Below, one piece after another: positions 1 through 64,000 of a DNA stretch of 64,000 bases. The translations under genes and the position numbers were made by a program. This stretch comes from Streptomyces sp. TP-A0356. Its GTDB lineage: Bacteria > Actinomycetota > Actinomycetes > Streptomycetales > Streptomycetaceae. A model generated the notes under the pieces. That model had not been told where the DNA came from. It saw only the letters and a program-made list of their open reading frames with translations, and ran no database searches. Position 1 is the stretch's first letter. Every line of letters starts with the position of its first letter. The stretch spans positions 124,001-188,000 of the forward strand of contig NZ_BBZJ01000017.1 of assembly GCF_001417775.1 (NCBI RefSeq), read 5' to 3'.

Positions 1-83
1 AGCTCGGCGAGCAGCCGGGCCCGCACGGGGTCCAGCGACACGGCTGCGGCCTCGGGGTCCTCGATCACGGTGACGTCCAACAT
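1..83 (-). CDS. Winged-helix (ArsR-like) regulator, N-terminus only
   Basis: Only the first 27 codons are inside the window; the gene continues beyond the left edge. Reading leftward from the ATG at 81-83 gives MLDVTVIEDPEAAAVSLDPV and then an R/L-rich helix. This opening is familiar from actinobacterial ArsR/HTH_20-type winged-helix regulators, where it precedes the first helix of the DNA-binding domain. A purine-rich GAGAAGGTGGGG lies just upstream of the ATG on the minus strand and can serve as ribosome binding site. The DNA-binding domain itself is not visible, so the family call rests on the N-terminal pattern alone. Confidence 0.5.
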   Translation of the reverse strand, partial: MLDVTVIEDPEAAAVSLDPVRARLLAE

Positions 84-379
84 GGCCCCACCTTCTCACC
101 GAAAAGGATACTTGTCCAGGAGAACTGAGTTTTCGGCAAGGAGGCGTGCCGGGCACCGGTCAGGAAGAGAGGGACGAGGAGGAGGCGAGCACCCGCCGAG
201 GAGGCCGGGCTCACCCCCGGGCCGGTGCGGGCGTCACCGGGGCCGCCTACGCTGCGGTCCGCGCTCCTCCAGCCGCGCCAACCGGCCCTGGAACCGGTCG
301 CGCCGGGCCTGAAGGAGGGCCACTTCGGCGACGAGTCCGGGCACCCCCAGGCGGGCGGGCACCCCAGGCCGTCGGGCAC

Positions 380-637
380 CCCACGCTCAACGCCGAGGAC
401 GCCCTCAAGGCAGCCCACGCCGAGATCCTCGCCCAGCGCACCCGCATCGGCGAACTCCTCGGAAATCCGTGACTTGCAGGCCGAATGGACCGAGGAAGCC
501 ATCCAACGGATCACCACCGAGAACGCCACACTCAAGCAGAGGGTCCGCCAGATGACGGCCGACAACCGCACCCTCGACGAGCGGCTCAAGGCCGCTCGCT
601 CCAACCTCCGTTTGGCCGATTCAACGGTGCGCTGAAT
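380..637 (+). pseudogene. Frameshifted remnant of a coiled-coil, transposon-associated protein (DUF6262-like)
   Basis: Two reading frames each hold half of one coherent coiled-coil. One frame gives LNAEDALKAAHAEILAQRTR and then IGELLG up to about 465, where it hits TGA. The next frame continues without a gap with IRDLQAEWTEEAIQRITTEN and further heptad-like sequence (LKQRVRQMTADNRTLDERLK) until about 610. It then drifts and stops at 635. This hydrophilic coiled-coil resembles, from memory, the C-terminal half of DUF6262-type proteins that accompany recombinase/transposase genes in Streptomyces. No N-terminal domain or recombinase partner is recognisable in the flanking few hundred bases. I read it as a decayed piece of a mobile element; the family name is tentative, the frameshift is seen directly. 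Confidence 0.5.
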
Positions 638-772
638 CACCTCGGACGAATTCAGACGGTGGTCTCACCCGCCGAGGCCGGTGAGACACGTCGTTGCCAC
701 ACGCCTTGATGAATGCGGTCATGCTCTCCACTGCGGAAGCAACCAGCGTCAAGTGACCTCGAAGGTCCGCGA

Positions 773-1624
773 TCAGCCATAGGTATCCAGGCCGTTGCGA
801 TCGAGTGCTGCTCGGATCTGGCTGAGCCACTCTGTGCCCAGCCGGCGCCCGTTCGGGAGTTGGTCGCCTCGATCCCAACGCCACGCTGTGATCACCGCCA
901 GCACGAGGATCCGGCACTCGCGCAGCAAGTCTTGATCGACACCCGGATAGTGCTCGCTGACCTCTTCGGGCGCATGGGCGAGGTCGAATTCGACGGGCCC
1001 ACGGCAACACGTCTCAAGGTCTATGAACAGCAGCCCGTTCTTCGTGCTGAGCACGTTGCCCGGGTGCGGTTCGCCGTGCAGCAGCTGCTCAGTGCCGCGG
1101 CGCCCGCAGATCGCTCGTCTGAGGCTTCGTAACGTGTCGCCGAGCAGCTCCCGGTCCGCGTCGGCGAGCGCCGAAGTGCGGTCGCGGTTCGCCACAAGTT
1201 GTTGAGCCTGCTCGACTCGAGCCGTGAAATGCGGCGTCGGGACATGGAGCTTGCGCATGCCGGCATGCAGCCGCTCGAGCGCATTGGCGTAGTCGGCTGG
1301 TGTGACCTCTCGAGGTGTCACGGGTTCGTAGTAGGTCCATAGCGTGACCACGAAGCCGTCACGCTCGTAGACGCGTGGCTCCACTCGAGGTTCGAGAGCA
1401 GCCACAGGGCACCCGGATTCGGCGAGCCGCTGAGCAAGCTCGACTTCGAACTGTGCGACTTGATGCGCTACAGGTGCCACCCGGGCCAGGACGTCACAAG
1501 GCAGCAGACGCAGAGTGAGCTTGTTCGAGTCATGAAGAACGATCACGTCGTCGACTGGCAGGCCAAGTGATGAGGCGGTCGACATGGCCGCGGCAACCGC
1601 CCGCCCGACCTCTGACACCTGCAT
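773..1624 (-). CDS. Aminoglycoside phosphotransferase (APH) family kinase
   Basis: A 283-residue protein of the APH/choline-kinase fold, which transfers phosphate from ATP to a small-molecule hydroxyl. The catalytic loop reads LLHGEPHPGNVL and the metal-binding segment LLFIDLETC, corresponding to HGDxxxxN and DFG in classical APH enzymes. Here the catalytic-loop Asp is Glu and the DFG-like motif is DLE, variants common in actinobacterial members of unknown substrate. The N-terminal lobe has a plausible strand LTLRLLPCDVLARV. I start at the ATG at 1622-1624, preceded by AGGGAGAGGGG; an in-frame TTG 12 codons upstream is possible but has no ribosome site. The gene stands alone between a mobile-element remnant and a PLP enzyme, so the substrate cannot be inferred and antibiotic resistance should not be assumed. 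Confidence 0.75.
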   Translation of the reverse strand: MQVSEVGRAVAAAMSTASSLGLPVDDVIVLHDSNKLTLRLLPCDVLARVAPVAHQVAQFEVELAQRLAESGCPVAALEPRVEPRVYERDGFVVTLWTYYEPVTPREVTPADYANALERLHAGMRKLHVPTPHFTARVEQAQQLVANRDRTSALADADRELLGDTLRSLRRAICGRRGTEQLLHGEPHPGNVLSTKNGLLFIDLETCCRGPVEFDLAHAPEEVSEHYPGVDQDLLRECRILVLAVITAWRWDRGDQLPNGRRLGTEWLSQIRAALDRNGLDTYG

Positions 1625-1735
1625 CGTCGCCTGGCCCCTCTCCCTTGAGCGCTGCCGCAACTCTCCAAGCGGTACAACCTGCGCACCATACCAAGTTGCC
1701 GATAGAGAGCTGCGGTGGCGGCGACGGAGTAATTG

Positions 1736-2716
1736 TCAAGACCTGTGGACGGAAGCCGCACCGACCCAGCGGTGATAGGCGTCTACGTCAACGTTGCTGC
1801 CGCACACGATGGTGACCACGTGTCGGCCGGCGAAGCGGTCGCGGTCTTCGAGGATCGCCGCGATGCCGAGCGCGGCCGACGGTTCAACGACGAGGCCGGC
1901 GTGGTCAAGGAGCATCCGCATACCGACGATGATCGACGCCTCCCGGACCAGGACTGCGTCGTCGGCGACCAGGAGGAGGTCGTCCAGGACGGCCGGGATG
2001 GGACACCGGCCGGCGACGCCGTCGGCGATGGTGTCGGCCGAGTCGGTGGTGACGACGCGCCGCCTGCGCCACGAGTGTGTCATCGCCGGTGCGCCCAGCG
2101 GCTGGATGCAGATCACCTCGGCCCCCGGCGCCATGGCCTTCACCACGTGCCCCACGCCGGTGGCCAGCGCCCCGCCGCCGAGAGCGATCAGGACCGCGTC
2201 GAACGACGGTGCGGTGTCCACCAGTTCCAGGCCGATGGTCGCCGCGCCCTCGCAGGTCTCGATGTCCAGACTGTCTTCGACTAGCCGGATGCCGTCGTAC
2301 TGCGCGATGGCCGCCGCCCGCTCGCGAGCCATCTCGTGGTCGCCGTCCACCAGTTCCAGCCTGGCGCCCAGCGCGCGGATGCGATCAAGCTTGGCCACCG
2401 TCGCGAAGCGGGATGCCACGACGGTGACGTCGAGTCCCCGGCCCCGACCGGACCAGGCGAGGGCTTGGCCGAGGTTGCCCGCGCTGGCGCACACCAGGGC
2501 TCGCGGGCCGTTGTCGGCGAGCAGGCTCATGACTACCTCGGTGCCGCGGGCCTTGAAGCTGCGGACCGGGTTCGCCGTCTCGAGTTTGATGCTCACCGTG
2601 CACCCGAGGTCGGGCTCCAGCGCCTCGCAGGGGTACAGCGGAGTGTCGAGAAAGATCGGGTCGATTACCCGGCGAGCCGCCCTGATCCGAGCAATGTCGA
2701 GGCGCGTTTGCTGCAT
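1736..2716 (-). CDS. Threonine/serine dehydratase-like PLP enzyme
   Basis: A 326-residue fold-type II PLP enzyme (tryptophan synthase beta superfamily). The Schiff-base lysine lies in NPVRSFKARG (about K55), the asparagine loop in CASAGNLGQA, and the phosphate-binding glycine loop is GGGALATGV near residue 180. The C-terminal CGSNVD supplies the residue facing the pyridine ring. This layout fits threonine dehydratase/serine racemase-type ammonia-lyases that deaminate hydroxy amino acids. There is no C-terminal ACT regulatory domain, so it resembles the catabolic or standalone form rather than biosynthetic IlvA. I chose the ATG at 2714-2716, where family homology starts; no strong ribosome site precedes it. 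It is an isolated leftward gene with no pathway partner nearby, so the substrate is open. Confidence 0.75.
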   Translation of the reverse strand: MQQTRLDIARIRAARRVIDPIFLDTPLYPCEALEPDLGCTVSIKLETANPVRSFKARGTEVVMSLLADNGPRALVCASAGNLGQALAWSGRGRGLDVTVVASRFATVAKLDRIRALGARLELVDGDHEMARERAAAIAQYDGIRLVEDSLDIETCEGAATIGLELVDTAPSFDAVLIALGGGALATGVGHVVKAMAPGAEVICIQPLGAPAMTHSWRRRRVVTTDSADTIADGVAGRCPIPAVLDDLLLVADDAVLVREASIIVGMRMLLDHAGLVVEPSAALGIAAILEDRDRFAGRHVVTIVCGSNVDVDAYHRWVGAASVHRS

Positions 2717-2885
2717 ACACAGCAGCGTAGGACCGTCGGCGCCATTCCATGAGCAATTGAGTGGTAAGCCGGTTGCCGCATGATCAGGCTGCGTCTTCCT
2801 GGCGCTCGGCCAGGACACCGTTCGGACTGCGGCAGGAGGACTTCGCGGCCCTGGCGCGGTTCGCGGACGCCGTGACCGCATGAGC

Positions 2886-2918
2886 GAGCGCCCCGCCAGG
2901 TGAGGTGTCGGGGCGCTC
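2886..2918 (-). terminator. Hairpin terminator downstream of dapD
   Basis: GAGCGCCCC (2886-2894) pairs perfectly with GGGGCGCTC (2910-2918) around a 15-nt loop. It begins 14 nt past the dapD stop on the minus strand and has no U-tract, as is usual in Streptomyces. Confidence 0.7.
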
Positions 2919-2932
2919 GTCGGCCGGGGGCG

Positions 2933-3922
2933 TCAGTTGTGGCTGTGCAGGATCTCGTTCAGACCGCCCCAGACCGCGTTGTTCGGGCGGGCCTCGACCG
3001 CGCCGGTGACCGAGTTGCGGCGGAAGAGGATGTTGGAGGCGCCGGAGAGTTCACGGGCCTTGACGATCTGGCCGTCGGGCATGGTGACCCGGGTGCCGGC
3101 GGTGACGTACAGACCGGCCTCGACGACGCACTCGTCGCCGAGGGCGATGCCGACGCCCGCCTCGGCGCCGACCAGGCAGCGCTCGCCGATGGAGATGATC
3201 ACGTTGCCGCCGCCGGAGAGCGTGCCCATCGTGGAGGCACCGCCGCCGATGTCCGAACCGTCGCCGACCACGACGCCCGCGGAGATGCGGCCCTCGACCA
3301 TGGAGGTGCCGAGCGTGCCGGCGTTGAAGTTCACGAAGCCCTCGTGCATGACCGTGGTGCCCTCGGCGAGGTGGGCACCCAGACGGACCCGGTCGGCATC
3401 GGCGATGCGGACGCCCTTCGGCACGACGTAGTCGGTCATGCGCGGGAACTTGTCGATGGAGGTCACCTGGAGGTGCAGGCCCTCGGCGCGGGCGTTCAGG
3501 CGCACCTTCTCGATGTCGTCGACGGCGACCGGCCCCAGGGAGGTCCAGGCGACGTTGGCGAGGAAGCCGAACATGCCCTCCAGGCTCTGGCCGTGCGGCT
3601 TGACCAGGCGGTGCGAGAGGAGGTGCAGGCGCAGATAGACGTCGTGAGCGTCGATCGGCTTCTCGTCCAGCGAGGCGATGACCGTGCGGACCGCGACCAC
3701 CTCGACGCCCCGGCGGGCGTCCCGGCCGATCGCCTTCGCGGCGCCTTCGCCGAGCAGTTCCATGGCACGCTCGGCCGACAGCCGCTCGGTGCCGGACGGG
3801 CCGGGCTCGGCGGACAGCTCGGGCGCGGGGAACCAGGTGTCGAGAACGGTGCCGTCGGCGGCGATGGTGGCAAGGCCGGCGGCCACGGCACCGGTGGTAC
3901 GGGGGGCAGTCGTGTCGCTCAT
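2933..3922 (-). CDS. dapD: 2,3,4,5-tetrahydropyridine-2,6-dicarboxylate N-succinyltransferase
   Basis: A 329-residue enzyme of the diaminopimelate/lysine pathway that succinylates tetrahydrodipicolinate using succinyl-CoA. The C-terminal half shows the left-handed beta-helix hexapeptide pattern ([20 protein letters not shown], then repeated G-x-x-[IV] units such as [18 protein letters not shown] and [20 protein letters not shown]). The terminal segment [20 protein letters not shown] is typical of actinobacterial DapD. The ATG at 3922 gives [16 protein letters not shown], the usual N-terminus. It is monocistronic, with its own terminator at 2886-2918 and a TetR gene ending 65 bp upstream. The product is needed for peptidoglycan cross-bridge (LL-DAP) and lysine supply, so this gene marks the start of the core region after the accessory left edge. 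Confidence 0.95.
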
Positions 3923-3987
3923 AGGGGAAACCTAACGTGGCGAGGGTCGCGTGGGCGAACCGGTGCCGGGGGCGTCTCAGGTACCGG

Positions 3988-4557
3988 TCAGCCCCCGGTC
4001 AGGGCCACCCCGGCCGCGGATCGGGGAATCACCCGGCCCAGTACCTCCCGCGCGTACTGCTCGTCGTACGCCGCCCCCGTCAGCAGCACCTGCAGACAGA
4101 TCCCGTCCATCAGCGCGAGGAGGGCCCGCGCGGTGACCGGGTCGGTGCGGCGGGCCAGCCGCTCGGCGGTCTCCTCGGTCCACTCGGCGGCGACCGGGCG
4201 CAGGGCGGGGCGGCGCAGGGCCGCGAGGTAGAGCTCGTACTCCAGCTCGACGCCGGCCCGGTCGCCGCCCAGCCACTCCCCCATGACCCGGGCGAGGTCC
4301 GCGGCGAGGTCGCCCTCCGCGTCCTCCAGCAGGCCGCTCGCGGTGAGCGCCTTGGCGAAGCCCTCGTTCGCCTGCCGCAGCGCGGCGACCATGAGCTCGT
4401 CGAGGGTCTTGAAGTGGTACGTCGTGGAACCGAGCGGCACATCGGCCTCGGCGGCGACCGAGCGGTGGCTCAGTCCCGCGATGCCCTTGTCCGCCACGAC
4501 GCGGATCGCCGCGTCGATGATCCGCTGCCGTCGCTCGGGGTCGTAGCGCCGGGCCAT
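3988..4557 (-). CDS. TetR-family repressor of the adjacent SMR efflux gene
   Basis: A 189-residue TetR/AcrR regulator. The N-terminal helix-turn-helix spans about residues 8-55 (RQRIIDAAIRVVADKGIAGL, SHRSVAAEADVPLGSTTYHF), followed by an all-helical ligand/dimer domain. Its ATG (4555-4557) shares one base with the TGA of the upstream SMR gene (TGATG), so the two are translationally coupled. The likely operator is the 18-bp palindrome at 4888-4905 in front of the pair, which would make this an autoregulated, drug-inducible efflux unit. The ligand is unknown; repressor of this operon is inference from arrangement. Confidence 0.88.
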   Translation of the reverse strand: MARRYDPERRQRIIDAAIRVVADKGIAGLSHRSVAAEADVPLGSTTYHFKTLDELMVAALRQANEGFAKALTASGLLEDAEGDLAADLARVMGEWLGGDRAGVELEYELYLAALRRPALRPVAAEWTEETAERLARRTDPVTARALLALMDGICLQVLLTGAAYDEQYAREVLGRVIPRSAAGVALTGG

Positions 4558-4877
4558 CAGTGCGCACCTCCCAGGTTCAGAACCACCACCCCGCCGACGA
4601 TCAGCGCGATCCCGGCGATCTTCGCGAGGCCCAGCCCCTCACCGAAGAGCACCAGCCCGATCGCGGCGACCGTCGCGGTGCCGACTCCTGACCAGATCGC
4701 ATAGGCCGTACCGATCGACATGCTCTTCAGAGCCCGGGCTAGCAGCACGAAGGAGACGACGTAACCGATGACGGTCACCAGCGACGGCCAGGGCCTGCTG
4801 AAACCGTCGCTGTACTTCATGGCGGTCGTGGCGACGACCTCGGCCCCGATGGCCCCGGCGAGGAAGGCGTATTCCAT
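4557..4877 (-). CDS. Small multidrug resistance (SMR) efflux protein
   Basis: A 106-residue inner-membrane protein with four transmembrane helices, the size and layout of the EmrE/QacC/SugE family, working as a dimeric proton/cation antiporter. The essential membrane-embedded glutamate is in GAIGAEVVATTAMKYSDGF (about E14), and the family signature SMSIGTAYAIWSGVG follows helix 2. The conserved W in WSGVG and the KYSDGF loop favour the drug-exporting subgroup over guanidinium exporters (Gdx/SugE), but the two are hard to separate by eye. I start at the ATG at 4875-4877 because the membrane helix begins there and a TACACT -10 element sits 7 nt upstream, implying a leaderless mRNA. It is co-transcribed with the TetR gene that follows it. 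Confidence 0.88.
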   Translation of the reverse strand: MEYAFLAGAIGAEVVATTAMKYSDGFSRPWPSLVTVIGYVVSFVLLARALKSMSIGTAYAIWSGVGTATVAAIGLVLFGEGLGLAKIAGIALIVGGVVVLNLGGAH

Positions 4878-4878
4878 G

Positions 4879-4917
4879 TGTACGAGTGTACGCATCGATG
4901 CGTACGCCCGTACGCAC
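4879..4917. promoter_or_regulatory. Palindromic TetR operator over the SMR promoter
   Basis: The core GTACGCATCGATGCGTAC (4888-4905) is a perfect 18-bp palindrome, flanked on both sides by further GTACG half-sites. A minus-strand -10 element TACACT (4890-4885) lies inside the region and would start transcription at the A of the SMR ATG (4877). A repressor bound here would block the promoter. The assignment to the adjacent TetR protein is inference. Confidence 0.75.
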
Positions 4918-4960
4918 ACCGGGTCGCCATGCGGCTCGGCCGGGGCTGGCCCGAGCACGG

Positions 4961-4993
4961 GAGACGGCGACGCCCGTCGGGCGTCGCCGTCTC
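4961..4993. terminator. Perfect 15-bp hairpin terminator after the suf operon
   Basis: GAGACGGCGACGCCC (4961-4975) and GGGCGTCGCCGTCTC (4979-4993) form a perfect stem with a GTC loop. It lies 16 nt beyond the sufT stop codon and upstream of the SMR promoter, isolating the two leftward units. Confidence 0.85.
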
Positions 4994-5009
4994 CTCGAGC
5001 CAGTGGACC

Positions 5010-5342
5010 TCAGACGTTGAAGCCGAGCGCCCGAAGCTGCTCGCGGCCATCGTCCGTGATCTTGTCGGGACCCCACGGCGGCATCCAGACCCAGTTGATC
5101 CGCAACTCGCTCACGAGGCCGTCCGTGGCGGACTTGGCCTGGTCCTCGATGACGTCCGTCAGCGGGCAGGCCGCGGAGGTCAGGGTCATGTCGACGGTGG
5201 CGATGTTGGCCTCGTCGATGTGAATGCCGTAGATCAGGCCGAGGTTGACGACGTCGATGCCCAGCTCGGGGTCGACGACGTCCATCAGGGCCTCACGGAG
5301 TTCCTCCTCCGAGGCCGGCTTCATCTCCACGGTGTCGCTCAT
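5010..5342 (-). CDS. sufT: SufT-type Fe-S assembly factor (MIP18/DUF59, PaaD-like)
   Basis: A 110-residue protein of the MIP18/DUF59 family that helps deliver Fe-S clusters to client proteins. The core DVVDPELGIDVVNLGLIYG and the loop LTSAACPLTDVIEDQ, with its conserved cysteine, are clear, and the C-terminal WVWMPPWGPDKITDDGREQL is typical of the actinobacterial form. It is the last gene of the suf operon: its ATG (5340-5342) overlaps the sufU stop by 4 nt (ATGA), and a perfect hairpin terminator follows at 4961-4993. In actinobacteria this position, directly after sufU, is standard and supports a role in cluster maturation rather than phenylacetate degradation. Confidence 0.9.
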   Translation of the reverse strand: MSDTVEMKPASEEELREALMDVVDPELGIDVVNLGLIYGIHIDEANIATVDMTLTSAACPLTDVIEDQAKSATDGLVSELRINWVWMPPWGPDKITDDGREQLRALGFNV

Positions 5343-5806
5343 GCCGTCTTCCTTTCGGCGTCGGCTCCGCCCAGCGCCTGAGCCGTCGCGTCCTTCCACG
5401 CCATCCAGCTCAGGAGGGCGCATTTCACCCGCGCCGGGTACTTGGACACACCCGCGAACGCGACCGCGTCCTCCAGGATGTCCTCCATCGCGTCGTCGGG
5501 CTCGATCCGGCCCCTGGACTGCATCAGCTCCAGGAAGGTCTCCTGGATCTTCTGCGCCTCGGCCAGTTCCCTGCCGACGAGGAGCTCGTTCAGTACGGAG
5601 GCCGAGGCCTGGCTGATGGAGCAGCCCTGGCCTTCGTACGAGACGTCCTTGATCGTCGTGCCGTCGTACTTCACACGCAGCGTGATCTCGTCGCCGCAGG
5701 TCGGATTGACATGGTGCACCTCGGCGTCGCCATCCCTCAGACCACGCCCGTGGGGGTTCTTGTAGTGGTCCAGGATGACTTCCTGGTACATCGAATCAAG
5801 CTTCAC
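5339..5806 (-). CDS. sufU: SufU, sulfur-transfer partner of SufS
   Basis: A 155-residue SUF-system NifU-like protein. It carries the three conserved cysteines in NPTCGDEI (C37), GQGCSISQAS (C62) and VKCALLSW (C129), which with Asp ligate the zinc that lets SufU accept persulfide sulfur from the cysteine desulfurase. The extra segment between the second and third cysteines (ELLVGRELAEAQKIQETFLE onward) is the SufU-specific insertion absent from IscU. I choose the GTG at 5804-5806 (MKLDSMYQEV), preceded by AAGGG at a 7-nt spacing. It follows sufS by 10 nt and overlaps sufT by 4 nt. Confidence 0.95.
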   Translation of the reverse strand: MKLDSMYQEVILDHYKNPHGRGLRDGDAEVHHVNPTCGDEITLRVKYDGTTIKDVSYEGQGCSISQASASVLNELLVGRELAEAQKIQETFLELMQSRGRIEPDDAMEDILEDAVAFAGVSKYPARVKCALLSWMAWKDATAQALGGADAERKTA

Positions 5807-5816
5807 GACCAGCCCT

Positions 5817-7069
5817 TCAGCCGAAGAAGTTCCGTACGTGCTCCAGCCCCTCGACCAGTGCGTCGATCTCGGCCGGCGTGGAGTACAGATAGAACGACGC
5901 TCGCGTGGTCGCAGGAATTCCGTACCGCAGGCAGACGGGGCGGGCGCAGTGGTGGCCCACCCGGACCGCGATGCCCTGCTCGTCGAGAACCTGCCCCACG
6001 TCGTGCGGGTGGATGTCACCGAGCGTGAAGGAGATCGCCGCGCCCCGGTCCTCGGCCGTGGTCGGGCCGATGATCCTCAGGTCGGGGACCTCGCTCAGCC
6101 GCTTCACCGCGTACTCGGTGAGCGCGTGCTCATGGGCGAGGATCTTGTCCATGCCGATCGAGGTCAGGTAGTCGATCGCCGCGCCCAGGCCCACGGCCTG
6201 CGCGATCGGCGGCGTACCCGCCTCGAACTTGTGCGGCGCCGGGGCGTATGTCGACGAGTGCATCGACACCGTCTCGATCATCTCGCCGCCGCCCAGGAAC
6301 GGAGGCAGGTCCTCCAGCAGCTCCTGGCGGCCCCAGAGCACGCCGATGCCGGTCGGACCGCACATCTTGTGGCCGGTGAAGGCCACGAAGTCGGCCCCCA
6401 GAGCCTGGACGTCCAGCGGCATGTGCGGCGCGGCCTGTGAGGCGTCGACGCAGACCAGGGCGCCGACCTCCTGGGCGCGGCGCACTATCGCCTCGACCGG
6501 GTTGACCGTGCCCAGGATGTTGGACACCAGCACGAAGGAGACGATCTTCGTCTTCTCCGTGATGATCTCGTCGATGTTCGACAGGTCGAGCCGGCCGTCG
6601 TCGGTGAGGCCGAACCACTTCAGCTTCGCGCCCGTGCGCTGCGCGAGCAGCTGCCAGGGGACGATGTTGGAGTGGTGCTCCATCTCCGTGATGACGATCT
6701 CGGTGTCGTGGTCCACCCGGTAGGGCTCGTCGGCCCAGCCGAGCATGTTCGCCACGAGGTTGAGGGACTCGGAGGCGTTCTTGGTGAAGATCACCTCGTC
6801 GCGGCTCGGCGCGTTGATGAACGCGGCGACCTTGTCGCGCGCGCCCTCGTACAGCGCCGTGGCCTCCTCGGCGAGCACATGCACACCGCGGTGGACGTTG
6901 GCGTTGTAGCGCTCGTAGTACTCGCTGAGGACGTCCAGCACCTGGCGCGGCTTCTGCGAGGTCGCTGCGTTGTCCAGGTACACGAGCTTCTTGCCGTCGT
7001 GGACCAGTCTGTCCAGGACGGGGAAGTCCTTGCGGATCGCCTCGGTGTCGAGGAGGCCCGGCAGCTGTG

Positions 7070-7073
<4 letters not shown>
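5817..7073 (-). CDS. sufS: Cysteine desulfurase SufS
   Basis: A 418-residue class V aminotransferase-fold PLP enzyme that removes sulfur from cysteine and holds it as persulfide for SufU. Visible motifs are YLDNAATSQKP at the N-terminus, EMEHHSNIVPW, the Schiff-base lysine in FTGHKMCGPTG (K236), and the catalytic cysteine in GHHCARPVC (C376) on the short loop typical of SufS (group II) enzymes. Translation starts at a GTG (7071-7073) that overlaps the sufC stop by 4 nt (GTGA). The placement between sufC and sufU is the usual actinobacterial order. Confidence 0.96.
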
Positions 7074-7834
<761 letters not shown>

Positions 7835-7841
7835 GGGTGCC

Positions 7842-8162
7842 TCAGGACTCCTGGGTGAGGGAGACGAGAACGTCGTCCCCTTCGATCTTTACGGGATATA
7901 CGGGGACGGGGCGCGTCGCGGGTGGGCCGGACGGCTTACCGGTGCGCAGGTCGAAGCTGGAGCCGTGCAGCCAGCACTCGATCTGGCAGTCCTCCACCTC
8001 GCCCTCGGACAGCGAGACGTTCGCGTGGGAGCAGATGTCGTAGATCGCGAAGACCTCGCCCTCGGTCTTCACGACCGAGATGGGCGTGCCGTCGAGTTCC
8101 ACCCGCTTCGGGGCGCCCTCTTCCAGCTCGCTCAGCCCGCAGACGCGTACGAAGGTGGTCAT
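7842..8162 (-). CDS. Rieske-type ferredoxin embedded in the suf operon
   Basis: A 106-residue single-domain Rieske [2Fe-2S] protein of the NDO-ferredoxin type. The ligands are CSH (C44, H46) and CWLH (C63, H66), with the box-II sequence ECWLHGSSFDLRTGKPSGPP. Databases often name such proteins dioxygenase ferredoxin subunits, but its position between sufD and sufC, coupled by a 4-nt overlap with sufD, argues for a role in Fe-S assembly, perhaps as electron donor or as a cluster client. This is the usual actinobacterial suf arrangement; its biochemical role is, to my knowledge, not settled. Confidence 0.92.
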   Translation of the reverse strand: MTTFVRVCGLSELEEGAPKRVELDGTPISVVKTEGEVFAIYDICSHANVSLSEGEVEDCQIECWLHGSSFDLRTGKPSGPPATRPVPVYPVKIEGDDVLVSLTQES

Positions 8163-9382
8163 GCGACCGACGCCTCCAGCTCTTCCTCGATCTTGGCGAT
8201 CAGGCGCTCCTCGATGTCCTGGACGCCGATCTGCTGGACCAGCTCGGCGAAGAAGCCGCGGACCACCAGACGGCGGGCCTCGTGCTCCGGGATGCCGCGG
8301 GCCATCAGGTAGAAGAGCTGCTCGTCGTCGAAGCGACCGGTGGCGGACGCGTGGCCGGCGCCGACGATCTCGCCGGTCTCGATCTCCAGGTTGGGGACCG
8401 AGTCGACGCGCGCGCCGTCCGTGAGGACGAGGTTGCGGTTCATCTCGTAGGTGTCCGTGCCCTCGGCCTTGGCCTCGATGAGCACGTCACCGATCCACAC
8501 GGCGTGCGCGTCGTCGCCCTGGAGCGCGCCCTTGTAGGCGACGTTCGACTTGCAGTGCGGGGTGTTGTGGTCGACGAAGAGCCGGTGTTCCTGGTGCTGG
8601 CCCTTGTCGGTGAAGTACAGGCCGTACAGCTCGGCCTCGCCGCCGGTGCCCGCGTACGTCACGCGCGGGTGAAGACGGACCACGTCGCCGCCGAAGGTCA
8701 CGACGATCGACCTGAAGGAGGCGTCACGGCCGACCAGCGCGTTGTGCTGGGCCACGTGCACCGCCTTGTCGTCCCAGTCCTGGACGGAGACGACGGTCAG
8801 CTTGGCACCGTCGCCCAGCAGGTAGTCGACGTTGGCGGCGATCACCGCGTCGCCCGTGTGGTCGATGACGACGACGGCCTCGGCGAAGGCGCCGAGCTCG
8901 ATGACCTGGTGGCCGTAGACGACCCCGCCCTGGCCCTGCACCGCGATGCGGATCGGCTCGGTGAGGACGGTCTCCTTCGGCACGGTGACGACCGAGGCCT
9001 GCTGGAAGGCGGAGTACGCCTGGGCGGCGACGCGGTCCACCGGGGTGCCCGCCTTGCCGAGCCGGGCGTCGTCGCGGCCGACGGCCTCGACGGTGACGCC
9101 CTCGGGGGCCTCGACGGTGACCTTCACGCCCTCGCCGTTGGCCACGGCGGTGCCGTCGTGCAGCCCGCGCAGCCGCTCCAGCGGCGTGAACCGCCACTCC
9201 TCCTCACGGCCGTGCGGAACCGGGAAGTCCGCCACGTCGAAGGACGGCGGCGCGCTCATGCGCGTGGCGACGGTCGACTCGGCGGCGACCGCGATCGAGC
9301 CGGCGGTGGTGCTGCCCAGCGGTGGGGGCGCCCCCTGGCCGAGCGAAGTCGAGGGCTTGGGGGAGTTCTGGGCCTCAGCCAT
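8159..9382 (-). CDS. sufD: Fe-S scaffold protein SufD
   Basis: A 407-residue component of the SufBCD scaffold with the right-handed beta-helix core shared by SufB and SufD. Family features include GREEEWRFTPLERLRGL near residue 58 and the C-terminal FYLMARGIPEHEARRLVVRG followed by FFAELVQQI, the helical SufC-docking tail. The first ~50 residues (PKPSTSLGQGAPPPLGSTTA and on) are a low-complexity leader that may not all be translated; a downstream start such as MSAPPSFDVADF is possible. Its stop overlaps the Rieske gene start by 4 nt. An 86-bp gap with a hairpin separates it from sufB, the only sizeable gap inside the operon. Confidence 0.95.
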   Translation of the reverse strand: MAEAQNSPKPSTSLGQGAPPPLGSTTAGSIAVAAESTVATRMSAPPSFDVADFPVPHGREEEWRFTPLERLRGLHDGTAVANGEGVKVTVEAPEGVTVEAVGRDDARLGKAGTPVDRVAAQAYSAFQQASVVTVPKETVLTEPIRIAVQGQGGVVYGHQVIELGAFAEAVVVIDHTGDAVIAANVDYLLGDGAKLTVVSVQDWDDKAVHVAQHNALVGRDASFRSIVVTFGGDVVRLHPRVTYAGTGGEAELYGLYFTDKGQHQEHRLFVDHNTPHCKSNVAYKGALQGDDAHAVWIGDVLIEAKAEGTDTYEMNRNLVLTDGARVDSVPNLEIETGEIVGAGHASATGRFDDEQLFYLMARGIPEHEARRLVVRGFFAELVQQIGVQDIEERLIAKIEEELEASVA

Positions 9383-9423
9383 GGCTGTCGTTGTGCTCTC
9401 TTCCTACGTCAGTTGTGATCCTC

Positions 9424-9446
9424 GGCCCGCCCCGTACGGGCGGGCC
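9424..9446 (-). terminator. Intra-operon hairpin between sufB and sufD
   Basis: GGCCCGCCC (9424-9432) pairs with GGGCGGGCC (9438-9446) around a 5-nt loop, in the only sizeable intergenic gap of the suf operon. It could be a partial terminator or a stabiliser of the upstream sufB message. Confidence 0.5.
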
Positions 9447-9468
9447 GTCGCTGCTCGGAGGGGGTCGG

Positions 9469-10890
9469 TCAGCCGACCGCGCCTTCCATCTGCAGCTCGA
9501 TCAGCCGGTTGAGCTCCAGCGCGTACTCCATGGGCAGCTCCTTGGCGATCGGCTCGACGAAGCCGCGCACGATCATCGCCATCGCCTCGAACTCACTCAG
9601 ACCACGGCTCATCAGGTAGAAGAGCTGGTCCTCGGAGACCTTGGAGACGGTGGCCTCATGTCCCATGGAGACGTCGTCCTCGCGGACGTCGACGTACGGG
9701 TACGTGTCGGACCGCGAGATCGTGTCGACGAGCAGGGCGTCGCAGAGCACGTTCGACTTGGCACCCGGAGCGCCCTCGCCGATCTCGATCAGACCACGGT
9801 AGGAGGTACGGCCGCCACCGCGCGCCACCGACTTGGAGACGATGTTGGACGAGGTGTTCGGCGCCATGTGGACCATCTTGGCGCCCGCGTCCTGGTGCTG
9901 GCCCTCGCCCGCGAAGGCGATGGAGAGGGTCTCGCCCCTGGCGTGCTCGCCCATGAGGTAGACGGCCGGGTACTTCATCGTCACCTTGGAGCCGATGTTG
10001 CCGTCGATCCACTCCATGGTCGCGCCCTCGTAGGCCACGGCGCGCTTGGTGACCAGGTTGTAGACGTTGTTCGACCAGTTCTGGATGGTCGTGTAACGGC
10101 AGCGGGCGTTCTTCTTCACGATGATCTCGACGACCGCGGAGTGCAGCGAGTCCGACTTGTAGATCGGGGCCGTACAACCCTCGACGTAGTGCACGTAGGC
10201 ACCCTCGTCGACGATGATCAGGGTCCGCTCGAACTGGCCCATGTTCTCCGTGTTGATACGGAAGTAGGCCTGGAGCGGGATCTCCACCTGAACGCCCGGC
10301 GGGACGTAGATGAAGGAGCCACCCGACCACACGGCGGTGTTCAGCGAGGCGAACTTGTTGTCACCGGGCGGGATGACGGTGCCGAAGTACTCCTTGAAGA
10401 GCTCCGGGTGCTCCTTCAGCGCGGTGTCGGTGTCCAGGAAGATGACACCCTGCTCCTCCAGGTCCTCGCGGATCTGGTGGTAGACGACCTCCGACTCGTA
10501 CTGGGCGGCGACACCGGCGACGAGGCGCTGCTTCTCAGCCTCGGGGATGCCGAGCTTGTCGTAGGTGTTCTTGATGTCCTCGGGCAGGTCCTCCCAGGAC
10601 TCCGCCTGCTTCTCCGTGGAGCGCACGAAGTACTTGATGTTGTCGAAGTCGATGCCCGACAGGTCCGAGCCCCAGTTCGGCATGGGCTTCTTCTCGAAGA
10701 GCTTGAGACCCTTGAGGCGCAGCTTGGTCATCCACTCCGGCTCGGACTTCTTGCCCGAGATGTCGCGGACGACGTCCTCGTTCAGACCGCGCTTCGCCGC
10801 GGCACCGGCCTCGTCGGAGTCGGCCCAGCCGTATTCGTACTTGCCCAGGCCCTCGAGTTCGGGGTGAGCAGTCTCCGTGGGGAGAGTCAT
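9469..10890 (-). CDS. sufB: Fe-S scaffold protein SufB
   Basis: A 473-residue scaffold subunit on which nascent Fe-S clusters are built. The beta-helix core is recognisable by [20 protein letters not shown], the cysteine-bearing [20 protein letters not shown], and the cluster region [19 protein letters not shown]. The C-terminal [20 protein letters not shown] motif docks SufC. No intein is present, unlike many mycobacterial SufB proteins. The ATG at 10888-10890 ([14 protein letters not shown]) overlaps the sufR stop by 4 nt (ATGA), so synthesis is coupled to its regulator. Confidence 0.97.
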
Positions 10891-11651
10891 GCGGGGTTCC
10901 TCCCGGCCGTGCTGGCAGATGCGTTGTGAGTGGTCTCGGAAATCTCTGAAGCTTTGGGTGGCGCTTTGGGGATGAACGTCGTGCAGACGCCGTCGCCGTG
11001 CGCGATCGTCGCCAGTCGCTGGACATGCGTTCCGAGGAGCTGGGAGAAGATCTCCGTCTCGGCCTCGCACAGCTGCGGGAACTGCTCCGCGACATGGGCG
11101 ACCGGGCAGTGGTGCTGGCAGAGCTGCTCGCCGACCGGTGCGCTGCGCGCCGTTGCAGCGTACCCGTCCACGCTCAGGGCCCTGGCCAGCGCTTCGGTGC
11201 GCTGTGCGGGGTCGGCGGCCTCGATCGCCGCGCGGTAGGCGGTCGCCTGTGCGGCGATCCTCGCGCGGGCGAAGGCGACGACGGCCTCGTCCCCGCCGAA
11301 CCGCTCGCGGATGAAGCGCAGCGCGTCCGCGGCGAGCTGGTCGTACGACTGGTCGAAGGCGTCGCGGCCGCAGTCGGTGAGCGCGAAGACCTTGGCCGGG
11401 CGACCGCGCGTACGCGCCCCGTACACACGCTGCTCCCGGGCCTCCACGACATCGTCGGCGACCAGCGCATCCAGATGCCGTCGTACGGCCGCCTGGGTGA
11501 GTCCCAGCCGTCCGGCGAGCTCGGCGACGGTCGACGGGCCGTGGTCCAGGATGGACCGCGCGACCCGGTTGCGCGTCGAGCGCTCCCCGGTCGCGAGCTC
11601 CTCCTGCGGGGCCCCCGTAGGGGTCTCCCGAGCCTCGCCGACGTTTTTCAC
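10887..11651 (-). CDS. sufR: SufR, Fe-S cluster sensing repressor of the suf operon
   Basis: A 254-residue DeoR/ArsR-like winged-helix regulator. The DNA-binding helices lie around [20 protein letters not shown]. The C-terminal domain carries [20 protein letters not shown], giving C-X3-C-X12-C, and a further Cys in GDGVCTTF; these are the expected ligands of a [4Fe-4S] cluster. As first gene of the operon it would shut off suf transcription when clusters are plentiful. I choose the GTG at 11649-11651 ([11 protein letters not shown]) because the CAAC-N6-GTTG palindrome and a likely promoter lie immediately upstream, giving a very short or absent leader. Confidence 0.93.
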
Positions 11652-11664
11652 AACGCCATTGTTG
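11651..11664. promoter_or_regulatory. Candidate SufR operator CAAC-N6-GTTG
   Basis: CAACGCCATTGTTG forms a perfect CAAC/GTTG inverted repeat with a 6-bp spacer, directly abutting the sufR GTG. This spacing matches the motif I recall being reported for Streptomyces SufR. Binding here would give autorepression of the whole operon. Confidence 0.7.
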
Positions 11665-11722
11665 CGTAATTCCTCGGAGCCTGACAAGCGTCGCCCCGAC
11701 GCCCGACGGTGCCGTACATCAC

Positions 11723-11736
11723 TTAGGTATACCTAA
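11723..11736. promoter_or_regulatory. 14-bp perfect palindrome in the sufR/acetyltransferase divergent region
   Basis: TTAGGTATACCTAA is a perfect palindrome 76 bp upstream of the rightward acetyltransferase gene and 72 bp upstream of sufR. The arms TTAGGT/ACCTAA equal those of actinobacterial iron boxes (DtxR/IdeR/DmdR), but the usual 7-bp spacer is only 2 bp here. The factor is therefore uncertain. Confidence 0.5.
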
Positions 11737-11811
11737 AATGACCTGCGGAAACGATCTCCGATCGGCCGGAGGAGTGGCGTCCGCCGGGGCCTTCCGGGAG
11801 ACTGCCCGATC

Positions 11812-12603
11812 ATGTCGACACCGCCTCCGACCGGCCCTCTTGTCACTCGGGCCACCATCGCCTCGCAGTTGGGCGCGCTCGGGGTCGAGCCCGGCGAGAC
11901 GCTCCTCGTGCACTCCTCCCTGAGCTCCCTCGGCTGGGTGTGCGGAGGGGCCCTCGCCGTCGTCCAGGGCCTCCTCGACGCCCTCGGTCCGGACGGGACG
12001 CTGGTGGTCCCCACCCAGTCCGGCGATCTGACGGACCCCGCCGAGTGGGGAAACCCGCCGGTGCCCGAGGAGTGGTGGGAGACGATCCGGGCCACCATGC
12101 CCGCGTACGACCCGCTGGTGACCCCCACCCGCGGGGTCGGAGTGGTCCCGGAGACCGTGCGCGGATGGCCGGGTGCGCTGCGCAGCGCGCACCCGCAGAC
12201 CTCGTTCGCCGCGGTCGGGGCACGGGCAGCGGAGATCATCGAGGGTCATGCGACCGACTGCCGGCTGGGCGAGCGCAGTCCCCTGGCCCGGCTGGAGAAG
12301 CTGGGCGCCCGCGTCCTGCTGCTGGGCGCGGGCTACGAGACGTGCACGAGCTTCCACCTGGCCGAGTACCGGATCCCCGCACCCCTCGTCGCGGTGGGGC
12401 GGCCGGGTCCGGCCGGCTGGGAGGTGGTGAGCGAGGTGGCGATCTCCTCGGAACGGTTCGACGAGCTGGGCCATGACTTCGAGCGGGACCGTCCGGTCGT
12501 ACGGGGCAGGGTGGGCACGGCCGTCGTACGCCTGTTCCCCGTCGCGGACGCGGTGGCGTACGCGGAGCGGTGGCTGGCGCTGCACCGGCCGGGCGAGGAG
12601 TAG
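11812..12603 (+). CDS. AAC(3)-family N-acetyltransferase
   Basis: A 263-residue member of the antibiotic_NAT (aminoglycoside 3-N-acetyltransferase) family, which transfers acetyl from acetyl-CoA to an amino group. Family segments are [16 protein letters not shown] at the N-terminus, [17 protein letters not shown], the [13 protein letters not shown] block with its conserved His, and [15 protein letters not shown]. Residue order and length fit the FmrO/AAC(3)-like branch widespread on Streptomyces chromosomes, often without aminoglycoside resistance, so real substrates remain unknown. The ATG at 11812 follows GGGAG at a long spacing. The gene is divergent from sufR across a 160-bp region that carries two palindromes. 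Confidence 0.85.
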
Positions 12604-12655
12604 ATCTCGGACCCGCGCGTCCGCCGCCCGCGCGGCCTACCTAGACTCTGGAGCC

Positions 12656-13579
12656 ATGCGAAGCGAGCCGGTCGTCCAGGTCCGGGCCCTGAGGAAGCGC
12701 TACGGCCCGAAGACCGCGGTGGACGGCCTCGACCTGGTGGCCCGGGCGGGTGTCACCGCCGTACTCGGTCCCAACGGAGCGGGCAAGACGACCACGATCG
12801 AGACCTGTGAGGGGTACCGGAAACCGGACTCCGGCACGGTGCGCGTCCTGGGCCTCGACCCGGTCCGCGAGGCCACCGCGCTGCGTCCCCGCATCGGTGT
12901 CATGCTCCAGTCCGGCGGCGTCTACTCGGGGGCCCGCGCGGACGAGATGCTCCGCCATGTCGCCAAGCTGCACGCCCACCCGCTGGACGTCGACGCGCTC
13001 ATCGAACGGCTGGGGCTCGGCAGCTGCGGACGCACGGCCTACCGGCGCCTGTCGGGCGGGCAGCAGCAGCGGCTCGCCCTCGCCATGGCCGTCGTCGGCC
13101 GCCCGGACCTGGTCTTCCTGGACGAGCCGACCGCCGGTCTCGACCCCCAGGCACGCCGGGCCACCTGGGACCTCGTGCGCGATCTGCGCACCGACGGCGT
13201 GTCCGTGATCCTGACGACGCACTACATGGACGAGGCCGAGCAGCTCGCCGACGACGTCGCGATCATCGACGCGGGCCGGGTCATCGCCCAGGGCTCCCCC
13301 GAGGAGCTCTGCCGCGGCGGCGCGGAGAACACACTGCGCTTCACCGGCCGCCCCGGCCTGGACGTGGGCTCCCTGCTGAAGGCGCTCCCGGCGGACTGCA
13401 CGGCGGCGGAGCTGACGCCGGGCGCGTACCGCGTCGTCGGCAAGGTCGACCCCCAGCTGCTGGCGACGGTCACCTCCTGGTGCGCCCAGCACGGCGTGAT
13501 GCCGGACAGGATCTCGGTCGAACGCCACACCCTCGAAGACGTGTTCCTGGAGCTGACCGGCAAGGAGTTGCGCTCATGA
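12656..13579 (+). CDS. ABC-2 exporter ATPase subunit
   Basis: A 307-residue ATP-binding subunit of a CcmA/DrrA-type ABC exporter. Walker A is GPNGAGKTTT, the Q-loop follows in VMLQSGGVYSG, the signature is LSGGQQQRLALA, Walker B is LVFLDEPTAGLDPQ, and the H-loop LTTHYMDEAEQ. A C-terminal ~80-residue extension ending LEDVFLELTGKELRS is typical of DrrA-like exporters. The start is the ATG at 12656. It is coupled to the permease at 13617 through a 14-codon mini-ORF. The substrate is unknown; the pair sits upstream of ctaA, as in several actinomycete genomes. Confidence 0.92.
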   Translation: MRSEPVVQVRALRKRYGPKTAVDGLDLVARAGVTAVLGPNGAGKTTTIETCEGYRKPDSGTVRVLGLDPVREATALRPRIGVMLQSGGVYSGARADEMLRHVAKLHAHPLDVDALIERLGLGSCGRTAYRRLSGGQQQRLALAMAVVGRPDLVFLDEPTAGLDPQARRATWDLVRDLRTDGVSVILTTHYMDEAEQLADDVAIIDAGRVIAQGSPEELCRGGAENTLRFTGRPGLDVGSLLKALPADCTAAELTPGAYRVVGKVDPQLLATVTSWCAQHGVMPDRISVERHTLEDVFLELTGKELRS

Positions 13580-13620
13580 TTCTGGCCCCGGAGCCCACGG
13601 GCAAGGAGCTGCGTCCGTGA
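13576..13620 (+). CDS. 14-codon linking mini-ORF between ABC ATPase and permease
   Basis: ATG at 13576 overlaps the ATPase stop (ATGA) and the TGA at 13618-13620 overlaps the permease GTG (GTGA). The peptide MILAPEPTGKELRP ends like the ATPase tail TGKELRS, and the last 24 nt of both match at 19 of 24 positions. It therefore looks like a duplicated 3' end kept as a ribosome-relay ORF. Translation is unproven. Confidence 0.45.
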   Translation: MILAPEPTGKELRP

Positions 13621-14387
13621 CCACTGCCGGTACCTACACGCCGAAGCCCGGCGCCGCGCCCCTCCCGCGCATGATCGCGGCGCAGGCCGCGCTGGAGACG
13701 AAGATGCTGCTGCGCAACGGCGAGCAGCTGCTGCTGACGGTCGTCATCCCGACACTGCTGCTGGTCCTCTTCAGCTCCGTCGACATCGTGGACACCGGAT
13801 CCGGCAGGGCCGTCGACTTCCTCACCCCCGGCGTTCTCGCGCTCGCCGTGATGTCGACCGCTTTCACCGGACAGGCCATCGCGACCGGCTTCGAGCGCCG
13901 GTACGGGGTGCTGAAGCGGCTCGCCTCCTCGCCGCTGCCCCGCTGGGGACTGATGACCGCCAAGACGGCATCCGTCCTGGTCACCGAGATCCTCCAGGTG
14001 ATCCTGCTGACGGTGATCGCCTTCGCGCTGGGCTGGTCCCCGCACGGCAACCCGTTCGTCGTGCTGCTCCTGCTGGTCCTGGGCACGGCGGCCTTCTCCG
14101 GGCTCGGTCTGCTGATGGCGGGCACGCTGAAGGCCGAGGCGACCCTGGCCGCCGCCAACCTTGTCTTCCTGCTGCTGCTCGTCGGCGGCGGCGTGATCGT
14201 CCCGCTGGACAAGTTCCCCCCGGGAGCCCAGGACGCGCTCGGGCTGCTCCCGATCTCCGCGCTCTCGGACGGGCTGCGCGGCGTCCTGCAGCACGGTGCC
14301 GGGATGCCCTGGGGCGACCTGGGGATCCTGGGGGCATGGGCCGTCGTGGGGCTGGCCGCGGCCGGGAGGTTCTTCCGCTGGGAGTGA
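13617..14387 (+). CDS. ABC-2 exporter permease subunit
   Basis: A 256-residue integral membrane protein with about six transmembrane segments of the ABC2_membrane (DrrB-like) family, partner of the ATPase just upstream. Helices are visible at LLLTVVIPTLLLVLFSSV, VLALAVMSTAFTGQAIATG, ILQVILLTVIAFALGWS, FVVLLLLVLGTAAFSGLGLL and LAAANLVFLLLLVGGGVIV. The cytosolic loop FERRYGVLKRLASSPLPRWG is the characteristic family motif contacting the ATPase. The GTG start (13617) overlaps the stop of the linking mini-ORF by 4 nt. The exported compound cannot be told from sequence. Confidence 0.9.
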   Translation: MTTAGTYTPKPGAAPLPRMIAAQAALETKMLLRNGEQLLLTVVIPTLLLVLFSSVDIVDTGSGRAVDFLTPGVLALAVMSTAFTGQAIATGFERRYGVLKRLASSPLPRWGLMTAKTASVLVTEILQVILLTVIAFALGWSPHGNPFVVLLLLVLGTAAFSGLGLLMAGTLKAEATLAAANLVFLLLLVGGGVIVPLDKFPPGAQDALGLLPISALSDGLRGVLQHGAGMPWGDLGILGAWAVVGLAAAGRFFRWE

Positions 14388-14487
14388 CGGGCGGGCGTGC
14401 GGTCCAGGTGACGTCCCGGTGTGAGGTCCGTCCGTCGCGCCGACCCCTCGTGAAACCGTGCACAAGCGGCCATCTACCATGAGGGGC

Positions 14488-15486
14488 GTGCCAAACGTGA
14501 CCCGCGCCGATGCCGTAGCGGCCGTGCGCAACCCGCTCGCCTTCATCGCCGCACGCTGGACCCCGCAACCCCGGACGGTCCGGCGGGCGGCGCTCGCCGC
14601 GCTCGTCATGTCGGTGGCCATCGTCGTCACCGGCGGTGCCGTGCGCCTGACCGGCTCCGGGCTCGGCTGCCCGACCTGGCCCCAGTGCACGGACGACTCG
14701 CTGACCACGACCAGCGCCATGGGCGTGCATGGTGCCATCGAGTTCGGCAACCGCATGCTGACGTACGTGCTGTGCGCGGCCGTCGGCTGGGCGATCATCG
14801 CAGCCCGCTCGCAGAAGCCGTGGCGGCGCGGCCTGACCCGGCTCGGCTGGGCGCAGTTCTGGATCGTCATGAGCAACGCGATCCTCGGCGGCATCGTGGT
14901 CCTGGTCGGCCTCAACCCGTACACCGTCGCCGCCCACTTCCTGCTCTCCACCGCGCTCATCACGGTGGCCGCGCTCATGTGGCAGCGCACCCGGGAGGGC
15001 GACGCGGCGCCGCGTCCGCTGGCCGGCAGGGCCGTGCAGCAGTTGGTGTGGGTCCTGGTCGTCGCCTCGCTGCTGCTGATCGCCGTCGGCACGGTGGTCA
15101 CCGGCGCGGGCCCGCACGCGGGCGACTCCAGGGACGTCAAGCGCATTCCGATCGACTGGGAGTCCGTCGCCAAGCTGCACGCCGTGCTCGCCTGGATCGT
15201 GGTGACACTGGCGTTCGCGCTGTGGTTCGTCCTGAAGGCGGTCGATTCGCCCAGCGGCCCGCTGCACCGCACCCGGGACCTGTTCCTGATCCTCCTGGGC
15301 CAGGGCGTCATCGGTTACGTCCAGTACTTCACGCACCTTCCCGAGGTCCTGGTCGGCCTCCACATGTTCGGCTCCTGCCTGGTGTGGATCGGGGTGCTGC
15401 GGGTGCTGCTGTCGCTGCGCGAACGCCCCGAGGTGACGGCGGACCTTCCAGGTCCCGCGGCGGAGTCGGCCCTCACCACGGCGTGA
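14488..15486 (+). CDS. ctaA: Heme A synthase (COX15/CtaA)
   Basis: A 332-residue, eight-helix membrane enzyme that oxidises the C8 methyl of heme O to the formyl group of heme A, the cofactor of the aa3 cytochrome oxidase. Diagnostic features are the first-helix block VTGGAVRLTGSGLGCPTWPQ with the conserved Glu/Asn region MGVHGAIEFGNRML, histidines in PYTVAAHFLL, SVAKLHAVLAWIVV and LVGLHMFGSCLVW, and the paired repeats of a COX15 fold. The CPTWPQC cysteine pair is present. I choose the GTG at 14488: a TACCAT -10-like element lies 9 nt upstream, implying a leaderless start. An ATG at 14479 is the alternative. The gene works with ctaB at 17173-18120. Confidence 0.93.
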   Translation: MPNVTRADAVAAVRNPLAFIAARWTPQPRTVRRAALAALVMSVAIVVTGGAVRLTGSGLGCPTWPQCTDDSLTTTSAMGVHGAIEFGNRMLTYVLCAAVGWAIIAARSQKPWRRGLTRLGWAQFWIVMSNAILGGIVVLVGLNPYTVAAHFLLSTALITVAALMWQRTREGDAAPRPLAGRAVQQLVWVLVVASLLLIAVGTVVTGAGPHAGDSRDVKRIPIDWESVAKLHAVLAWIVVTLAFALWFVLKAVDSPSGPLHRTRDLFLILLGQGVIGYVQYFTHLPEVLVGLHMFGSCLVWIGVLRVLLSLRERPEVTADLPGPAAESALTTA

Positions 15487-15499
15487 CGCCCGCCCTCCT

Positions 15500-15530
15500 G
15501 AGCCGTACGGCTCACCGAAGCCGTACGGCT
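15500..15530. terminator. Bidirectional terminator between ctaA and the amidohydrolase gene
   Basis: AGCCGTACGGCT occurs at 15501-15512 and 15519-15530. Each copy is itself palindromic, so the two copies can pair with each other around a 6-nt loop or fold separately. They sit between the convergent stops of ctaA and the amidohydrolase gene and overlap the latter's stop. Confidence 0.7.
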
Positions 15531-16636
15531 CACCCCAGCCCGTACACCCGCCGTGCGTTCCCCGCGGCGATCAGCCCTGCCACCCGCTGCGCGTCCGCCA
15601 GCGACCAGGCGCCCTCGGCGACCCAGGTGCCCAGCAGCCGGGAGAGCGCCTGGCGGAACAGACGGGCGCCGATCACATGGAGCTCGGGCAGGCCGTGTGC
15701 GCCGCTGGAGAAGAGGAGCTTGCCGAAGGGGGCCAGTTCCAGGAGCTCGGCCAGGACGTCGGCGGCCCGGGCACCCGTGCGCACGAGCGCCGCGCCCAGG
15801 TCCGCGTACACATGCGGGAACACCCCGGCCAGATGCGCCGCGTGCCGGTGGTACGGGTAGCCGTGCAGCAGGACGAGGTCCGTGCCGAGTCCTGCCGTGG
15901 CGCGCACGAAGTCGGTGAGCAGGACCGGGTCGGTGCGGTCGATGCGCAGGCCCGGTTCGCCGAGGCCCGAGTGGAGCTGGAGGGGACGGCCTGAGGCCAC
16001 CGCGCTCCACAGCAGATGGCGCAGCAGGACCGGGTCCGAGAGTGCGCCTCCCACCCGGCGGCCCGCCAGCCAGCGCCCGGCCGCGCCCCGTACCTCCCCC
16101 GGCCCCGGCGGCTCCGGCGCGAGCGCCAGGCCGTGCCGTACGCCCGCCACCGAGGTGAACGCCACCGCGTGCGCCGCCGCCCCGTGGATGGACTCGGCCA
16201 GGTTCGCGAGGAACGCCTCGACCGTGCCGGAGGTGTCGGCCACCTGTTCGGCGAGCAGCTCCAGGCGGACGATCTCGTGCGCCTCCGCGGCTCCGGCCGA
16301 GGCCATCTCGGCAGGCCCGGTGAGGTCGCCGGGCAGCCCGGTGTCGACCAGGTACGTGGTGATGCCGCTGCCCCGCAGCAGCCTGCGCCCCACCTCCAGG
16401 ACGCCGAGTTCGCGGCGCCTGGCGAGGTAGCGGGCGGGTGGGCAGTGCGGCTCCAGGCCGAGCAGCGGCGGACACCAGCGGCGTACGGCGAACCCCGTCT
16501 GGGTGTCGAAGAGGGTGGTGCCGGCCGCGGGCGGGCCCTCGGTGCGGGCCAGATGGGCCTCGAAGGTGCCGAGGCCCAGCTCGGTGCGGAGCACACCGTG
16601 GCAGTACTGGTCCACCAGGGACGGCGTTTCGATCAT
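15530..16636 (-). CDS. Amidohydrolase-family (Amidohydro_2) protein
   Basis: A 368-residue TIM-barrel metal-dependent hydrolase of the Amidohydro_2 type. Metal-site signatures are LQLHSGLGEPGLRIDRT, LVLLHGYPYHRHAAHLAG and LLFSSGAHGLPELHVIGA; YADLGAAL occupies the strand before the final metal aspartate region. The closest family resemblance is to the FluG N-terminal-like hydrolases sometimes found beside glutamine synthetases, but no such partner is here. Reaction and substrate are unknown. It is transcribed convergently toward ctaA. Confidence 0.75.
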   Translation of the reverse strand: MIETPSLVDQYCHGVLRTELGLGTFEAHLARTEGPPAAGTTLFDTQTGFAVRRWCPPLLGLEPHCPPARYLARRRELGVLEVGRRLLRGSGITTYLVDTGLPGDLTGPAEMASAGAAEAHEIVRLELLAEQVADTSGTVEAFLANLAESIHGAAAHAVAFTSVAGVRHGLALAPEPPGPGEVRGAAGRWLAGRRVGGALSDPVLLRHLLWSAVASGRPLQLHSGLGEPGLRIDRTDPVLLTDFVRATAGLGTDLVLLHGYPYHRHAAHLAGVFPHVYADLGAALVRTGARAADVLAELLELAPFGKLLFSSGAHGLPELHVIGARLFRQALSRLLGTWVAEGAWSLADAQRVAGLIAAGNARRVYGLG

Positions 16637-16706
16637 CCGGACTCCCCGCGACTGGACCGTGCCTCCTTCAGGTCCTAACGGGTGAACCGGGCGTGAGGTG
16701 TTGCTC

Positions 16707-17063
16707 TCAGACGGTGCGCTTGCCGCCCAGCTGGATCCCCGCCATGCGCGTCCACTCGTACGGGCCGGTCTTCACCTTGCCCGCGAACTCGCCGTCGAAG
16801 GCCTCGTGGACGGTGATCCCCGCCTTCTGTACGGCCTTCCCGGCGATCGCGTACGTGGGTGCGACGAGGTCGCCCCAGTGGCCGTCCTCGCCCACGAGCA
16901 CGATCCGGGCGCCCCCCTCGCCGATGTACGCCACGTGCGCCTCGGCCCCGCCGTGCGCCTTGGCGAAGGCGTTGATCTCCTTGGCGAGCCGGGCGGCCCT
17001 GCGCTCGGCCCTGGCGGTCTGCTTGGCGTCGGTGCCCTCGTCAACCTGCTTGGTGTCTGCCAT
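16707..17063 (-). CDS. Conserved actinobacterial protein of unknown function
   Basis: A 118-residue soluble protein. The N-terminal third is a charged helix (KQTARAERRAARLAKEINAF) followed by an alpha/beta segment with AHVAYIGEGGARIVLVGEDG and a C-terminal TGPYEWTRMAGIQLGGK. No catalytic motif or membrane segment is visible. The ATG at 17061-17063 is preceded by no strong ribosome site but gives the natural N-terminus. It lies between the amidohydrolase and ctaB genes, all leftward; I recognise it only as a protein commonly found at this place in Streptomyces. Confidence 0.75.
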   Translation of the reverse strand: MADTKQVDEGTDAKQTARAERRAARLAKEINAFAKAHGGAEAHVAYIGEGGARIVLVGEDGHWGDLVAPTYAIAGKAVQKAGITVHEAFDGEFAGKVKTGPYEWTRMAGIQLGGKRTV

Positions 17064-17172
17064 GGCCAGGATGCTACTCACGGGTAGATCCACTGGCGAG
17101 AGCAGGGCTCTGTGACGTACGTCGGTCGTGGGTGAGCTGCCTGGATGCGTCCCTCGGCGGTGGATGGGTCCC

Positions 17173-18120
17173 TCAGCGCAGGAACGGATCCACGGCCACC
17201 GCGACGAACAACAGCGACACATAGGTGATGGACCAGTGGAACAGCCGCATCTCCTTCAGCTTCACGCCGGACGCCTCGGCCCTCGCCCGGTTCTGCAGGG
17301 CATGCGCCTCCCACAGCCACCAGCCGCCCGCCGCCAGGGCGACCGCCGTGTAGAACCAGCCGGTGTAGCCGAGCGGGGTGAGCAGGAGCGAGACCACGAC
17401 CATCACCCAGCTGTAGATCACGATCTGCCGGGCGACCACCTTGTTCGAGGCGATGACCGGCAGCATCGGCACGCCCACGCGCGCGTAGTCCTCCTTGACC
17501 TTCATGGACAGCGGCCAGTAGTGCGGCGGCGTCCAGAAGAACATGACAAGGAAGAGGATGATCGGCGCCCATGACATCGAGTTGGTGACCGACGACCAGC
17601 CGATGAGGACCGGGAGGCAGCCGGCGATGCCACCCCAGACGATGTTCTGCGACGTGCGCCGCTTGAGGATCATCGTGTAGACGACGACGTAGAAGAGGAG
17701 CGCTCCGAGCGACAGCCAGGCGGACAGCCAGTTGACGGTGAAACCGAACAGCAGCGTCGAGACGACCGCCAGCGTGATGCCGAAGGCGAGGCACTCGCCG
17801 GGACTGACCATGCCGGTGACCAGCGGACGCTGCGACGTACGCTCCATCAGCGCGTCGATGTCGCGGTCGATGTACATGTTCAGGGCATTCGCGCCGCCCG
17901 CGGAGAGGTAGCCGCCGATGCAGGTGAGCAGCACCAGCCTCAGGCTGGGTACGCCCTGCTGGGCGAGGAACATCACCGGGACGGTGGTGATCAGCAGCAG
18001 CTCGATGATCCGCGGCTTGGTCAGCGCCACGAACCCCTTGACACGGGCCCCAAACGGCCGCTGGCCCCGGCTGCTGCTCGTCCCCAGCACTCCCGGAGGA
18101 CGGGATTCGACGGCCGTCAC
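17173..18120 (-). CDS. ctaB: Protoheme IX farnesyltransferase (heme O synthase)
   Basis: A 315-residue UbiA-type prenyltransferase with about nine transmembrane helices that farnesylates heme B to heme O, the precursor used by CtaA. The first Asp-rich motif is [23 protein letters not shown], with the second conserved region [22 protein letters not shown] and [10 protein letters not shown] choose the GTG at 18118-18120 ([10 protein letters not shown]), preceded by AGGGG at a 5-6-nt spacing. It is divergent from tkt across about 375 bp. With ctaA nearby, the window holds both steps of heme A synthesis. Confidence 0.94.
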
Positions 18121-18495
18121 GTACACCCCTGACAGAGACATCCCAGCGAACCACCGGCCGTGAATTCCCGGTAAAGGCTCGCGCGTACCCACGCAACTTT
18201 AGACGTTGCCCACAGCCCGCCCTCCGCCGGGGTGGACCGTGTTGGCGGGCGACCGCGGGGCGGTGGAGGGGCCCGGGAGCACGAGCCGGGTACCGCTCGA
18301 TTGAGCAGTCGGATGAGCGGCTCCGTATTCATTTGCCGAATGCGGATCAGGCTGGTCGGGAGGCGGATCGGGGGGACTCCCGGCAGTCTGGAATGACTCG
18401 AAAAGACGCACGTACTTACGGGGGTAGGCTCAGCAACGGCCGGTGGGCGCCCAGTGCACCGGCATTCGACATGTGGAGAGGAGCCCTGACCCAGG
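18121..18495. promoter_or_regulatory. Divergent promoter region ctaB / tkt
   Basis: A 375-bp non-coding region, more A+T-rich than its surroundings around 18190-18205 and 18325-18420. An imperfect inverted repeat CCGTATTC-N7-GAATGCGG lies at about 18328-18350 and is a candidate operator. I see no convincing gene here. Confidence 0.5.
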
Positions 18496-20583
<2,088 letters not shown>

Positions 20584-20617
20584 CGCTGATATACGACACG
20601 TAGGAGATGCAATTTCC

Positions 20618-21736
20618 ATGACAGACGCACTCAAGCGCCTCTCCCAGGAAGGCGTCGCGATCTGGCTGGACGACCTGTCGCGCAAGCGGATCACGTCCGG
20701 CAACCTCGCCGAACTGATCGACCAGCAGCACGTCGTGGGCGTCACCACCAACCCGACGATCTTCCAGAAGGCGATCTCGTCGGGCGACGGCTACGAGCAG
20801 CAGCTCGCCGACCTCGCCGCCCGCAAGGTCACCGTCGAAGAAGCGGTCCGCATGATCACGACGGCGGACGTCCGGGACGCCGCCGACATCCTGCACCCGA
20901 TCTTCGACGCCACGCAGGGCAAGGACGGACGGGTGTCGATCGAGGTCGACCCGCGTCTGGCGCACAACACCCGGGCCACCGTCGCGGAGGCCAAGCAGCT
21001 CGCCTGGCTGGTCGACCGCCCGAACACGCTGATCAAGATCCCGGCCACCGAGGCGGGTCTGCCGGCGATCAGCGAGACCATCGCCAACGGGATCAGTGTC
21101 AACGTCACGCTGATCTTCTCCCTGGAGCGCTACCGCAAGGTCATGGACGCCTACATGACCGGCCTGGAGAAGGCGAAGGAGCGCGGCCTGGATCTGTCCA
21201 AGATCCACTCGGTGGCCTCGTTCTTCGTGTCCCGCGTGGACAGCGAGATCGACAAGCGGCTCGACGCGATCGGCACGCCCGAGGCCAAGGCACTGCGCGG
21301 CAAGGCGGCCATCGCCAACGCGCGCCTCGCCTACCAGGCCTACGAGGAGGTGTTCGGCAGCGACCGCTGGCTCGACCTGGACAAGGCGCAGGCCAACAAG
21401 CAGCGCCCGCTGTGGGCCTCCACCGGAGTCAAGGACCCGGCCTACAAGGACACCATGTACGTCGAGGAACTGGTGGCGCCGAACACGGTGAACACCATGC
21501 CCGAGGCCACCCTGCTGGCCGTCGAGGACCACGGAGAGATCCGCGGCAACACCATCGCCGGCACCTACGAGCAGGCGCGCGCCGAGCTGGACGCGATCGG
21601 GCAGCTCGGGATCTCGTACGACGAGGTGGTCCGGCTCCTGGAGGACGAGGGCGTCGACAAGTTCGAGTCCTCCTGGAACGACCTGCTCAAGTCGACCGAG
21701 GCGGAACTGCAGCGCCTCGCCCCCTCGGAGGGCTGA
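20618..21736 (+). CDS. tal: Transaldolase
   Basis: A 372-residue TIM-barrel aldolase that transfers dihydroxyacetone units, the longer TalB-type form of actinobacteria. The signature [16 protein letters not shown] near the N-terminus and [16 protein letters not shown], with the Schiff-base lysine, are clear; the sugar-phosphate region [19 protein letters not shown] follows. An AGGAG site precedes the ATG at 20618, 34 nt after tkt. The stop is 4 nt before the zwf start, indicating co-translation. Confidence 0.97.
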
Positions 21737-21740
21737 CACC

Positions 21741-23273
21741 TTGACATCCGACCACGGAGCGAATCCGCTTCGTGACGCCGCGGACCGACGGCTCCCGCGT
21801 ATCGCGGGGCCGTCGGGCCTGGTCATCTTCGGCGTTACAGGCGATTTGTCACGTAAAAAGCTGATGCCTGCCGTGTACGACCTGGCCAACCGCGGTCTGC
21901 TGCCGCCGGGCTTCTCGCTCATCGGCTTCGCCCGCCGCGAGTGGCAGGACGAGGACTTCGCGAAGGAGGTCCACGACGCGGTCAAGGAGCACGCCCGTAC
22001 GCCGTTCCGCGAGGAGGTCTGGCAGCAGCTCAGCCAGGGGATGCGCTTCGTCCAGGGCAGCTTCGACGACGACGACGCGTTCGAGCGGCTGCGCTCCACG
22101 ATCGAGGAGCTGGACAAGGCACAGGGCACGGGCGGCAACTTCGCCTTCTACCTCTCCGTGCCGCCGAAGTCCTTCCCGGTGGTCATCCAGCAGCTCAAGA
22201 AGCACGGTCTGGCCGACCAGGAGGGCGGATCCTGGCGGCGCGCGGTCATCGAGAAGCCCTTCGGTCACGACCTGAAGTCGGCCGAGGAGCTCAACGCGAT
22301 CGTCCACGAGGTCTTCGCCTCGGACCAGGTCTTCCGCATCGACCACTACCTGGGCAAGGAGACCGTCCAGAACATCCTGGCACTGCGCTTCGCCAACACG
22401 ATGTTCGAGCCGATCTGGAACCGGTCCTTCGTGGACCACGTGCAGATCACGATGGCCGAGGACATAGGCATCGGCGGCCGGGCCGGCTACTACGACGGCA
22501 TCGGCGCCGCGCGTGACGTCATCCAGAACCACCTCCTCCAGCTGATGGCCCTCACGGCCATGGAGGAGCCCGCCTCCTTCGACGCGGACGCGCTCGCCGC
22601 CGAGAAGACCAAGGTGCTCGGGGCCGTGCGGCTGCCGAAGGACCTGGGCCGGGACACCGTGTTCGCGCAGTACACGGCCGGCTGGCAGGGCGGCGAGAAG
22701 GCGGTCGGCTACCTCCAGGAGGAGGGCATCGACGCCAAGTCGAAGACCGACACCTACGCCGCGGTGAAGCTGGAGATCGACAACCGCCGCTGGGCGGGCG
22801 TCCCCTTCTACCTGCGCACCGGCAAGCGGCTCGGGCGCCGGGTCACCGAGATCGCGGTCGTCTTCCAGCGCGCCCCGCACTCCCCCTTCGACACCACCGC
22901 CACCGAGGAACTGGGCCAGAACGCGGTCGTCATCCGCGTCCAGCCCGACGAGGGCGTCACCGTGCGCTTCGGCTCCAAGGTGCCGGGCACCTCGATGGAG
23001 ATCCGGGACGTGTCCATGGACTTCGCCTACGGCGAGTCCTTCACGGAGTCCAGCCCGGAGGCCTACGAGCGCCTGATCCTGGACGTCCTGCTCGGCGACT
23101 CGAACCTCTTCCCGCGCACCGAGGAGGTCGAGCGGTCCTGGGAGATCCTCGACCCGATCGAGGAGTACTGGGACAAGCACGGCAAGCCCGCGCAGTACCC
23201 GGCCGGCACGTGGGGGCCCGTCGAGGCGGACGAGATGCTCGAACGAGACGGACGGAGCTGGCGCCGGCCATGA
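21741..23273 (+). CDS. zwf: Glucose-6-phosphate 1-dehydrogenase
   Basis: A 510-residue NADP-dependent enzyme, first step of the oxidative pentose phosphate pathway. The nucleotide-binding segment LVIFGVTGDLSRKKLMPAVY and the active-site motif FRIDHYLGKETVQNILALRF are present, as are the terminal WEILDPIEEYW-type residues. Start is TTG at 21741 (MTSDHGANPL), only 4 nt beyond the tal stop, so a weak start depends on coupling. The stop overlaps the opcA ATG by 4 nt, consistent with the two products acting together. Confidence 0.97.
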   Translation: MTSDHGANPLRDAADRRLPRIAGPSGLVIFGVTGDLSRKKLMPAVYDLANRGLLPPGFSLIGFARREWQDEDFAKEVHDAVKEHARTPFREEVWQQLSQGMRFVQGSFDDDDAFERLRSTIEELDKAQGTGGNFAFYLSVPPKSFPVVIQQLKKHGLADQEGGSWRRAVIEKPFGHDLKSAEELNAIVHEVFASDQVFRIDHYLGKETVQNILALRFANTMFEPIWNRSFVDHVQITMAEDIGIGGRAGYYDGIGAARDVIQNHLLQLMALTAMEEPASFDADALAAEKTKVLGAVRLPKDLGRDTVFAQYTAGWQGGEKAVGYLQEEGIDAKSKTDTYAAVKLEIDNRRWAGVPFYLRTGKRLGRRVTEIAVVFQRAPHSPFDTTATEELGQNAVVIRVQPDEGVTVRFGSKVPGTSMEIRDVSMDFAYGESFTESSPEAYERLILDVLLGDSNLFPRTEEVERSWEILDPIEEYWDKHGKPAQYPAGTWGPVEADEMLERDGRSWRRP

Positions 23274-24328
23274 AGATAGACCTCACGGACACCACGGCCA
23301 GCAAGGTCAACAAGGCACTGGTGCAGGGCCGCCGTGCCATCGGCACGCCCGCCGTCGGCATGGTCCTCACCCTGGTGATCGTCACCGACGAGGAGAACGC
23401 CTACGACGCCCTGAAGGCCGCCAACGACGCCTCGCGCGAGCACCCCTCGCGCACGCTGGTGGTCATCAAGCGGGTCTCGCGTTCCCCGCGCGACCGCACG
23501 TCCTCGCGTCTGGACGCCGAGGTGCGGGTGGGCGCGGACGCGGGCACCGGCGAGACGGTGGTGCTGCGGCTGTACGGCGAGGTGGTGGACCACGCCGACT
23601 CGGTGGTGCTGCCGCTGCTGCTGCCGGATGCCCCGGTGGTGGTCTGGTGGCCGGTGAACGCGCCGCTCGACCCGGCCAGCGACCCGCTCGGCGCGCTGGC
23701 GCAGCGCCGGGTCACGGACTCCTACACGGCCGAGGCGCCGGTACGGGAGCTGAGCGCCCGCGCCGACGCCTACACGCCCGGTGACACGGATCTGTCGTGG
23801 ACCCGCATCACGCCCTGGCGCTCGATGCTGGCCGCGGCCCTCGACCAGGTGACCTGCGAGGTCAAGGCGGTCGAGGTGGAGGGTGAGGAGTTCAACCCGA
23901 GCTGCGAGCTGCTGGCGATGTGGCTCGCGGACCGGCTGGACGTCCCCGTCAGGCGCTCCCTGTCCTCCGGCCCCGGCCTCACCGCCGTCCGGATGGACAC
24001 GAGCCGCGGCCCGATCGTCCTCGGCCGGGCCGACGGCTCGCTCGCCACGCTCTCCATCGAGGGACAGCCCGACCGCGCGGTGGCGCTCAAGCGCCGCGAC
24101 ACGGCCGAGCTGATCGCGGAGGAGCTGCGTCGGCTGGACCCGGACGACACATACGCGTCGGCGCTGCGGTACGGCGTGGACCGGCTGACCGCCGCCGCCG
24201 AGCCAGCCGAGGAGCCCGCGGACGTGGAGCCCGCGGACGAGGCAGCGCTCGACGGGGCGCCCGCCCCGCAGGCGCCCGCGAAGAAGGCCGCCCGGAAGGC
24301 CCCGTCGAAGAAGGCGGCCGTGAAGTGA
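23270..24328 (+). CDS. opcA: OpcA, G6PDH assembly/activator protein
   Basis: A 352-residue member of the OpcA family, which in cyanobacteria and actinobacteria assembles or allosterically activates Zwf. Conserved blocks are RTLVVIKRVSRSPRDRTSSR, PDAPVVVWWPVNAPLDPASD, DLSWTRITPWRSMLAAALDQ and PIVLGRADGSLATLSI. The last ~45 residues are an Ala/Pro/Glu then Lys/Ala-rich tail (APAKKAARKAPSKKAAVK), unlike the compact core and resembling a histone H1-like extension. The ATG overlaps the zwf stop and the stop overlaps the pgl GTG, each by 4 nt. Confidence 0.95.
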   Translation: MKIDLTDTTASKVNKALVQGRRAIGTPAVGMVLTLVIVTDEENAYDALKAANDASREHPSRTLVVIKRVSRSPRDRTSSRLDAEVRVGADAGTGETVVLRLYGEVVDHADSVVLPLLLPDAPVVVWWPVNAPLDPASDPLGALAQRRVTDSYTAEAPVRELSARADAYTPGDTDLSWTRITPWRSMLAAALDQVTCEVKAVEVEGEEFNPSCELLAMWLADRLDVPVRRSLSSGPGLTAVRMDTSRGPIVLGRADGSLATLSIEGQPDRAVALKRRDTAELIAEELRRLDPDDTYASALRYGVDRLTAAAEPAEEPADVEPADEAALDGAPAPQAPAKKAARKAPSKKAAVK

Positions 24329-25107
24329 GTACTCCCCAGCTCGTCGTGCACCGGGACAAGGAGCTGATGGCCCAGGCCGCGGCGGCCCGGCTGATCACCA
24401 AGGTCGTGGACGCGCAGGCGTCGCGCGGCTCCGCCTCGGTCGTGCTCACCGGTGGCCGCAACGGCAACGGGCTGCTCGCGGCGCTCGCCGCCGCTCCCGC
24501 CCGGGACGCCGTCGACTGGGGCCGGCTCGACGTGTGGTGGGGCGACGAGCGGTTCCTGCCGGAGGGTGACCCGGAGCGCAACTACACCCAGGCCCGCGAG
24601 GCCCTGCTCGACTCGGTGCCGCTGGACCCGAGGCGCGTGCACCCCATGCCCGCGTCGGACGGCCCGTACGGCAATGACGTGGACGCGGCGGCCGAGGCGT
24701 ACGCGGCGGAGCTGGCCAAGGCCGCGGGTCCGGAGAACCACGGCGCGGTGCCCACCTTCGACGTCCTGTTGCTGGGCGTCGGCCCGGACACGCACGTGGC
24801 GTCGCTCTTCCCGGAGATGCCCGCGGTGCGGGAGACGGAGCGGACGGTGGTCGGCGTGCACGGTGCGCCGAAACCCCCGCCGACCCGGATCACGCTCACG
24901 CTTCCGGCCATCCGGTCGGCGCGCGAGGTGTGGCTGCTGGCGGCCGGTGAGGACAAGGCACAGGCCGTGGCCATCGCCCTGTCGGGCGCGGGTGAGATCC
25001 AGGCCCCGGCGGCGGGCGCGCGGGGCAGGTCACGCACCTTGTGGCTGCTGGACGCCGCGGCGGCTTCGAAGCTGCCGAGGTCGCTGTATCCGCCGGCCTC
25101 GCCCTGA
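24325..25107 (+). CDS. pgl: 6-phosphogluconolactonase
   Basis: A 260-residue DevB/NagB-like lactonase that hydrolyses 6-phosphogluconolactone, the step after Zwf. Key segments are SVVLTGGRNGNGLLAAL, the substrate loop DVWWGDERFLPEGDPERNY, and LLLGVGPDTHVASLFPEMPAV with the catalytic-region His. The GTG (24325) overlaps the opcA stop by 4 nt. It closes the operon; a 16-bp hairpin follows 22 nt beyond the stop. No gnd (6-phosphogluconate dehydrogenase) gene is in the operon. Confidence 0.96.
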   Translation: MSTPQLVVHRDKELMAQAAAARLITKVVDAQASRGSASVVLTGGRNGNGLLAALAAAPARDAVDWGRLDVWWGDERFLPEGDPERNYTQAREALLDSVPLDPRRVHPMPASDGPYGNDVDAAAEAYAAELAKAAGPENHGAVPTFDVLLLGVGPDTHVASLFPEMPAVRETERTVVGVHGAPKPPPTRITLTLPAIRSAREVWLLAAGEDKAQAVAIALSGAGEIQAPAAGARGRSRTLWLLDAAAASKLPRSLYPPASP

Positions 25108-25128
25108 GGGACGGCCCCTGTCGCACGA

Positions 25129-25167
25129 GAACGCCGGACGGGCTGAGATCGAGCCCGTCCGGCGTTC
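25129..25167 (+). terminator. 16-bp perfect hairpin after pgl
   Basis: GAACGCCGGACGGGCT (25129-25144) pairs perfectly with AGCCCGTCCGGCGTTC (25152-25167) around a 7-nt loop. It lies between the convergent pgl and sugar permease genes. The last seven bases of the 3' arm are the first unit of the heptamer array that follows. Confidence 0.88.
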
Positions 25168-25237
25168 GGCGTTCGGCGTTCGGCGTTCGGCGTTCGGCGT
25201 TCGGCGTTCGGCGTTCGGCGTTCGGCGTTCGGCGTTC
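25161..25237. repeat. 11-copy perfect heptamer array (GGCGTTC)n
   Basis: GGCGTTC is repeated 11 times without a mismatch, then decays into GGAGCGGGG. The first copy is part of the pgl terminator stem; the array ends 9 bp before the stop codon of the convergent permease gene. Because 7 is not a multiple of 3, every frame is open, producing spurious reading frames. Confidence 0.97.
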
Positions 25238-25246
25238 GGAGCGGGG

Positions 25247-26086
25247 CTACTTCACCGACCCCGCCATGACCCCCTGCACGAAGTGCCGCTGGAACGCGAA
25301 GAACACCACGACCGGCACGATCAGCGACAGGAACGCCCCCGGGGCCAGCACATCGATGTTGCTGCCGAACTGCCGTATCTGCGACTGGAGTTGCACGGTC
25401 AGCGGCTGTGAGGAGCTGTCGGCGAAGAGCAGCGCCACCAGCATGTCGTTCCACACCCACAGGAACTGGAAGATGGCGAGGCTGGCGATGGCGGGCCGCC
25501 CCACGGGCAGCACGAGCCGCGTGAAGATCCGCCACTCGCTGCCGCCGTCCATCCGCGCCGCCTCCAGCATCTCCTTCGGCATCTCGGCGAAGTAGTTCCG
25601 CAGCAGGAACACGGCGAACGGCAGACCGTAGGCCACATGGAAGAGCACGACCCCGGGAATCGTGCCGAACAGCCCCAGCTGCCCGAAGAGTTTCGCGACC
25701 GGCAGCAGCCCGATCTGCACGGGAACCACCAGCAGGGCCACCACCAGCAGGAAGAGCGGCTCACGCGCCGGGAAGTCCAGCCAGGCGAAGGCGTACCCGG
25801 CGAGCGCCGCGAGGACGACGACCAGCACCGTCGCCGGCACCGAGATCAGCACGGTGTTCCAGAGCGCCCGTGTGATCCCGGCGTTCTTCAGCAGCGCCGA
25901 GTAGTTGTCGAAGGACAGCTGCCCGGGGCCGGCCAGTGCGGTCCACCAGCCCCCCTTCGCGGTGTCCTGGGCCGACCGCAGCGACGACAGGAACAGTCCC
26001 GCCAGCGGAGTCAGCCAGATCAGGCCGATCACCACCAGGAAGGCCTGCACCAGCCCGTTGCTCAGGCCCCGCCTGACCGCGTTCAT
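25247..26086 (-). CDS. Sugar ABC transporter permease, MalG type
   Basis: A 279-residue inner-membrane permease with six helices (FLVVIGLIWLTPLAGLFLSS near the start). The cytoplasmic EAA loop that contacts the ATPase reads EMLEAARMDGGSEWRIFTRL followed by VLP, placing it in the MalG/CUT1 carbohydrate group. The ATG at 26084-26086 overlaps the stop of the MalF-type gene by 4 nt. No ATP-binding gene lies in the cluster; streptomycete CUT1 systems commonly borrow the shared ATPase MsiK. The substrate is probably an oligoglucoside, judging from the GH13 gene at 28833-30479. Confidence 0.93.
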   Translation of the reverse strand: MNAVRRGLSNGLVQAFLVVIGLIWLTPLAGLFLSSLRSAQDTAKGGWWTALAGPGQLSFDNYSALLKNAGITRALWNTVLISVPATVLVVVLAALAGYAFAWLDFPAREPLFLLVVALLVVPVQIGLLPVAKLFGQLGLFGTIPGVVLFHVAYGLPFAVFLLRNYFAEMPKEMLEAARMDGGSEWRIFTRLVLPVGRPAIASLAIFQFLWVWNDMLVALLFADSSSQPLTVQLQSQIRQFGSNIDVLAPGAFLSLIVPVVVFFAFQRHFVQGVMAGSVK

Positions 26087-27444
26087 CGCTGACTCCTTCG
26101 GAAACGGCGGACGTTGAAGACCATCGCGGGGACCACGAGCAGCAGGAGCAGCACTCCGAGCGCGCTGCCGAGCCCCTGGTTGTTGCCGCCGCCGAAGGAC
26201 ACCAGCCACATCTGGGTCGCGAGCACGGTCGCGTCCTCCTGCACGGGCCCGGGCGCGATGATGTAGACGAGGTCGAAGACCTTCATCACGTTGATCACCA
26301 GGGTCACGAACACCACGGTCAGCACGGGTGCCAGCAGCGGCACGGTGATCCGGCGGAAGATCTGCCACTCGTTCGCCCCGTCGATCCGCGCCGCCTCCAG
26401 CGCGTCCCGTGGCAGCGTCGACAGGCCCGCCCCGATCAGGACCATCGCGAAGCCGGTCCAGATCCACAGATAGGCCCCGATGATCGCGGGCGTGACCAGC
26501 GTGGGCCCGAGCCAGGAGATGCCCTGGTACGGCTGCGCGAAGTTGGACGCCGGCAGCTTCACCTCGTACGAGCCGGAGCCCAGCTCCGGGAAGCGGAAGG
26601 AGCCGTCGGACGCGGTCGTCGTGCTCGCGACCGTGCGCCCGTCACGCACTGCCTCGACCCTCATCCCGGGCAGCCCGCTCTCCCCTGGGTCGACCTGGCC
26701 CTGCCTGCCTCCCCCGCCCGGGGTGAAGTCCAGGTAGACGACCCCGCGCAGCTCGCCGGAGGCGGCCTTCTCGTGGGCCGCCGCGTACGCGGGCGAGGCA
26801 CCCTTGGGCAGGTCCTTCGGCAGGACGCCGACCATCGGCAGGGTCACCGTGCCACCCGGTGACACGCTCTTGCCCGTCGTGTACGAACCGTCGCGGCCCT
26901 GGGTCAGCCCTTGTCCGAGGCGGGCCCGTGCCGTCGGGTAGGACGAGGTGCCCTCGAAGGCGTCGTGGACGGAGACCGCGGCGGCGTTCAGGACACCCTT
27001 GTTGGGGTCCTCGTCGTAGGCGAGGCGGAAGATGATGCCGGCGGCGAGGAAGGACACCGCCATCGGCATGAACAGCAGCAGCTTGAACGCGGTCGCCCAG
27101 CGGACCTTCTCCACCAGCACGGCCAGGATCAGGCCCAGGCCGGTCAGCAGCGCCGGGGCGACGACCACCCAGATCGTGGTGTTCCGGACGGCCTTCAGCG
27201 TCGCCGGGTCACGGAACATCTCGGTGTAGTTGTCGCCGCCCACGAATCGGATGCCGGTGGCGTCGAAGAAGCTGCGGCCGACGGAGAACAGCACCGGATA
27301 GACGACGAGCGCGCCGAGCAGCAGCAGTGCCGGGAAGACGAAGAGCAGGGCGATGATCCGCCCGCGCCGTCGCGTGCGCCGCGCACGGGCGGCGAGCGCG
27401 ACGGCCGGGGGGCTCGCCTCTTCAGCGAACGTGGTGGCGGTCAT
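26083..27444 (-). CDS. Sugar ABC transporter permease, MalF type, with an inserted CnaB-like loop domain
   Basis: A 453-residue permease, about 150 longer than the usual CUT1 MalF-type subunit. Helices 1-3 cover roughly residues 29-50, 88-111 and 117-140; helices 4-6 lie after residue 314. The EAA loop ALEAARIDGANEWQIFRRIT is near 348-367. Between helices 3 and 4, on the outer face if the N-terminus is cytosolic, sits an insert of about 170 residues. Its second half (SGLPGMRVEAVRDGRTVAST, then ASDGSFRFPELGSGSYEVKL) has the pattern of an SdrD-B/Cna-B or carboxypeptidase-regulatory-like beta sandwich. E. coli MalF has a large loop at the same place that touches the binding protein. The stop overlaps the MalG ATG by 4 nt. 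Confidence 0.9.
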   Translation of the reverse strand: MTATTFAEEASPPAVALAARARRTRRRGRIIALLFVFPALLLLGALVVYPVLFSVGRSFFDATGIRFVGGDNYTEMFRDPATLKAVRNTTIWVVVAPALLTGLGLILAVLVEKVRWATAFKLLLFMPMAVSFLAAGIIFRLAYDEDPNKGVLNAAAVSVHDAFEGTSSYPTARARLGQGLTQGRDGSYTTGKSVSPGGTVTLPMVGVLPKDLPKGASPAYAAAHEKAASGELRGVVYLDFTPGGGGRQGQVDPGESGLPGMRVEAVRDGRTVASTTTASDGSFRFPELGSGSYEVKLPASNFAQPYQGISWLGPTLVTPAIIGAYLWIWTGFAMVLIGAGLSTLPRDALEAARIDGANEWQIFRRITVPLLAPVLTVVFVTLVINVMKVFDLVYIIAPGPVQEDATVLATQMWLVSFGGGNNQGLGSALGVLLLLLVVPAMVFNVRRFRRSQR

Positions 27445-27450
27445 GTCGGG

Positions 27451-28776
27451 TCAGCCCTGGTACGCCTTGGCCGCCGCGCCCTCCAGCTGGGCCGCGATGC
27501 CCTTGGGGTCGGACGGGTCACGCAGGAAGTCCTGCAGGAGCTTCCACTCGCCGGCGCCCTTGGTGCCGCCGAAGGCGGCCGGTGCCTGGTCGGACATGTC
27601 GAAGCGGACCGAATCCCCGGCGTCGACGAGGGACCTGGCGGTCGCGCGGGTCACGTCGTCGCCGTAGGAGGCGAGGTCGAGCTTCTTGTTCGGGGACAGG
27701 AAGCCGCCCGACTTCGCCCAGACGGCCGCGGCCTCCGGGGTCGCCAGGTACTCCAGGAGCTTCATACCGGCCTTGGAGTTCTTGCCGTCCTTGAGGACGA
27801 CCGCCGCGTCACCACCGCTGACCACGGGCGCCGTGCCGCCGTCGACCGCCGGGAACGGGAAGAAGTTCGCGTCCTTGCCGATCGTCCTGCCGAACTGGTC
27901 GTGAGCGACCCCGGCCACGAAGTCGCCCTCGTAGACCATGCCCGCCGCCGGCTTGGGCCCGAAGACCTTCTCGACGGAGCCCGGGAAGTCGGTGTTGAGG
28001 GCCCCCTGCTGGCCGCCCGCCATCAGCTGCTTGTCCTTGAAGAGCTTGCCGAGCGTGGTGAGGGCCTTCACCACGCTCGCGTCGGTCCACTTCAGCTTGT
28101 GGGTGGCGAGGGCGTCGTACTTCTCGGGCCCGGCCTGGGAGAGGTAGATGTTCTCGAACCAGTCGGTGAGCGTCCAGCCGTCCTGCCCGGCGACCGCGAA
28201 GGCGGCGAGGCCCGAGTCGGCGACCGTGTGCCCGGCCTTCAGCATCTCGTCGTACGTCTTCGGCGGCTTGACGCCCGCCTGCGTCAGCGCGTCGGGGCTG
28301 TACCAGACCGTGGACTTGTGGGCGGCCTTGAAGTACAGGCCGTAGAGGGTGCCGTCGACGCTGCCGTACTTCTTCCACACGCTCGCGAAGTTGGCGTCGA
28401 CCGACTGCTGGGTGGTGGCGGACAGCTGCTGGAGCCAGCCCTTCTTCGCGAACTGCTGGAGCACACCGATCTGCGGGACCATCACGACGTCAGGGGCGTT
28501 TCCGCCCTCGATCTTGCTGCCGACGACGGTGGAGACGTTGTCGCCGGTGGACACGAACTGCGTCTTGGCGCCGGTCTTCTCGGTGAACGCGTCCAGCACC
28601 TTCTGGAAGTTCTTCTGTTCGCTGCCGGTCCAGACACCGGCCACGGTGACCGTCTGGCCGCTGAGCGCCTTCTCGCCGCCGCCCGCGGCGACCGGGCCGC
28701 CGCCGCAGGCGGTGGCGCCGAGGGCGAGGGCGAGTGCGGTACAGCCGGTGAGCAGGGTGGTACGTCGTCGCATCAT
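27451..28776 (-). CDS. Extracellular sugar-binding lipoprotein
   Basis: A 441-residue solute-binding protein of the CUT1 (SBP_bac_1) family. The signal peptide RRRTTLLTGCTALALALGAT ends at a lipobox-like ATAC, so the mature protein would be lipid-anchored. Mature sequence starts with a Gly/Ala linker, then VTVAGVWTGSEQKNFQKVLD. Two adjacent ATGs exist; the first (28774-28776) has GAAGGGA at a good spacing. It is the first transport gene of the leftward set GH13-binding protein-MalF-MalG. The ligand is probably an alpha-glucoside, inferred from the GH13 neighbour. Confidence 0.92.
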   Translation of the reverse strand: MMRRRTTLLTGCTALALALGATACGGGPVAAGGGEKALSGQTVTVAGVWTGSEQKNFQKVLDAFTEKTGAKTQFVSTGDNVSTVVGSKIEGGNAPDVVMVPQIGVLQQFAKKGWLQQLSATTQQSVDANFASVWKKYGSVDGTLYGLYFKAAHKSTVWYSPDALTQAGVKPPKTYDEMLKAGHTVADSGLAAFAVAGQDGWTLTDWFENIYLSQAGPEKYDALATHKLKWTDASVVKALTTLGKLFKDKQLMAGGQQGALNTDFPGSVEKVFGPKPAAGMVYEGDFVAGVAHDQFGRTIGKDANFFPFPAVDGGTAPVVSGGDAAVVLKDGKNSKAGMKLLEYLATPEAAAVWAKSGGFLSPNKKLDLASYGDDVTRATARSLVDAGDSVRFDMSDQAPAAFGGTKGAGEWKLLQDFLRDPSDPKGIAAQLEGAAAKAYQG

Positions 28777-28832
28777 CGTTGATGTCCCTTCGGGGAATGG
28801 GGAGTTGACGGGAGAGCTTCGAGCGGTCGTGG

Positions 28833-30479
<1,647 letters not shown>

Positions 30480-30510
30480 CCCGTCGACCTGTCTGTGCGT
30501 GCTTACGGTT

Positions 30511-30549
30511 ATGCATGCATGTTAAGTAGGCATGTCGCAGAGGTGTCAA
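30511..30549 (-). promoter_or_regulatory. Promoter with overlapping palindrome upstream of the GH13/sugar transport operon
   Basis: On the minus strand TTGACA (30549-30544) is followed by a TACTTA-like -10 (30528-30523). The spacer is 15 bp for TACTTA, or 17-18 bp if the adjacent CTTAAC/TTAACA is used. The perfect palindrome ATGCATGCAT (30511-30520) lies just downstream, where a repressor would block initiation. No regulator gene is adjacent. Confidence 0.5.
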
Positions 30550-30630
30550 CGAACAGGCGCAAGATACTGCAGAGTTGACCAGGCATATTCGGACATATCA
30601 GGTCGTCAGGATCCTAGATGAGATATCCGC

Positions 30631-30647
30631 GTTACCTAACAGGTAAC
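30631..30647. promoter_or_regulatory. Inverted repeat GTTACCT-N3-AGGTAAC
   Basis: Perfect 7-bp arms with an AAC centre, overlapping the stop codon of the leftward binding-protein gene and about 150 bp upstream of the GH13 start. The core TACCT-N3-AGGTA is shared with the site at 31982-31996 next to the PadR gene. Confidence 0.6.
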
Positions 30648-31924
30648 TATCGCCGAGAGATGGCAGCCAGCTCCCTCGCCAGCCGCCGCACCGCGTTCTC
30701 GGGCGTCTCGTGCCCGGTCAGCGCGTCATGGACGACCGCCTGCACCGCCAGGCTGACCTGGTCGTAGCGCGGGCTCTTGGGACGCGGGGCGGCCGCGAGG
30801 ACGCTCGCGCGCAGGGTCGGCAGATAGGGGAACTCCCGTACCAGCTCGGGGTCGTCGTAGAGCGCGGCGCGCACGGGCGGCAGCGCGCCACGGGTGAGGA
30901 CCTGGCGCTGGACGCGCTCGCTGGTGAGGTACGCGATCAGGCGCGCGGCCGACTCGGGGTGGCGCGCATGGGTGTTGACCGCCAGGTTGGAACCGCCGAG
31001 GACGCTGGTCCCCGGCCCGTTCGGCCCCGGCAGCGGTACGGCACCGACCTCTCCGGCCACCTTGGATCCCTTGGCGGAGGCGACGACGTACGCGTACGGC
31101 CAGTTGCGCAGGAAGAGCAGCCGGCCGTCCTGGAAGGCCTGTTTGGACTCCTCCTCCTTGTACGTCAGCGCCTTCGCGGGGATCCAGCCCTCGCGCACGC
31201 CGCGGGCGAGGAACCCGATGCCCTCACGGGCCGCGGCCGAGTTCACGGTGACGCGCTCGCCCTCGTCCCCGAGGATCGTGCCGCCCGCCGAGTACACCGC
31301 CTCGGCCGCGTTGACGGTGAGACCCTCGTACGGCAGGAACTGGCCCGCGTAACCGTCGAGTCCGTACTTCGGGGCGATGGCCTTCGCGTCCCGCTCCAGT
31401 TCGGCCCAGGTGCGCGGGGGCCGGATGCCCTCCTTGGCGAGGATGTCCTTGCGGTACAGGAGCAGGCCCGCGTTGGTGACGTACGGCACCGCGTACAGCC
31501 GTCCGTCGTAGGTGGCCGTGTCGACGACCGGTGGCAGGAAGCTCTTGAGCGGGAAGCGGTCGCGCGGCAGCGGGCGGATCCAGCCGGCCGCCGCGAACTG
31601 GGAGGTCCAGGCGACGTCGATGTTGAGGACGTCGAACCTGCTGCGGTCGCCGCCGCGCAGGTCGGTGGTCATCTGGGCGTGGGTCTCGTCGGCGGAGTCC
31701 GGGAGTTCGACGAGGGTGACCTTCTCACCGGGGTGGGTGCGGTTCCAGCCCTCCAGGAGCGGGCCGAGGTAGCCGGTCAGGTCACCGGCGGTTGCCAGGG
31801 TGAGCGGCCCACGGCCGGCCACGCCCACGGCCGCGTCGTCGGCGCGGGCGCCCGAGGCGACATAGCCGGTCAGCACCACGACAAGGACGAGGAGGCCCCT
31901 ACCTGCGGCATGTATCCACCGCAT
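30647..31924 (-). CDS. Orphan sugar-binding protein without a lipobox
   Basis: A 425-residue SBP_bac_1-type protein (TATYDGRLYAVPYVTNAGLL, ESAARLIAYLTSERVQRQVL). It starts at the ATG at 31922-31924, preceded by GGAGGAACCT. The N-terminal hydrophobic segment GLLVLVVVLTGYVASGARAD has an Ala-x-Ala type cleavage site but no cysteine, so it is secreted or held by an uncleaved anchor rather than being a lipoprotein. That is unusual for a Gram-positive ABC binding protein. No permease is directly attached; it may serve the MalFG-type permeases at 25247-27444 or have another role. It is divergent from the padR gene, with which it shares the promoter region. Confidence 0.85.
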   Translation of the reverse strand: MRWIHAAGRGLLVLVVVLTGYVASGARADDAAVGVAGRGPLTLATAGDLTGYLGPLLEGWNRTHPGEKVTLVELPDSADETHAQMTTDLRGGDRSRFDVLNIDVAWTSQFAAAGWIRPLPRDRFPLKSFLPPVVDTATYDGRLYAVPYVTNAGLLLYRKDILAKEGIRPPRTWAELERDAKAIAPKYGLDGYAGQFLPYEGLTVNAAEAVYSAGGTILGDEGERVTVNSAAAREGIGFLARGVREGWIPAKALTYKEEESKQAFQDGRLLFLRNWPYAYVVASAKGSKVAGEVGAVPLPGPNGPGTSVLGGSNLAVNTHARHPESAARLIAYLTSERVQRQVLTRGALPPVRAALYDDPELVREFPYLPTLRASVLAAAPRPKSPRYDQVSLAVQAVVHDALTGHETPENAVRRLARELAAISRR

Positions 31925-31981
31925 AGGTTCCTCCCTGTACACCGGGCACCGGGCACCGTCGCCCGGGGTCAGAGGCCATGT

Positions 31982-31996
31982 ATACCTGTTAGGTAT
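31982..31996. promoter_or_regulatory. Inverted repeat ATACCT-N3-AGGTAT in the padR divergent region
   Basis: Perfect 6-bp arms around GTT, with a GATACT -10-like element a few bases downstream toward padR. It shares the TACCT-N3-AGGTA core with the site at 30631-30647 and is the best candidate for the PadR operator. Confidence 0.65.
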
Positions 31997-32049
31997 GGGC
32001 GATACTAGGGCCTGGAGCACAGTACGAGGACCCGAGGAGGACAGCACGA

Positions 32050-32565
32050 GTGCGCCTGCCCCTCCTGGCACTCCTCGCGCGCGGCCCGGCCCACGGCTAC
32101 GAGCTCAAGCAGGACCTTGAGCAACTGCTGGGCTCCGCGTACCCTCAGCCGAACGTCGGCCAGGTCTACGTGACCCTCGGCCGCCTTGAGAAGTCCGGAC
32201 TGATCGAGGGCGAGGAGGTCGAGCAGTCCAGCCGGCCCAACAAGAAGATCTACCACCTCACCGAGGCCGGGCGGGAGGCGCTGCGCGCCTGGTACGAGGA
32301 GACCGAGGACGAGCCGCGGGTTCGGGACGAGTTCTTCATGAAGCTCGCGCTCGCCCCGCAGACCGGGCTCGCCGACCAGATCGCCCTGATCAACAAGCAG
32401 CGGCGCCAGTACCTCAACACCATGCGCAGCCTGTCGAAACTGGCCGCCGCCGAAGACCGTGACAACCGAATGGCCCATCTGCTGATCGAGGGCGCGATGC
32501 TGCATCTGCAGGCCGACCTCGACTGGCTGGAGCGGTGCCAGGAGGAACTGGAGGAGCCGGAGTGA
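32050..32565 (+). CDS. PadR-family transcriptional regulator
   Basis: A 171-residue PadR regulator: an N-terminal winged helix (MRLPLLALLARGPAHGYELK, VGQVYVTLGRLEKSGLIEGE) and a C-terminal helical dimerisation domain (LNTMRSLSKLAAAEDRDNRM onward). Start is a GTG at 32050 preceded by GAGGAGGAC. Its stop overlaps the GTG of the following ABC ATPase by 4 nt, so it very likely controls the exporter it is co-transcribed with, a standard PadR-ABC-FtsX arrangement in actinobacteria. The inverted repeat at 31982-31996 is a likely autoregulatory site. Confidence 0.92.
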   Translation: MRLPLLALLARGPAHGYELKQDLEQLLGSAYPQPNVGQVYVTLGRLEKSGLIEGEEVEQSSRPNKKIYHLTEAGREALRAWYEETEDEPRVRDEFFMKLALAPQTGLADQIALINKQRRQYLNTMRSLSKLAAAEDRDNRMAHLLIEGAMLHLQADLDWLERCQEELEEPE

Positions 32566-33311
32566 ACGACCGCCCCACTCCTCTGCTGCGGGCCGAGGGC
32601 CTGGTCAAGACCCACCACGGCGAGGGCGCGCCCGCCCATGCCGTGCGCGGGGTCGACCTGCGCGTGACGCGAGGCGAGTTCGTGGCCGTCACCGGCCCGT
32701 CCGGCGCCGGGAAGTCGACCCTGCTCCATCTGCTGGGCGGGCTGCAGCGACCGGACGACGGCAGCATCTGGCTGGACGGCGAGCGCACCGACTCCTACAC
32801 CGAGGCGCGCTGGGCCGTGGAGCGCCGAAAGCGCATCGGGATCGTCTTCCAGTTCTTCAACCTGGTCTCCAACCTGTCGGTCGCGGACAACGTCGAGCTG
32901 CCCGCGCTGCTCGCCGGCCGCTCGCCGAAGCAGGCGCGGGCCGAGCGGGAGGAACTGCTGGCCGAACTGGGCCTCGCGGGCAAGGAGCGGAGCATGCCGA
33001 GCCAGCTGTCCGGCGGTGAGCAGCAGCGGGTCGCGCTGGCCCGGGCCCTGGTCAACCATCCGCCGCTGCTGCTCGCCGACGAGCCCGCGGGCAGCCTCGA
33101 CAGCAAGGGCACCCGCGAGGTGATGCGGCTGCTGTCCCGCTTCCACCAGCGCGGCCAGACCATCCTGCTGGTCACCCATGACGCCCGGCTGGCGAGCGCC
33201 GCCGACCGGGTGATCAGCTTCTTCGACGGCCGGATCGTCGACGACGCGGAGCTGGACGGCACCTCGCCCGGCCGGGCGGGGATCTCCGGCGTGCTGGAAC
33301 TGAAGGACTGA
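32562..33311 (+). CDS. LolD/MacB-type ABC exporter ATPase
   Basis: A 249-residue ATP-binding subunit. Walker A is GPSGAGKST, the Q-loop region GIVFQFFNLVSNLSVADNVE, the signature LSGGEQQRVALARAL, Walker B LLLADEPAGSLDS and the switch VTHDARLA. This is the LolD/MacB/BceA group that partners FtsX-like permeases and acts in extrusion or mechanotransmission rather than import. The GTG start (32562) overlaps the padR stop by 4 nt; the permease begins 64 nt downstream. Confidence 0.93.
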   Translation: MNDRPTPLLRAEGLVKTHHGEGAPAHAVRGVDLRVTRGEFVAVTGPSGAGKSTLLHLLGGLQRPDDGSIWLDGERTDSYTEARWAVERRKRIGIVFQFFNLVSNLSVADNVELPALLAGRSPKQARAEREELLAELGLAGKERSMPSQLSGGEQQRVALARALVNHPPLLLADEPAGSLDSKGTREVMRLLSRFHQRGQTILLVTHDARLASAADRVISFFDGRIVDDAELDGTSPGRAGISGVLELKD

Positions 33312-33375
33312 TCCGCGGTGTACGAACGTCCGAGCGGGACCCCGTACGCCCCGCCCGAGCCGAGAGGCTGAGGCG

Positions 33376-35658
33376 GTGCGGGCCACCTTGCGCTGGGCGC
33401 ACTCCGATCTGCGGACGCATCGCGGCGAGGCGCTGTTCATCGTGCTCGCCACCGCCGGCATCGTCGCCTCGCTCCTGCTGGCCACGGCGCTCTTCGGGTA
33501 CGCGACCAACCCCTGGCAGCGGGTCTTCACCCAGGCGCACGGCGCGCACGTGTGGATCCACACCGACCGCAGCGCCGACGCGGCCAAGCTGGCCCGGCTG
33601 GACGGAGTCGAGTCCGTCGCCGGCCCCTACCCCACCGAGTCCGCGACCCTCGCCTCCCGGGGCACCCGCGCCTCCGTCGAGCTGCGCGGCACCGCCGGCC
33701 TCCCCTCCGTCGGCCGGCCGATCCTGGCCTCCGGCCACTGGCTGGATCCGCGGGACCCGGGGGGCGTGGTGCTGGAGAGCCGGCTCGCCCGCGCTCTGCT
33801 GGCCGAACCCGGGGACACCCTGACCCTGGCCGGCGCGGCCCGGACGCTGACCGTCGTGGGCATCGCCGACAGCGCCGAACCCCGCTACCGCCCGGGCGAA
33901 CAGCCCGGGCTCGTCTGGGCACTGCCGTCCGCCGTGCGCGACTCCGGCGGCCAGGTCACCGGACTGCGCCTGACCGACCCCGGTGACACGGACTACGCCG
34001 TCCAGCGCGCCGTCACCGTGCTGGGTGCCGGCGCGGTCAGCGAGGTCTCGACCTGGCAGCAGGCGCGGGCCGAGGCGCAGGGCGACAACCGGCTGCTGGG
34101 CCAGGTGCTGGGCCTGTTCGGGCTGGGGGCGCTCGTCGCCGCCGGGTTCGCCGTGCACGGGGCGATCGGCACCCGCATCCGCGGGCATCTGAGGGACATA
34201 TCGGTCCTGAAGGCGATCGGCTTCACGCCCGGCCAGGTCGTCCGGATCTTCCTGCTCCAGCATGTGGCCTACGCCCTGCTGGGCGCGGTGGCCGCGGCGG
34301 CGCTCACCCAGGGGCTGGGCAGCAGGATCCCCGGGCGCCTCGGGGACGCGGTCGGCGTCTGGCAGGGGCTGCCCGGGCACACCGTGGCACTGTTCGCGGT
34401 GCCGGTGGGCGCCGTGCTGTTCATCGCCGCCACCACCGGGCTCGCGGCCTGGCGGGCGGGACGGGTGCCCCCGGTACCGGTACCCCGGCCCGCGGCATCG
34501 CCGTCCGGCCGGCTCTCGGGCGCGGCGCGCGGGGCCCTCGGCCTTCGGCTGCCGCCCGCGCTGGTCCTCGGCTGGCACAAGGCGTTCACGCGCCGCCCCC
34601 GGTCGCTGGCCGCGGTCGCCCGGCTGGCGCTGCCTCTGCTGCTGATGGTGGTGGCGATGAGCGCATGGACCACCATCGACCGCTTCCACAGCAGACCGGA
34701 GCAGGTGGGCCTCGCCGCCGCCCTCACCGTCCGCCCCGACGGGGGCCTCGGCGAGGAGGCGGCCCGCTCCCTGCTGGAGAGAAGTCCGCGGGTCGCCGCC
34801 GCCTACCCGGGCGTGGAGGTCGCGGCCCTCGTTCCGGGCCAGACGGCCACGATCGCCCTGCGCGGTCTGGGCACCCGCCAGGACCCGTACCCCTACGCCA
34901 TTGCCGAGGGCCGGCCCGCGCGGGGCCCCGACGAGGCGGTCGCCGGGCAGGGGCTGCTCGACCTGCTGGACGTGCGCGTCGGGGACTGGGTGCGGATGAC
35001 GGTGGGCGACCAGCCGCAGATCCTGCACATCGTGGGCCGCAGCATCGAACCGGAGAACGCCGGCCGGGTCATCTCCACCTCGCTCGACACGCTCCGCGAG
35101 AACGACCCACGGCTGCGGCCCACCCTCTATCAGCTCCGTCTGCGCCCCGGAGCCGACCCGCACCAGGTCGCCGGCGAGCTGGCCGCGGCCGCCCGCGGGC
35201 ACCTGGACGTGCACCCCGTGACGAATCCGGCGGACGGGCTCTCGCCGTTGCGCGGAGTCGTTGCCGGGTTGATCGCCGTCCTCGCCCTCATCGGACTCAT
35301 CGAACTGCTGACCGCGATCGGCGGCACGGTCCGCGAGGACGAGCGGGATCTGCTGGCGCTGAAGGCGATCGGCCTGTCCCCGCGGCAGATCACCGCGATC
35401 ACCGTCACCGCCACGGCCTGCACCGCGCTGGCCGCGGTCTGCGTCGGCACGGCGCTGGGCATCCCCCTGGCCCACTGGCTGATCGACGCCCAGGGCCGCT
35501 CCAGCGGTATGGGCGCCGGGCTTGCCCAGGGCCCCTCGCCGGCCCTTCTGGTGCTGTTCGGGGCCGCGGCCGTGCTGGGCGCCGCCGCCCTCGCCGCCGT
35601 GCCCGCGGCCCGGGCGGCCCGCCGCCGACTCGCGGACACCCTGAGCGCGGTGGCCTGA
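33376..35658 (+). CDS. FtsX-like ABC exporter permease
   Basis: A 760-residue permease with two FtsX domains. One helix near the N-terminus (ALFIVLATAGIVASLLLATA) is followed by a large extracytoplasmic domain, then three helices from VLGLFGLGALVAAGFAVHGA onward. A second copy of the same plan follows, with a fusion linker rich in Pro and Arg near residues 370-390. The end, [20 protein letters not shown], is typical. It would form the membrane part of the exporter with the upstream ATPase; likely roles are resistance to membrane-active peptides or lipid/lipoprotein handling. The GTG start is preceded by GAGAGGCTGAGGCG. Confidence 0.92.
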   Translation: MRATLRWAHSDLRTHRGEALFIVLATAGIVASLLLATALFGYATNPWQRVFTQAHGAHVWIHTDRSADAAKLARLDGVESVAGPYPTESATLASRGTRASVELRGTAGLPSVGRPILASGHWLDPRDPGGVVLESRLARALLAEPGDTLTLAGAARTLTVVGIADSAEPRYRPGEQPGLVWALPSAVRDSGGQVTGLRLTDPGDTDYAVQRAVTVLGAGAVSEVSTWQQARAEAQGDNRLLGQVLGLFGLGALVAAGFAVHGAIGTRIRGHLRDISVLKAIGFTPGQVVRIFLLQHVAYALLGAVAAAALTQGLGSRIPGRLGDAVGVWQGLPGHTVALFAVPVGAVLFIAATTGLAAWRAGRVPPVPVPRPAASPSGRLSGAARGALGLRLPPALVLGWHKAFTRRPRSLAAVARLALPLLLMVVAMSAWTTIDRFHSRPEQVGLAAALTVRPDGGLGEEAARSLLERSPRVAAAYPGVEVAALVPGQTATIALRGLGTRQDPYPYAIAEGRPARGPDEAVAGQGLLDLLDVRVGDWVRMTVGDQPQILHIVGRSIEPENAGRVISTSLDTLRENDPRLRPTLYQLRLRPGADPHQVAGELAAAARGHLDVHPVTNPADGLSPLRGVVAGLIAVLALIGLIELLTAIGGTVREDERDLLALKAIGLSPRQITAITVTATACTALAAVCVGTALGIPLAHWLIDAQGRSSGMGAGLAQGPSPALLVLFGAAAVLGAAALAAVPAARAARRRLADTLSAVA

Positions 35659-35790
35659 GCGGGAAGCCGCCGCGGGCCGGCGGGTGTGGGGGCCGTAGGG
35701 GCCGCCCCTGGCCGCACGGCGCCGGATCCGTCGCGTGTACGTCGGGGACCAGCGCGGGGTACGCGGTGAGCCGTATGCCACAGCCGTGCC

Positions 35791-35838
35791 CTGGACGGGA
35801 AGGGAGTGGCCGCGCGGCGGCCATCCCTTCCCGTCCGG
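35791..35838. terminator. Bidirectional terminator between the FtsX permease and pgi
   Basis: A long hairpin: GGACGGGAAGGGA pairs with TCCCTTCCCGTCC, and after a single bulged G the inner TGGCCGC pairs with GCGGCCA. It lies between convergent genes, 7 nt from the pgi stop. Confidence 0.88.
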
Positions 35839-35844
35839 CAGCCG

Positions 35845-37497
35845 CTAACGGCCCTGCAGCTCGCGGTACTTGGCGACCAGGGCCTTGGTCGACCCGTCCA
35901 GACCCTCCACCTCGGCTCCCTCGGTGAGCGCGGGCTCCACGCGCTTGGCGAGGACCTTGCCGAGCTCGACACCCCACTGGTCGAAGGAGTCGATGTTCCA
36001 GATCGCTCCCTGCACGAACACCTTGTGCTCGTAGAGGGCGACGAGCTGGCCGAGGACCGAGGGGGTGACTTCCTTGCCGAGGATCGTGGTGGTCGGGCGG
36101 TTGCCCTTGAACGTCTTGTGCGGCACCAGCTCCTCCGGCACACCCTCCGCGCGCACCTCGTCGGCGGTCTTGCCGAAGGCCAGCGCCTGGGTCTGGGCGA
36201 AGAAGTTCGCCATCAGCAGGTCGTGCTGGGCCTTCAGCTCGTCGCTGAGCTCGGCGACCGGATTCGCGAAGCCGAGGAAGTCGGCCGGGATCAGCTTGGT
36301 GCCCTGGTGGATGAGCTGGAAGTAGGCGTGCTGGCCGTTGGTGCCCGGGGTGCCCCACACGATCGGCCCGGTCTGCCACTCGACCTCGCGGCCGTCGCGG
36401 TCGACGGACTTGCCGTTGGACTCCATGTCGAGCTGCTGCAGGTAGGAGGTGAACTTGGACAGGTAGTGCGAGTACGGGAGGACGGCGTGCGTCTGCGCGT
36501 CGTGGAAGTTGCCGTACCAGATGCCCAGCAGGCCGAGCAGCAGCGGCACGTTGGACTCGGCGGGCGCGGTGCGGAAGTGCTCGTCCACCAGGTGGAAGCC
36601 GTCGAGCATCTCGCGGAAGCGGTCCGGCCCGATGGCGATCATCAGGGACAGGCCGATCGCCGAGTCGTACGAGTAGCGACCGCCGACCCAGTCCCAGAAC
36701 TCGAACATGTTGGCGGTGTCGATGCCGAACTCCGCCACCTTCTCGGCGTTGGTCGAGACGGCCACGAAGTGCTTGGCCACGGCCTCCTGACCGGCGTTCA
36801 GCCCGGTCAGCAGCCACTTGCGGGCCGAGGTCGCGTTGGTGATCGTCTCGATCGTGGTGAACGTCTTGGAGGCGACGATGAACAGCGTCTCGGCCGCGTC
36901 CAGGTCGCGGGTGGCCTCGTGCAGATCGGCGCCGTCCACGTTCGACACGAAGCGGACCGTCAGATCGCGGTCCGTGTAGGCGCGCAGCGCCTCGTACGCC
37001 ATCGCCGGTCCGAGGTCGGAGCCGCCGATGCCGATGTTGATCACATTCTTGATGCGCTTGCCGGTGTGCCCGGTCCACTCGCCCGAGCGGACGCGCTCGG
37101 TGAAGGCGGCCATCTTGTCCAGGACGGCGTGCACCTTGGGGACGACGTTCTCCCCGTCGACCTCGATCACCGCGTCGCGCGGGGCGCGCAGCGCGACGTG
37201 CAGGACCGCGCGGTTCTCGGTGGTGTTGATCTTCTCACCGCGGAACATGGCGTCCCTGAGGCCGAACACGTCCCGCGCGGCGGCCAGCTCGCGCAGCAGC
37301 CGCAGCGTCTCGTCGGTGACCAGGTGCTTGGAGTAGTCGATGTGCAGGTCACCGGCCTGCAGCGTGTATCCGCTGCCGCGCCCGGGGTCCGCCGCGAACA
37401 GGTCGCGCAGGTGCACCTCGCCGAGCTCCTCGCGGTGCTTGGCCAGCGCGGTCCACTCGGGCGTCTGGTTGAGCCTGGTACGGCTGTCTGCGTTCAT
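35845..37497 (-). CDS. pgi: Glucose-6-phosphate isomerase
   Basis: A 550-residue phosphoglucose isomerase that interconverts glucose-6-phosphate and fructose-6-phosphate. Signature blocks are [37 protein letters not shown], the active-site Glu/His region [20 protein letters not shown] with [15 protein letters not shown], and the second signature [20 protein letters not shown]-like [20 protein letters not shown]. The ATG at 37495-37497 ([11 protein letters not shown]) is the natural start. It is monocistronic, facing the exporter operon, and physiologically links the pentose phosphate operon to the glycolytic genes that follow. Confidence 0.97.
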
Positions 37498-37569
37498 CTC
37501 GGACTTCAGCCTTCTTCCTTGCCTGTGCTGCTGCGTACCTCGCCCCGCTGCGGGTCCCAACCTAATTGA

Positions 37570-38841
37570 TCAGGGCGTGGGGTGAGCTCTCGTCACGCCG
37601 TCGTCCGGCACAACAACAGGTACGTCCGGCTTACGGGCGGGTATCAACGAGATGACGGCGAGCCCGAAGAGCGCGGCGGCCAGCAGCGCGGGCCCGTTCA
37701 GCCCGTACGTCCGTGCCACGGCTCCACCGAGCAGGGCACCGAGCGGGGCTCCGGATGTCGAGGCCGTGCGGAAGGCGGAGGCGATGCGGCCCAGCATCGC
37801 CTCGGGGCTGCGGTGCTGCATCAGTGTGGTCTGATGGACGTTCCACACCATGCCCATGGCGCCGAGCAGCAGCAACGCGATCAGCAGGGCGCCCAGGTGG
37901 CGGACGGTCCCCATGAACAGCAGCGACGCCGTCTGGACGCTTCCGGCAAGGAGCAGCGCGCCGAGGCGTCCGGTGCGGCGGGCGATCCGCTGGGCGGCGA
38001 AGCCGCCGACCAGGCTGCCGGCCGAGTACGCCGTCATCGCCACGGCGTACTGTGCGGTGCCCGCGTGCAGCCAGCGCGTCACGTGCAGCACCAGCGTCGC
38101 GATCAGGGCGCCCATGCCGATGTTGCACAACAGGGTGGCCCCGCAGACCGCTCGCAGCGCCCGGTCGCGCCACAGGGCGCCCATCCCTTCGCCGATCTCG
38201 GCCCTCAGGGTGCTGCCGGACGGGCGCGGCTCCCGCGCGGGCGGCCGTGTCCGCAGGGAGGCCACCAGGGCGGCGGCCAGGAGATAGGTGCCGGCGTCGG
38301 CCGCGAACGGCGTGAAGGCCCCGGCCGTCAGCAGCAGTGGCACGAACGGGCCCGCCAGCAGGCCGCCCGCGATCTGCTGGCCGGTCATCAGCCGGGCGTT
38401 GGCACTGCCCAGCGCCGCACGGTCCACCAGAGAGGGCAGCAGGGCCGTCGAGGCGTTGTCGAAGAGCGTCTGGAGGGTGGTGAGCGAGAAGGCGAGCGCA
38501 AGCAGAAGCGGGACCGAGGTGTGCCCGAGCCCGACGGCGAGCGCGAAGCACGCGACGAGCAGACCGCGCACGGTGTCGACGGCCCACATCGCCCGCCGCT
38601 GGTCCACACGGTCCGCCAGGGCCCCTCCGAGCAACCCGAACAGCAGCCAGGGCACATAGCCGCAGGCGGTGACGGAGGCGACGAGGAGCGGTTCGTCCGT
38701 GAGGCGTACGGCGAGCAGGGGCAGCGCGGCCGTGCGCAGCGCGTCCCCGAAGCGGGAGACCACGGCAGCGGTCCACAGCCGCCCGAACCCCCCGCGCCAC
38801 GCGGGCCGCCGTACGACGTCCGCCACGTCGATCGCTGCCAT
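37570..38841 (-). CDS. MFS transporter
   Basis: A 423-residue major facilitator protein with about 12 transmembrane helices. The motif-A-like loop LLGGALADRVDQRRAMWAVD follows helix 2. The fold and length match the MFS_3/enterobactin-exporter-like group common in Streptomyces, which exports small molecules with proton antiport. The ATG at 38841 gives MAAIDVADVVRRPAWRGGFG. It stands alone, 72 bp upstream of the pgi start on the same strand; substrate unknown. Confidence 0.88.
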   Translation of the reverse strand: MAAIDVADVVRRPAWRGGFGRLWTAAVVSRFGDALRTAALPLLAVRLTDEPLLVASVTACGYVPWLLFGLLGGALADRVDQRRAMWAVDTVRGLLVACFALAVGLGHTSVPLLLALAFSLTTLQTLFDNASTALLPSLVDRAALGSANARLMTGQQIAGGLLAGPFVPLLLTAGAFTPFAADAGTYLLAAALVASLRTRPPAREPRPSGSTLRAEIGEGMGALWRDRALRAVCGATLLCNIGMGALIATLVLHVTRWLHAGTAQYAVAMTAYSAGSLVGGFAAQRIARRTGRLGALLLAGSVQTASLLFMGTVRHLGALLIALLLLGAMGMVWNVHQTTLMQHRSPEAMLGRIASAFRTASTSGAPLGALLGGAVARTYGLNGPALLAAALFGLAVISLIPARKPDVPVVVPDDGVTRAHPTP

Positions 38842-39140
38842 CGTCCCCCCTCACGATTCGTCGATGCACAAACCGTAAAGGGCACCACTGACAACGGGGC
38901 TGACCAGGGGAAATGGCGAGCCCGGCGCGGGCGGCCAGGCCAGTGCGCCGCGGATTTGGGGTGGCGGCGGGGGAGCCGTGCGATGGCGCGGCAGCGGGCC
39001 GTTCACCGCGGCGGCTTGCTGCCGGGACTGCCAGACCGCATGAGGGCACGGCTCTGCGCCGCTCACCGGGCATCCACAGCCGTACGCCGTGGCAAACACG
39101 TCCGCCAGGCGCCCGAAGACACCCGGTTCGGACTCAACTT
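38842..39140. other. Non-coding stretch between the RbpA-family gene and the MFS gene
   Basis: About 300 bp with no convincing gene, repeat or hairpin. It must hold the MFS promoter on the minus strand. Confidence 0.5.
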
Positions 39141-39476
39141 CTAGATTTCGCCCCGCAGTTTGGCGAGCGCCTCGGCGAGGATCGCCTCGCCGTCCGCGTC
39201 GCTGCGCCGCTCCCTGACGTACGCGAGGTGCGTCTTGTAGGGCTCGGTACGCGGCGGGTCCGGCGGGTTGTCCCGGTCCTGTCCGGCCGGAAAGCCGCAG
39301 CGCGGGCAGTCCCAGGTGTCGGGAACCTGCGCGTCGCTGGCGAAGCTCGGCTGCGTCTCGTGCCCGTTGGAGCACCAGAAGGAGACGCGCAGACGCGGCG
39401 CGGACTCGCCGCGCTCGGCCTCGCCCATCGGCCCCGCCCCGACCCGGCTTCCTCGGATCGCGTTGCCACTTGCCAC
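39141..39476 (-). CDS. RNA polymerase-binding protein of the RbpA family
   Basis: A 111-residue protein of the actinobacterial RbpA family, which binds principal sigma factors and RNA polymerase and stabilises open complexes. The zinc-binding core has SFWCSNGHETQPSFASDAQV and PDTWDCPRCGFPAG (C..H..CPxC), followed by the basic linker and sigma-interaction helix THLAYVRERRSDADGEAILA and EALAKLRGEI. Compared with the RbpA sequence I remember, this one is more divergent and matches the paralogue often linked to pgi/secG in Streptomyces (possibly RbpB). Start is a GTG at 39474-39476. Confidence 0.85.
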   Translation of the reverse strand: MASGNAIRGSRVGAGPMGEAERGESAPRLRVSFWCSNGHETQPSFASDAQVPDTWDCPRCGFPAGQDRDNPPDPPRTEPYKTHLAYVRERRSDADGEAILAEALAKLRGEI

Positions 39477-39602
39477 GGTCGTAACTCCCTGCGTGATGGT
39501 GCCGCGAAGCGAGTCGGCGTTTCGCTTCGCTGCGAGCGCCTCAGTCTACGTAAGGCCCAACGCGCGTCCAGTGATGGGAGTTACCCCCGCCCCCAGACGC
39601 AA

Positions 39603-39647
39603 GCCCCATGATAGGCCGCGTCCGAAGACGCGTACCGAACATGGGGC
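39603..39647. terminator. Compound hairpin terminator after secG
   Basis: GCCCCATG (39603-39610) pairs with CATGGGGC (39640-39647), enclosing a second stem CGCGTC/GACGCG with a CGAA tetraloop. It lies 43 nt beyond the secG stop. Confidence 0.75.
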
Positions 39648-39689
39648 GTTACGTGCTCAATGTGCGGTCTGCACCGGTTGCGCCCGACG

Positions 39690-39926
39690 CTAGTGGTTGG
39701 CCTTCATCAGGATGCCGAGCACCACGATGCACGCGAACCACAGCAGACCGATCACGATGGTGATCCGGTCGAGGTTGCGCTCGGCGACCGAGGAGCCACC
39801 GACGGAGGACTGCATGCCGCCACCGAACATGTCGGAGAGGCCGCCGCCCTTCCCCTTGTGCATCAGCACCAGCAGCATCAGCAGCAGGCTGAAGACGATC
39901 AGGGCGATCGAGAACCCCAAAACCAC
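39690..39926 (-). CDS. secG: Preprotein translocase subunit SecG
   Basis: A 78-residue membrane protein with two transmembrane helices (LGFSIALIVFSLLLMLLVLM and ITIVIGLLWFACIVVLGILM), the usual size for SecG, which speeds SecYEG-dependent export. The linking loop HKGKGGGLSDMFGGGMQSSV is the SecG signature. Start is a GTG at 39924-39926 after a GAGGAAG ribosome site. It follows tpiA, the usual actinobacterial arrangement gap-pgk-tpiA-secG. Confidence 0.93.
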   Translation of the reverse strand: MVLGFSIALIVFSLLLMLLVLMHKGKGGGLSDMFGGGMQSSVGGSSVAERNLDRITIVIGLLWFACIVVLGILMKANH

Positions 39927-40075
39927 GGCTGGACCAACTTCCTCGGATTCGGATGGACGACGGGGGCCGGTGACCACGCGGCGCAGCCGCGTATCGACCA
40001 CCAGCCCCCGCAAGGGTACGACGGATCGCCCCTACCGCATACTCGCGACGCTTCGGACCGCCCGGGGAGCGCGGC

Positions 40076-40852
40076 TCACTGCTCCCGGAATCGGACGATC
40101 TTGACGAACTCGTCGGCGTCCAGCGAAGCACCGCCGACCAGGGCGCCGTCGATGTCCGGCTTCGCCATGATCTCCGCGACATTGCCGGACTTCACCGAGC
40201 CGCCGTACTGGATGCGGACCTGGTCGGCCACCTCCTGGGAGTACAGTTCGGCGATCTTGCCGCGGATCGCCGAACAGACCTCCTGGGCGTCGTCGGAACC
40301 GCAGACCTTGCCGGTGCCGATGGCCCAGACGGGCTCGTACGCGATCACGATCGACTCGACCTGCTCGGCCGGCAGGTCCTTCAGACCGCCCTCGACCTGC
40401 GCGAGCGTGTGCGTGACGTGATCGCCCGCCTCACGGACGTCCAGCTCCTCGCCGACGCACAGGATCGGGGTCAGACCGTGCTTGAAGGCGGCCTTGGCCT
40501 TGGCGTTCACCAGCTCGTCGGTCTCGCAGTGGTACTGGCGGCGCTCGGAGTGGCCGATCACCGCATAGCTGCACTTCAGCTTGGCCAGCATCGAGGCGGA
40601 GATCTCGCCGGTGTAGGCACCGGAGTCGTGCGCCGAGACGTCCTGGGCGCCGTACTTGATCTTGAGCTTGTCGCCGTCGACCAGGGTCTGCACGGAGCGC
40701 AGGTCGGTGAAGGGCGGCAGGACGGCGACCTCGACGGCCTCGTAGTCCTTGTCCGCGAGGGCGAAGGCGAGCTTCTGGACGTGCGCGATGGCCTCGAGGT
40801 GGTTGAGGTTCATCTTCCAGTTGCCCGCCATCAGCGGCGTGCGCGTGCTCAT
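40076..40852 (-). CDS. tpiA: Triosephosphate isomerase
   Basis: A 258-residue TIM-barrel enzyme converting dihydroxyacetone phosphate to glyceraldehyde-3-phosphate. The lysine loop [11 protein letters not shown], catalytic His in [11 protein letters not shown], and catalytic Glu with the flexible loop [15 protein letters not shown] are present, as is the phosphate-binding [11 protein letters not shown]. The ATG (40852) lies 6 nt after the pgk stop, with GAGGAC as ribosome site overlapping the end of pgk. Confidence 0.98.
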
Positions 40853-40858
40853 CTAGGG

Positions 40859-42070
40859 TCAGTCCTCCAGTGCGGCGAGTCCGGGGAGCGTCTTGCCCTC
40901 AAGGTATTCGAGGGAGGCGCCGCCACCGGTCGAGATGTGGCCGAATGCCGACTCGTCGAAGCCCAGCTGGCGCACGGCCGCGGCGGAGTCGCCGCCGCCG
41001 ACGACCGTGAAGGCCGGGGAGTCGATCAGGGCCTGGGCGATCGCCCTGGTGCCCTCGGCGTAGTCGGGGTGCTCGAAGACGCCCATGGGGCCGTTCCAGA
41101 AGACGGTGGCCGCGTCGGCGAGCTTCGAGGCGTACAGCTTGCGGGTCTCCGGGCCGATGTCCAGGCCCTCCTGGTCGGCCGGGATCGCATCCGCGGCAAC
41201 GACCGTCGGATGGGCCGGGGCCTTGGTCTTCAGGTCCGGGAATTCGGGCGCGACCAGCGTGTCGACGGGCAGCACCAGCTCGACGCCGGTCTTCTCGGCG
41301 CGCTCGATGTACTCCTGGACGGCCGGGATCTGGTCCTCCTGCAGGAGGGACTTGCCGATCTCGTAACCCTTGGCCTTGAGGAAGGTGTAGGCCATGCCGC
41401 CGCCGATGAGCAGACGGTCGGCCTTGCCGAGCAGCTGGTCGATGACGGCCAGCTTGTCGGAGACCTTGGCGCCGCCCAGTACGACGACGTACGGCCGCTT
41501 GACGTCCTCGGTGAGCTTCTTCAGGACGCCGACCTCGGTGGCGATGAGGTAGCCGGCGTAGTGCGGCAGACGGGCCGGGAGGTCGTACACGGAGGCGTGC
41601 TTGCGGTGGACCGCGCCGAAGCCGTCGCCCACGTACACGTCGGCGAGGGCGGCGAGCTGGTCGGCGAACTCGCCGCGCTCGGTGTCGTCCTTGGAGGTCT
41701 CGCCGGGGTTGAAGCGCAGGTTCTCGATGACCGCGACCTGGCCGGGCTGGAGGGCGTCGACCGCGCCGTGGGCAGCGGGGCCGACGGTGTCCTGGGCGAA
41801 CGCCACGGGCGCGCCGAGGAGTTCACCGAGGCGCTCGGCGGCGGGCCGCAGGGAGAAGGCAGGGTCCGGGGCGCCCTTGGGGCGGCCCAGGTGGGAGGCG
41901 ACGACCACCTTGGCGCCCGCCTCGGTGAGGGCCTCGATGGTGGGCAGGACGGCGCGGATTCGGCCGTCGTCGGTGATCACACCGTCGGCCAGCGGCACGT
42001 TGAGGTCGGCGCGGACGAAGACCCGCTTGCCGTCCACGCCTTCGGAGAGCAGTTCGTCGATCGTCTTCAT
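40859..42070 (-). CDS. pgk: Phosphoglycerate kinase
   Basis: A 403-residue two-domain kinase making ATP from 1,3-bisphosphoglycerate. The N-terminal substrate site VFVRADLNVPLADGVITDD, ASHLGRPKGAPDPAFSL and the nucleotide domain VVLGGAKVSDKLAVIDQLLG with GGGDSAAAVRQ near the end are clear. The ATG at 42068-42070 is preceded by AGGAG at a 7-nt spacing. It is translated with tpiA (6-nt gap) but is separated from gap by about 165 bp containing two hairpins. Confidence 0.98.
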   Translation of the reverse strand: MKTIDELLSEGVDGKRVFVRADLNVPLADGVITDDGRIRAVLPTIEALTEAGAKVVVASHLGRPKGAPDPAFSLRPAAERLGELLGAPVAFAQDTVGPAAHGAVDALQPGQVAVIENLRFNPGETSKDDTERGEFADQLAALADVYVGDGFGAVHRKHASVYDLPARLPHYAGYLIATEVGVLKKLTEDVKRPYVVVLGGAKVSDKLAVIDQLLGKADRLLIGGGMAYTFLKAKGYEIGKSLLQEDQIPAVQEYIERAEKTGVELVLPVDTLVAPEFPDLKTKAPAHPTVVAADAIPADQEGLDIGPETRKLYASKLADAATVFWNGPMGVFEHPDYAEGTRAIAQALIDSPAFTVVGGGDSAAAVRQLGFDESAFGHISTGGGASLEYLEGKTLPGLAALED

Positions 42071-42122
42071 AAGGGGCTCCTGAGAAGGGCTCTTGATCGT
42101 AGGAGGGCTGATCGATCTGCAC

Positions 42123-42156
42123 GCGAGCCGGCCCCGCGGTGAGCGGGTCGGCTCGC
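42123..42156. terminator. Hairpin between gap and pgk (pgk-proximal)
   Basis: GCGAGCCG pairs with CGGCTCGC, and an inner CCCGC/GCGGG stem with one mismatch extends it around GGTGA. It probably attenuates read-through from gap into pgk. Confidence 0.6.
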
Positions 42157-42167
42157 TGTACGTGAGT

Positions 42168-42207
42168 CAGGGCTCGAACAGCGCGACCGTGCGCTGCCCG
42201 AGCCCTG
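42168..42207 (-). terminator. Hairpin downstream of gap
   Basis: CAGGGCTCG (42168-42176) pairs perfectly with CGAGCCCTG (42199-42207), with an inner CAGCGC/GCGCTG stem. It begins 30 nt past the gap stop. Confidence 0.75.
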
Positions 42208-42236
42208 CTCTCACATCGAGGTGCCTGCTTCGGCGA

Positions 42237-43310
<1,074 letters not shown>

Positions 43311-43370
43311 CTACGACCCTACCCCCCGCAGGCCGCCGGAGTGACATCGAGATGCCTCATACACGGCAGC

Positions 43371-43404
43371 GCGGTCCGTACCCGCCAGTAGGGGTACGGA
43401 CCGC
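43371..43404 (-). terminator. 13-bp hairpin terminator after the M14 carboxypeptidase gene
   Basis: GCGGTCCGTACCC (43371-43383) pairs with GGGTACGGACCGC (43392-43404) around an 8-nt loop. It lies 66 nt beyond the carboxypeptidase stop and upstream of the gap promoter. Confidence 0.8.
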
Positions 43405-43469
43405 CCTGGCACGAAGGCCCGGTCACTCCTTTCGGTGATACGTGACCAACTGCCATTGACCGCGCAGGA

Positions 43470-46424
43470 TCACCCGCGGAGTGCGGCCAGTGCCTTGTTG
43501 AGCAGTGCCGTCCGGTCGGCCGCCGATGTGACGTGTTCCAGGCCGAAGCCCAGCAGCACGGTGCGGTCCGTGGTCACCGCTCCGTATGTCCTGAACAGTG
43601 CCCCGGTGCGGGCCCAGTCCTTGAGGACGGCCGGGCTGCCCGGCGGCGGCCCGGCCACGCTCCAGGCGCCGAGGGACGCCTCGAAGCCCTCGGTCCCGGT
43701 GGGCGTACCGGCGACGACGAGCGAGGCGTCGTCGGCGAGGACGCCGTGGCCGCCGCTGCCCGAGTCGGTGATGTAGCTCAGCGAGACCTCGACCGTCTTC
43801 CCGGCGTAGGCGCTCAGGTCGAAGTTCACCTGCCGCCAGCCGTCCGAGGAGCCGGTCAGGCTGTGCCATGTGCCGGTGGTGCCGGTCGCGGCGCAGCCGC
43901 TCGCCGCCACGGTCAGATAGTGCTTGAGCCAGGGGTGCTCCCCCACGAGGAACCCGGCCGGGCAGTCGGTCGGCACGGCGTCGCTGGTGGCGCCGCCTGC
44001 CTCCGGCAGTGTCGTCCAGTCGTCGGCCCCGGTGGTGTGGACCTCGACCACGGCGTGGTCATAGCCCGTCTCGGTGTCCCACAGCAGCTGGGTGCGCAGG
44101 GTGGGCTTGTCGGCCGCGCTCACCTTGGTGAGGTCGACGGTGCGGGTGAGACGCTTGTACGCGTCGTCGGTGTGGACGGCGGCGGCCATGTACGAGCCCG
44201 CGTACGGCGCGTAGGGACTGGCGGTGCCGGCGAACCGGCCCGCCCCGGCACTCGCGAACTGGGGGTACTTGCCGACCGGCAGTTCGTCGGAGGTGACGCC
44301 GTACGTGCCCGCCTTGTCCAGCGGGTTGCCGGGCGCGGCGCCCAGCGGCCCCGTGAAGCCGGCCAGCCTGCCTGAGCCGCTGAAGGCGGTGGCCCCCGGG
44401 GTCGAGGTACGCGAGTAGGCGCCCAGGTAGTACTGGCTGAAGTCGTCGGAGAGGGTGCCGCCGCCGAGGTCGACCGCGCCACCGGCCTGCTCGCCCGCCT
44501 CGATCAGCCTGCCGCCCTCGTTGAGGAAGGCGCGCAGCTGCAGCTGGGTGGCGTTGCCCGGGACGCTCGCGCCCGTGTAGTGGACGACCGTCCTGAAGTG
44601 GCCGAGCACGCCGAGCGCGTCGGGCGCGCCCTGGGTGGCGACGTCCCAGACGATCGCCTTGCGGCCGCCGGCCCTCAGGGCGTCGACGTACGTCTGGGCC
44701 TGGGTGGCCTTGGCGCCCTCCTCGGCGACCACCAGGATGTCGGCCCCGGGCCGCTGGGCCACGGTGTAGGTGAAGTGCGGGCCAGAGGTCTTCCCGCCGC
44801 TCTTCGCCCTCCCGGTGAACCAGACCTCGACCTTGTCGCCCGGGTGACCGCCGCGCACCGTGGCCCGGTACTCGTCGAAGTAGCGGTTGTCGCCGCCGCC
44901 GTACGTCCGGCCGCCCTTCCAGGGCCTGAGTGCCCGCTCCTGGACGCGGCCTCCGTTGACGCGGTACTTGAGCTCCTTGTCGCGCACCGACTTCCGGGCG
45001 ACGACCGAGACCTCCTGGTCGCCGCCGCGCGCGTAGGACGTGGAGAAGGCGGCCGGGGTGAAGTCCGGCGCCTCGATACCGACCGAGGAGGAGGGCCGGT
45101 CGGGGTGGGACGCCGTCTCCGCGACGGAGAGTGCGAACGGGATGTTCTTCTCAAACTCCTGCTCGATCAGCTTCTCGTCGTCCGGGAAGTTGAAGACCGA
45201 CCGGCAGTCGGCCGCGTTCCAGGCGTCGTTGGGGTCGATGTTCGACGCGGTCTGGCAGGTCGACATCTCGGGAGTGAACATCGCCATGCCGTTGACGTTC
45301 GACGCGTGGCCGTCCGCCTCGCCGTTCGTGGTGTACAGCTCCGAGGAGACCTGTGAGCGGTAGCCGGGGATGGCCGGCTTGTCCGGGGTGCCGGCGAGCG
45401 CCTTGTAGAGGACGTCGTCCGGGGTCGGTGTGGCCACCTGCCAGCCGACGCCGTAGAGGAGCAGCTGGGCGGCGGAGTGGTAGTTGACGCCGTACGTGAA
45501 CCCGATGCGCTTCTCGAAGGAGTCGAGCGCCCGTGTCTCGGGCTCGGACTCGGGGCGTGCGCCGCGGTAGGTCTCGCTGGTGGGGTTGGGGGAGGAACCC
45601 TCGTCGTCGTAGCCCCACTTGTAGGCGAAGTTGCGGTTGAGGTCGACGCCGTCGCCGATGCCGATGACGCCGTCGCCGTTGACGTCCCGCAGGTTCTTGC
45701 GCCACAGACGGGTGCCGGGGCCCTTGAAGGTGTAGTCGTAGCCGTCGGGGTTGGCCGAGATGACGAACCACAGCTCGGTGGAGTCGACGATCTTCTTGAC
45801 CCGCTTGTCCGTGGCGTAGTGGTCCAGGTAGTAGTGCATCAGCCGGCGGGTCATCTCCGGTGTGATCCACTCACGCGCGTGCTGGTTGGACAGATACAGC
45901 ACGGAGGGCTTGGAGCCGTCCCCGGACTTCTTCGCGTTCCCGGTCAGTTTGAGCGCGAGGATGTCCTGGCCGCCCACGGTCCTGCCGATGGAGACGACCT
46001 TGGTGAGGTCCGGGTGGGTCCGGCCCGTCCTGACGATCTCCTCCTTGAGACCGCCCGTGCCGCTGTAGGGGCGGAACACTCCTTGGGCGGCGTCCTCGGC
46101 CCGTGCCTCCGCCTTGGCGGAAACGGTGTGCTCTGTGAGGGTGACGCCCTGCTTCTCCAGCTGCTCGGCCTGTCGTGCGGTGAGGTAGACCTCGACGGTG
46201 GACTTGCCGTTCCCGGTCACCTGCTCGCCGAGTTCGTGGCCGTCCTGCCCGGCCTTGAGCAACAGGGGTATCTGCTTCTGGGTGACGTCGGCGCGGAAGA
46301 CTCTCACCTCGTCCGGGTCGGACTGCGAGGAACCTCCGGTCTGTGCCTGGGCGATGGGTGCGAGGCCCGCTCCGCCGAGCAGGAGCGCGCCGACAGCGAG
46401 GATCGATCTCGCTCTGTGTCTCAT
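43470..46424 (-). CDS. Secreted M14-family zinc carboxypeptidase
   Basis: A 984-residue exported protease. A signal peptide (RHRARSILAVGALLLGGAGL) ends at AQA. A propeptide of about 90 residues leads to the catalytic domain. Zinc ligands are H182 and E185 in SNQHAREWITPE and H316 in GVNYHSAAQLLLYGVGW; the general-base glutamate is E386 in MFTPEMSTC. An insert DVNGDGVIGIGDGVDLNRN has a calcium-loop-like pattern. After about residue 520 the chain holds beta-rich domains of the immune-inhibitor-A/jelly-roll type, probably for substrate or cell-surface binding. The ATG at 46422-46424 is the natural start. Likely role: degradation of external peptides for nutrition. Confidence 0.92.
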   Translation of the reverse strand: MRHRARSILAVGALLLGGAGLAPIAQAQTGGSSQSDPDEVRVFRADVTQKQIPLLLKAGQDGHELGEQVTGNGKSTVEVYLTARQAEQLEKQGVTLTEHTVSAKAEARAEDAAQGVFRPYSGTGGLKEEIVRTGRTHPDLTKVVSIGRTVGGQDILALKLTGNAKKSGDGSKPSVLYLSNQHAREWITPEMTRRLMHYYLDHYATDKRVKKIVDSTELWFVISANPDGYDYTFKGPGTRLWRKNLRDVNGDGVIGIGDGVDLNRNFAYKWGYDDEGSSPNPTSETYRGARPESEPETRALDSFEKRIGFTYGVNYHSAAQLLLYGVGWQVATPTPDDVLYKALAGTPDKPAIPGYRSQVSSELYTTNGEADGHASNVNGMAMFTPEMSTCQTASNIDPNDAWNAADCRSVFNFPDDEKLIEQEFEKNIPFALSVAETASHPDRPSSSVGIEAPDFTPAAFSTSYARGGDQEVSVVARKSVRDKELKYRVNGGRVQERALRPWKGGRTYGGGDNRYFDEYRATVRGGHPGDKVEVWFTGRAKSGGKTSGPHFTYTVAQRPGADILVVAEEGAKATQAQTYVDALRAGGRKAIVWDVATQGAPDALGVLGHFRTVVHYTGASVPGNATQLQLRAFLNEGGRLIEAGEQAGGAVDLGGGTLSDDFSQYYLGAYSRTSTPGATAFSGSGRLAGFTGPLGAAPGNPLDKAGTYGVTSDELPVGKYPQFASAGAGRFAGTASPYAPYAGSYMAAAVHTDDAYKRLTRTVDLTKVSAADKPTLRTQLLWDTETGYDHAVVEVHTTGADDWTTLPEAGGATSDAVPTDCPAGFLVGEHPWLKHYLTVAASGCAATGTTGTWHSLTGSSDGWRQVNFDLSAYAGKTVEVSLSYITDSGSGGHGVLADDASLVVAGTPTGTEGFEASLGAWSVAGPPPGSPAVLKDWARTGALFRTYGAVTTDRTVLLGFGLEHVTSAADRTALLNKALAALRG

Positions 46425-46517
46425 GAAGCCCCCTAGCCGTGGTTCGCCCCAGCGGCGAGCCGTTGCCAGGCTCATGACAATTCATGATCGAGTCAAGGGC
46501 GCCTCAAGGACAGACAA

Positions 46518-46557
46518 ACGCCGGTGTCGCGCCTCGTGGGGGCGTCGGCACCGGCGT
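46518..46557 (-). terminator. Hairpin terminator after whiA
   Basis: ACGCCGGTG (46518-46526) pairs with CACCGGCGT (46549-46557), 17 nt beyond the whiA stop. It would end the uvrC-rapZ-yvcK-whiA transcript. Confidence 0.75.
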
Positions 46558-46573
46558 CATGAGCCTCGCTGGG

Positions 46574-47563
46574 TCACCCCGCCATGTTGTCCGCCATCTC
46601 CTCGGTGAGGTTGGACTCCGTGCCCGGGATCCCGAGGTCCGCGGCGCGCTTGTCGGCCATCGCCAGCAGACGGCGGATACGGCCGGCGACCGCGTCCTTG
46701 GTCAGCGGCGGGTCGGCGAGGGCGCCCAGCTCCTCCAGGGAGGCCTGCTTGTGCTCCATGCGCAGACGGCCCGCGGCGGCGAGGTGCTCGGGGACCTCCT
46801 CTCCGAGGATCTCCAGCGCACGGGCGACCCGCGCACCGGCGGCGACGGCGGCGCGGGCCGAGCGGCGCAGGTTGGCATCGTCGAAGTTGGCGAGACGGTT
46901 GGCCGTGGCACGGACCTCGCGCCGCATCCGGCGCTCCTCCCACGCCAGCACGGACTCGTGCGCACCGAGGCGGGTGAGCAGCGCGCCGATCGCGTCGCCG
47001 TCCCGGACGACCACGCGGTCCACGCCCCGTACCTCGCGGGCCTTCGCGGCGATCGACAGGCGGCGGGCGGCGCCGACCAGGGCGAGCGCGGCCTCGGGAC
47101 CGGGGCAGGTCACCTCCAGGGACGACGAGCGGCCGGGCTCCGTCAGCGAACCATGTGCCAGGAAGGCGCCGCGCCAGGCCGCCTCCGCGTCGCAGGTGGC
47201 CCCCGAGACCACCTGCGGAGGAAGCCCGCGGATCGGTCGGCCACGGCCGTCGACGAGACCGGTCTGGCGCGCCAGCTGGTCACCACCCGCGACCACGCGC
47301 ACCACGTAGCGCGAGCCGCGGCGCAGACCGCCGGGCGCCATCACGATGAGTTCGGAGCTGTGGCCGAAGATCTCCAGGATGTCCCGCTTCAGACGCCGGG
47401 CCGCCATCGCCGTGTCCAGCTCCGCCTCGATCACGATGCGACCGCTGACCAGGTGGAGTCCGCCCGCAAACCGCAGGATCGCCGAGACCTCCGCCTTTCT
47501 GCAGCAGGTCCGGGTGACGGGAAGCCGGGAGATCTCATCCTTCACCGCTGCCGTCATCGCCAT
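46574..47563 (-). CDS. whiA: Sporulation regulator WhiA
   Basis: A 329-residue WhiA: an N-terminal degenerate LAGLIDADG homing-endonuclease-like domain ([40 protein letters not shown]) and a C-terminal helix-turn-helix ([30 protein letters not shown]). In Streptomyces it acts with WhiB as a co-dependent master regulator of sporulation septation and chromosome segregation. The ATG (47563) has GGAAGGA upstream and overlaps the end of yvcK by 10 nt. It is last in the uvrC-rapZ-yvcK-whiA chain and is followed by a terminator. Confidence 0.97.
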
Positions 47564-48621
47564 GGGCCGATCCTTCCATGCATCCGAAAAATACGGTCGT
47601 ACGCGGCGGCCAACAGCTCCGGGTCGTGCCGCGGGGACCCGTCGGTACGGGCCACCGGCGCCAGCTCGACCGCGGCCCCGAACCGCTTCGCGGCCTCGTT
47701 CAGCGAGGCGCGGTCGGGCACGGCGGCCTGGTCGGCCAGCACCACGTCCAGGGCGAGTTTAGGGGCGTGTCGTCCCAAAACCTCCAAATGACGCTGCGGG
47801 GAGAAGCCCTCGGTTTCTCCGGGCTGCGGGGCGAGGTTCAGGGAGAGCACCCGGCGCGCCTTCGTCTCCGTGAGGGCGTCCAGGAGCTCGGGCACGAGCA
47901 GGTGCGGGATCACCGAGGAGAACCAGGAGCCCGGCCCCAGGACCACCCAGTCGGCGTCCAGCACCGCGGCGACGGCCTCGGGGACGGCGGGCGGGTCCGG
48001 CGGCACGAGGTGTACGGACTGCACCTCGCCCGGGGTGAGGGCGACGGTCGCCTGCCCCCGTACGGTGCCGACCTCGTCCGGACGCTCCGGGTCGTGTCCC
48101 TTGACCAGGGCCTGGAGCTCCAGGGGCACGGCTGACATGGGCAGGACGCGCCCGTGCGCGCCCAGGAGCCTGCCGACCAGGTCGAGCGCCTGGACGTGGT
48201 CGCCGAGCTGCTCCCAGAGCGCGACGATCAGCAGGTTGCCGACCGCGTGTTCGTGCAGGTCGCCCTTCGACTGGAAGCGGTGCTGGATGACGCGGGCCCA
48301 GGTCTGGCCCCAGTCGTCGTCGCCGCACAGCGCGGCAAGCGCCTTGCGCAGGTCTCCGGGCGGGAGCACACCCAGCTCGTCGCGGAGCCGGCCGCTGGAG
48401 CCGCCGTCGTCGGCGACGGTGACGACGGCGGTGAGGTCGCCGGTGATCCGGCGCAGCGCGGCGAGCGAGGCGGACAGGCCCATGCCGCCGCCGAGTGCGA
48501 CCACCTTGGGCTGGGCACCACGGCGGCGCGCCCGGCCGCCACGGACCTCGGCAGGTGTGCCCCCGCGTCCTTCGGGCACCACCCGGCGCAGCCTGCTCAG
48601 CCGCAGAGCACGTCCAGTCAC
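47554..48621 (-). CDS. yvcK: YvcK/CofD-like gluconeogenesis factor
   Basis: A 355-residue protein of the UPF0052/CofD-like family that binds UDP-sugars and supports cell-wall homeostasis on gluconeogenic carbon in other Gram-positives. Motifs are [40 protein letters not shown], the [17 protein letters not shown] loop and [20 protein letters not shown]. It starts at a GTG (48619-48621) overlapping the rapZ stop by 4 nt, and its own end overlaps whiA by 10 nt. The N-terminal Arg-rich stretch before KVVALGGG may be a flexible leader. Confidence 0.95.
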
Positions 48622-49631
48622 TCGCGCCCCATGTCCCGGTGCACCACCACGGTCTCCACTCCCTCGGCCGCCAGGCGGGCGGCGAGCTTCTCGGACACGG
48701 CGACGGAGCGGTGCTTGCCGCCCGTGCAGCCGATGGCGATGGTCACATAGCGCTTGCCCTCGCGGCGGTACCCGGCGGCGATGAGCCGCAGCAGCTCGGC
48801 GTACCGGTCCAGGAACTCCTTGGCGCCGGGCTGGTTGAAGACGTACGCGGCCACCTCCTCGTTGATCCCGGTGTACGGGCGCAGCTCCGGGACCCAGTGC
48901 GGGTTGGGCAGGAAGCGCATGTCCGCGACCAGGTCGGCGTCGACCGGGAGGCCGTACTTGAAGCCGAAGGACATGACGGTGGCCCGCAGTTCGGGCTCCT
49001 CCTCGCCGGCGAACTGGGCGTCCATCTTGGCGCGCAGTTCGTGCACGTTGAGGCTTGAGGTGTCGATGACGAGGTCGGCGTCGCCGCGCAGCTCGCGCAG
49101 CAGCTCCCGCTCGGCGGCGATGCCGTCGACGATGCGGCCGTCGCCCTGGAGGGGGTGGGGACGGCGGACGGACTCGAAACGGCGTACCAGGGCCTCGTCG
49201 GAGGACTCCAGGAAGACGATCCGCCGGGTGACGTTCTTCGCCTCCAGGTCCGCCAGGGACTCACGGAGGTTGTCGAAGAAGCGCCTGCCGCGGACGTCGA
49301 CGACGACCGCGATCCGGGCGACGTTGCCCTGGGAGCGGGCGCCCAGTTCCACCATGGTGGGGATCAGCGCGGGCGGCAGGTTGTCGACGACGAACCAGCC
49401 GAGGTCCTCCAGACACTTGGCGGCCGTCGAGCGGCCGGCGCCGGACATGCCGGAGATGATCACCAGCTCGGGGATGGCCGCTTCGGGGACCCCGGCTGTT
49501 TCGATGCCCGTACTCACCTGTGCTCCGTTTTCCTGGACCGCCTGCTGCCGCGCCAGATCATCGCCCGCCTCCTTGTGGGCGGCCTGGCCCTGCGCTGGGC
49601 GCTCTTCCGCGCGCTGTTCGTGCTCGGTCAT
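48618..49631 (-). CDS. rapZ: RapZ-type nucleotide-binding protein
   Basis: A 337-residue P-loop protein (YvcJ/RapZ family). Walker A is [20 protein letters not shown], the Walker-B-like region [20 protein letters not shown], and the C-terminal domain holds [20 protein letters not shown] and [20 protein letters not shown]. Family members bind GTP and small RNAs or metabolites; in Streptomyces its molecular job is unsettled. The first ~55 residues before the P-loop are a charged Glu/Gln-rich extension. The ATG (49629-49631) overlaps the uvrC stop and the stop overlaps yvcK, each by 4 nt. Confidence 0.95.
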
Positions 49632-51661
49632 GTCTCCTGCCCCCGTCGGTCGTCCGGGACGCCCGCGGACACGGGATCCCCGGGGGAACCCACCGTCGTC
49701 TCGGGTTCCTCCTCTTCCATGATCTCTCCAGTCGCCGTGTTCACGGCGGGTGCGGCCGGGGCCGCCTGGGCGAGGGCCACGGCGATCGTCTCGGCCGTCT
49801 TGCGGCCGATGCCGGGAACCTCCTGAATCTGGTCGATCGTCGCGGATCGCAGCTTCTTCACCGAGCCGAAGTGCTTGATCAGCGCCTGCTTGCGGGTATC
49901 GCCGAGTCCTGGCACGTCGTCCAGGGGGCTCGCCCTCAGACGCTTGCCCCGCTTGGCGCGCTGATAGGTGATCGCGAAGCGGTGCGCCTCGTCCCGGACG
50001 CGCTGGAGCAGATAGAGGCCCTCGCTGGTGCGAGGCAGCACCACCGGGTCCTCCTCGTCCGGCAGCCAGACCTCCTCCAGACGCTTGGCGAGACCGCACA
50101 CGGCGATGTCGTCGATGCCGAGCTCGTCCAGGGCCCTCTTGGCCGCCGCGACCTGCGGCTGCCCGCCGTCGACCACGACGAGCTGCGGCGGGTAGGCGAA
50201 GCGCCTGGGCCGCCCGTCGTCCTCCGTCAGGGCGTCACCGTCGGCCCACTCCCCCGTCTGCTCCTTCTCGGCGAGGTAGCGCCTGAAGCGGCGGGTGATC
50301 ACCTCGTGCATGGACCGGACGTCGTCCTGGCCCGCGAAGCCCTTGATCTGGAAGCGGCGGTACTCGCTCTTGCGCTGCAGCCCGTCCTCGAAGACGACCA
50401 TGGAGGCCACCACGTCCTCGCCCTGGAGGTGCGAGATGTCGTAGCACTCGATCCTGAGCGGGGCGCTGTCCAGGTCGAGGGCCCCGGCGATCTCCTCCAG
50501 GGCACGCGAGCGGGTGGTGAGGTCGGAGGCGCGCTTGGTCTTGTGAAGTGCGAGCGCCTGCTGGGCGTTGCGCTGCACCGTCTCCATGAGTGCCTTCTTG
50601 TCGCCGCGCTGCGGGATGCGCAGCGACACGTTGGACCCACGACGGCCGGTGAGCCACTCCTGGACGGGCTCTATGGGGTCGGGCAGCGCCGGGACGAGAA
50701 CCTCCTTGGGCACTGAGTCGCCGGTCTCCTCGCCGTAGAGCTGCTGGAGGGCGTGCTCGACGAGGGCGCCCGTGGTGACGTCCTCCACCTTGTCGGTGAC
50801 CCAGCCGCGCTGGCCGCGCACCCGTCCGCCGCGCACGTGGAAGATCTGCACGGCTGCCTCCAGCTCGTCCTCCGCGACGGCGATGAGGTCGGCGTCGGTC
50901 GCGTCGGTGAGCACGACCGCGTTCTTCTCCATGGCCTTCCTCAGGGCCTCGATGTCGTCGCGCAGCCGGGCGGCCCGCTCGTACTCCATGTCGTCGGCCG
51001 CCTCCATCATCTGCTTCTCGAGACGGCGGAGGTACGTCCCCGTGCGGCCGGCCATGAAGTCGCAGAACTCCTCGGCCAGTTCCCGGTGGTCCTCGGGAGA
51101 GATCCGGGCGACGCAGGGCGCGGAGCACTTGCCGATGTAGCCGAGCAGGCAGGGGCGGCCGGTGCGCTCGGCGTTCCTGAAGACGCCGGCCGAGCAGGTG
51201 CGCACGGGGAAGACACGCAGCAGCAGGTCCACCGTGTCACGGATCGCCCACGCGTGCCCGTAGGGCCCGAAGTACCGCACGCCCTTGCGCTTCTGGCCGC
51301 GCATCACCTGCACACGGGGGAACTCCTCGTTCATCGTCACCGCGAGGTACGGGTAGCTCTTGTCGTCGCGGTACTTGACGTTGAACCGGGGGTCGAACTC
51401 CTTGATCCAGGTGTACTCCAGCTGCAGGGCCTCGACCTCGGTGGACACGACGGTCCACTCCACGGACGCCGCCGTGGTGACCATGGTGCGGGTGCGCGGG
51501 TGGAGGCTCGCCAGGTCCTGGAAGTAGTTCGCCAGGCGCTGGCGCAGGCTCTTCGCCTTTCCGACGTAGATCACCCGGCGATGCTCGTCCCGGAACCTGT
51601 AGACCCCGGGGGAGTCCGGGATCTCTCCCGGCCTGGGGCGGTAGCTGGAGGGGTCGGCCAT
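49628..51661 (-). CDS. uvrC: UvrABC excinuclease subunit C
   Basis: A 677-residue dual-incision nuclease of nucleotide excision repair. N-terminal GIY-YIG domain: [23 protein letters not shown] domain: [20 protein letters not shown]; the RNase-H-like UvrC domain contains [20 protein letters not shown] and [17 protein letters not shown]; the C-terminal helix-hairpin-helix pair is at [20 protein letters not shown]. An extra acidic tail follows (about 40 residues). It heads the leftward chain with rapZ, yvcK and whiA; uvrA is separate at 56445-59483. Confidence 0.97.
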
Positions 51662-52342
51662 GTCTCACACCCTACTGGCGGCCACCGACACCGTGGCGCC
51701 CCTGTGGACAAGGGCCGACGTGACGCGGGGGACGGGTGATGCGCGGGCCCCGGGCGACGTCAGACGTGCCGCCGGTACCCCTCAGGGTGCGCCCTTGACG
51801 GGACCTGCCGGAAGTGTCCAGCCGCCTTTCCTCTCCGGCCCGTGGGCCCCGCCCGGTACGCGGCGAGCGTCGTGCGGCCGCGCGCCGGACGTCGGCACGC
51901 GAGCGCGCGCGCCGGCCCCCGCGCGTGCCCGGCGGCGTAACCGGCACGGCGGCTCCCGGCTCGTGCCTGGCCCGCGTGCCGCGTCCCGTCCTCCGGTCGT
52001 ACCTCGCCCGCGTGCCGCGCCCCGTCCGGCACGGGCGGCATCCACCGGGGCGCCCCACGATCACGCGGCCCCGCGGCGGACGGCTGACAGACGCCCCACC
52101 GCGGCTGCCTTCCGGCCGGGTGGGTCGGACACCAGCGGGACGGACGCGGAGAGGAGTCTTGCGTGCGGTGAGCATCAAGTGTTGTCGGGGCTTGGTCAAC
52201 ACGCTTCAATGCGGGGAAACTGCGCGCCGCCAACGGCGGGGTCCGCTTGTGAACGAGCCCCGCACGCCCCCCGGGCGGCCCGGAACGACCTACGCGCACG
52301 GTCTGACCAGCCGTCGTGAACATTCACAGAAAGGCCCTCTGC
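51662..52342. other. GC-rich non-coding stretch upstream of uvrC and the HTH gene
   Basis: About 680 bp without a convincing gene. Several long open frames exist on both strands but are Arg/Pro/Ala-rich and mutually overlapping, as expected from extreme G+C. A two-unit 36-bp direct repeat lies at 51961-52032. The stretch at about 52150-52340 is lower in G+C and likely holds the promoter of the HTH gene at 52343. Confidence 0.6.
51961..52032. repeat. Two-unit 36-bp imperfect direct repeat
   Basis: Units begin TCGTGCCTGGCCCGCGTGCC (51961) and TCGTACCTCGCCCGCGTGCC (51997). They match at 27 of the first 30 positions, then diverge. Confidence 0.6.
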
Positions 52343-53290
52343 ATGCGGCACGGCACACAACACGCGGACCTCGTCCCGGCGGAGTTGGAGACGGCGCTGC
52401 GCGGCGGCCCGTTCCATGTGGCGCTGCGGGCCGCGATCGCCGCCCGCGGGCTGCCGCTCCAGCGCGTGCAGCACCATCTGTCGCGGTACGGGGTCAAGGT
52501 CGGTGTGACGAGCCTGAGCTACTGGCAGCAAGGCGCCCGCCGCCCTCAGCGCCCCGAGTCCCTGCGCGCCGTACGCGCCCTGGAGGAGATACTCCAGCTG
52601 CCGGACGAGTCACTGATCAGGCTGCTGACCAAGGACGACGAGCGCCCCGGCTCCGACCGCCCCCCGGGCCGCTCGTACCGCTCCCTGGTGGAGGCCTCGG
52701 ACGTGCTGGAACGGCTCCTCGCCGAACTGGAGTCACCGCTCGACGGCGGACTGCACACCATCGGCCACCACGAACGCGTCCGCATCGGGGCGCGCCGGGA
52801 GCTGCTGGCCCGCGACTCGCACCACATCGTGCGCGCCCACCGGGACGGCGTGGACCGCTATGTCGCCATCCACCACGGCGACCCGGGATGCACCCCGGAG
52901 CGCATCAGGGTGCACGCGCTGGAGAACTGCCGCACCGGCCGCGTCCGGTGGCACCACGAGACGGGCGTCCTGGTCGCCGAGCTGCTCTTCGACACACGGC
53001 TGCGCACCGGCGATACGTTTCTCTTTCGCTACGGCTTCGAGGACGGCACCGCCGGCACGTCCTGCGAGTACGTCCGTGGATTCGGCCTGGCGGGCGGGCA
53101 GTACGCGCTCCAGGTCCGCTTCGACCGGGAGGCGCTCCCGGTGCGCTGCCACCGTTTCACCCAGCACTCCCCCGCCGCGCCGCGCAGCGGCCGCCAGGAG
53201 CTGCCCCTGAGCGGACGCCACCGCTCGGTGCACCTGGTGGAGCCGCGGGTGCGGTCGGGGATCGTGGGGATCGGATGGCAGTGGGAGTGA
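52343..53290 (+). CDS. HTH-domain protein with beta-rich C-terminal domain
   Basis: A 315-residue protein. The N-terminal part (ALRAAIAARGLPLQRVQHHL, VGVTSLSYWQQGARRPQRPE) reads as an XRE-like helix-turn-helix with the recognition helix in VTSLSYWQQG. A central helix carries LVEASDVLERLLAELESPLD, and the C-terminal half is beta-rich (RIGARRELLARDSHHIVRAH; DTFLFRYGFEDGTAGTSCEY) with no recognised enzyme motif. I choose the ATG at 52343, preceded by AAAGG at an 8-nt spacing; a GTG 9 codons upstream is possible. The family is common in Streptomyces; its target is unknown. Confidence 0.8.
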   Translation: MRHGTQHADLVPAELETALRGGPFHVALRAAIAARGLPLQRVQHHLSRYGVKVGVTSLSYWQQGARRPQRPESLRAVRALEEILQLPDESLIRLLTKDDERPGSDRPPGRSYRSLVEASDVLERLLAELESPLDGGLHTIGHHERVRIGARRELLARDSHHIVRAHRDGVDRYVAIHHGDPGCTPERIRVHALENCRTGRVRWHHETGVLVAELLFDTRLRTGDTFLFRYGFEDGTAGTSCEYVRGFGLAGGQYALQVRFDREALPVRCHRFTQHSPAAPRSGRQELPLSGRHRSVHLVEPRVRSGIVGIGWQWE

Positions 53291-53307
53291 CCCGGCCCTC
53301 CTGAACC

Positions 53308-53736
53308 TCAGGCCACCGGGCCCGCCACGATGTGGCCGCTCTTCATCTCGACGGCCAGCTCGGGCAGCGGCTCGGTGGCCGGGGCCTGCACCACCTTGCC
53401 GGTGACGGCGTCGAACCGGCTGCCGTGGCAGGGACAGACGAGCGTCGTCCCCGACAGCTTGTCGATGGCGCACCCGGCGTGCGTGCAGATCGTGCTGTAC
53501 GCCTTCAGGGAGCCGTCCTTGGCACGGCTCACCACGACGTTCTCGTCCCGGTAGAGCCTCGCGCCCCCCTCGGGGACCTCGCTCGCGGCCCCCAGCGTGA
53601 CCGGCGCGGTCGGCGTCACGGGCGCGGCACCGCCGTCTCCGCCCGCCGAACAGGCCGCGAGGCCGAACCCGGCGACCGGGGTGAGCGCGGCCCCGCGCAG
53701 GACGGTACGACGGGTCGCGGAGGGACGGGCGGGCAT
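53308..53736 (-). CDS. Tat-exported Rieske [2Fe-2S] lipoprotein
   Basis: A 142-residue protein with a twin-arginine signal (SATRRTVLRGAAL) and a lipobox LAAC, so it should be folded with its cluster, exported by Tat and lipid-anchored outside. The Rieske ligands are in CTHAGCAI and CPCHGSRFD. It resembles the QcrA soluble domain but stands alone, not with cytochrome bc1 genes. Redox partner unknown. It is convergent with the HTH gene (17-nt gap) and divergent from the LacI gene. Confidence 0.93.
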   Translation of the reverse strand: MPARPSATRRTVLRGAALTPVAGFGLAACSAGGDGGAAPVTPTAPVTLGAASEVPEGGARLYRDENVVVSRAKDGSLKAYSTICTHAGCAIDKLSGTTLVCPCHGSRFDAVTGKVVQAPATEPLPELAVEMKSGHIVAGPVA

Positions 53737-53844
53737 GAGATCTCCACAGGTCAGGGGCGGCGCACCCCGGGACGGGGCACGCCGACGATACCGGTAGCGA
53801 TGGTTCCATTTCGGGTAGGGCGGGGAGCCTGGTGGGCGGTCAGA

Positions 53845-53876
53845 GGACGTAAACGTTTGCGCAAGCGTTTACGTCC
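53845..53876. promoter_or_regulatory. 32-bp near-perfect palindrome, LacI-family operator
   Basis: Arms GGACGTAAACG and CGTTTACGTCC surround TTTGCGCAAG; only one symmetric pair mismatches over 32 bp. The core AAACGTTTGCGCAAGCGTTT is a typical LacI-family operator. It lies 51 bp upstream of the lacI start and probably autoregulates the lacI-pfkB unit. Confidence 0.85.
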
Positions 53877-53927
53877 GTGGCCGAATGGGATACCTTCCCC
53901 GCCAGAAGGCCCGAGGAGGGGGACGCG

Positions 53928-55079
53928 ATGGCGACCATGGTCGATGTCGCACGGAGCGCGGGCGTCTCCGTGGCGACCGTCTCGCACGTGCTGAACGGCA
54001 CCCGCCCGGTGCTCCCCCGCACCCGCCAGGCGGTGCTGGACGCCATCGACGAGCTGGGCTACACACCGAACACACTCGCCCGCTCCCTGGTGACCTCCCG
54101 CACCCGGTCCATCGGTCTGGCGGTCTCCGCGATCAGCAACCCGTACTTCACCGAGATCCTCCAGGGAGTGGAGGCCGGGGCCCTGGAACACGGCTACGGT
54201 CTGCTCATCGCCGATCCGCATGACGACCCCGTCCATGAGCGCAAGGTCGTCCAGCTCCTGCACGAGCGCCGCGTCGACGGCATGATCGTCGCCCCGTCGG
54301 CGGACCCGCGTGGACTTCTCGCGCTGCTGGGGCGGCACGGCGTACCGACCGTGTTCCTCGACCGGCTGGTCGACGGCATCCCCGCGGGAGTGCCCCCGCG
54401 CCGCGCCACTGCCGGGGACACATCAGTGCGGGACGCCGGGGACACATCAACGCGGGACGCCGGGGACACATCAGTGTGGGACGAGGACGCCGACGCGCCC
54501 TTCCGCTTCGACCAGGTCTGCGCGGAGAACGCCGAACCCATGGCCCGCCTGGTCGCCCATCTCACCGGGCTCGGCCACCGGCGCATCGGACTGGTCGCGG
54601 GCCTGCCCGGGTTCAGCACCACGACCGAGCGGATCAGCGGCTACCGGCACGGTCTCGCGGCCGCCGGACTGCCCTACGACGAGCGGCTGATGGCGCGGGG
54701 CGACTCCGCCGCCGAGGGCGCCGAGCGCGCCACCGCCGCCCTGCTGTCGCTCGCGGCACCGCCGACGGCCCTGGTCACCGCCAACAACGCGATGACCATC
54801 GGAGCGCTGCGCGCCCTGCGTGACCGCGGTCTGTCCGTACCGGACGACCTGGCTCTGTGCTGCTTCGACGACTTCGCCTGGGCGGATCTGTTCTCGCCCC
54901 GGCTCACCGCGATCTCCCAGCCGAGCAGGGAGATCGGCGCCCAGGCCGTACGACTGCTCCTGGACCGGCTGGAGGCGCCGGACCGCCCCTCCCGTACCCT
55001 GCGCCTGCCCTGCACGTTCGTCCACCGCACCTCGTGCGGCTGCCCCGACACCCCCGCCGAGAAGGGAACCGTCTCGTGA
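53928..55079 (+). CDS. LacI-family sugar-responsive repressor
   Basis: A 383-residue LacI/GalR regulator. The N-terminal helix-turn-helix and hinge are TMVDVARSAGVSVATVSHVL and AIDELGYTPNTLARSLVTSR. The periplasmic-binding-like core follows (SIGLAVSAISNPYFTEILQG; HRRIGLVAGLPGFSTTTERI). Residues 162-185 are three tandem copies of AGDTS[VT][RW]D encoded by a 24-bp minisatellite, making the protein about 40 residues longer than usual. The ATG at 53928 has GAGGAGGGGG upstream. Its stop overlaps the GTG of the sugar kinase gene, so the kinase substrate (perhaps fructose) is the likely inducer. Confidence 0.93.
   Translation: MATMVDVARSAGVSVATVSHVLNGTRPVLPRTRQAVLDAIDELGYTPNTLARSLVTSRTRSIGLAVSAISNPYFTEILQGVEAGALEHGYGLLIADPHDDPVHERKVVQLLHERRVDGMIVAPSADPRGLLALLGRHGVPTVFLDRLVDGIPAGVPPRRATAGDTSVRDAGDTSTRDAGDTSVWDEDADAPFRFDQVCAENAEPMARLVAHLTGLGHRRIGLVAGLPGFSTTTERISGYRHGLAAAGLPYDERLMARGDSAAEGAERATAALLSLAAPPTALVTANNAMTIGALRALRDRGLSVPDDLALCCFDDFAWADLFSPRLTAISQPSREIGAQAVRLLLDRLEAPDRPSRTLRLPCTFVHRTSCGCPDTPAEKGTVS
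54411..54482 (+). repeat. In-frame 24-bp tandem repeat, three copies, inside the lacI gene
   Basis: Three 24-bp units, at 54411, 54435 and 54459, differ by one to three bases and each starts GCCGGGGACACATCA. They encode AGDTSVRD, AGDTSTRD and AGDTSVWD. Confidence 0.95.
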
Positions 55080-55981
55080 TCGTCGTCGCCGGTGAGGCCC
55101 TGATCGACCTGGTCCCGCAGGGAGCGGGCGCGCTGGCACAGCTGAAGCCCGCGCTCGGCGGGGGCCCGTACAACACCGCCGTGGCGCTCGGCCGGCTCGG
55201 ATCCCCCACGGCCTTCTGCTCCCGTACCTCGTACGACGCCTTCGGCGAGGCCCTGCTGGACGGGCTGCGCGAGGCGGGCGTGGACGTCTCGGCCGTGCAG
55301 CGGGGCGCCGAGCCGACCACACTCGCGGTCGCCACGGTCGACGAGAACGGCTCGGCCATGTACTCGTTCTACGTGGACGGCACCGCCGACCGGCTGTTCA
55401 CGGCGCCGGCCCGCCTTCCGCAGGGCACGCGGGCCGTGTCGTTCGGCACCTGCTCGCTCGTCCTCGAACCGGGTGCGAGCGCGTACGAGGAGCTGATGCG
55501 CAGCGCCGCCGCCCAGGGCGTGTTCACGTCGCTCGACCCCAACATCCGCGCGGGGCTGATCCCGGATCCCGACGCCTATCGGGCCCGCTTCAAGAGCTGG
55601 CTGCCGTCCGTGTCGCTGCTCAAGCTCTCCGCGGAGGACGCCCAGTGGCTGGGCGGCACCCCACGCGAGTGGCTGGCCTCCGGCCCGGCCGCCGTGGTGA
55701 TCACCCATGGCAGTGACGGACTGACGGCCTTCACCCGCGACGGAGCGGAGCACTCCGTGCCGGGCGTGCGGGTCGGCGTCGTGGACACGATCGGCGCCGG
55801 CGACACGGTCAACGCGGCCCTGCTGCACGGCCTGGCCGCCCGCGATGCCCTCTCCCCGGAGGCGGTGGCCGCCCTGGACGCCGACGGCTGGACCGAACTG
55901 CTGGGCTTCGCGGCCCGCGCCGCGGCGATCACCTGTTCCAGGGCCGGTGCGGAACCGCCGTACGCGTCCGAACTGACCTAG
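55076..55981 (+). CDS. PfkB-family carbohydrate kinase (fructokinase-like)
   Basis: A 301-residue ribokinase-fold sugar kinase. The N-terminal glycine motif PALGGGPYNTAVALGRLGSP and the C-terminal catalytic/anion-hole signature VVDTIGAGDTVNAALLHGLA with the base Asp are clear, and the ATP region VVITHGSDGLTAFTRDG is present. Overall it is closest by eye to fructokinases. The GTG (55076) overlaps the stop of the LacI gene by 4 nt, so regulator and kinase form one operon under the operator at 53845-53876. No transporter is linked. Confidence 0.9.
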   Translation: MIVVAGEALIDLVPQGAGALAQLKPALGGGPYNTAVALGRLGSPTAFCSRTSYDAFGEALLDGLREAGVDVSAVQRGAEPTTLAVATVDENGSAMYSFYVDGTADRLFTAPARLPQGTRAVSFGTCSLVLEPGASAYEELMRSAAAQGVFTSLDPNIRAGLIPDPDAYRARFKSWLPSVSLLKLSAEDAQWLGGTPREWLASGPAAVVITHGSDGLTAFTRDGAEHSVPGVRVGVVDTIGAGDTVNAALLHGLAARDALSPEAVAALDADGWTELLGFAARAAAITCSRAGAEPPYASELT

Positions 55982-56033
55982 ACCGCCGTCGAGGACCCGG
56001 CGACGGCCTGGACCGTGGTCGGACACGCCCCAT

Positions 56034-56330
56034 TCAGCCGCGCACCGCCCGCAGGTCCCCGGGTGTGCGTCCGCTCAGCCGGTCCAGGGCCGTGGCCGTG
56101 GCCTCGTCGGCCGGGAGAAGGACCACCAGGCGCCGGCCCTCGTCGGGCAGGGCGAGTGTCTCGTACGCGAGACGCAGTACACCGGCCTCCGGGTGCGCGA
56201 CGAGGCCGGTCCCGCTGCGCAGGGGCATGGAAGGCACGGCGGAGAGCCGGTCGGCGGAGGGAGCGTCCGCGGTCACCGTCAACTCGTCGGCCCGCGCGGC
56301 GACATGCGGATTCAGCCGGACATGCAGTTC
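56034..56330 (-). pseudogene. Remnant of an XRE regulator ligand-binding domain (MLTR_LBD-like)
   Basis: The segment HPEAGVLRLAYETLALPDEG followed by RRLVVLLPADEATATALDRL matches the C-terminal end of MmyB-like ligand-binding domains found in Streptomyces XRE regulators. It is preceded by a degraded but recognisable FRGSHELHVRLNPHVAARAD-type stretch. No helix-turn-helix is present upstream, and the open frame begins in a Pro/Arg-rich non-family sequence, so I read it as a truncated gene between pfkB and uvrA. The exact 5' limit is uncertain. Confidence 0.5.
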
Positions 56331-56444
56331 GTGTGAGCCGCGGAAACAGGGCGGCTGACCGTGCAACGAGCGGCGCCCCGCGGGGAGTTCCCACGGGGCG
56401 CCGTACTCTCTTCGGACGGGTCGGGCCTCGTCCGGTGTCACCGC

Positions 56445-59483
<3,039 letters not shown>

Positions 59484-59706
59484 GCCGGTCCGCACCTTTC
59501 TTGAGAGAAGCGACAGGGGCGGGGCCCCTGTGCTTTCTCAGACTAGGGGGAGCCACTGACAACGCCGGTCGGATTCCAGGGTTCATAACAATCCCCGCCC
59601 ATCCAGCATGCCCGACGCCGCACTCGACCATATAGCACGCGCATTCGATTAGCGGGCCCGGTTCACCTCCTTCACCCGAAGGAGTGGTGCGGCTAGGGTC
59701 GGCCTC

Positions 59707-60393
59707 ATGACGGATCACGCGCGCGACCTGGCGTCTGTACGTGACGCGACCGACCGACTCCTCACCGCATCCGCCGCACTGCACAACGCCGCCGTGGCCG
59801 AGCCGTCACGGCTGCCCGGCTGGAGCCGCGGCCATGTCCTCGCCCACCTCGCCCGCAACGCGGACGCGCTCGTGAACGTGCTGCAGGGGCGCCCCATGTA
59901 CGTCTCCGCGCAGGCCCGGGACGCCGACATCGAGCGGGACGCCCCGCGTCCGCTGGACCTGCACCTCGCCGACCTGCGCGAGAGCGCGGCCCGCTTCGAG
60001 GAGGCGGGGGCCGCAGTCGCGGACTGGTCGCGCACGGTCGAGCTGCGCAACGGGGTCACCGACACCGCGGGCCGGTTGCCGTTCCGGCGGTGGATCGAGG
60101 TCGAGCTGCACCACGTCGATCTCGGCATCGGGTACGAGCTGGAGGATCTGGCTCCGGAGTTCGTCGAGCGGGAGATCGACTTCCTCGCGGCGCGGTTCAC
60201 AGGAGGTCCCGACGTACCGCCCACCCGTGTCACGGACGGCACGCGCGCGTGGAGCACGGGCCGGCAGGCGGCCGAGCCCGAGGTCACCGTCCAGGGTCCC
60301 GCGCCGGAACTGCTCGGCTGGCTCTGCGGCCGCCGCGACGGTTCCGCCCTGAAGGTCGAGGGAGGACCGCTGCCGACGCTGCCCCCGCTTTAG
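59707..60393 (+). CDS. DinB/maleylpyruvate isomerase-fold mycothiol-dependent-type enzyme
   Basis: A 228-residue protein of the MDMPI family. The N-terminal four-helix DinB-like domain has LPGWSRGHVLAHLARNADAL, with the metal-ligand His of the HLARN motif, and WIEVELHHVDLGIGYELEDL carries the further His pair expected to bind a divalent metal. A C-terminal SCP2-like domain follows (VTVQGPAPELLGWLCGRRDG). Family members use mycothiol, the actinobacterial thiol, in isomerisation or conjugation; the substrate here is unknown. It lies between uvrA (divergent) and the MBL-fold gene. Confidence 0.88.
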   Translation: MTDHARDLASVRDATDRLLTASAALHNAAVAEPSRLPGWSRGHVLAHLARNADALVNVLQGRPMYVSAQARDADIERDAPRPLDLHLADLRESAARFEEAGAAVADWSRTVELRNGVTDTAGRLPFRRWIEVELHHVDLGIGYELEDLAPEFVEREIDFLAARFTGGPDVPPTRVTDGTRAWSTGRQAAEPEVTVQGPAPELLGWLCGRRDGSALKVEGGPLPTLPPL

Positions 60394-60555
60394 AGCTCCG
60401 AACAATGTGCGTTCCGATCAGCTCACGGCGGCTGGCACTCCCCCCAAGCTCTTCGAGCAGGGGGTACGCCCAGCTGCGTTGCCGGAAGGTTCGGCCCGTC
60501 CCTGCCGCCTCAGCCACGGACGACTCTCTGCCCGTCCCCGCTATAGGCTGCCGCC

Positions 60556-61206
60556 ATGACGTACAGCGGAGCGGTGAAGGTCGGCGGCCCTGCCGACGTG
60601 CACGAGCTGCAGGACCTGATGATCACCAAGATCGCGGTCGGCCCGATGGACAACAACGCCTATCTGCTGCGCTGCCGGGCCACCGACGAGCAGTTGCTGA
60701 TCGACGCGGCCAACGACGCGCGCACCCTGCTCGGCATGATCGGCGACGACGGCATCGCCTCCGTCGTCACCACACATCGGCACGGGGACCACTGGCAGGC
60801 GCTCGCCGAGGTGGTGGCGGCCACCGGCGCGCGGACGTACGCGGGCCGGGACGACGCCGAGGGCATCCCGGTGCCGACGGACGTCCCGGTCGAGGACGGG
60901 GACACGATCCGGGTGGGTCGCGTGGAGCTCACCGCGCGCCATCTGGTGGGCCACACGCCGGGGTCGATCGCCCTCGTCTACGACGACCCGCACGGGCATC
61001 CGCACGTCTTCACCGGGGACTGCCTCTTCCCTGGCGGTCCTGGCCGGACAACACAGCCCGAGGATTTCCGCAGCTTGATGACCGGGCTCGAACAGAAGGT
61101 CTTCACTCTGCCAGACGAGACTTGGATCTACCCGGGCCACGGCAACGACACCACGCTCGGGGATGAACGGCCGCACATTGCCGCATGGTGGGCGCGCGGC
61201 TGGTAG
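60556..61206 (+). CDS. MBL-fold metallo-hydrolase with compositionally distinct 3' end
   Basis: A 216-residue glyoxalase II-like hydrolase. The metal motif is TTHRHGDHWQAL, with further ligands in HLVGHTPGSIALVYDDP, FTGDCLFPGGPGRT and IYPGHGNDTTLG. The fold is complete. The first ~154 codons end in G or C about 95% of the time, but the last ~62, from the GDCLFPGG motif at about 61020 onward, do so only about 77% of the time (14 A/T-ending codons by my count). A mobile element follows directly. The 3' end therefore looks as if it was replaced by sequence carried by the element while keeping the frame. Confidence 0.9.
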   Translation: MTYSGAVKVGGPADVHELQDLMITKIAVGPMDNNAYLLRCRATDEQLLIDAANDARTLLGMIGDDGIASVVTTHRHGDHWQALAEVVAATGARTYAGRDDAEGIPVPTDVPVEDGDTIRVGRVELTARHLVGHTPGSIALVYDDPHGHPHVFTGDCLFPGGPGRTTQPEDFRSLMTGLEQKVFTLPDETWIYPGHGNDTTLGDERPHIAAWWARGW

Positions 61207-61247
61207 ACCGCCCAGCCCCACCACCTGATTCCACGCGATCGCAAAGG

Positions 61248-61273
61248 AGCCCCCAGCCGCACGGCTGGGGGCT
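61248..61273. terminator. 11-bp perfect hairpin terminator
   Basis: AGCCCCCAGCC pairs with GGCTGGGGGCT around a GCAC loop, between the convergent MBL-fold and small HTH genes. Confidence 0.88.
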
Positions 61274-61289
61274 TCCGCCTTGTGTGCCA

Positions 61290-61508
61290 TCAGGCCGTGC
61301 CGGATTCACCGGCCTCCGAGTCTCCCGCCAGCACGATTCGGCGCACCTGTTGACGGGTGTACCCCGTCGCCTCGCAGATGTCCTTCTGCGCGACGCCGTC
61401 AGCGTCCGCCTGCCTGATCGCCGCCGCTAGCTCCTGCCGCAAGATCTCGGCCCGCGTCTCCGCTTCTCTGAAGCGCTGGGCCATCTGCGTCAGTGATCGC
61501 TTATCCAT
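61290..61508 (-). CDS. Small helix-turn-helix protein, probable repressor of the mobile element operon
   Basis: A 72-residue protein: a charged helix (RFREAETRAEILRQELAAAI) and then a helix-turn-helix of the resolvase/sigma-like type (ADGVAQKDICEATGYTRQQV followed by RRIV). The ATG at 61506-61508 is probably leaderless, with a CACTAT -10-like element just upstream inside an operator copy. It is divergent from the rightward operon starting at 61723. By position and size it is the best candidate to bind the three repeats at 61509-61606. Codon usage is less G/C-biased at third positions than core genes. No close named family is recognised. Confidence 0.75.
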   Translation of the reverse strand: MDKRSLTQMAQRFREAETRAEILRQELAAAIRQADADGVAQKDICEATGYTRQQVRRIVLAGDSEAGESGTA

Positions 61509-61606
61509 GACACATAGTGTTCCATCCGTCATCATGGAACCTGATGTTACGCAGACTGGCAGCATTGTCCAGCGTCAAACCGCTTGACGATGGAACACAA
61601 TGTTCC
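61509..61606. promoter_or_regulatory. Three-copy operator cluster (GGAACA-N3-TGTTCC type)
   Basis: Site 3 (61592-61606) GGAACACAATGTTCC is perfect. Site 2 (61536-61550) GGAACCTGATGTTAC and site 1 (61509-61523, read on the minus strand GGAACACTATGTGTC) keep the heptamer ATGGAAC and most of the second arm. Site 1 abuts the HTH start codon; site 3 lies in the rightward promoter. Confidence 0.85.
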
Positions 61607-61613
61607 CTAGAGT
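61584..61613 (+). promoter_or_regulatory. Rightward promoter of the element operon with operator in its spacer
   Basis: TTGACG (61584-61589) and TAGAGT (61608-61613) are separated by 18 bp, and the spacer is occupied by operator site 3. Transcription would start about 100 nt upstream of the first gene (61723). Confidence 0.7.
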
Positions 61614-61722
61614 GGAGTTGTCGACAGGGGAACCAGCCGACAACGCAAGCGGCCCCCGACCCGGGCTCTCACACACCGGTTCAGGGGCCTGACGGAACAA
61701 CCTGACGCAACAGGAGTCCGCT

Positions 61723-62196
61723 GTGCTCAACCTTCTCATGTCCCCCCCCCGCAGGGTCCGCACGGTCCGCGGCCTGATCGGGACCCTCGTCGAGTCGGCC
61801 GCTGACGCGGTCCGCTCTCTCGCCGCACCGGTCGAGGAGACGGAGGCCCCGGACCCGGCCGGCCTGTACGAGCCGGAAGAGATGCCCGACACCGACGTGA
61901 TCGAGGCCGCTGCCGCCGCGTTCGAGCGTGCCGCGGACCAGGCCCGCCGCGCCGACAGGTCGAAGCGCGCCGCCCGCAAGGTCCTCGACCGGCTGCCCGC
62001 CGGCCTGTACGGCCGCTTCCGGATCTTCCGCACCCCGTCCTCGCGCCAGACGCCCGACCTGGCCGCCATCACCGCCACCTACAAGCGGCTCAACCTCGGC
62101 CCCGTGCCGATGAAGCCGTGCGCGCCGTCGCTGAAGGTCGAGCAGGTCGAGTCCGAGTCCGCCCACACCGCCGCGTCCGCGGCCGTCACGGTCTGA
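61723..62196 (+). CDS. Element protein of unknown function, charged helical
   Basis: A 157-residue protein with an N-terminal helix (VRGLIGTLVESAADAVRSLA), an acidic linker (VEETEAPDPAGLYEPEEMPD) and a basic helical block (RRADRSKRAARKVLDRLPAG) before a C-terminal FRTPSSRQTPDLAAITATYK segment. No catalytic or membrane motif is visible. The GTG (61723) has an AGGAG ribosome site. A run of nine C at 61742-61750 lies in the 8th-10th codons. It begins the rightward operon. I do not recognise a named family, though similar proteins are frequent on actinomycete integrative elements. Confidence 0.7.
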   Translation: MLNLLMSPPRRVRTVRGLIGTLVESAADAVRSLAAPVEETEAPDPAGLYEPEEMPDTDVIEAAAAAFERAADQARRADRSKRAARKVLDRLPAGLYGRFRIFRTPSSRQTPDLAAITATYKRLNLGPVPMKPCAPSLKVEQVESESAHTAASAAVTV

Positions 62197-62210
62197 TCGG
62201 GGTGCTGAAC

Positions 62211-62660
62211 ATGACGAACAAGACCACCGCCGTGTCCGCGGAGCGTTCCGTGAGCCTGGTCCTCGAGGCCGAGGTGATGATGGACGCCGACACCGGCATG
62301 CTGTCGCTGGTTGCCAGCACCGACCACCACATGGCCGACTTCGGCGAGGTCTGCCCGGCCCGTCTGCGGCGGATGGTCGCCGAGGCCCGCGCCAAGCTCG
62401 ACGAGTTCGAGCGGCTGGCCGACGAGTACGAGGCTATCGACACGCTGCGCGCAATCCTCGCCGAGCATGATCTGAGCCTGATCGAGGCGCCCCTGGACAA
62501 GCTGGCGGACGTCAACGACGACCTCGCCGACCGGCTGGCCTGCTGGGTCATGGAGACCCCCGGCGGCCACGGTTACGTGATCGTCCCTCAGGAACAGGGC
62601 CCCATCGAGCGGCTGCAGACCGTTTCCGCGTTCATCGCCGGCCGGGAGCGTGCGGCGTGA
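62211..62660 (+). CDS. Element protein of unknown function, acidic
   Basis: A 149-residue soluble, acidic protein (SLVLEAEVMMDADTGMLSLV; RRMVAEARAKLDEFERLADE; YEAIDTLRAILAEHDLSLIE). The long central helix could pair with a partner. The ATG at 62211 has GGGGTG upstream; a GTG three codons earlier is possible. It lies 14 nt after the preceding gene and its 3' end overlaps the next small gene by 11 nt. No family recognised. Confidence 0.7.
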   Translation: MTNKTTAVSAERSVSLVLEAEVMMDADTGMLSLVASTDHHMADFGEVCPARLRRMVAEARAKLDEFERLADEYEAIDTLRAILAEHDLSLIEAPLDKLADVNDDLADRLACWVMETPGGHGYVIVPQEQGPIERLQTVSAFIAGRERAA

Positions 62661-62820
62661 TGACCGAGGCCATCCCGGGTATGCCGTCGAGTTCTCCGAC
62701 GATCTGCTGCGCGCCATCCACCGCGAGACCGCCTGGTCCGTGCCGGAGCCGGAGCGCCCGATCCACCTCGACTGGCGGGACCGCTGCAGCGACCTGCACG
62801 TGCGGAAGGCGGACCGGTGA
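62650..62820 (+). CDS. Small element protein (56 aa)
   Basis: A 56-codon gene starting at a GTG inside the end of the preceding gene and running in another frame. The peptide GYAVEFSDDLLRAIHRETAW then SVPEPERPIHLDWRDRCSD has normal composition, unlike the Arg/Pro/Ser-rich alternative frame. Its TGA overlaps the GTG of the next small gene (GTGA). The position and coupling support reality; function unknown. Confidence 0.6.
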   Translation: MRRDDRGHPGYAVEFSDDLLRAIHRETAWSVPEPERPIHLDWRDRCSDLHVRKADR

Positions 62821-62979
62821 CCGAGCCACGACACCCCCTGTACGGGGCCGCCGCCGCCCGTCCCCGCCTTGCTGGCCGCGCTGATCGATGCCGTCGACCA
62901 GCGGGACCGAGAGGGCATCTGTCTTGCCGCGCACCTGGTGGTGCGGGCCGCCGCCCCAAAGGAGTTGGGCGAACGATGA
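62817..62979 (+). pseudogene. Small element gene interrupted by a +1 frameshift
   Basis: A GTG coupled to the previous stop gives MTEPRHPLYGAAAA; the natural continuation VPALLAALIDAVDQRDREGI and CLAAHLVVRAAAPKELGER lies in the next frame after one extra C at about 62857-62859 in GCCGCCGCCC. The second frame ends in a TGA that overlaps the ATG of the following gene (ATGA). Without the extra C a 53-residue protein results. It may be a real mutation, programmed slippage at the GC-rich run, or a sequencing error. Confidence 0.6.
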
Positions 62980-64000
62980 ACACCAACGACATGACCACCG
63001 GGCCCCGTGCCCGGCTTACCAGGGGCCAGGCCTGGATCCTGGCCGCCGCCACGCTCCCGATGATCGGAGGGGGCGTGGCCGGTGCCGTCGGCACGTACAG
63101 CAACATCACGTCCGTCTTCCACCGGTCGGCGACCGCGCTGGGTGTCGTCGCCGCCGGCGAGGGCGCCACCCTCGTCCTGGCCCTCGTCCTGGTCGGCCTC
63201 ACGATGCTCGGGCAGACCGCCCCGGCGCCTGTCCGCCTCGGGCTGTGGCTGCTGCCGGCGTCCGCGTCCATCACAGGGGCGATCGTCGCCCCGCATCCGA
63301 CGGACGCTGTCATCTTCGCCGTCACCCCCTTGGCGATGACCGTGAGCGCCGAGGGCCTCGGTTTGCTGGCCCGCCGCATCGTCGTGCACCGCACGGGCGT
63401 CGACATGGAGGCGCAGCGGCGGAACGCGGAGACGGTTCAGCGGCTCGCCTACCACCGGGCCCGTGCCGCGAACCACCCGAGCAAGGGCGCCCGCTGGCGC
63501 TCAGAGCGGGCGTCGTGGCGACTCGCGAAGCGGGTCGGCGTCGGAGATGCGGAGCTGGGCGCGCGTCTGGTGGAGGTGCAGCGCGACCGTCTGTGCGACG
63601 GAGCCGACGCCGCCCTGGCCGACATGTTCGGCGTGACCGCCGGGCTGGAGTTGCCCGCGGCCGGCGGCGGAGAGGATGACCGGAACAGTGAGCCGGTCAC
63701 CGAGCCTGCGGCCGTCGAGCCGGGCGAGGTGACCGTCGAGCGGGCCGACGACGACCAGCCGCCCGCCGTCCCGGCGGCGCTCGAGGTGGTCATCCCGCCC
63801 GTGGGGGAGCTGGCTGCCGTTCCGTTTCGCTGGGAGGACGTGGAGGGGGCCGAGTGGCCCGCCAAGGTGACCACTGCCGTCGCTGCGGAAGTGCCGCGGC
63901 AGGTCATCACGGAGACGGTCACGCTGACCCCGGTGGAGTTGCGGCGGCAGGCGCGCCGACTCAACCGGCAGGCGCTCGCCGAGACCAGTCGCCCGGTGAC
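62976..64000 (+). CDS. Multi-TM element protein (conjugal spread/Spd-like), 3' end outside window
   Basis: At least 341 residues are visible. After a short charged N-terminus come four hydrophobic segments: GQAWILAAATLPMIGGGVAG, the VVAAGEGATLVLALVLVGLT region, LGLWLLPASASITGAIVAP and AVIFAVTPLAMTVSAEGLGL. A basic cytosolic domain follows (RRNAETVQRLAYHRARAANH; GARWRSERASWRLAKRVGVG), then an acidic linker and another basic helix near the edge (ELRRQARRLNRQALAETSRP). This plan fits SpdB/DUF2637-like proteins on actinomycete conjugative elements that help intramycelial spread. The ATG overlaps the frameshifted gene's stop. It is cut by the right edge. Confidence 0.75.
   Translation, partial: MNTNDMTTGPRARLTRGQAWILAAATLPMIGGGVAGAVGTYSNITSVFHRSATALGVVAAGEGATLVLALVLVGLTMLGQTAPAPVRLGLWLLPASASITGAIVAPHPTDAVIFAVTPLAMTVSAEGLGLLARRIVVHRTGVDMEAQRRNAETVQRLAYHRARAANHPSKGARWRSERASWRLAKRVGVGDAELGARLVEVQRDRLCDGADAALADMFGVTAGLELPAAGGGEDDRNSEPVTEPAAVEPGEVTVERADDDQPPAVPAALEVVIPPVGELAAVPFRWEDVEGAEWPAKVTTAVAAEVPRQVITETVTLTPVELRRQARRLNRQALAETSRPV

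Follow-up and report, generated by a model that had tools for sequence, protein, structure and literature searches.

A candidate dyad operator and a small helix-turn-helix protein proposed to repress the transfer operon of an AICE-like element in Streptomyces

A small helix-turn-helix (HTH) gene and an operon diverge from positions 61509-61613 of the window, by which we mean the whole 64-kb stretch of DNA analysed here (positions 124001-188000 of contig C17, in an 8.4-Mb Streptomyces genome). Three similar short sequences lie at this divergence. Which protein recognises them, and does it hold the operon off, turn it on or switch it between two states?

Dyad sites and promoters at the divergence

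A sequence-only reading had described three ATGGAAC-N-TGTT repeats between the HTH gene and the operon. Three copies are present in 61509-61613, with the HTH gene flanking them leftward and the operon rightward, but the repeated unit is a 15-bp dyad, GGAACA-N3-TGTTCC. Rewritten in the manner of the earlier unit, the dyad becomes ATGGAAC-N4-TGTT, and site A then lies on the strand opposite to sites B and C. The literal form with a one-base gap was dropped, as its spacing is wrong and it gave five matches at two or fewer mismatches against 2.89 expected. The sites and promoters are listed below.

61592-61606: site C, perfect dyad (12/12), GGAACACAATGTTCC, inside the spacer of the operon promoter
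61536-61550: site B, dyad 10/12, GGAACCTGATGTTAC on the plus strand, overlapping the HTH -10 and abutting the HTH start codon
61509-61523: site A, dyad 10/12, GGAACACTATGTGTC on the minus strand, within the probable 81-aa coding frame
61584-61613, plus strand: operon promoter from the consensus scan, TTGACG (61584-61589), 18-bp spacer, TAGAGT (61608-61613)
61544-61571, minus strand: putative HTH gene promoter from the consensus scan, TGGACA (61571-61566), 16 bp, TAACAT (61549-61544)

Five positions in the 64-kb window score at least 10/12 against the dyad, and three of these have starts within 84 bp (61509-61606). Sixty windows simulated with a first-order Markov model held 1.35 such matches on average, and one of the 60 had even two within 98 bp. 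Because the motif was taken from the perfect copy, site C, conservation in relatives is a stronger test than this chance count. The perfect dyad occurs once in the whole window genome, at site C. With up to one mismatch it occurs at 12 places against 19 for a reversed control; an imperfect dyad thus does not discriminate by itself, and the perfect one alone does.

The HTH-protein genome scan yielded 19 named loci, the closest relatives being from Streptomyces, and 17 of the 19 carry the sites. The other two (L022 and L025) have no such sites, and both are without the usual N-terminus. The 17 loci, the window, a further genome (G160) and 7 of 10 IMG/VR loci make 26 distinct loci; 25 were collected via the HTH protein, and G160 was found by both pattern and protein search. 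Dropped before this count were L022 and L025, as HTH relatives without sites, and L066, where no start region was found. Repeats were dropped as well (L004/L005 of L022/L023, L057/L060 of L017/L016, and L030-L043 where they repeated loci), and G160 was kept.

Site C scores 12/12 in 25 of the 26 loci and 11/12 in the remaining one. Its half-sites are near invariant (1.76-2.0 bits per position) and its central 3 bp are variable (0.66-1.29 bits). Site B scores 11/12 in 1 locus, 10/12 in 19, 9/12 in 2 and 8/12 in 4; site A scores 11/12 in 9, 10/12 in 8, 9/12 in 4, 8/12 in 2 and 6/12 in 3. Judged by these comparisons, the three sites are real and under constraint. Since A falls to 8/12 or below in 5/26 loci and B to 8/12 in 4/26, the full triplet is not required, and C is the one site that is.

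Among 392 sampled Streptomyces genomes, the combined promoter-operator pattern occurred in 7 and its reversed control in 0. An HTH profile search, which scored in each genome the 14 best candidates of a first look, gave 13 genomes at E 0.001 or better. The 7 at E ≤ 5.4e-42, those with a close and full-length HTH gene, were exactly the pattern's 7, at the same place. Among the remaining six, G085 (E 1.6e-34) is without the N-terminus and the pattern, and the others match weakly (E 1.3e-7 at best). One of the 7 is the window genome, five appear to repeat named loci and G160 alone is new; the independent gain of this test is one genome and the negatives. PLSDB plasmids and phages gave distant protein matches only (four Rhodococcus plasmids and one Micromonospora phage). 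The two of these that were examined, L050 and L056, have no dyad above 9/12, and in the weak HTH relatives L006 and L045-L049 the best dyad anywhere scores 8-10 of 12. A scan of IMG/VR by the operator and -10 alone returned at least 120 stretches and was judged uninformative.

A host regulator such as LexA, instead of the element's HTH protein, might recognise the dyads, which are similar to the Streptomyces SOS box in their GAAC...GTTC halves. A passage of PMC9380542 gives the SOS box consensus as tCGAAC-N4-GNNCGa, whereas site C in all 26 loci has five bases between GAAC and GTTC and a flanking G, not C. We rejected identity with the SOS box on this spacing and flank of site C. The single perfect dyad in the window genome and the restriction of the promoter-operator pattern, across the 392 genomes, to those with the HTH gene argue against LexA as well. 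We therefore regard recognition by a host regulator as very improbable.

The consensus promoter scan of 61150-61800 found three promoter-like sites against a shuffle mean of 0.0 and recovered both promoters independently; the third site (61507-61535, plus strand) plays no part in the account proposed here. The earlier claim that one copy occupies the TTGACG/TAGAGT spacer holds, as 61592-61606 fits within the 18-bp spacer. Over the 19 loci from outside IMG/VR, this spacer is 18 bp in 15/19 and 17 bp in 4/19, and the C-to-B distance is 56 bp in 15/19 and 57 bp in 4/19. The HTH -10, TAACNT, is invariant in 26/26 loci. Site B and the operon -35 are separated by 33 bp in 11 of 19 loci and by 34 bp in 8, and this DNA has a mean pairwise identity of 49% (83 equal-length pairs; 27% shuffled) against 89% at B and 92% at C. 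In the counterparts of this interval (61551-61583), a CTAG stands near the HTH -35 at a nearly constant position in many loci, and the window's group has CCAGCG or a CATGG-like sequence in its place.

An operator exactly between -35 and -10 might also serve an activator, which would remodel or bend the spacer DNA at C in the manner of MerR and turn the operon on. MerR-type promoters have their operator in this position and a spacer of 19-20 bp. Here the spacer, at 17-18 bp in 19/19 loci, is already optimal, which favours repression, and a protein of 81 residues leaves scant room for an effector domain. Activation at C is very unlikely.

The regulator gene and its product

The size and start of the regulator decide how sites A and B are placed, and two frames have to be compared.

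61290-61535, minus strand: HTH regulator gene, probable 81-aa frame, stop included, from the ORF list and a start conserved in 26 loci
61290-61508, minus strand: 72-aa HTH frame of the sequence-only reading

If translation begins at 61535, the 72-aa ORF gains nine residues in frame (MMTDGTLCV). The equivalent codon is ATG in 24 of the 26 loci and GTG in 2, and it is in frame in all of them. The interval between the two candidate starts is a multiple of three without a stop in 26/26 loci (27 nt in 22, 42 nt in 3 and 63 nt in 1). The old start, equivalent to 61508, is GTG in two loci (L024 and L061). With the 61535 start in frame throughout, the regulator probably begins there and has 81 residues, not 72.

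Because of this start, site B would overlap the regulator's own promoter and start, and A would lie within its coding region. The earlier proposal of a copy at a leaderless HTH start is thus kept for B, which overlaps the -10 and abuts the 61535 start, and given up for A, which would fall in coding sequence. Since the TAACNT -10 ends 8 nt upstream of 61535, the HTH mRNA may be leaderless or nearly so, with a gap that is slightly long for this.

Site A includes the codons ACA, GGA and CTA, which are found in 26/26, 21/26 and 14/26 loci, respectively. In uvrA and uvrC the same codons make up 1/106 (Thr), 11/135 and 0/149 of their synonymous sets. The retention of the rare ACA and GGA suggests that the DNA here is constrained by more than the protein it encodes, although some loci have a degraded A. 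These codons bear on a simpler explanation, in which C is the sole operator and there is no autoregulation, A being N-terminal coding sequence and B a promoter with a start codon. It agrees with the N-terminal extension being in frame in 26/26 loci, with the degradation of A in several loci and with the coincidence of the TAAC half of B and the -10. The GGA-ACA pair retained at A argues against it, as does the TTCC beside the start codon at B, which is kept in 22/26 loci without needing a promoter role. We consider a sole operator unlikely.

In Pfam, the 81-aa protein matches HTH_28, HTH_23, MarR_2, KORA and HTH_29 at E ≤ 0.01; none of these reaches its cut-off, and GntR is absent among them. 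The 72-aa form, queried against PHROGs, matches phrog_686, an HTH protein (E 6.1e-7). The AlphaFold2 model of the 81-aa protein has a mean pLDDT of 84.5, with a long helix at residues 12-45 and helices at 50-57 and 61-76; confidence is low over residues 1-10 (mean pLDDT 52). The segment TGY-T-RQQVRR (residues 57-66) is invariant in 20 aligned family members, barring one nearly invariant T. Foldseek with this model found nothing in the PDB at E ≤ 0.001, and the best VIA match, phage Mu C protein, has a Z of 6.6, within the range that the VIA note calls common. When PDB sequences were searched with a profile of the family, 20 matched at E ≤ 1, which we judged to be chance: 19 TAL-effector repeats (23 residues covered, E 1.5e-6 to 2.2e-5, no single stretch passing alone) and one helicase (E 0.64).

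The transfer operon and the mobile element

What the operon encodes, and on what kind of DNA it is carried, was read from the following features, some of which lie beyond the window and are given in the coordinates of L002.

61617-61644, plus strand: leader hairpin I, predicted from individual folds
61651-61689, plus strand: leader hairpin II, predicted, GGCCCC...GGGGCC, a strong stem without a U tract
61723-62196, plus strand: orf157, first operon gene, no recognised family
62211-62660, plus strand: orf149, second operon gene, no family above cut-off
62976-64000, continuing past the window end (L002 2477-3589), plus strand: gene of a 370-aa protein with hydrophobic stretches
L002 4582-6783: TraB/FtsK protein, 733 aa, PF01580 at 29.7 bits (cut-off 24), E 5.4e-7

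The 370-aa protein matches phrog_16651 (function unknown, E 8.2e-57) and no Pfam family; we take it to be SpdB-like from its position before traB. The small genes before the TraB/FtsK gene include one for a DUF6257 protein (function unknown) and an ORF with a sub-threshold match only (L002 3756-4100). When 22 loci were searched with the window's proteins, in flanks of at most 5 kb each and less in several, some of them too short to tell, 10 gave a traB-type match, 4 the 370-aa protein and 4 orf157 (L009, L010, L019 and L024).

The operon bears on the bistable-switch design that the sequence-only reading saw here. Such a toggle would call for an antagonist encoded in the operon; mutual repression between it and the HTH protein would hold two heritable states. 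Like phage immunity regions of the CI/Cro type, where a small HTH protein has several operators at divergent promoters, this locus has divergent promoters with more than one candidate operator, at a conserved C-to-B distance (56 or 57 bp). However, a single DNA-binding regulator is recognised at the divergence, unlike in those regions, and no mutual repression is evident. Between the promoter and traB, the scanned operon ORFs match no regulator family above cut-off in Pfam, NCBIfam or PHROGs; a regulator of a novel kind may be among them. The first gene, orf157, was found in just those 4 of 22 loci, some of which had too little flank to tell, and the dyad quality predicts negative feedback instead. 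A toggle is, in our judgement, very unlikely.

The operon mRNA leader (61614-61722) is conserved, with two predicted hairpins between the promoter and the first gene. In single-sequence folds, hairpin I reaches -6 kcal/mol or lower in 18/19 and hairpin II -15 kcal/mol or lower in 19/19, the row for L017 being unreliable. RNAalifold on 18 leader sequences gave 9 pairs, in one of which both partners had changed; covariation of this extent is too weak to establish the structure. Against simple shuffles, the leader fold energies have z values of -1.2 to -5.0, the window's own being -1.7. At the gathering threshold, Rfam found just a tRNA in L007 and nothing in the leader among four sources (L002, L007, L017 and L020), and the terminator scan found no terminator-like site in the window stretch. 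A role of the leader in attenuation is possible, and the hairpins suggest a further control layer outside the repressor model. The stems of hairpin I vary in sequence among loci and still pair in single folds.

61029-61157, plus strand: probable attachment region on the left, in the 3' end of the metallo-beta-lactamase-fold gene at 60556-61206 (we infer the exact crossover)

The metallo-beta-lactamase-fold gene adjoins the HTH gene, and its 3' end is duplicated 21.7 kb away (second copy at L003 2254-2450). A 44-bp direct repeat, 88.6% identical, links 61114-61157 with C17 206857-206900. From this duplication, the DNA between is read as an integrated, AICE-like element of about 21.7 kb. The element seems to have entered the coding 3' end of the hydrolase gene and brought a replacement 3' end; the original would have been displaced to the far side, where the second copy lies. 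At the right end, beside the far repeat copy, a 172-aa ORF has a serine-recombinase resolvase domain only (L003 1714-2232), and the element's integrase appears truncated. An IS21-type IstA/IstB pair lies inside the element (L002 16764-19206). Because of the integrase fragment and this pair, the copy is probably immobile, and the control circuit may be a relic in the window genome, the element looking decayed. The element also carries, opposite to the transfer operon, a gene for an NsdA-family TPR-like regulator (L002 6906-8333; NCBIfam NF053720, E 1.3e-62).

A passage of PMC3218068 lists, as AICE features, an FtsK/SpoIIIE-type transfer protein, an integrase with attachment repeats, and a replication protein (RepSA, RepAM-DUF3631 or Prim-Pol). 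The window element has the transfer protein, an att-like repeat and the 172-aa resolvase-domain ORF; no replication protein was above cut-off among its proteins scanned, the DUF3631 match of the TraB protein being 22.1 against 24 bits. The G160 relative looks intact, with 60-bp perfect repeats about 20 kb apart at tRNA-Ser(GCT) and a 502-aa tyrosine integrase, the integrase-and-repeat feature of an AICE. It also encodes a 730-aa protein, whose Toprim matches are below threshold, and a TraB-like protein, which matches FtsK at 18.5 bits, likewise below threshold. Given the tyrosine integrase of G160 and the serine-recombinase domain of the window element, one control cassette, as recognised by its sequence, is common to elements whose recombinases differ in type. 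Beyond the HTH gene, a tRNA-Arg(ACG) was seen at 0.4 to 1.8 kb in L007, L010, L013, L015, L021 and L051, and a tRNA-Lys in L024.

Proposed control and comparison with known systems

The sequence supports the earlier claims that a small HTH gene diverges from an operon on a mobile element, with candidate operators on both promoters. We think it likely that the 81-aa HTH protein is the single repressor of the transfer and spread operon of an actinomycete ICE (AICE), acting on the operon at C and on its own gene at B and A. The protein, a probable dimer, would bind the 15-bp GGAACA-N3-TGTTCC dyads. At C it would cover the spacer between -35 and -10 and exclude RNA polymerase from the operon that leads to TraB/FtsK, repressing it and not activating it. 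At B it would cover the -10 and the start of its own near-leaderless gene, and binding at A, inside its own coding region, would extend or strengthen the block at B. A perfect dyad on the target promoter and weaker dyads on the regulator's own promoter predict homeostatic negative autoregulation. If affinity follows dyad quality, the operon would be silenced first, and the regulator would then limit itself. In a resident element, transfer would be held off. On entry into a repressor-free recipient, both promoters would be free, and a burst of transfer genes could follow before repression is re-established. A precedent for this burst is the R388 network, for which a passage of PMC3937220 describes negative feedback with overshoot after conjugation.

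A wider reading is tentative, and we hold it as a whole to be possible at best. The locus might be a mobile, self-contained cassette that moves between otherwise different AICEs, one type with a serine recombinase in a protein gene and another with a tyrosine integrase in tRNA-Ser. It would combine an autorepressor from a family without a named model, a divergent promoter with three operators, one of them in the regulator's codons, and RNA-level control by the two hairpins. Conjugation would be silent, with a single pulse on entry into new mycelium.

Mobile elements whose conjugation operon is under a repressor that also regulates itself are known as a kind. Within the literature searched, the family of the regulator, its operator and the layout of the locus appear to be new: no paper on the regulator or operator was among the matches listed, most subscription papers being outside the scope of that search, and the sole match listed for the operator spellings was an unrelated human paper. 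To our knowledge, and as far as our partial sources go, silencing of AICE transfer and its release on entry are known mainly from the GntR-type KorSA and Pra of pSAM2. The present locus has a much smaller regulator and a sharply defined operator, common to elements integrating in different ways. The triggering of transfer can therefore be tested directly, with a single protein, its 15-bp site and the two promoters. The arrangement is conserved in related elements from many species and offers a possible compact repressor-promoter pair for Streptomyces genetics.

The best reading is thus an autorepressor of conjugation that would resemble the kil-kor systems of AICEs in logic, but is not GntR-type like KorSA. 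According to a passage of PMC8584621, SCO3932 of S. coelicolor, a KorSA homologue, is a GntR/HutC-family protein with a UTRA ligand domain and binds at two sites between its own gene and the pra homologue. The same passage names pra and KorSA's own promoter as the targets of KorSA and states that none was found upstream of traSA. As with KorSA and SCO3932 so described, the window regulator is an element-encoded, predicted DNA-binding protein whose putative targets are its own promoter and element functions. In contrast to that description, it has 81 aa with an HTH only, and a candidate site of its own lies on the transfer operon itself. Neither element examined (the window's and G160's) contains a GntR (KorSA-type) match above cut-off; one sub-threshold GntR match (C17:203577-203642) lies in an IS region.

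KorA of RP4/RK2 and ArdK of R388 are also small, helical HTH proteins; they repress plasmid genes, as the window regulator is proposed to repress those of its element. Weak Pfam KORA matches (E ≤ 0.01) occur in 10 of the 20 family members, and the window protein scores 18.3 bits against the TrfB/KorA family PF16509, below the cut-off of 26.7. The VIA Z values for KorA (4.5-4.8) and ArdK (4.7-5.3) are middling, in a range common to many unrelated HTH proteins. Their operator sequence differs from GGAACA-N3-TGTTCC.

A further likeness is to SpdA and SpdA2 of Streptomyces plasmids. A passage of PMC4170104 describes SpdA2 of pIJ101 as a 135-aa protein that affects segregational stability and its site, sps, as a 12-bp palindrome. 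In both cases, as far as that passage goes, a small predicted DNA-binding protein has palindromic sites inside its own coding region. Unlike SpdA2 with sps as described there, the window adds a candidate operator in the promoter spacer of a divergent operon.
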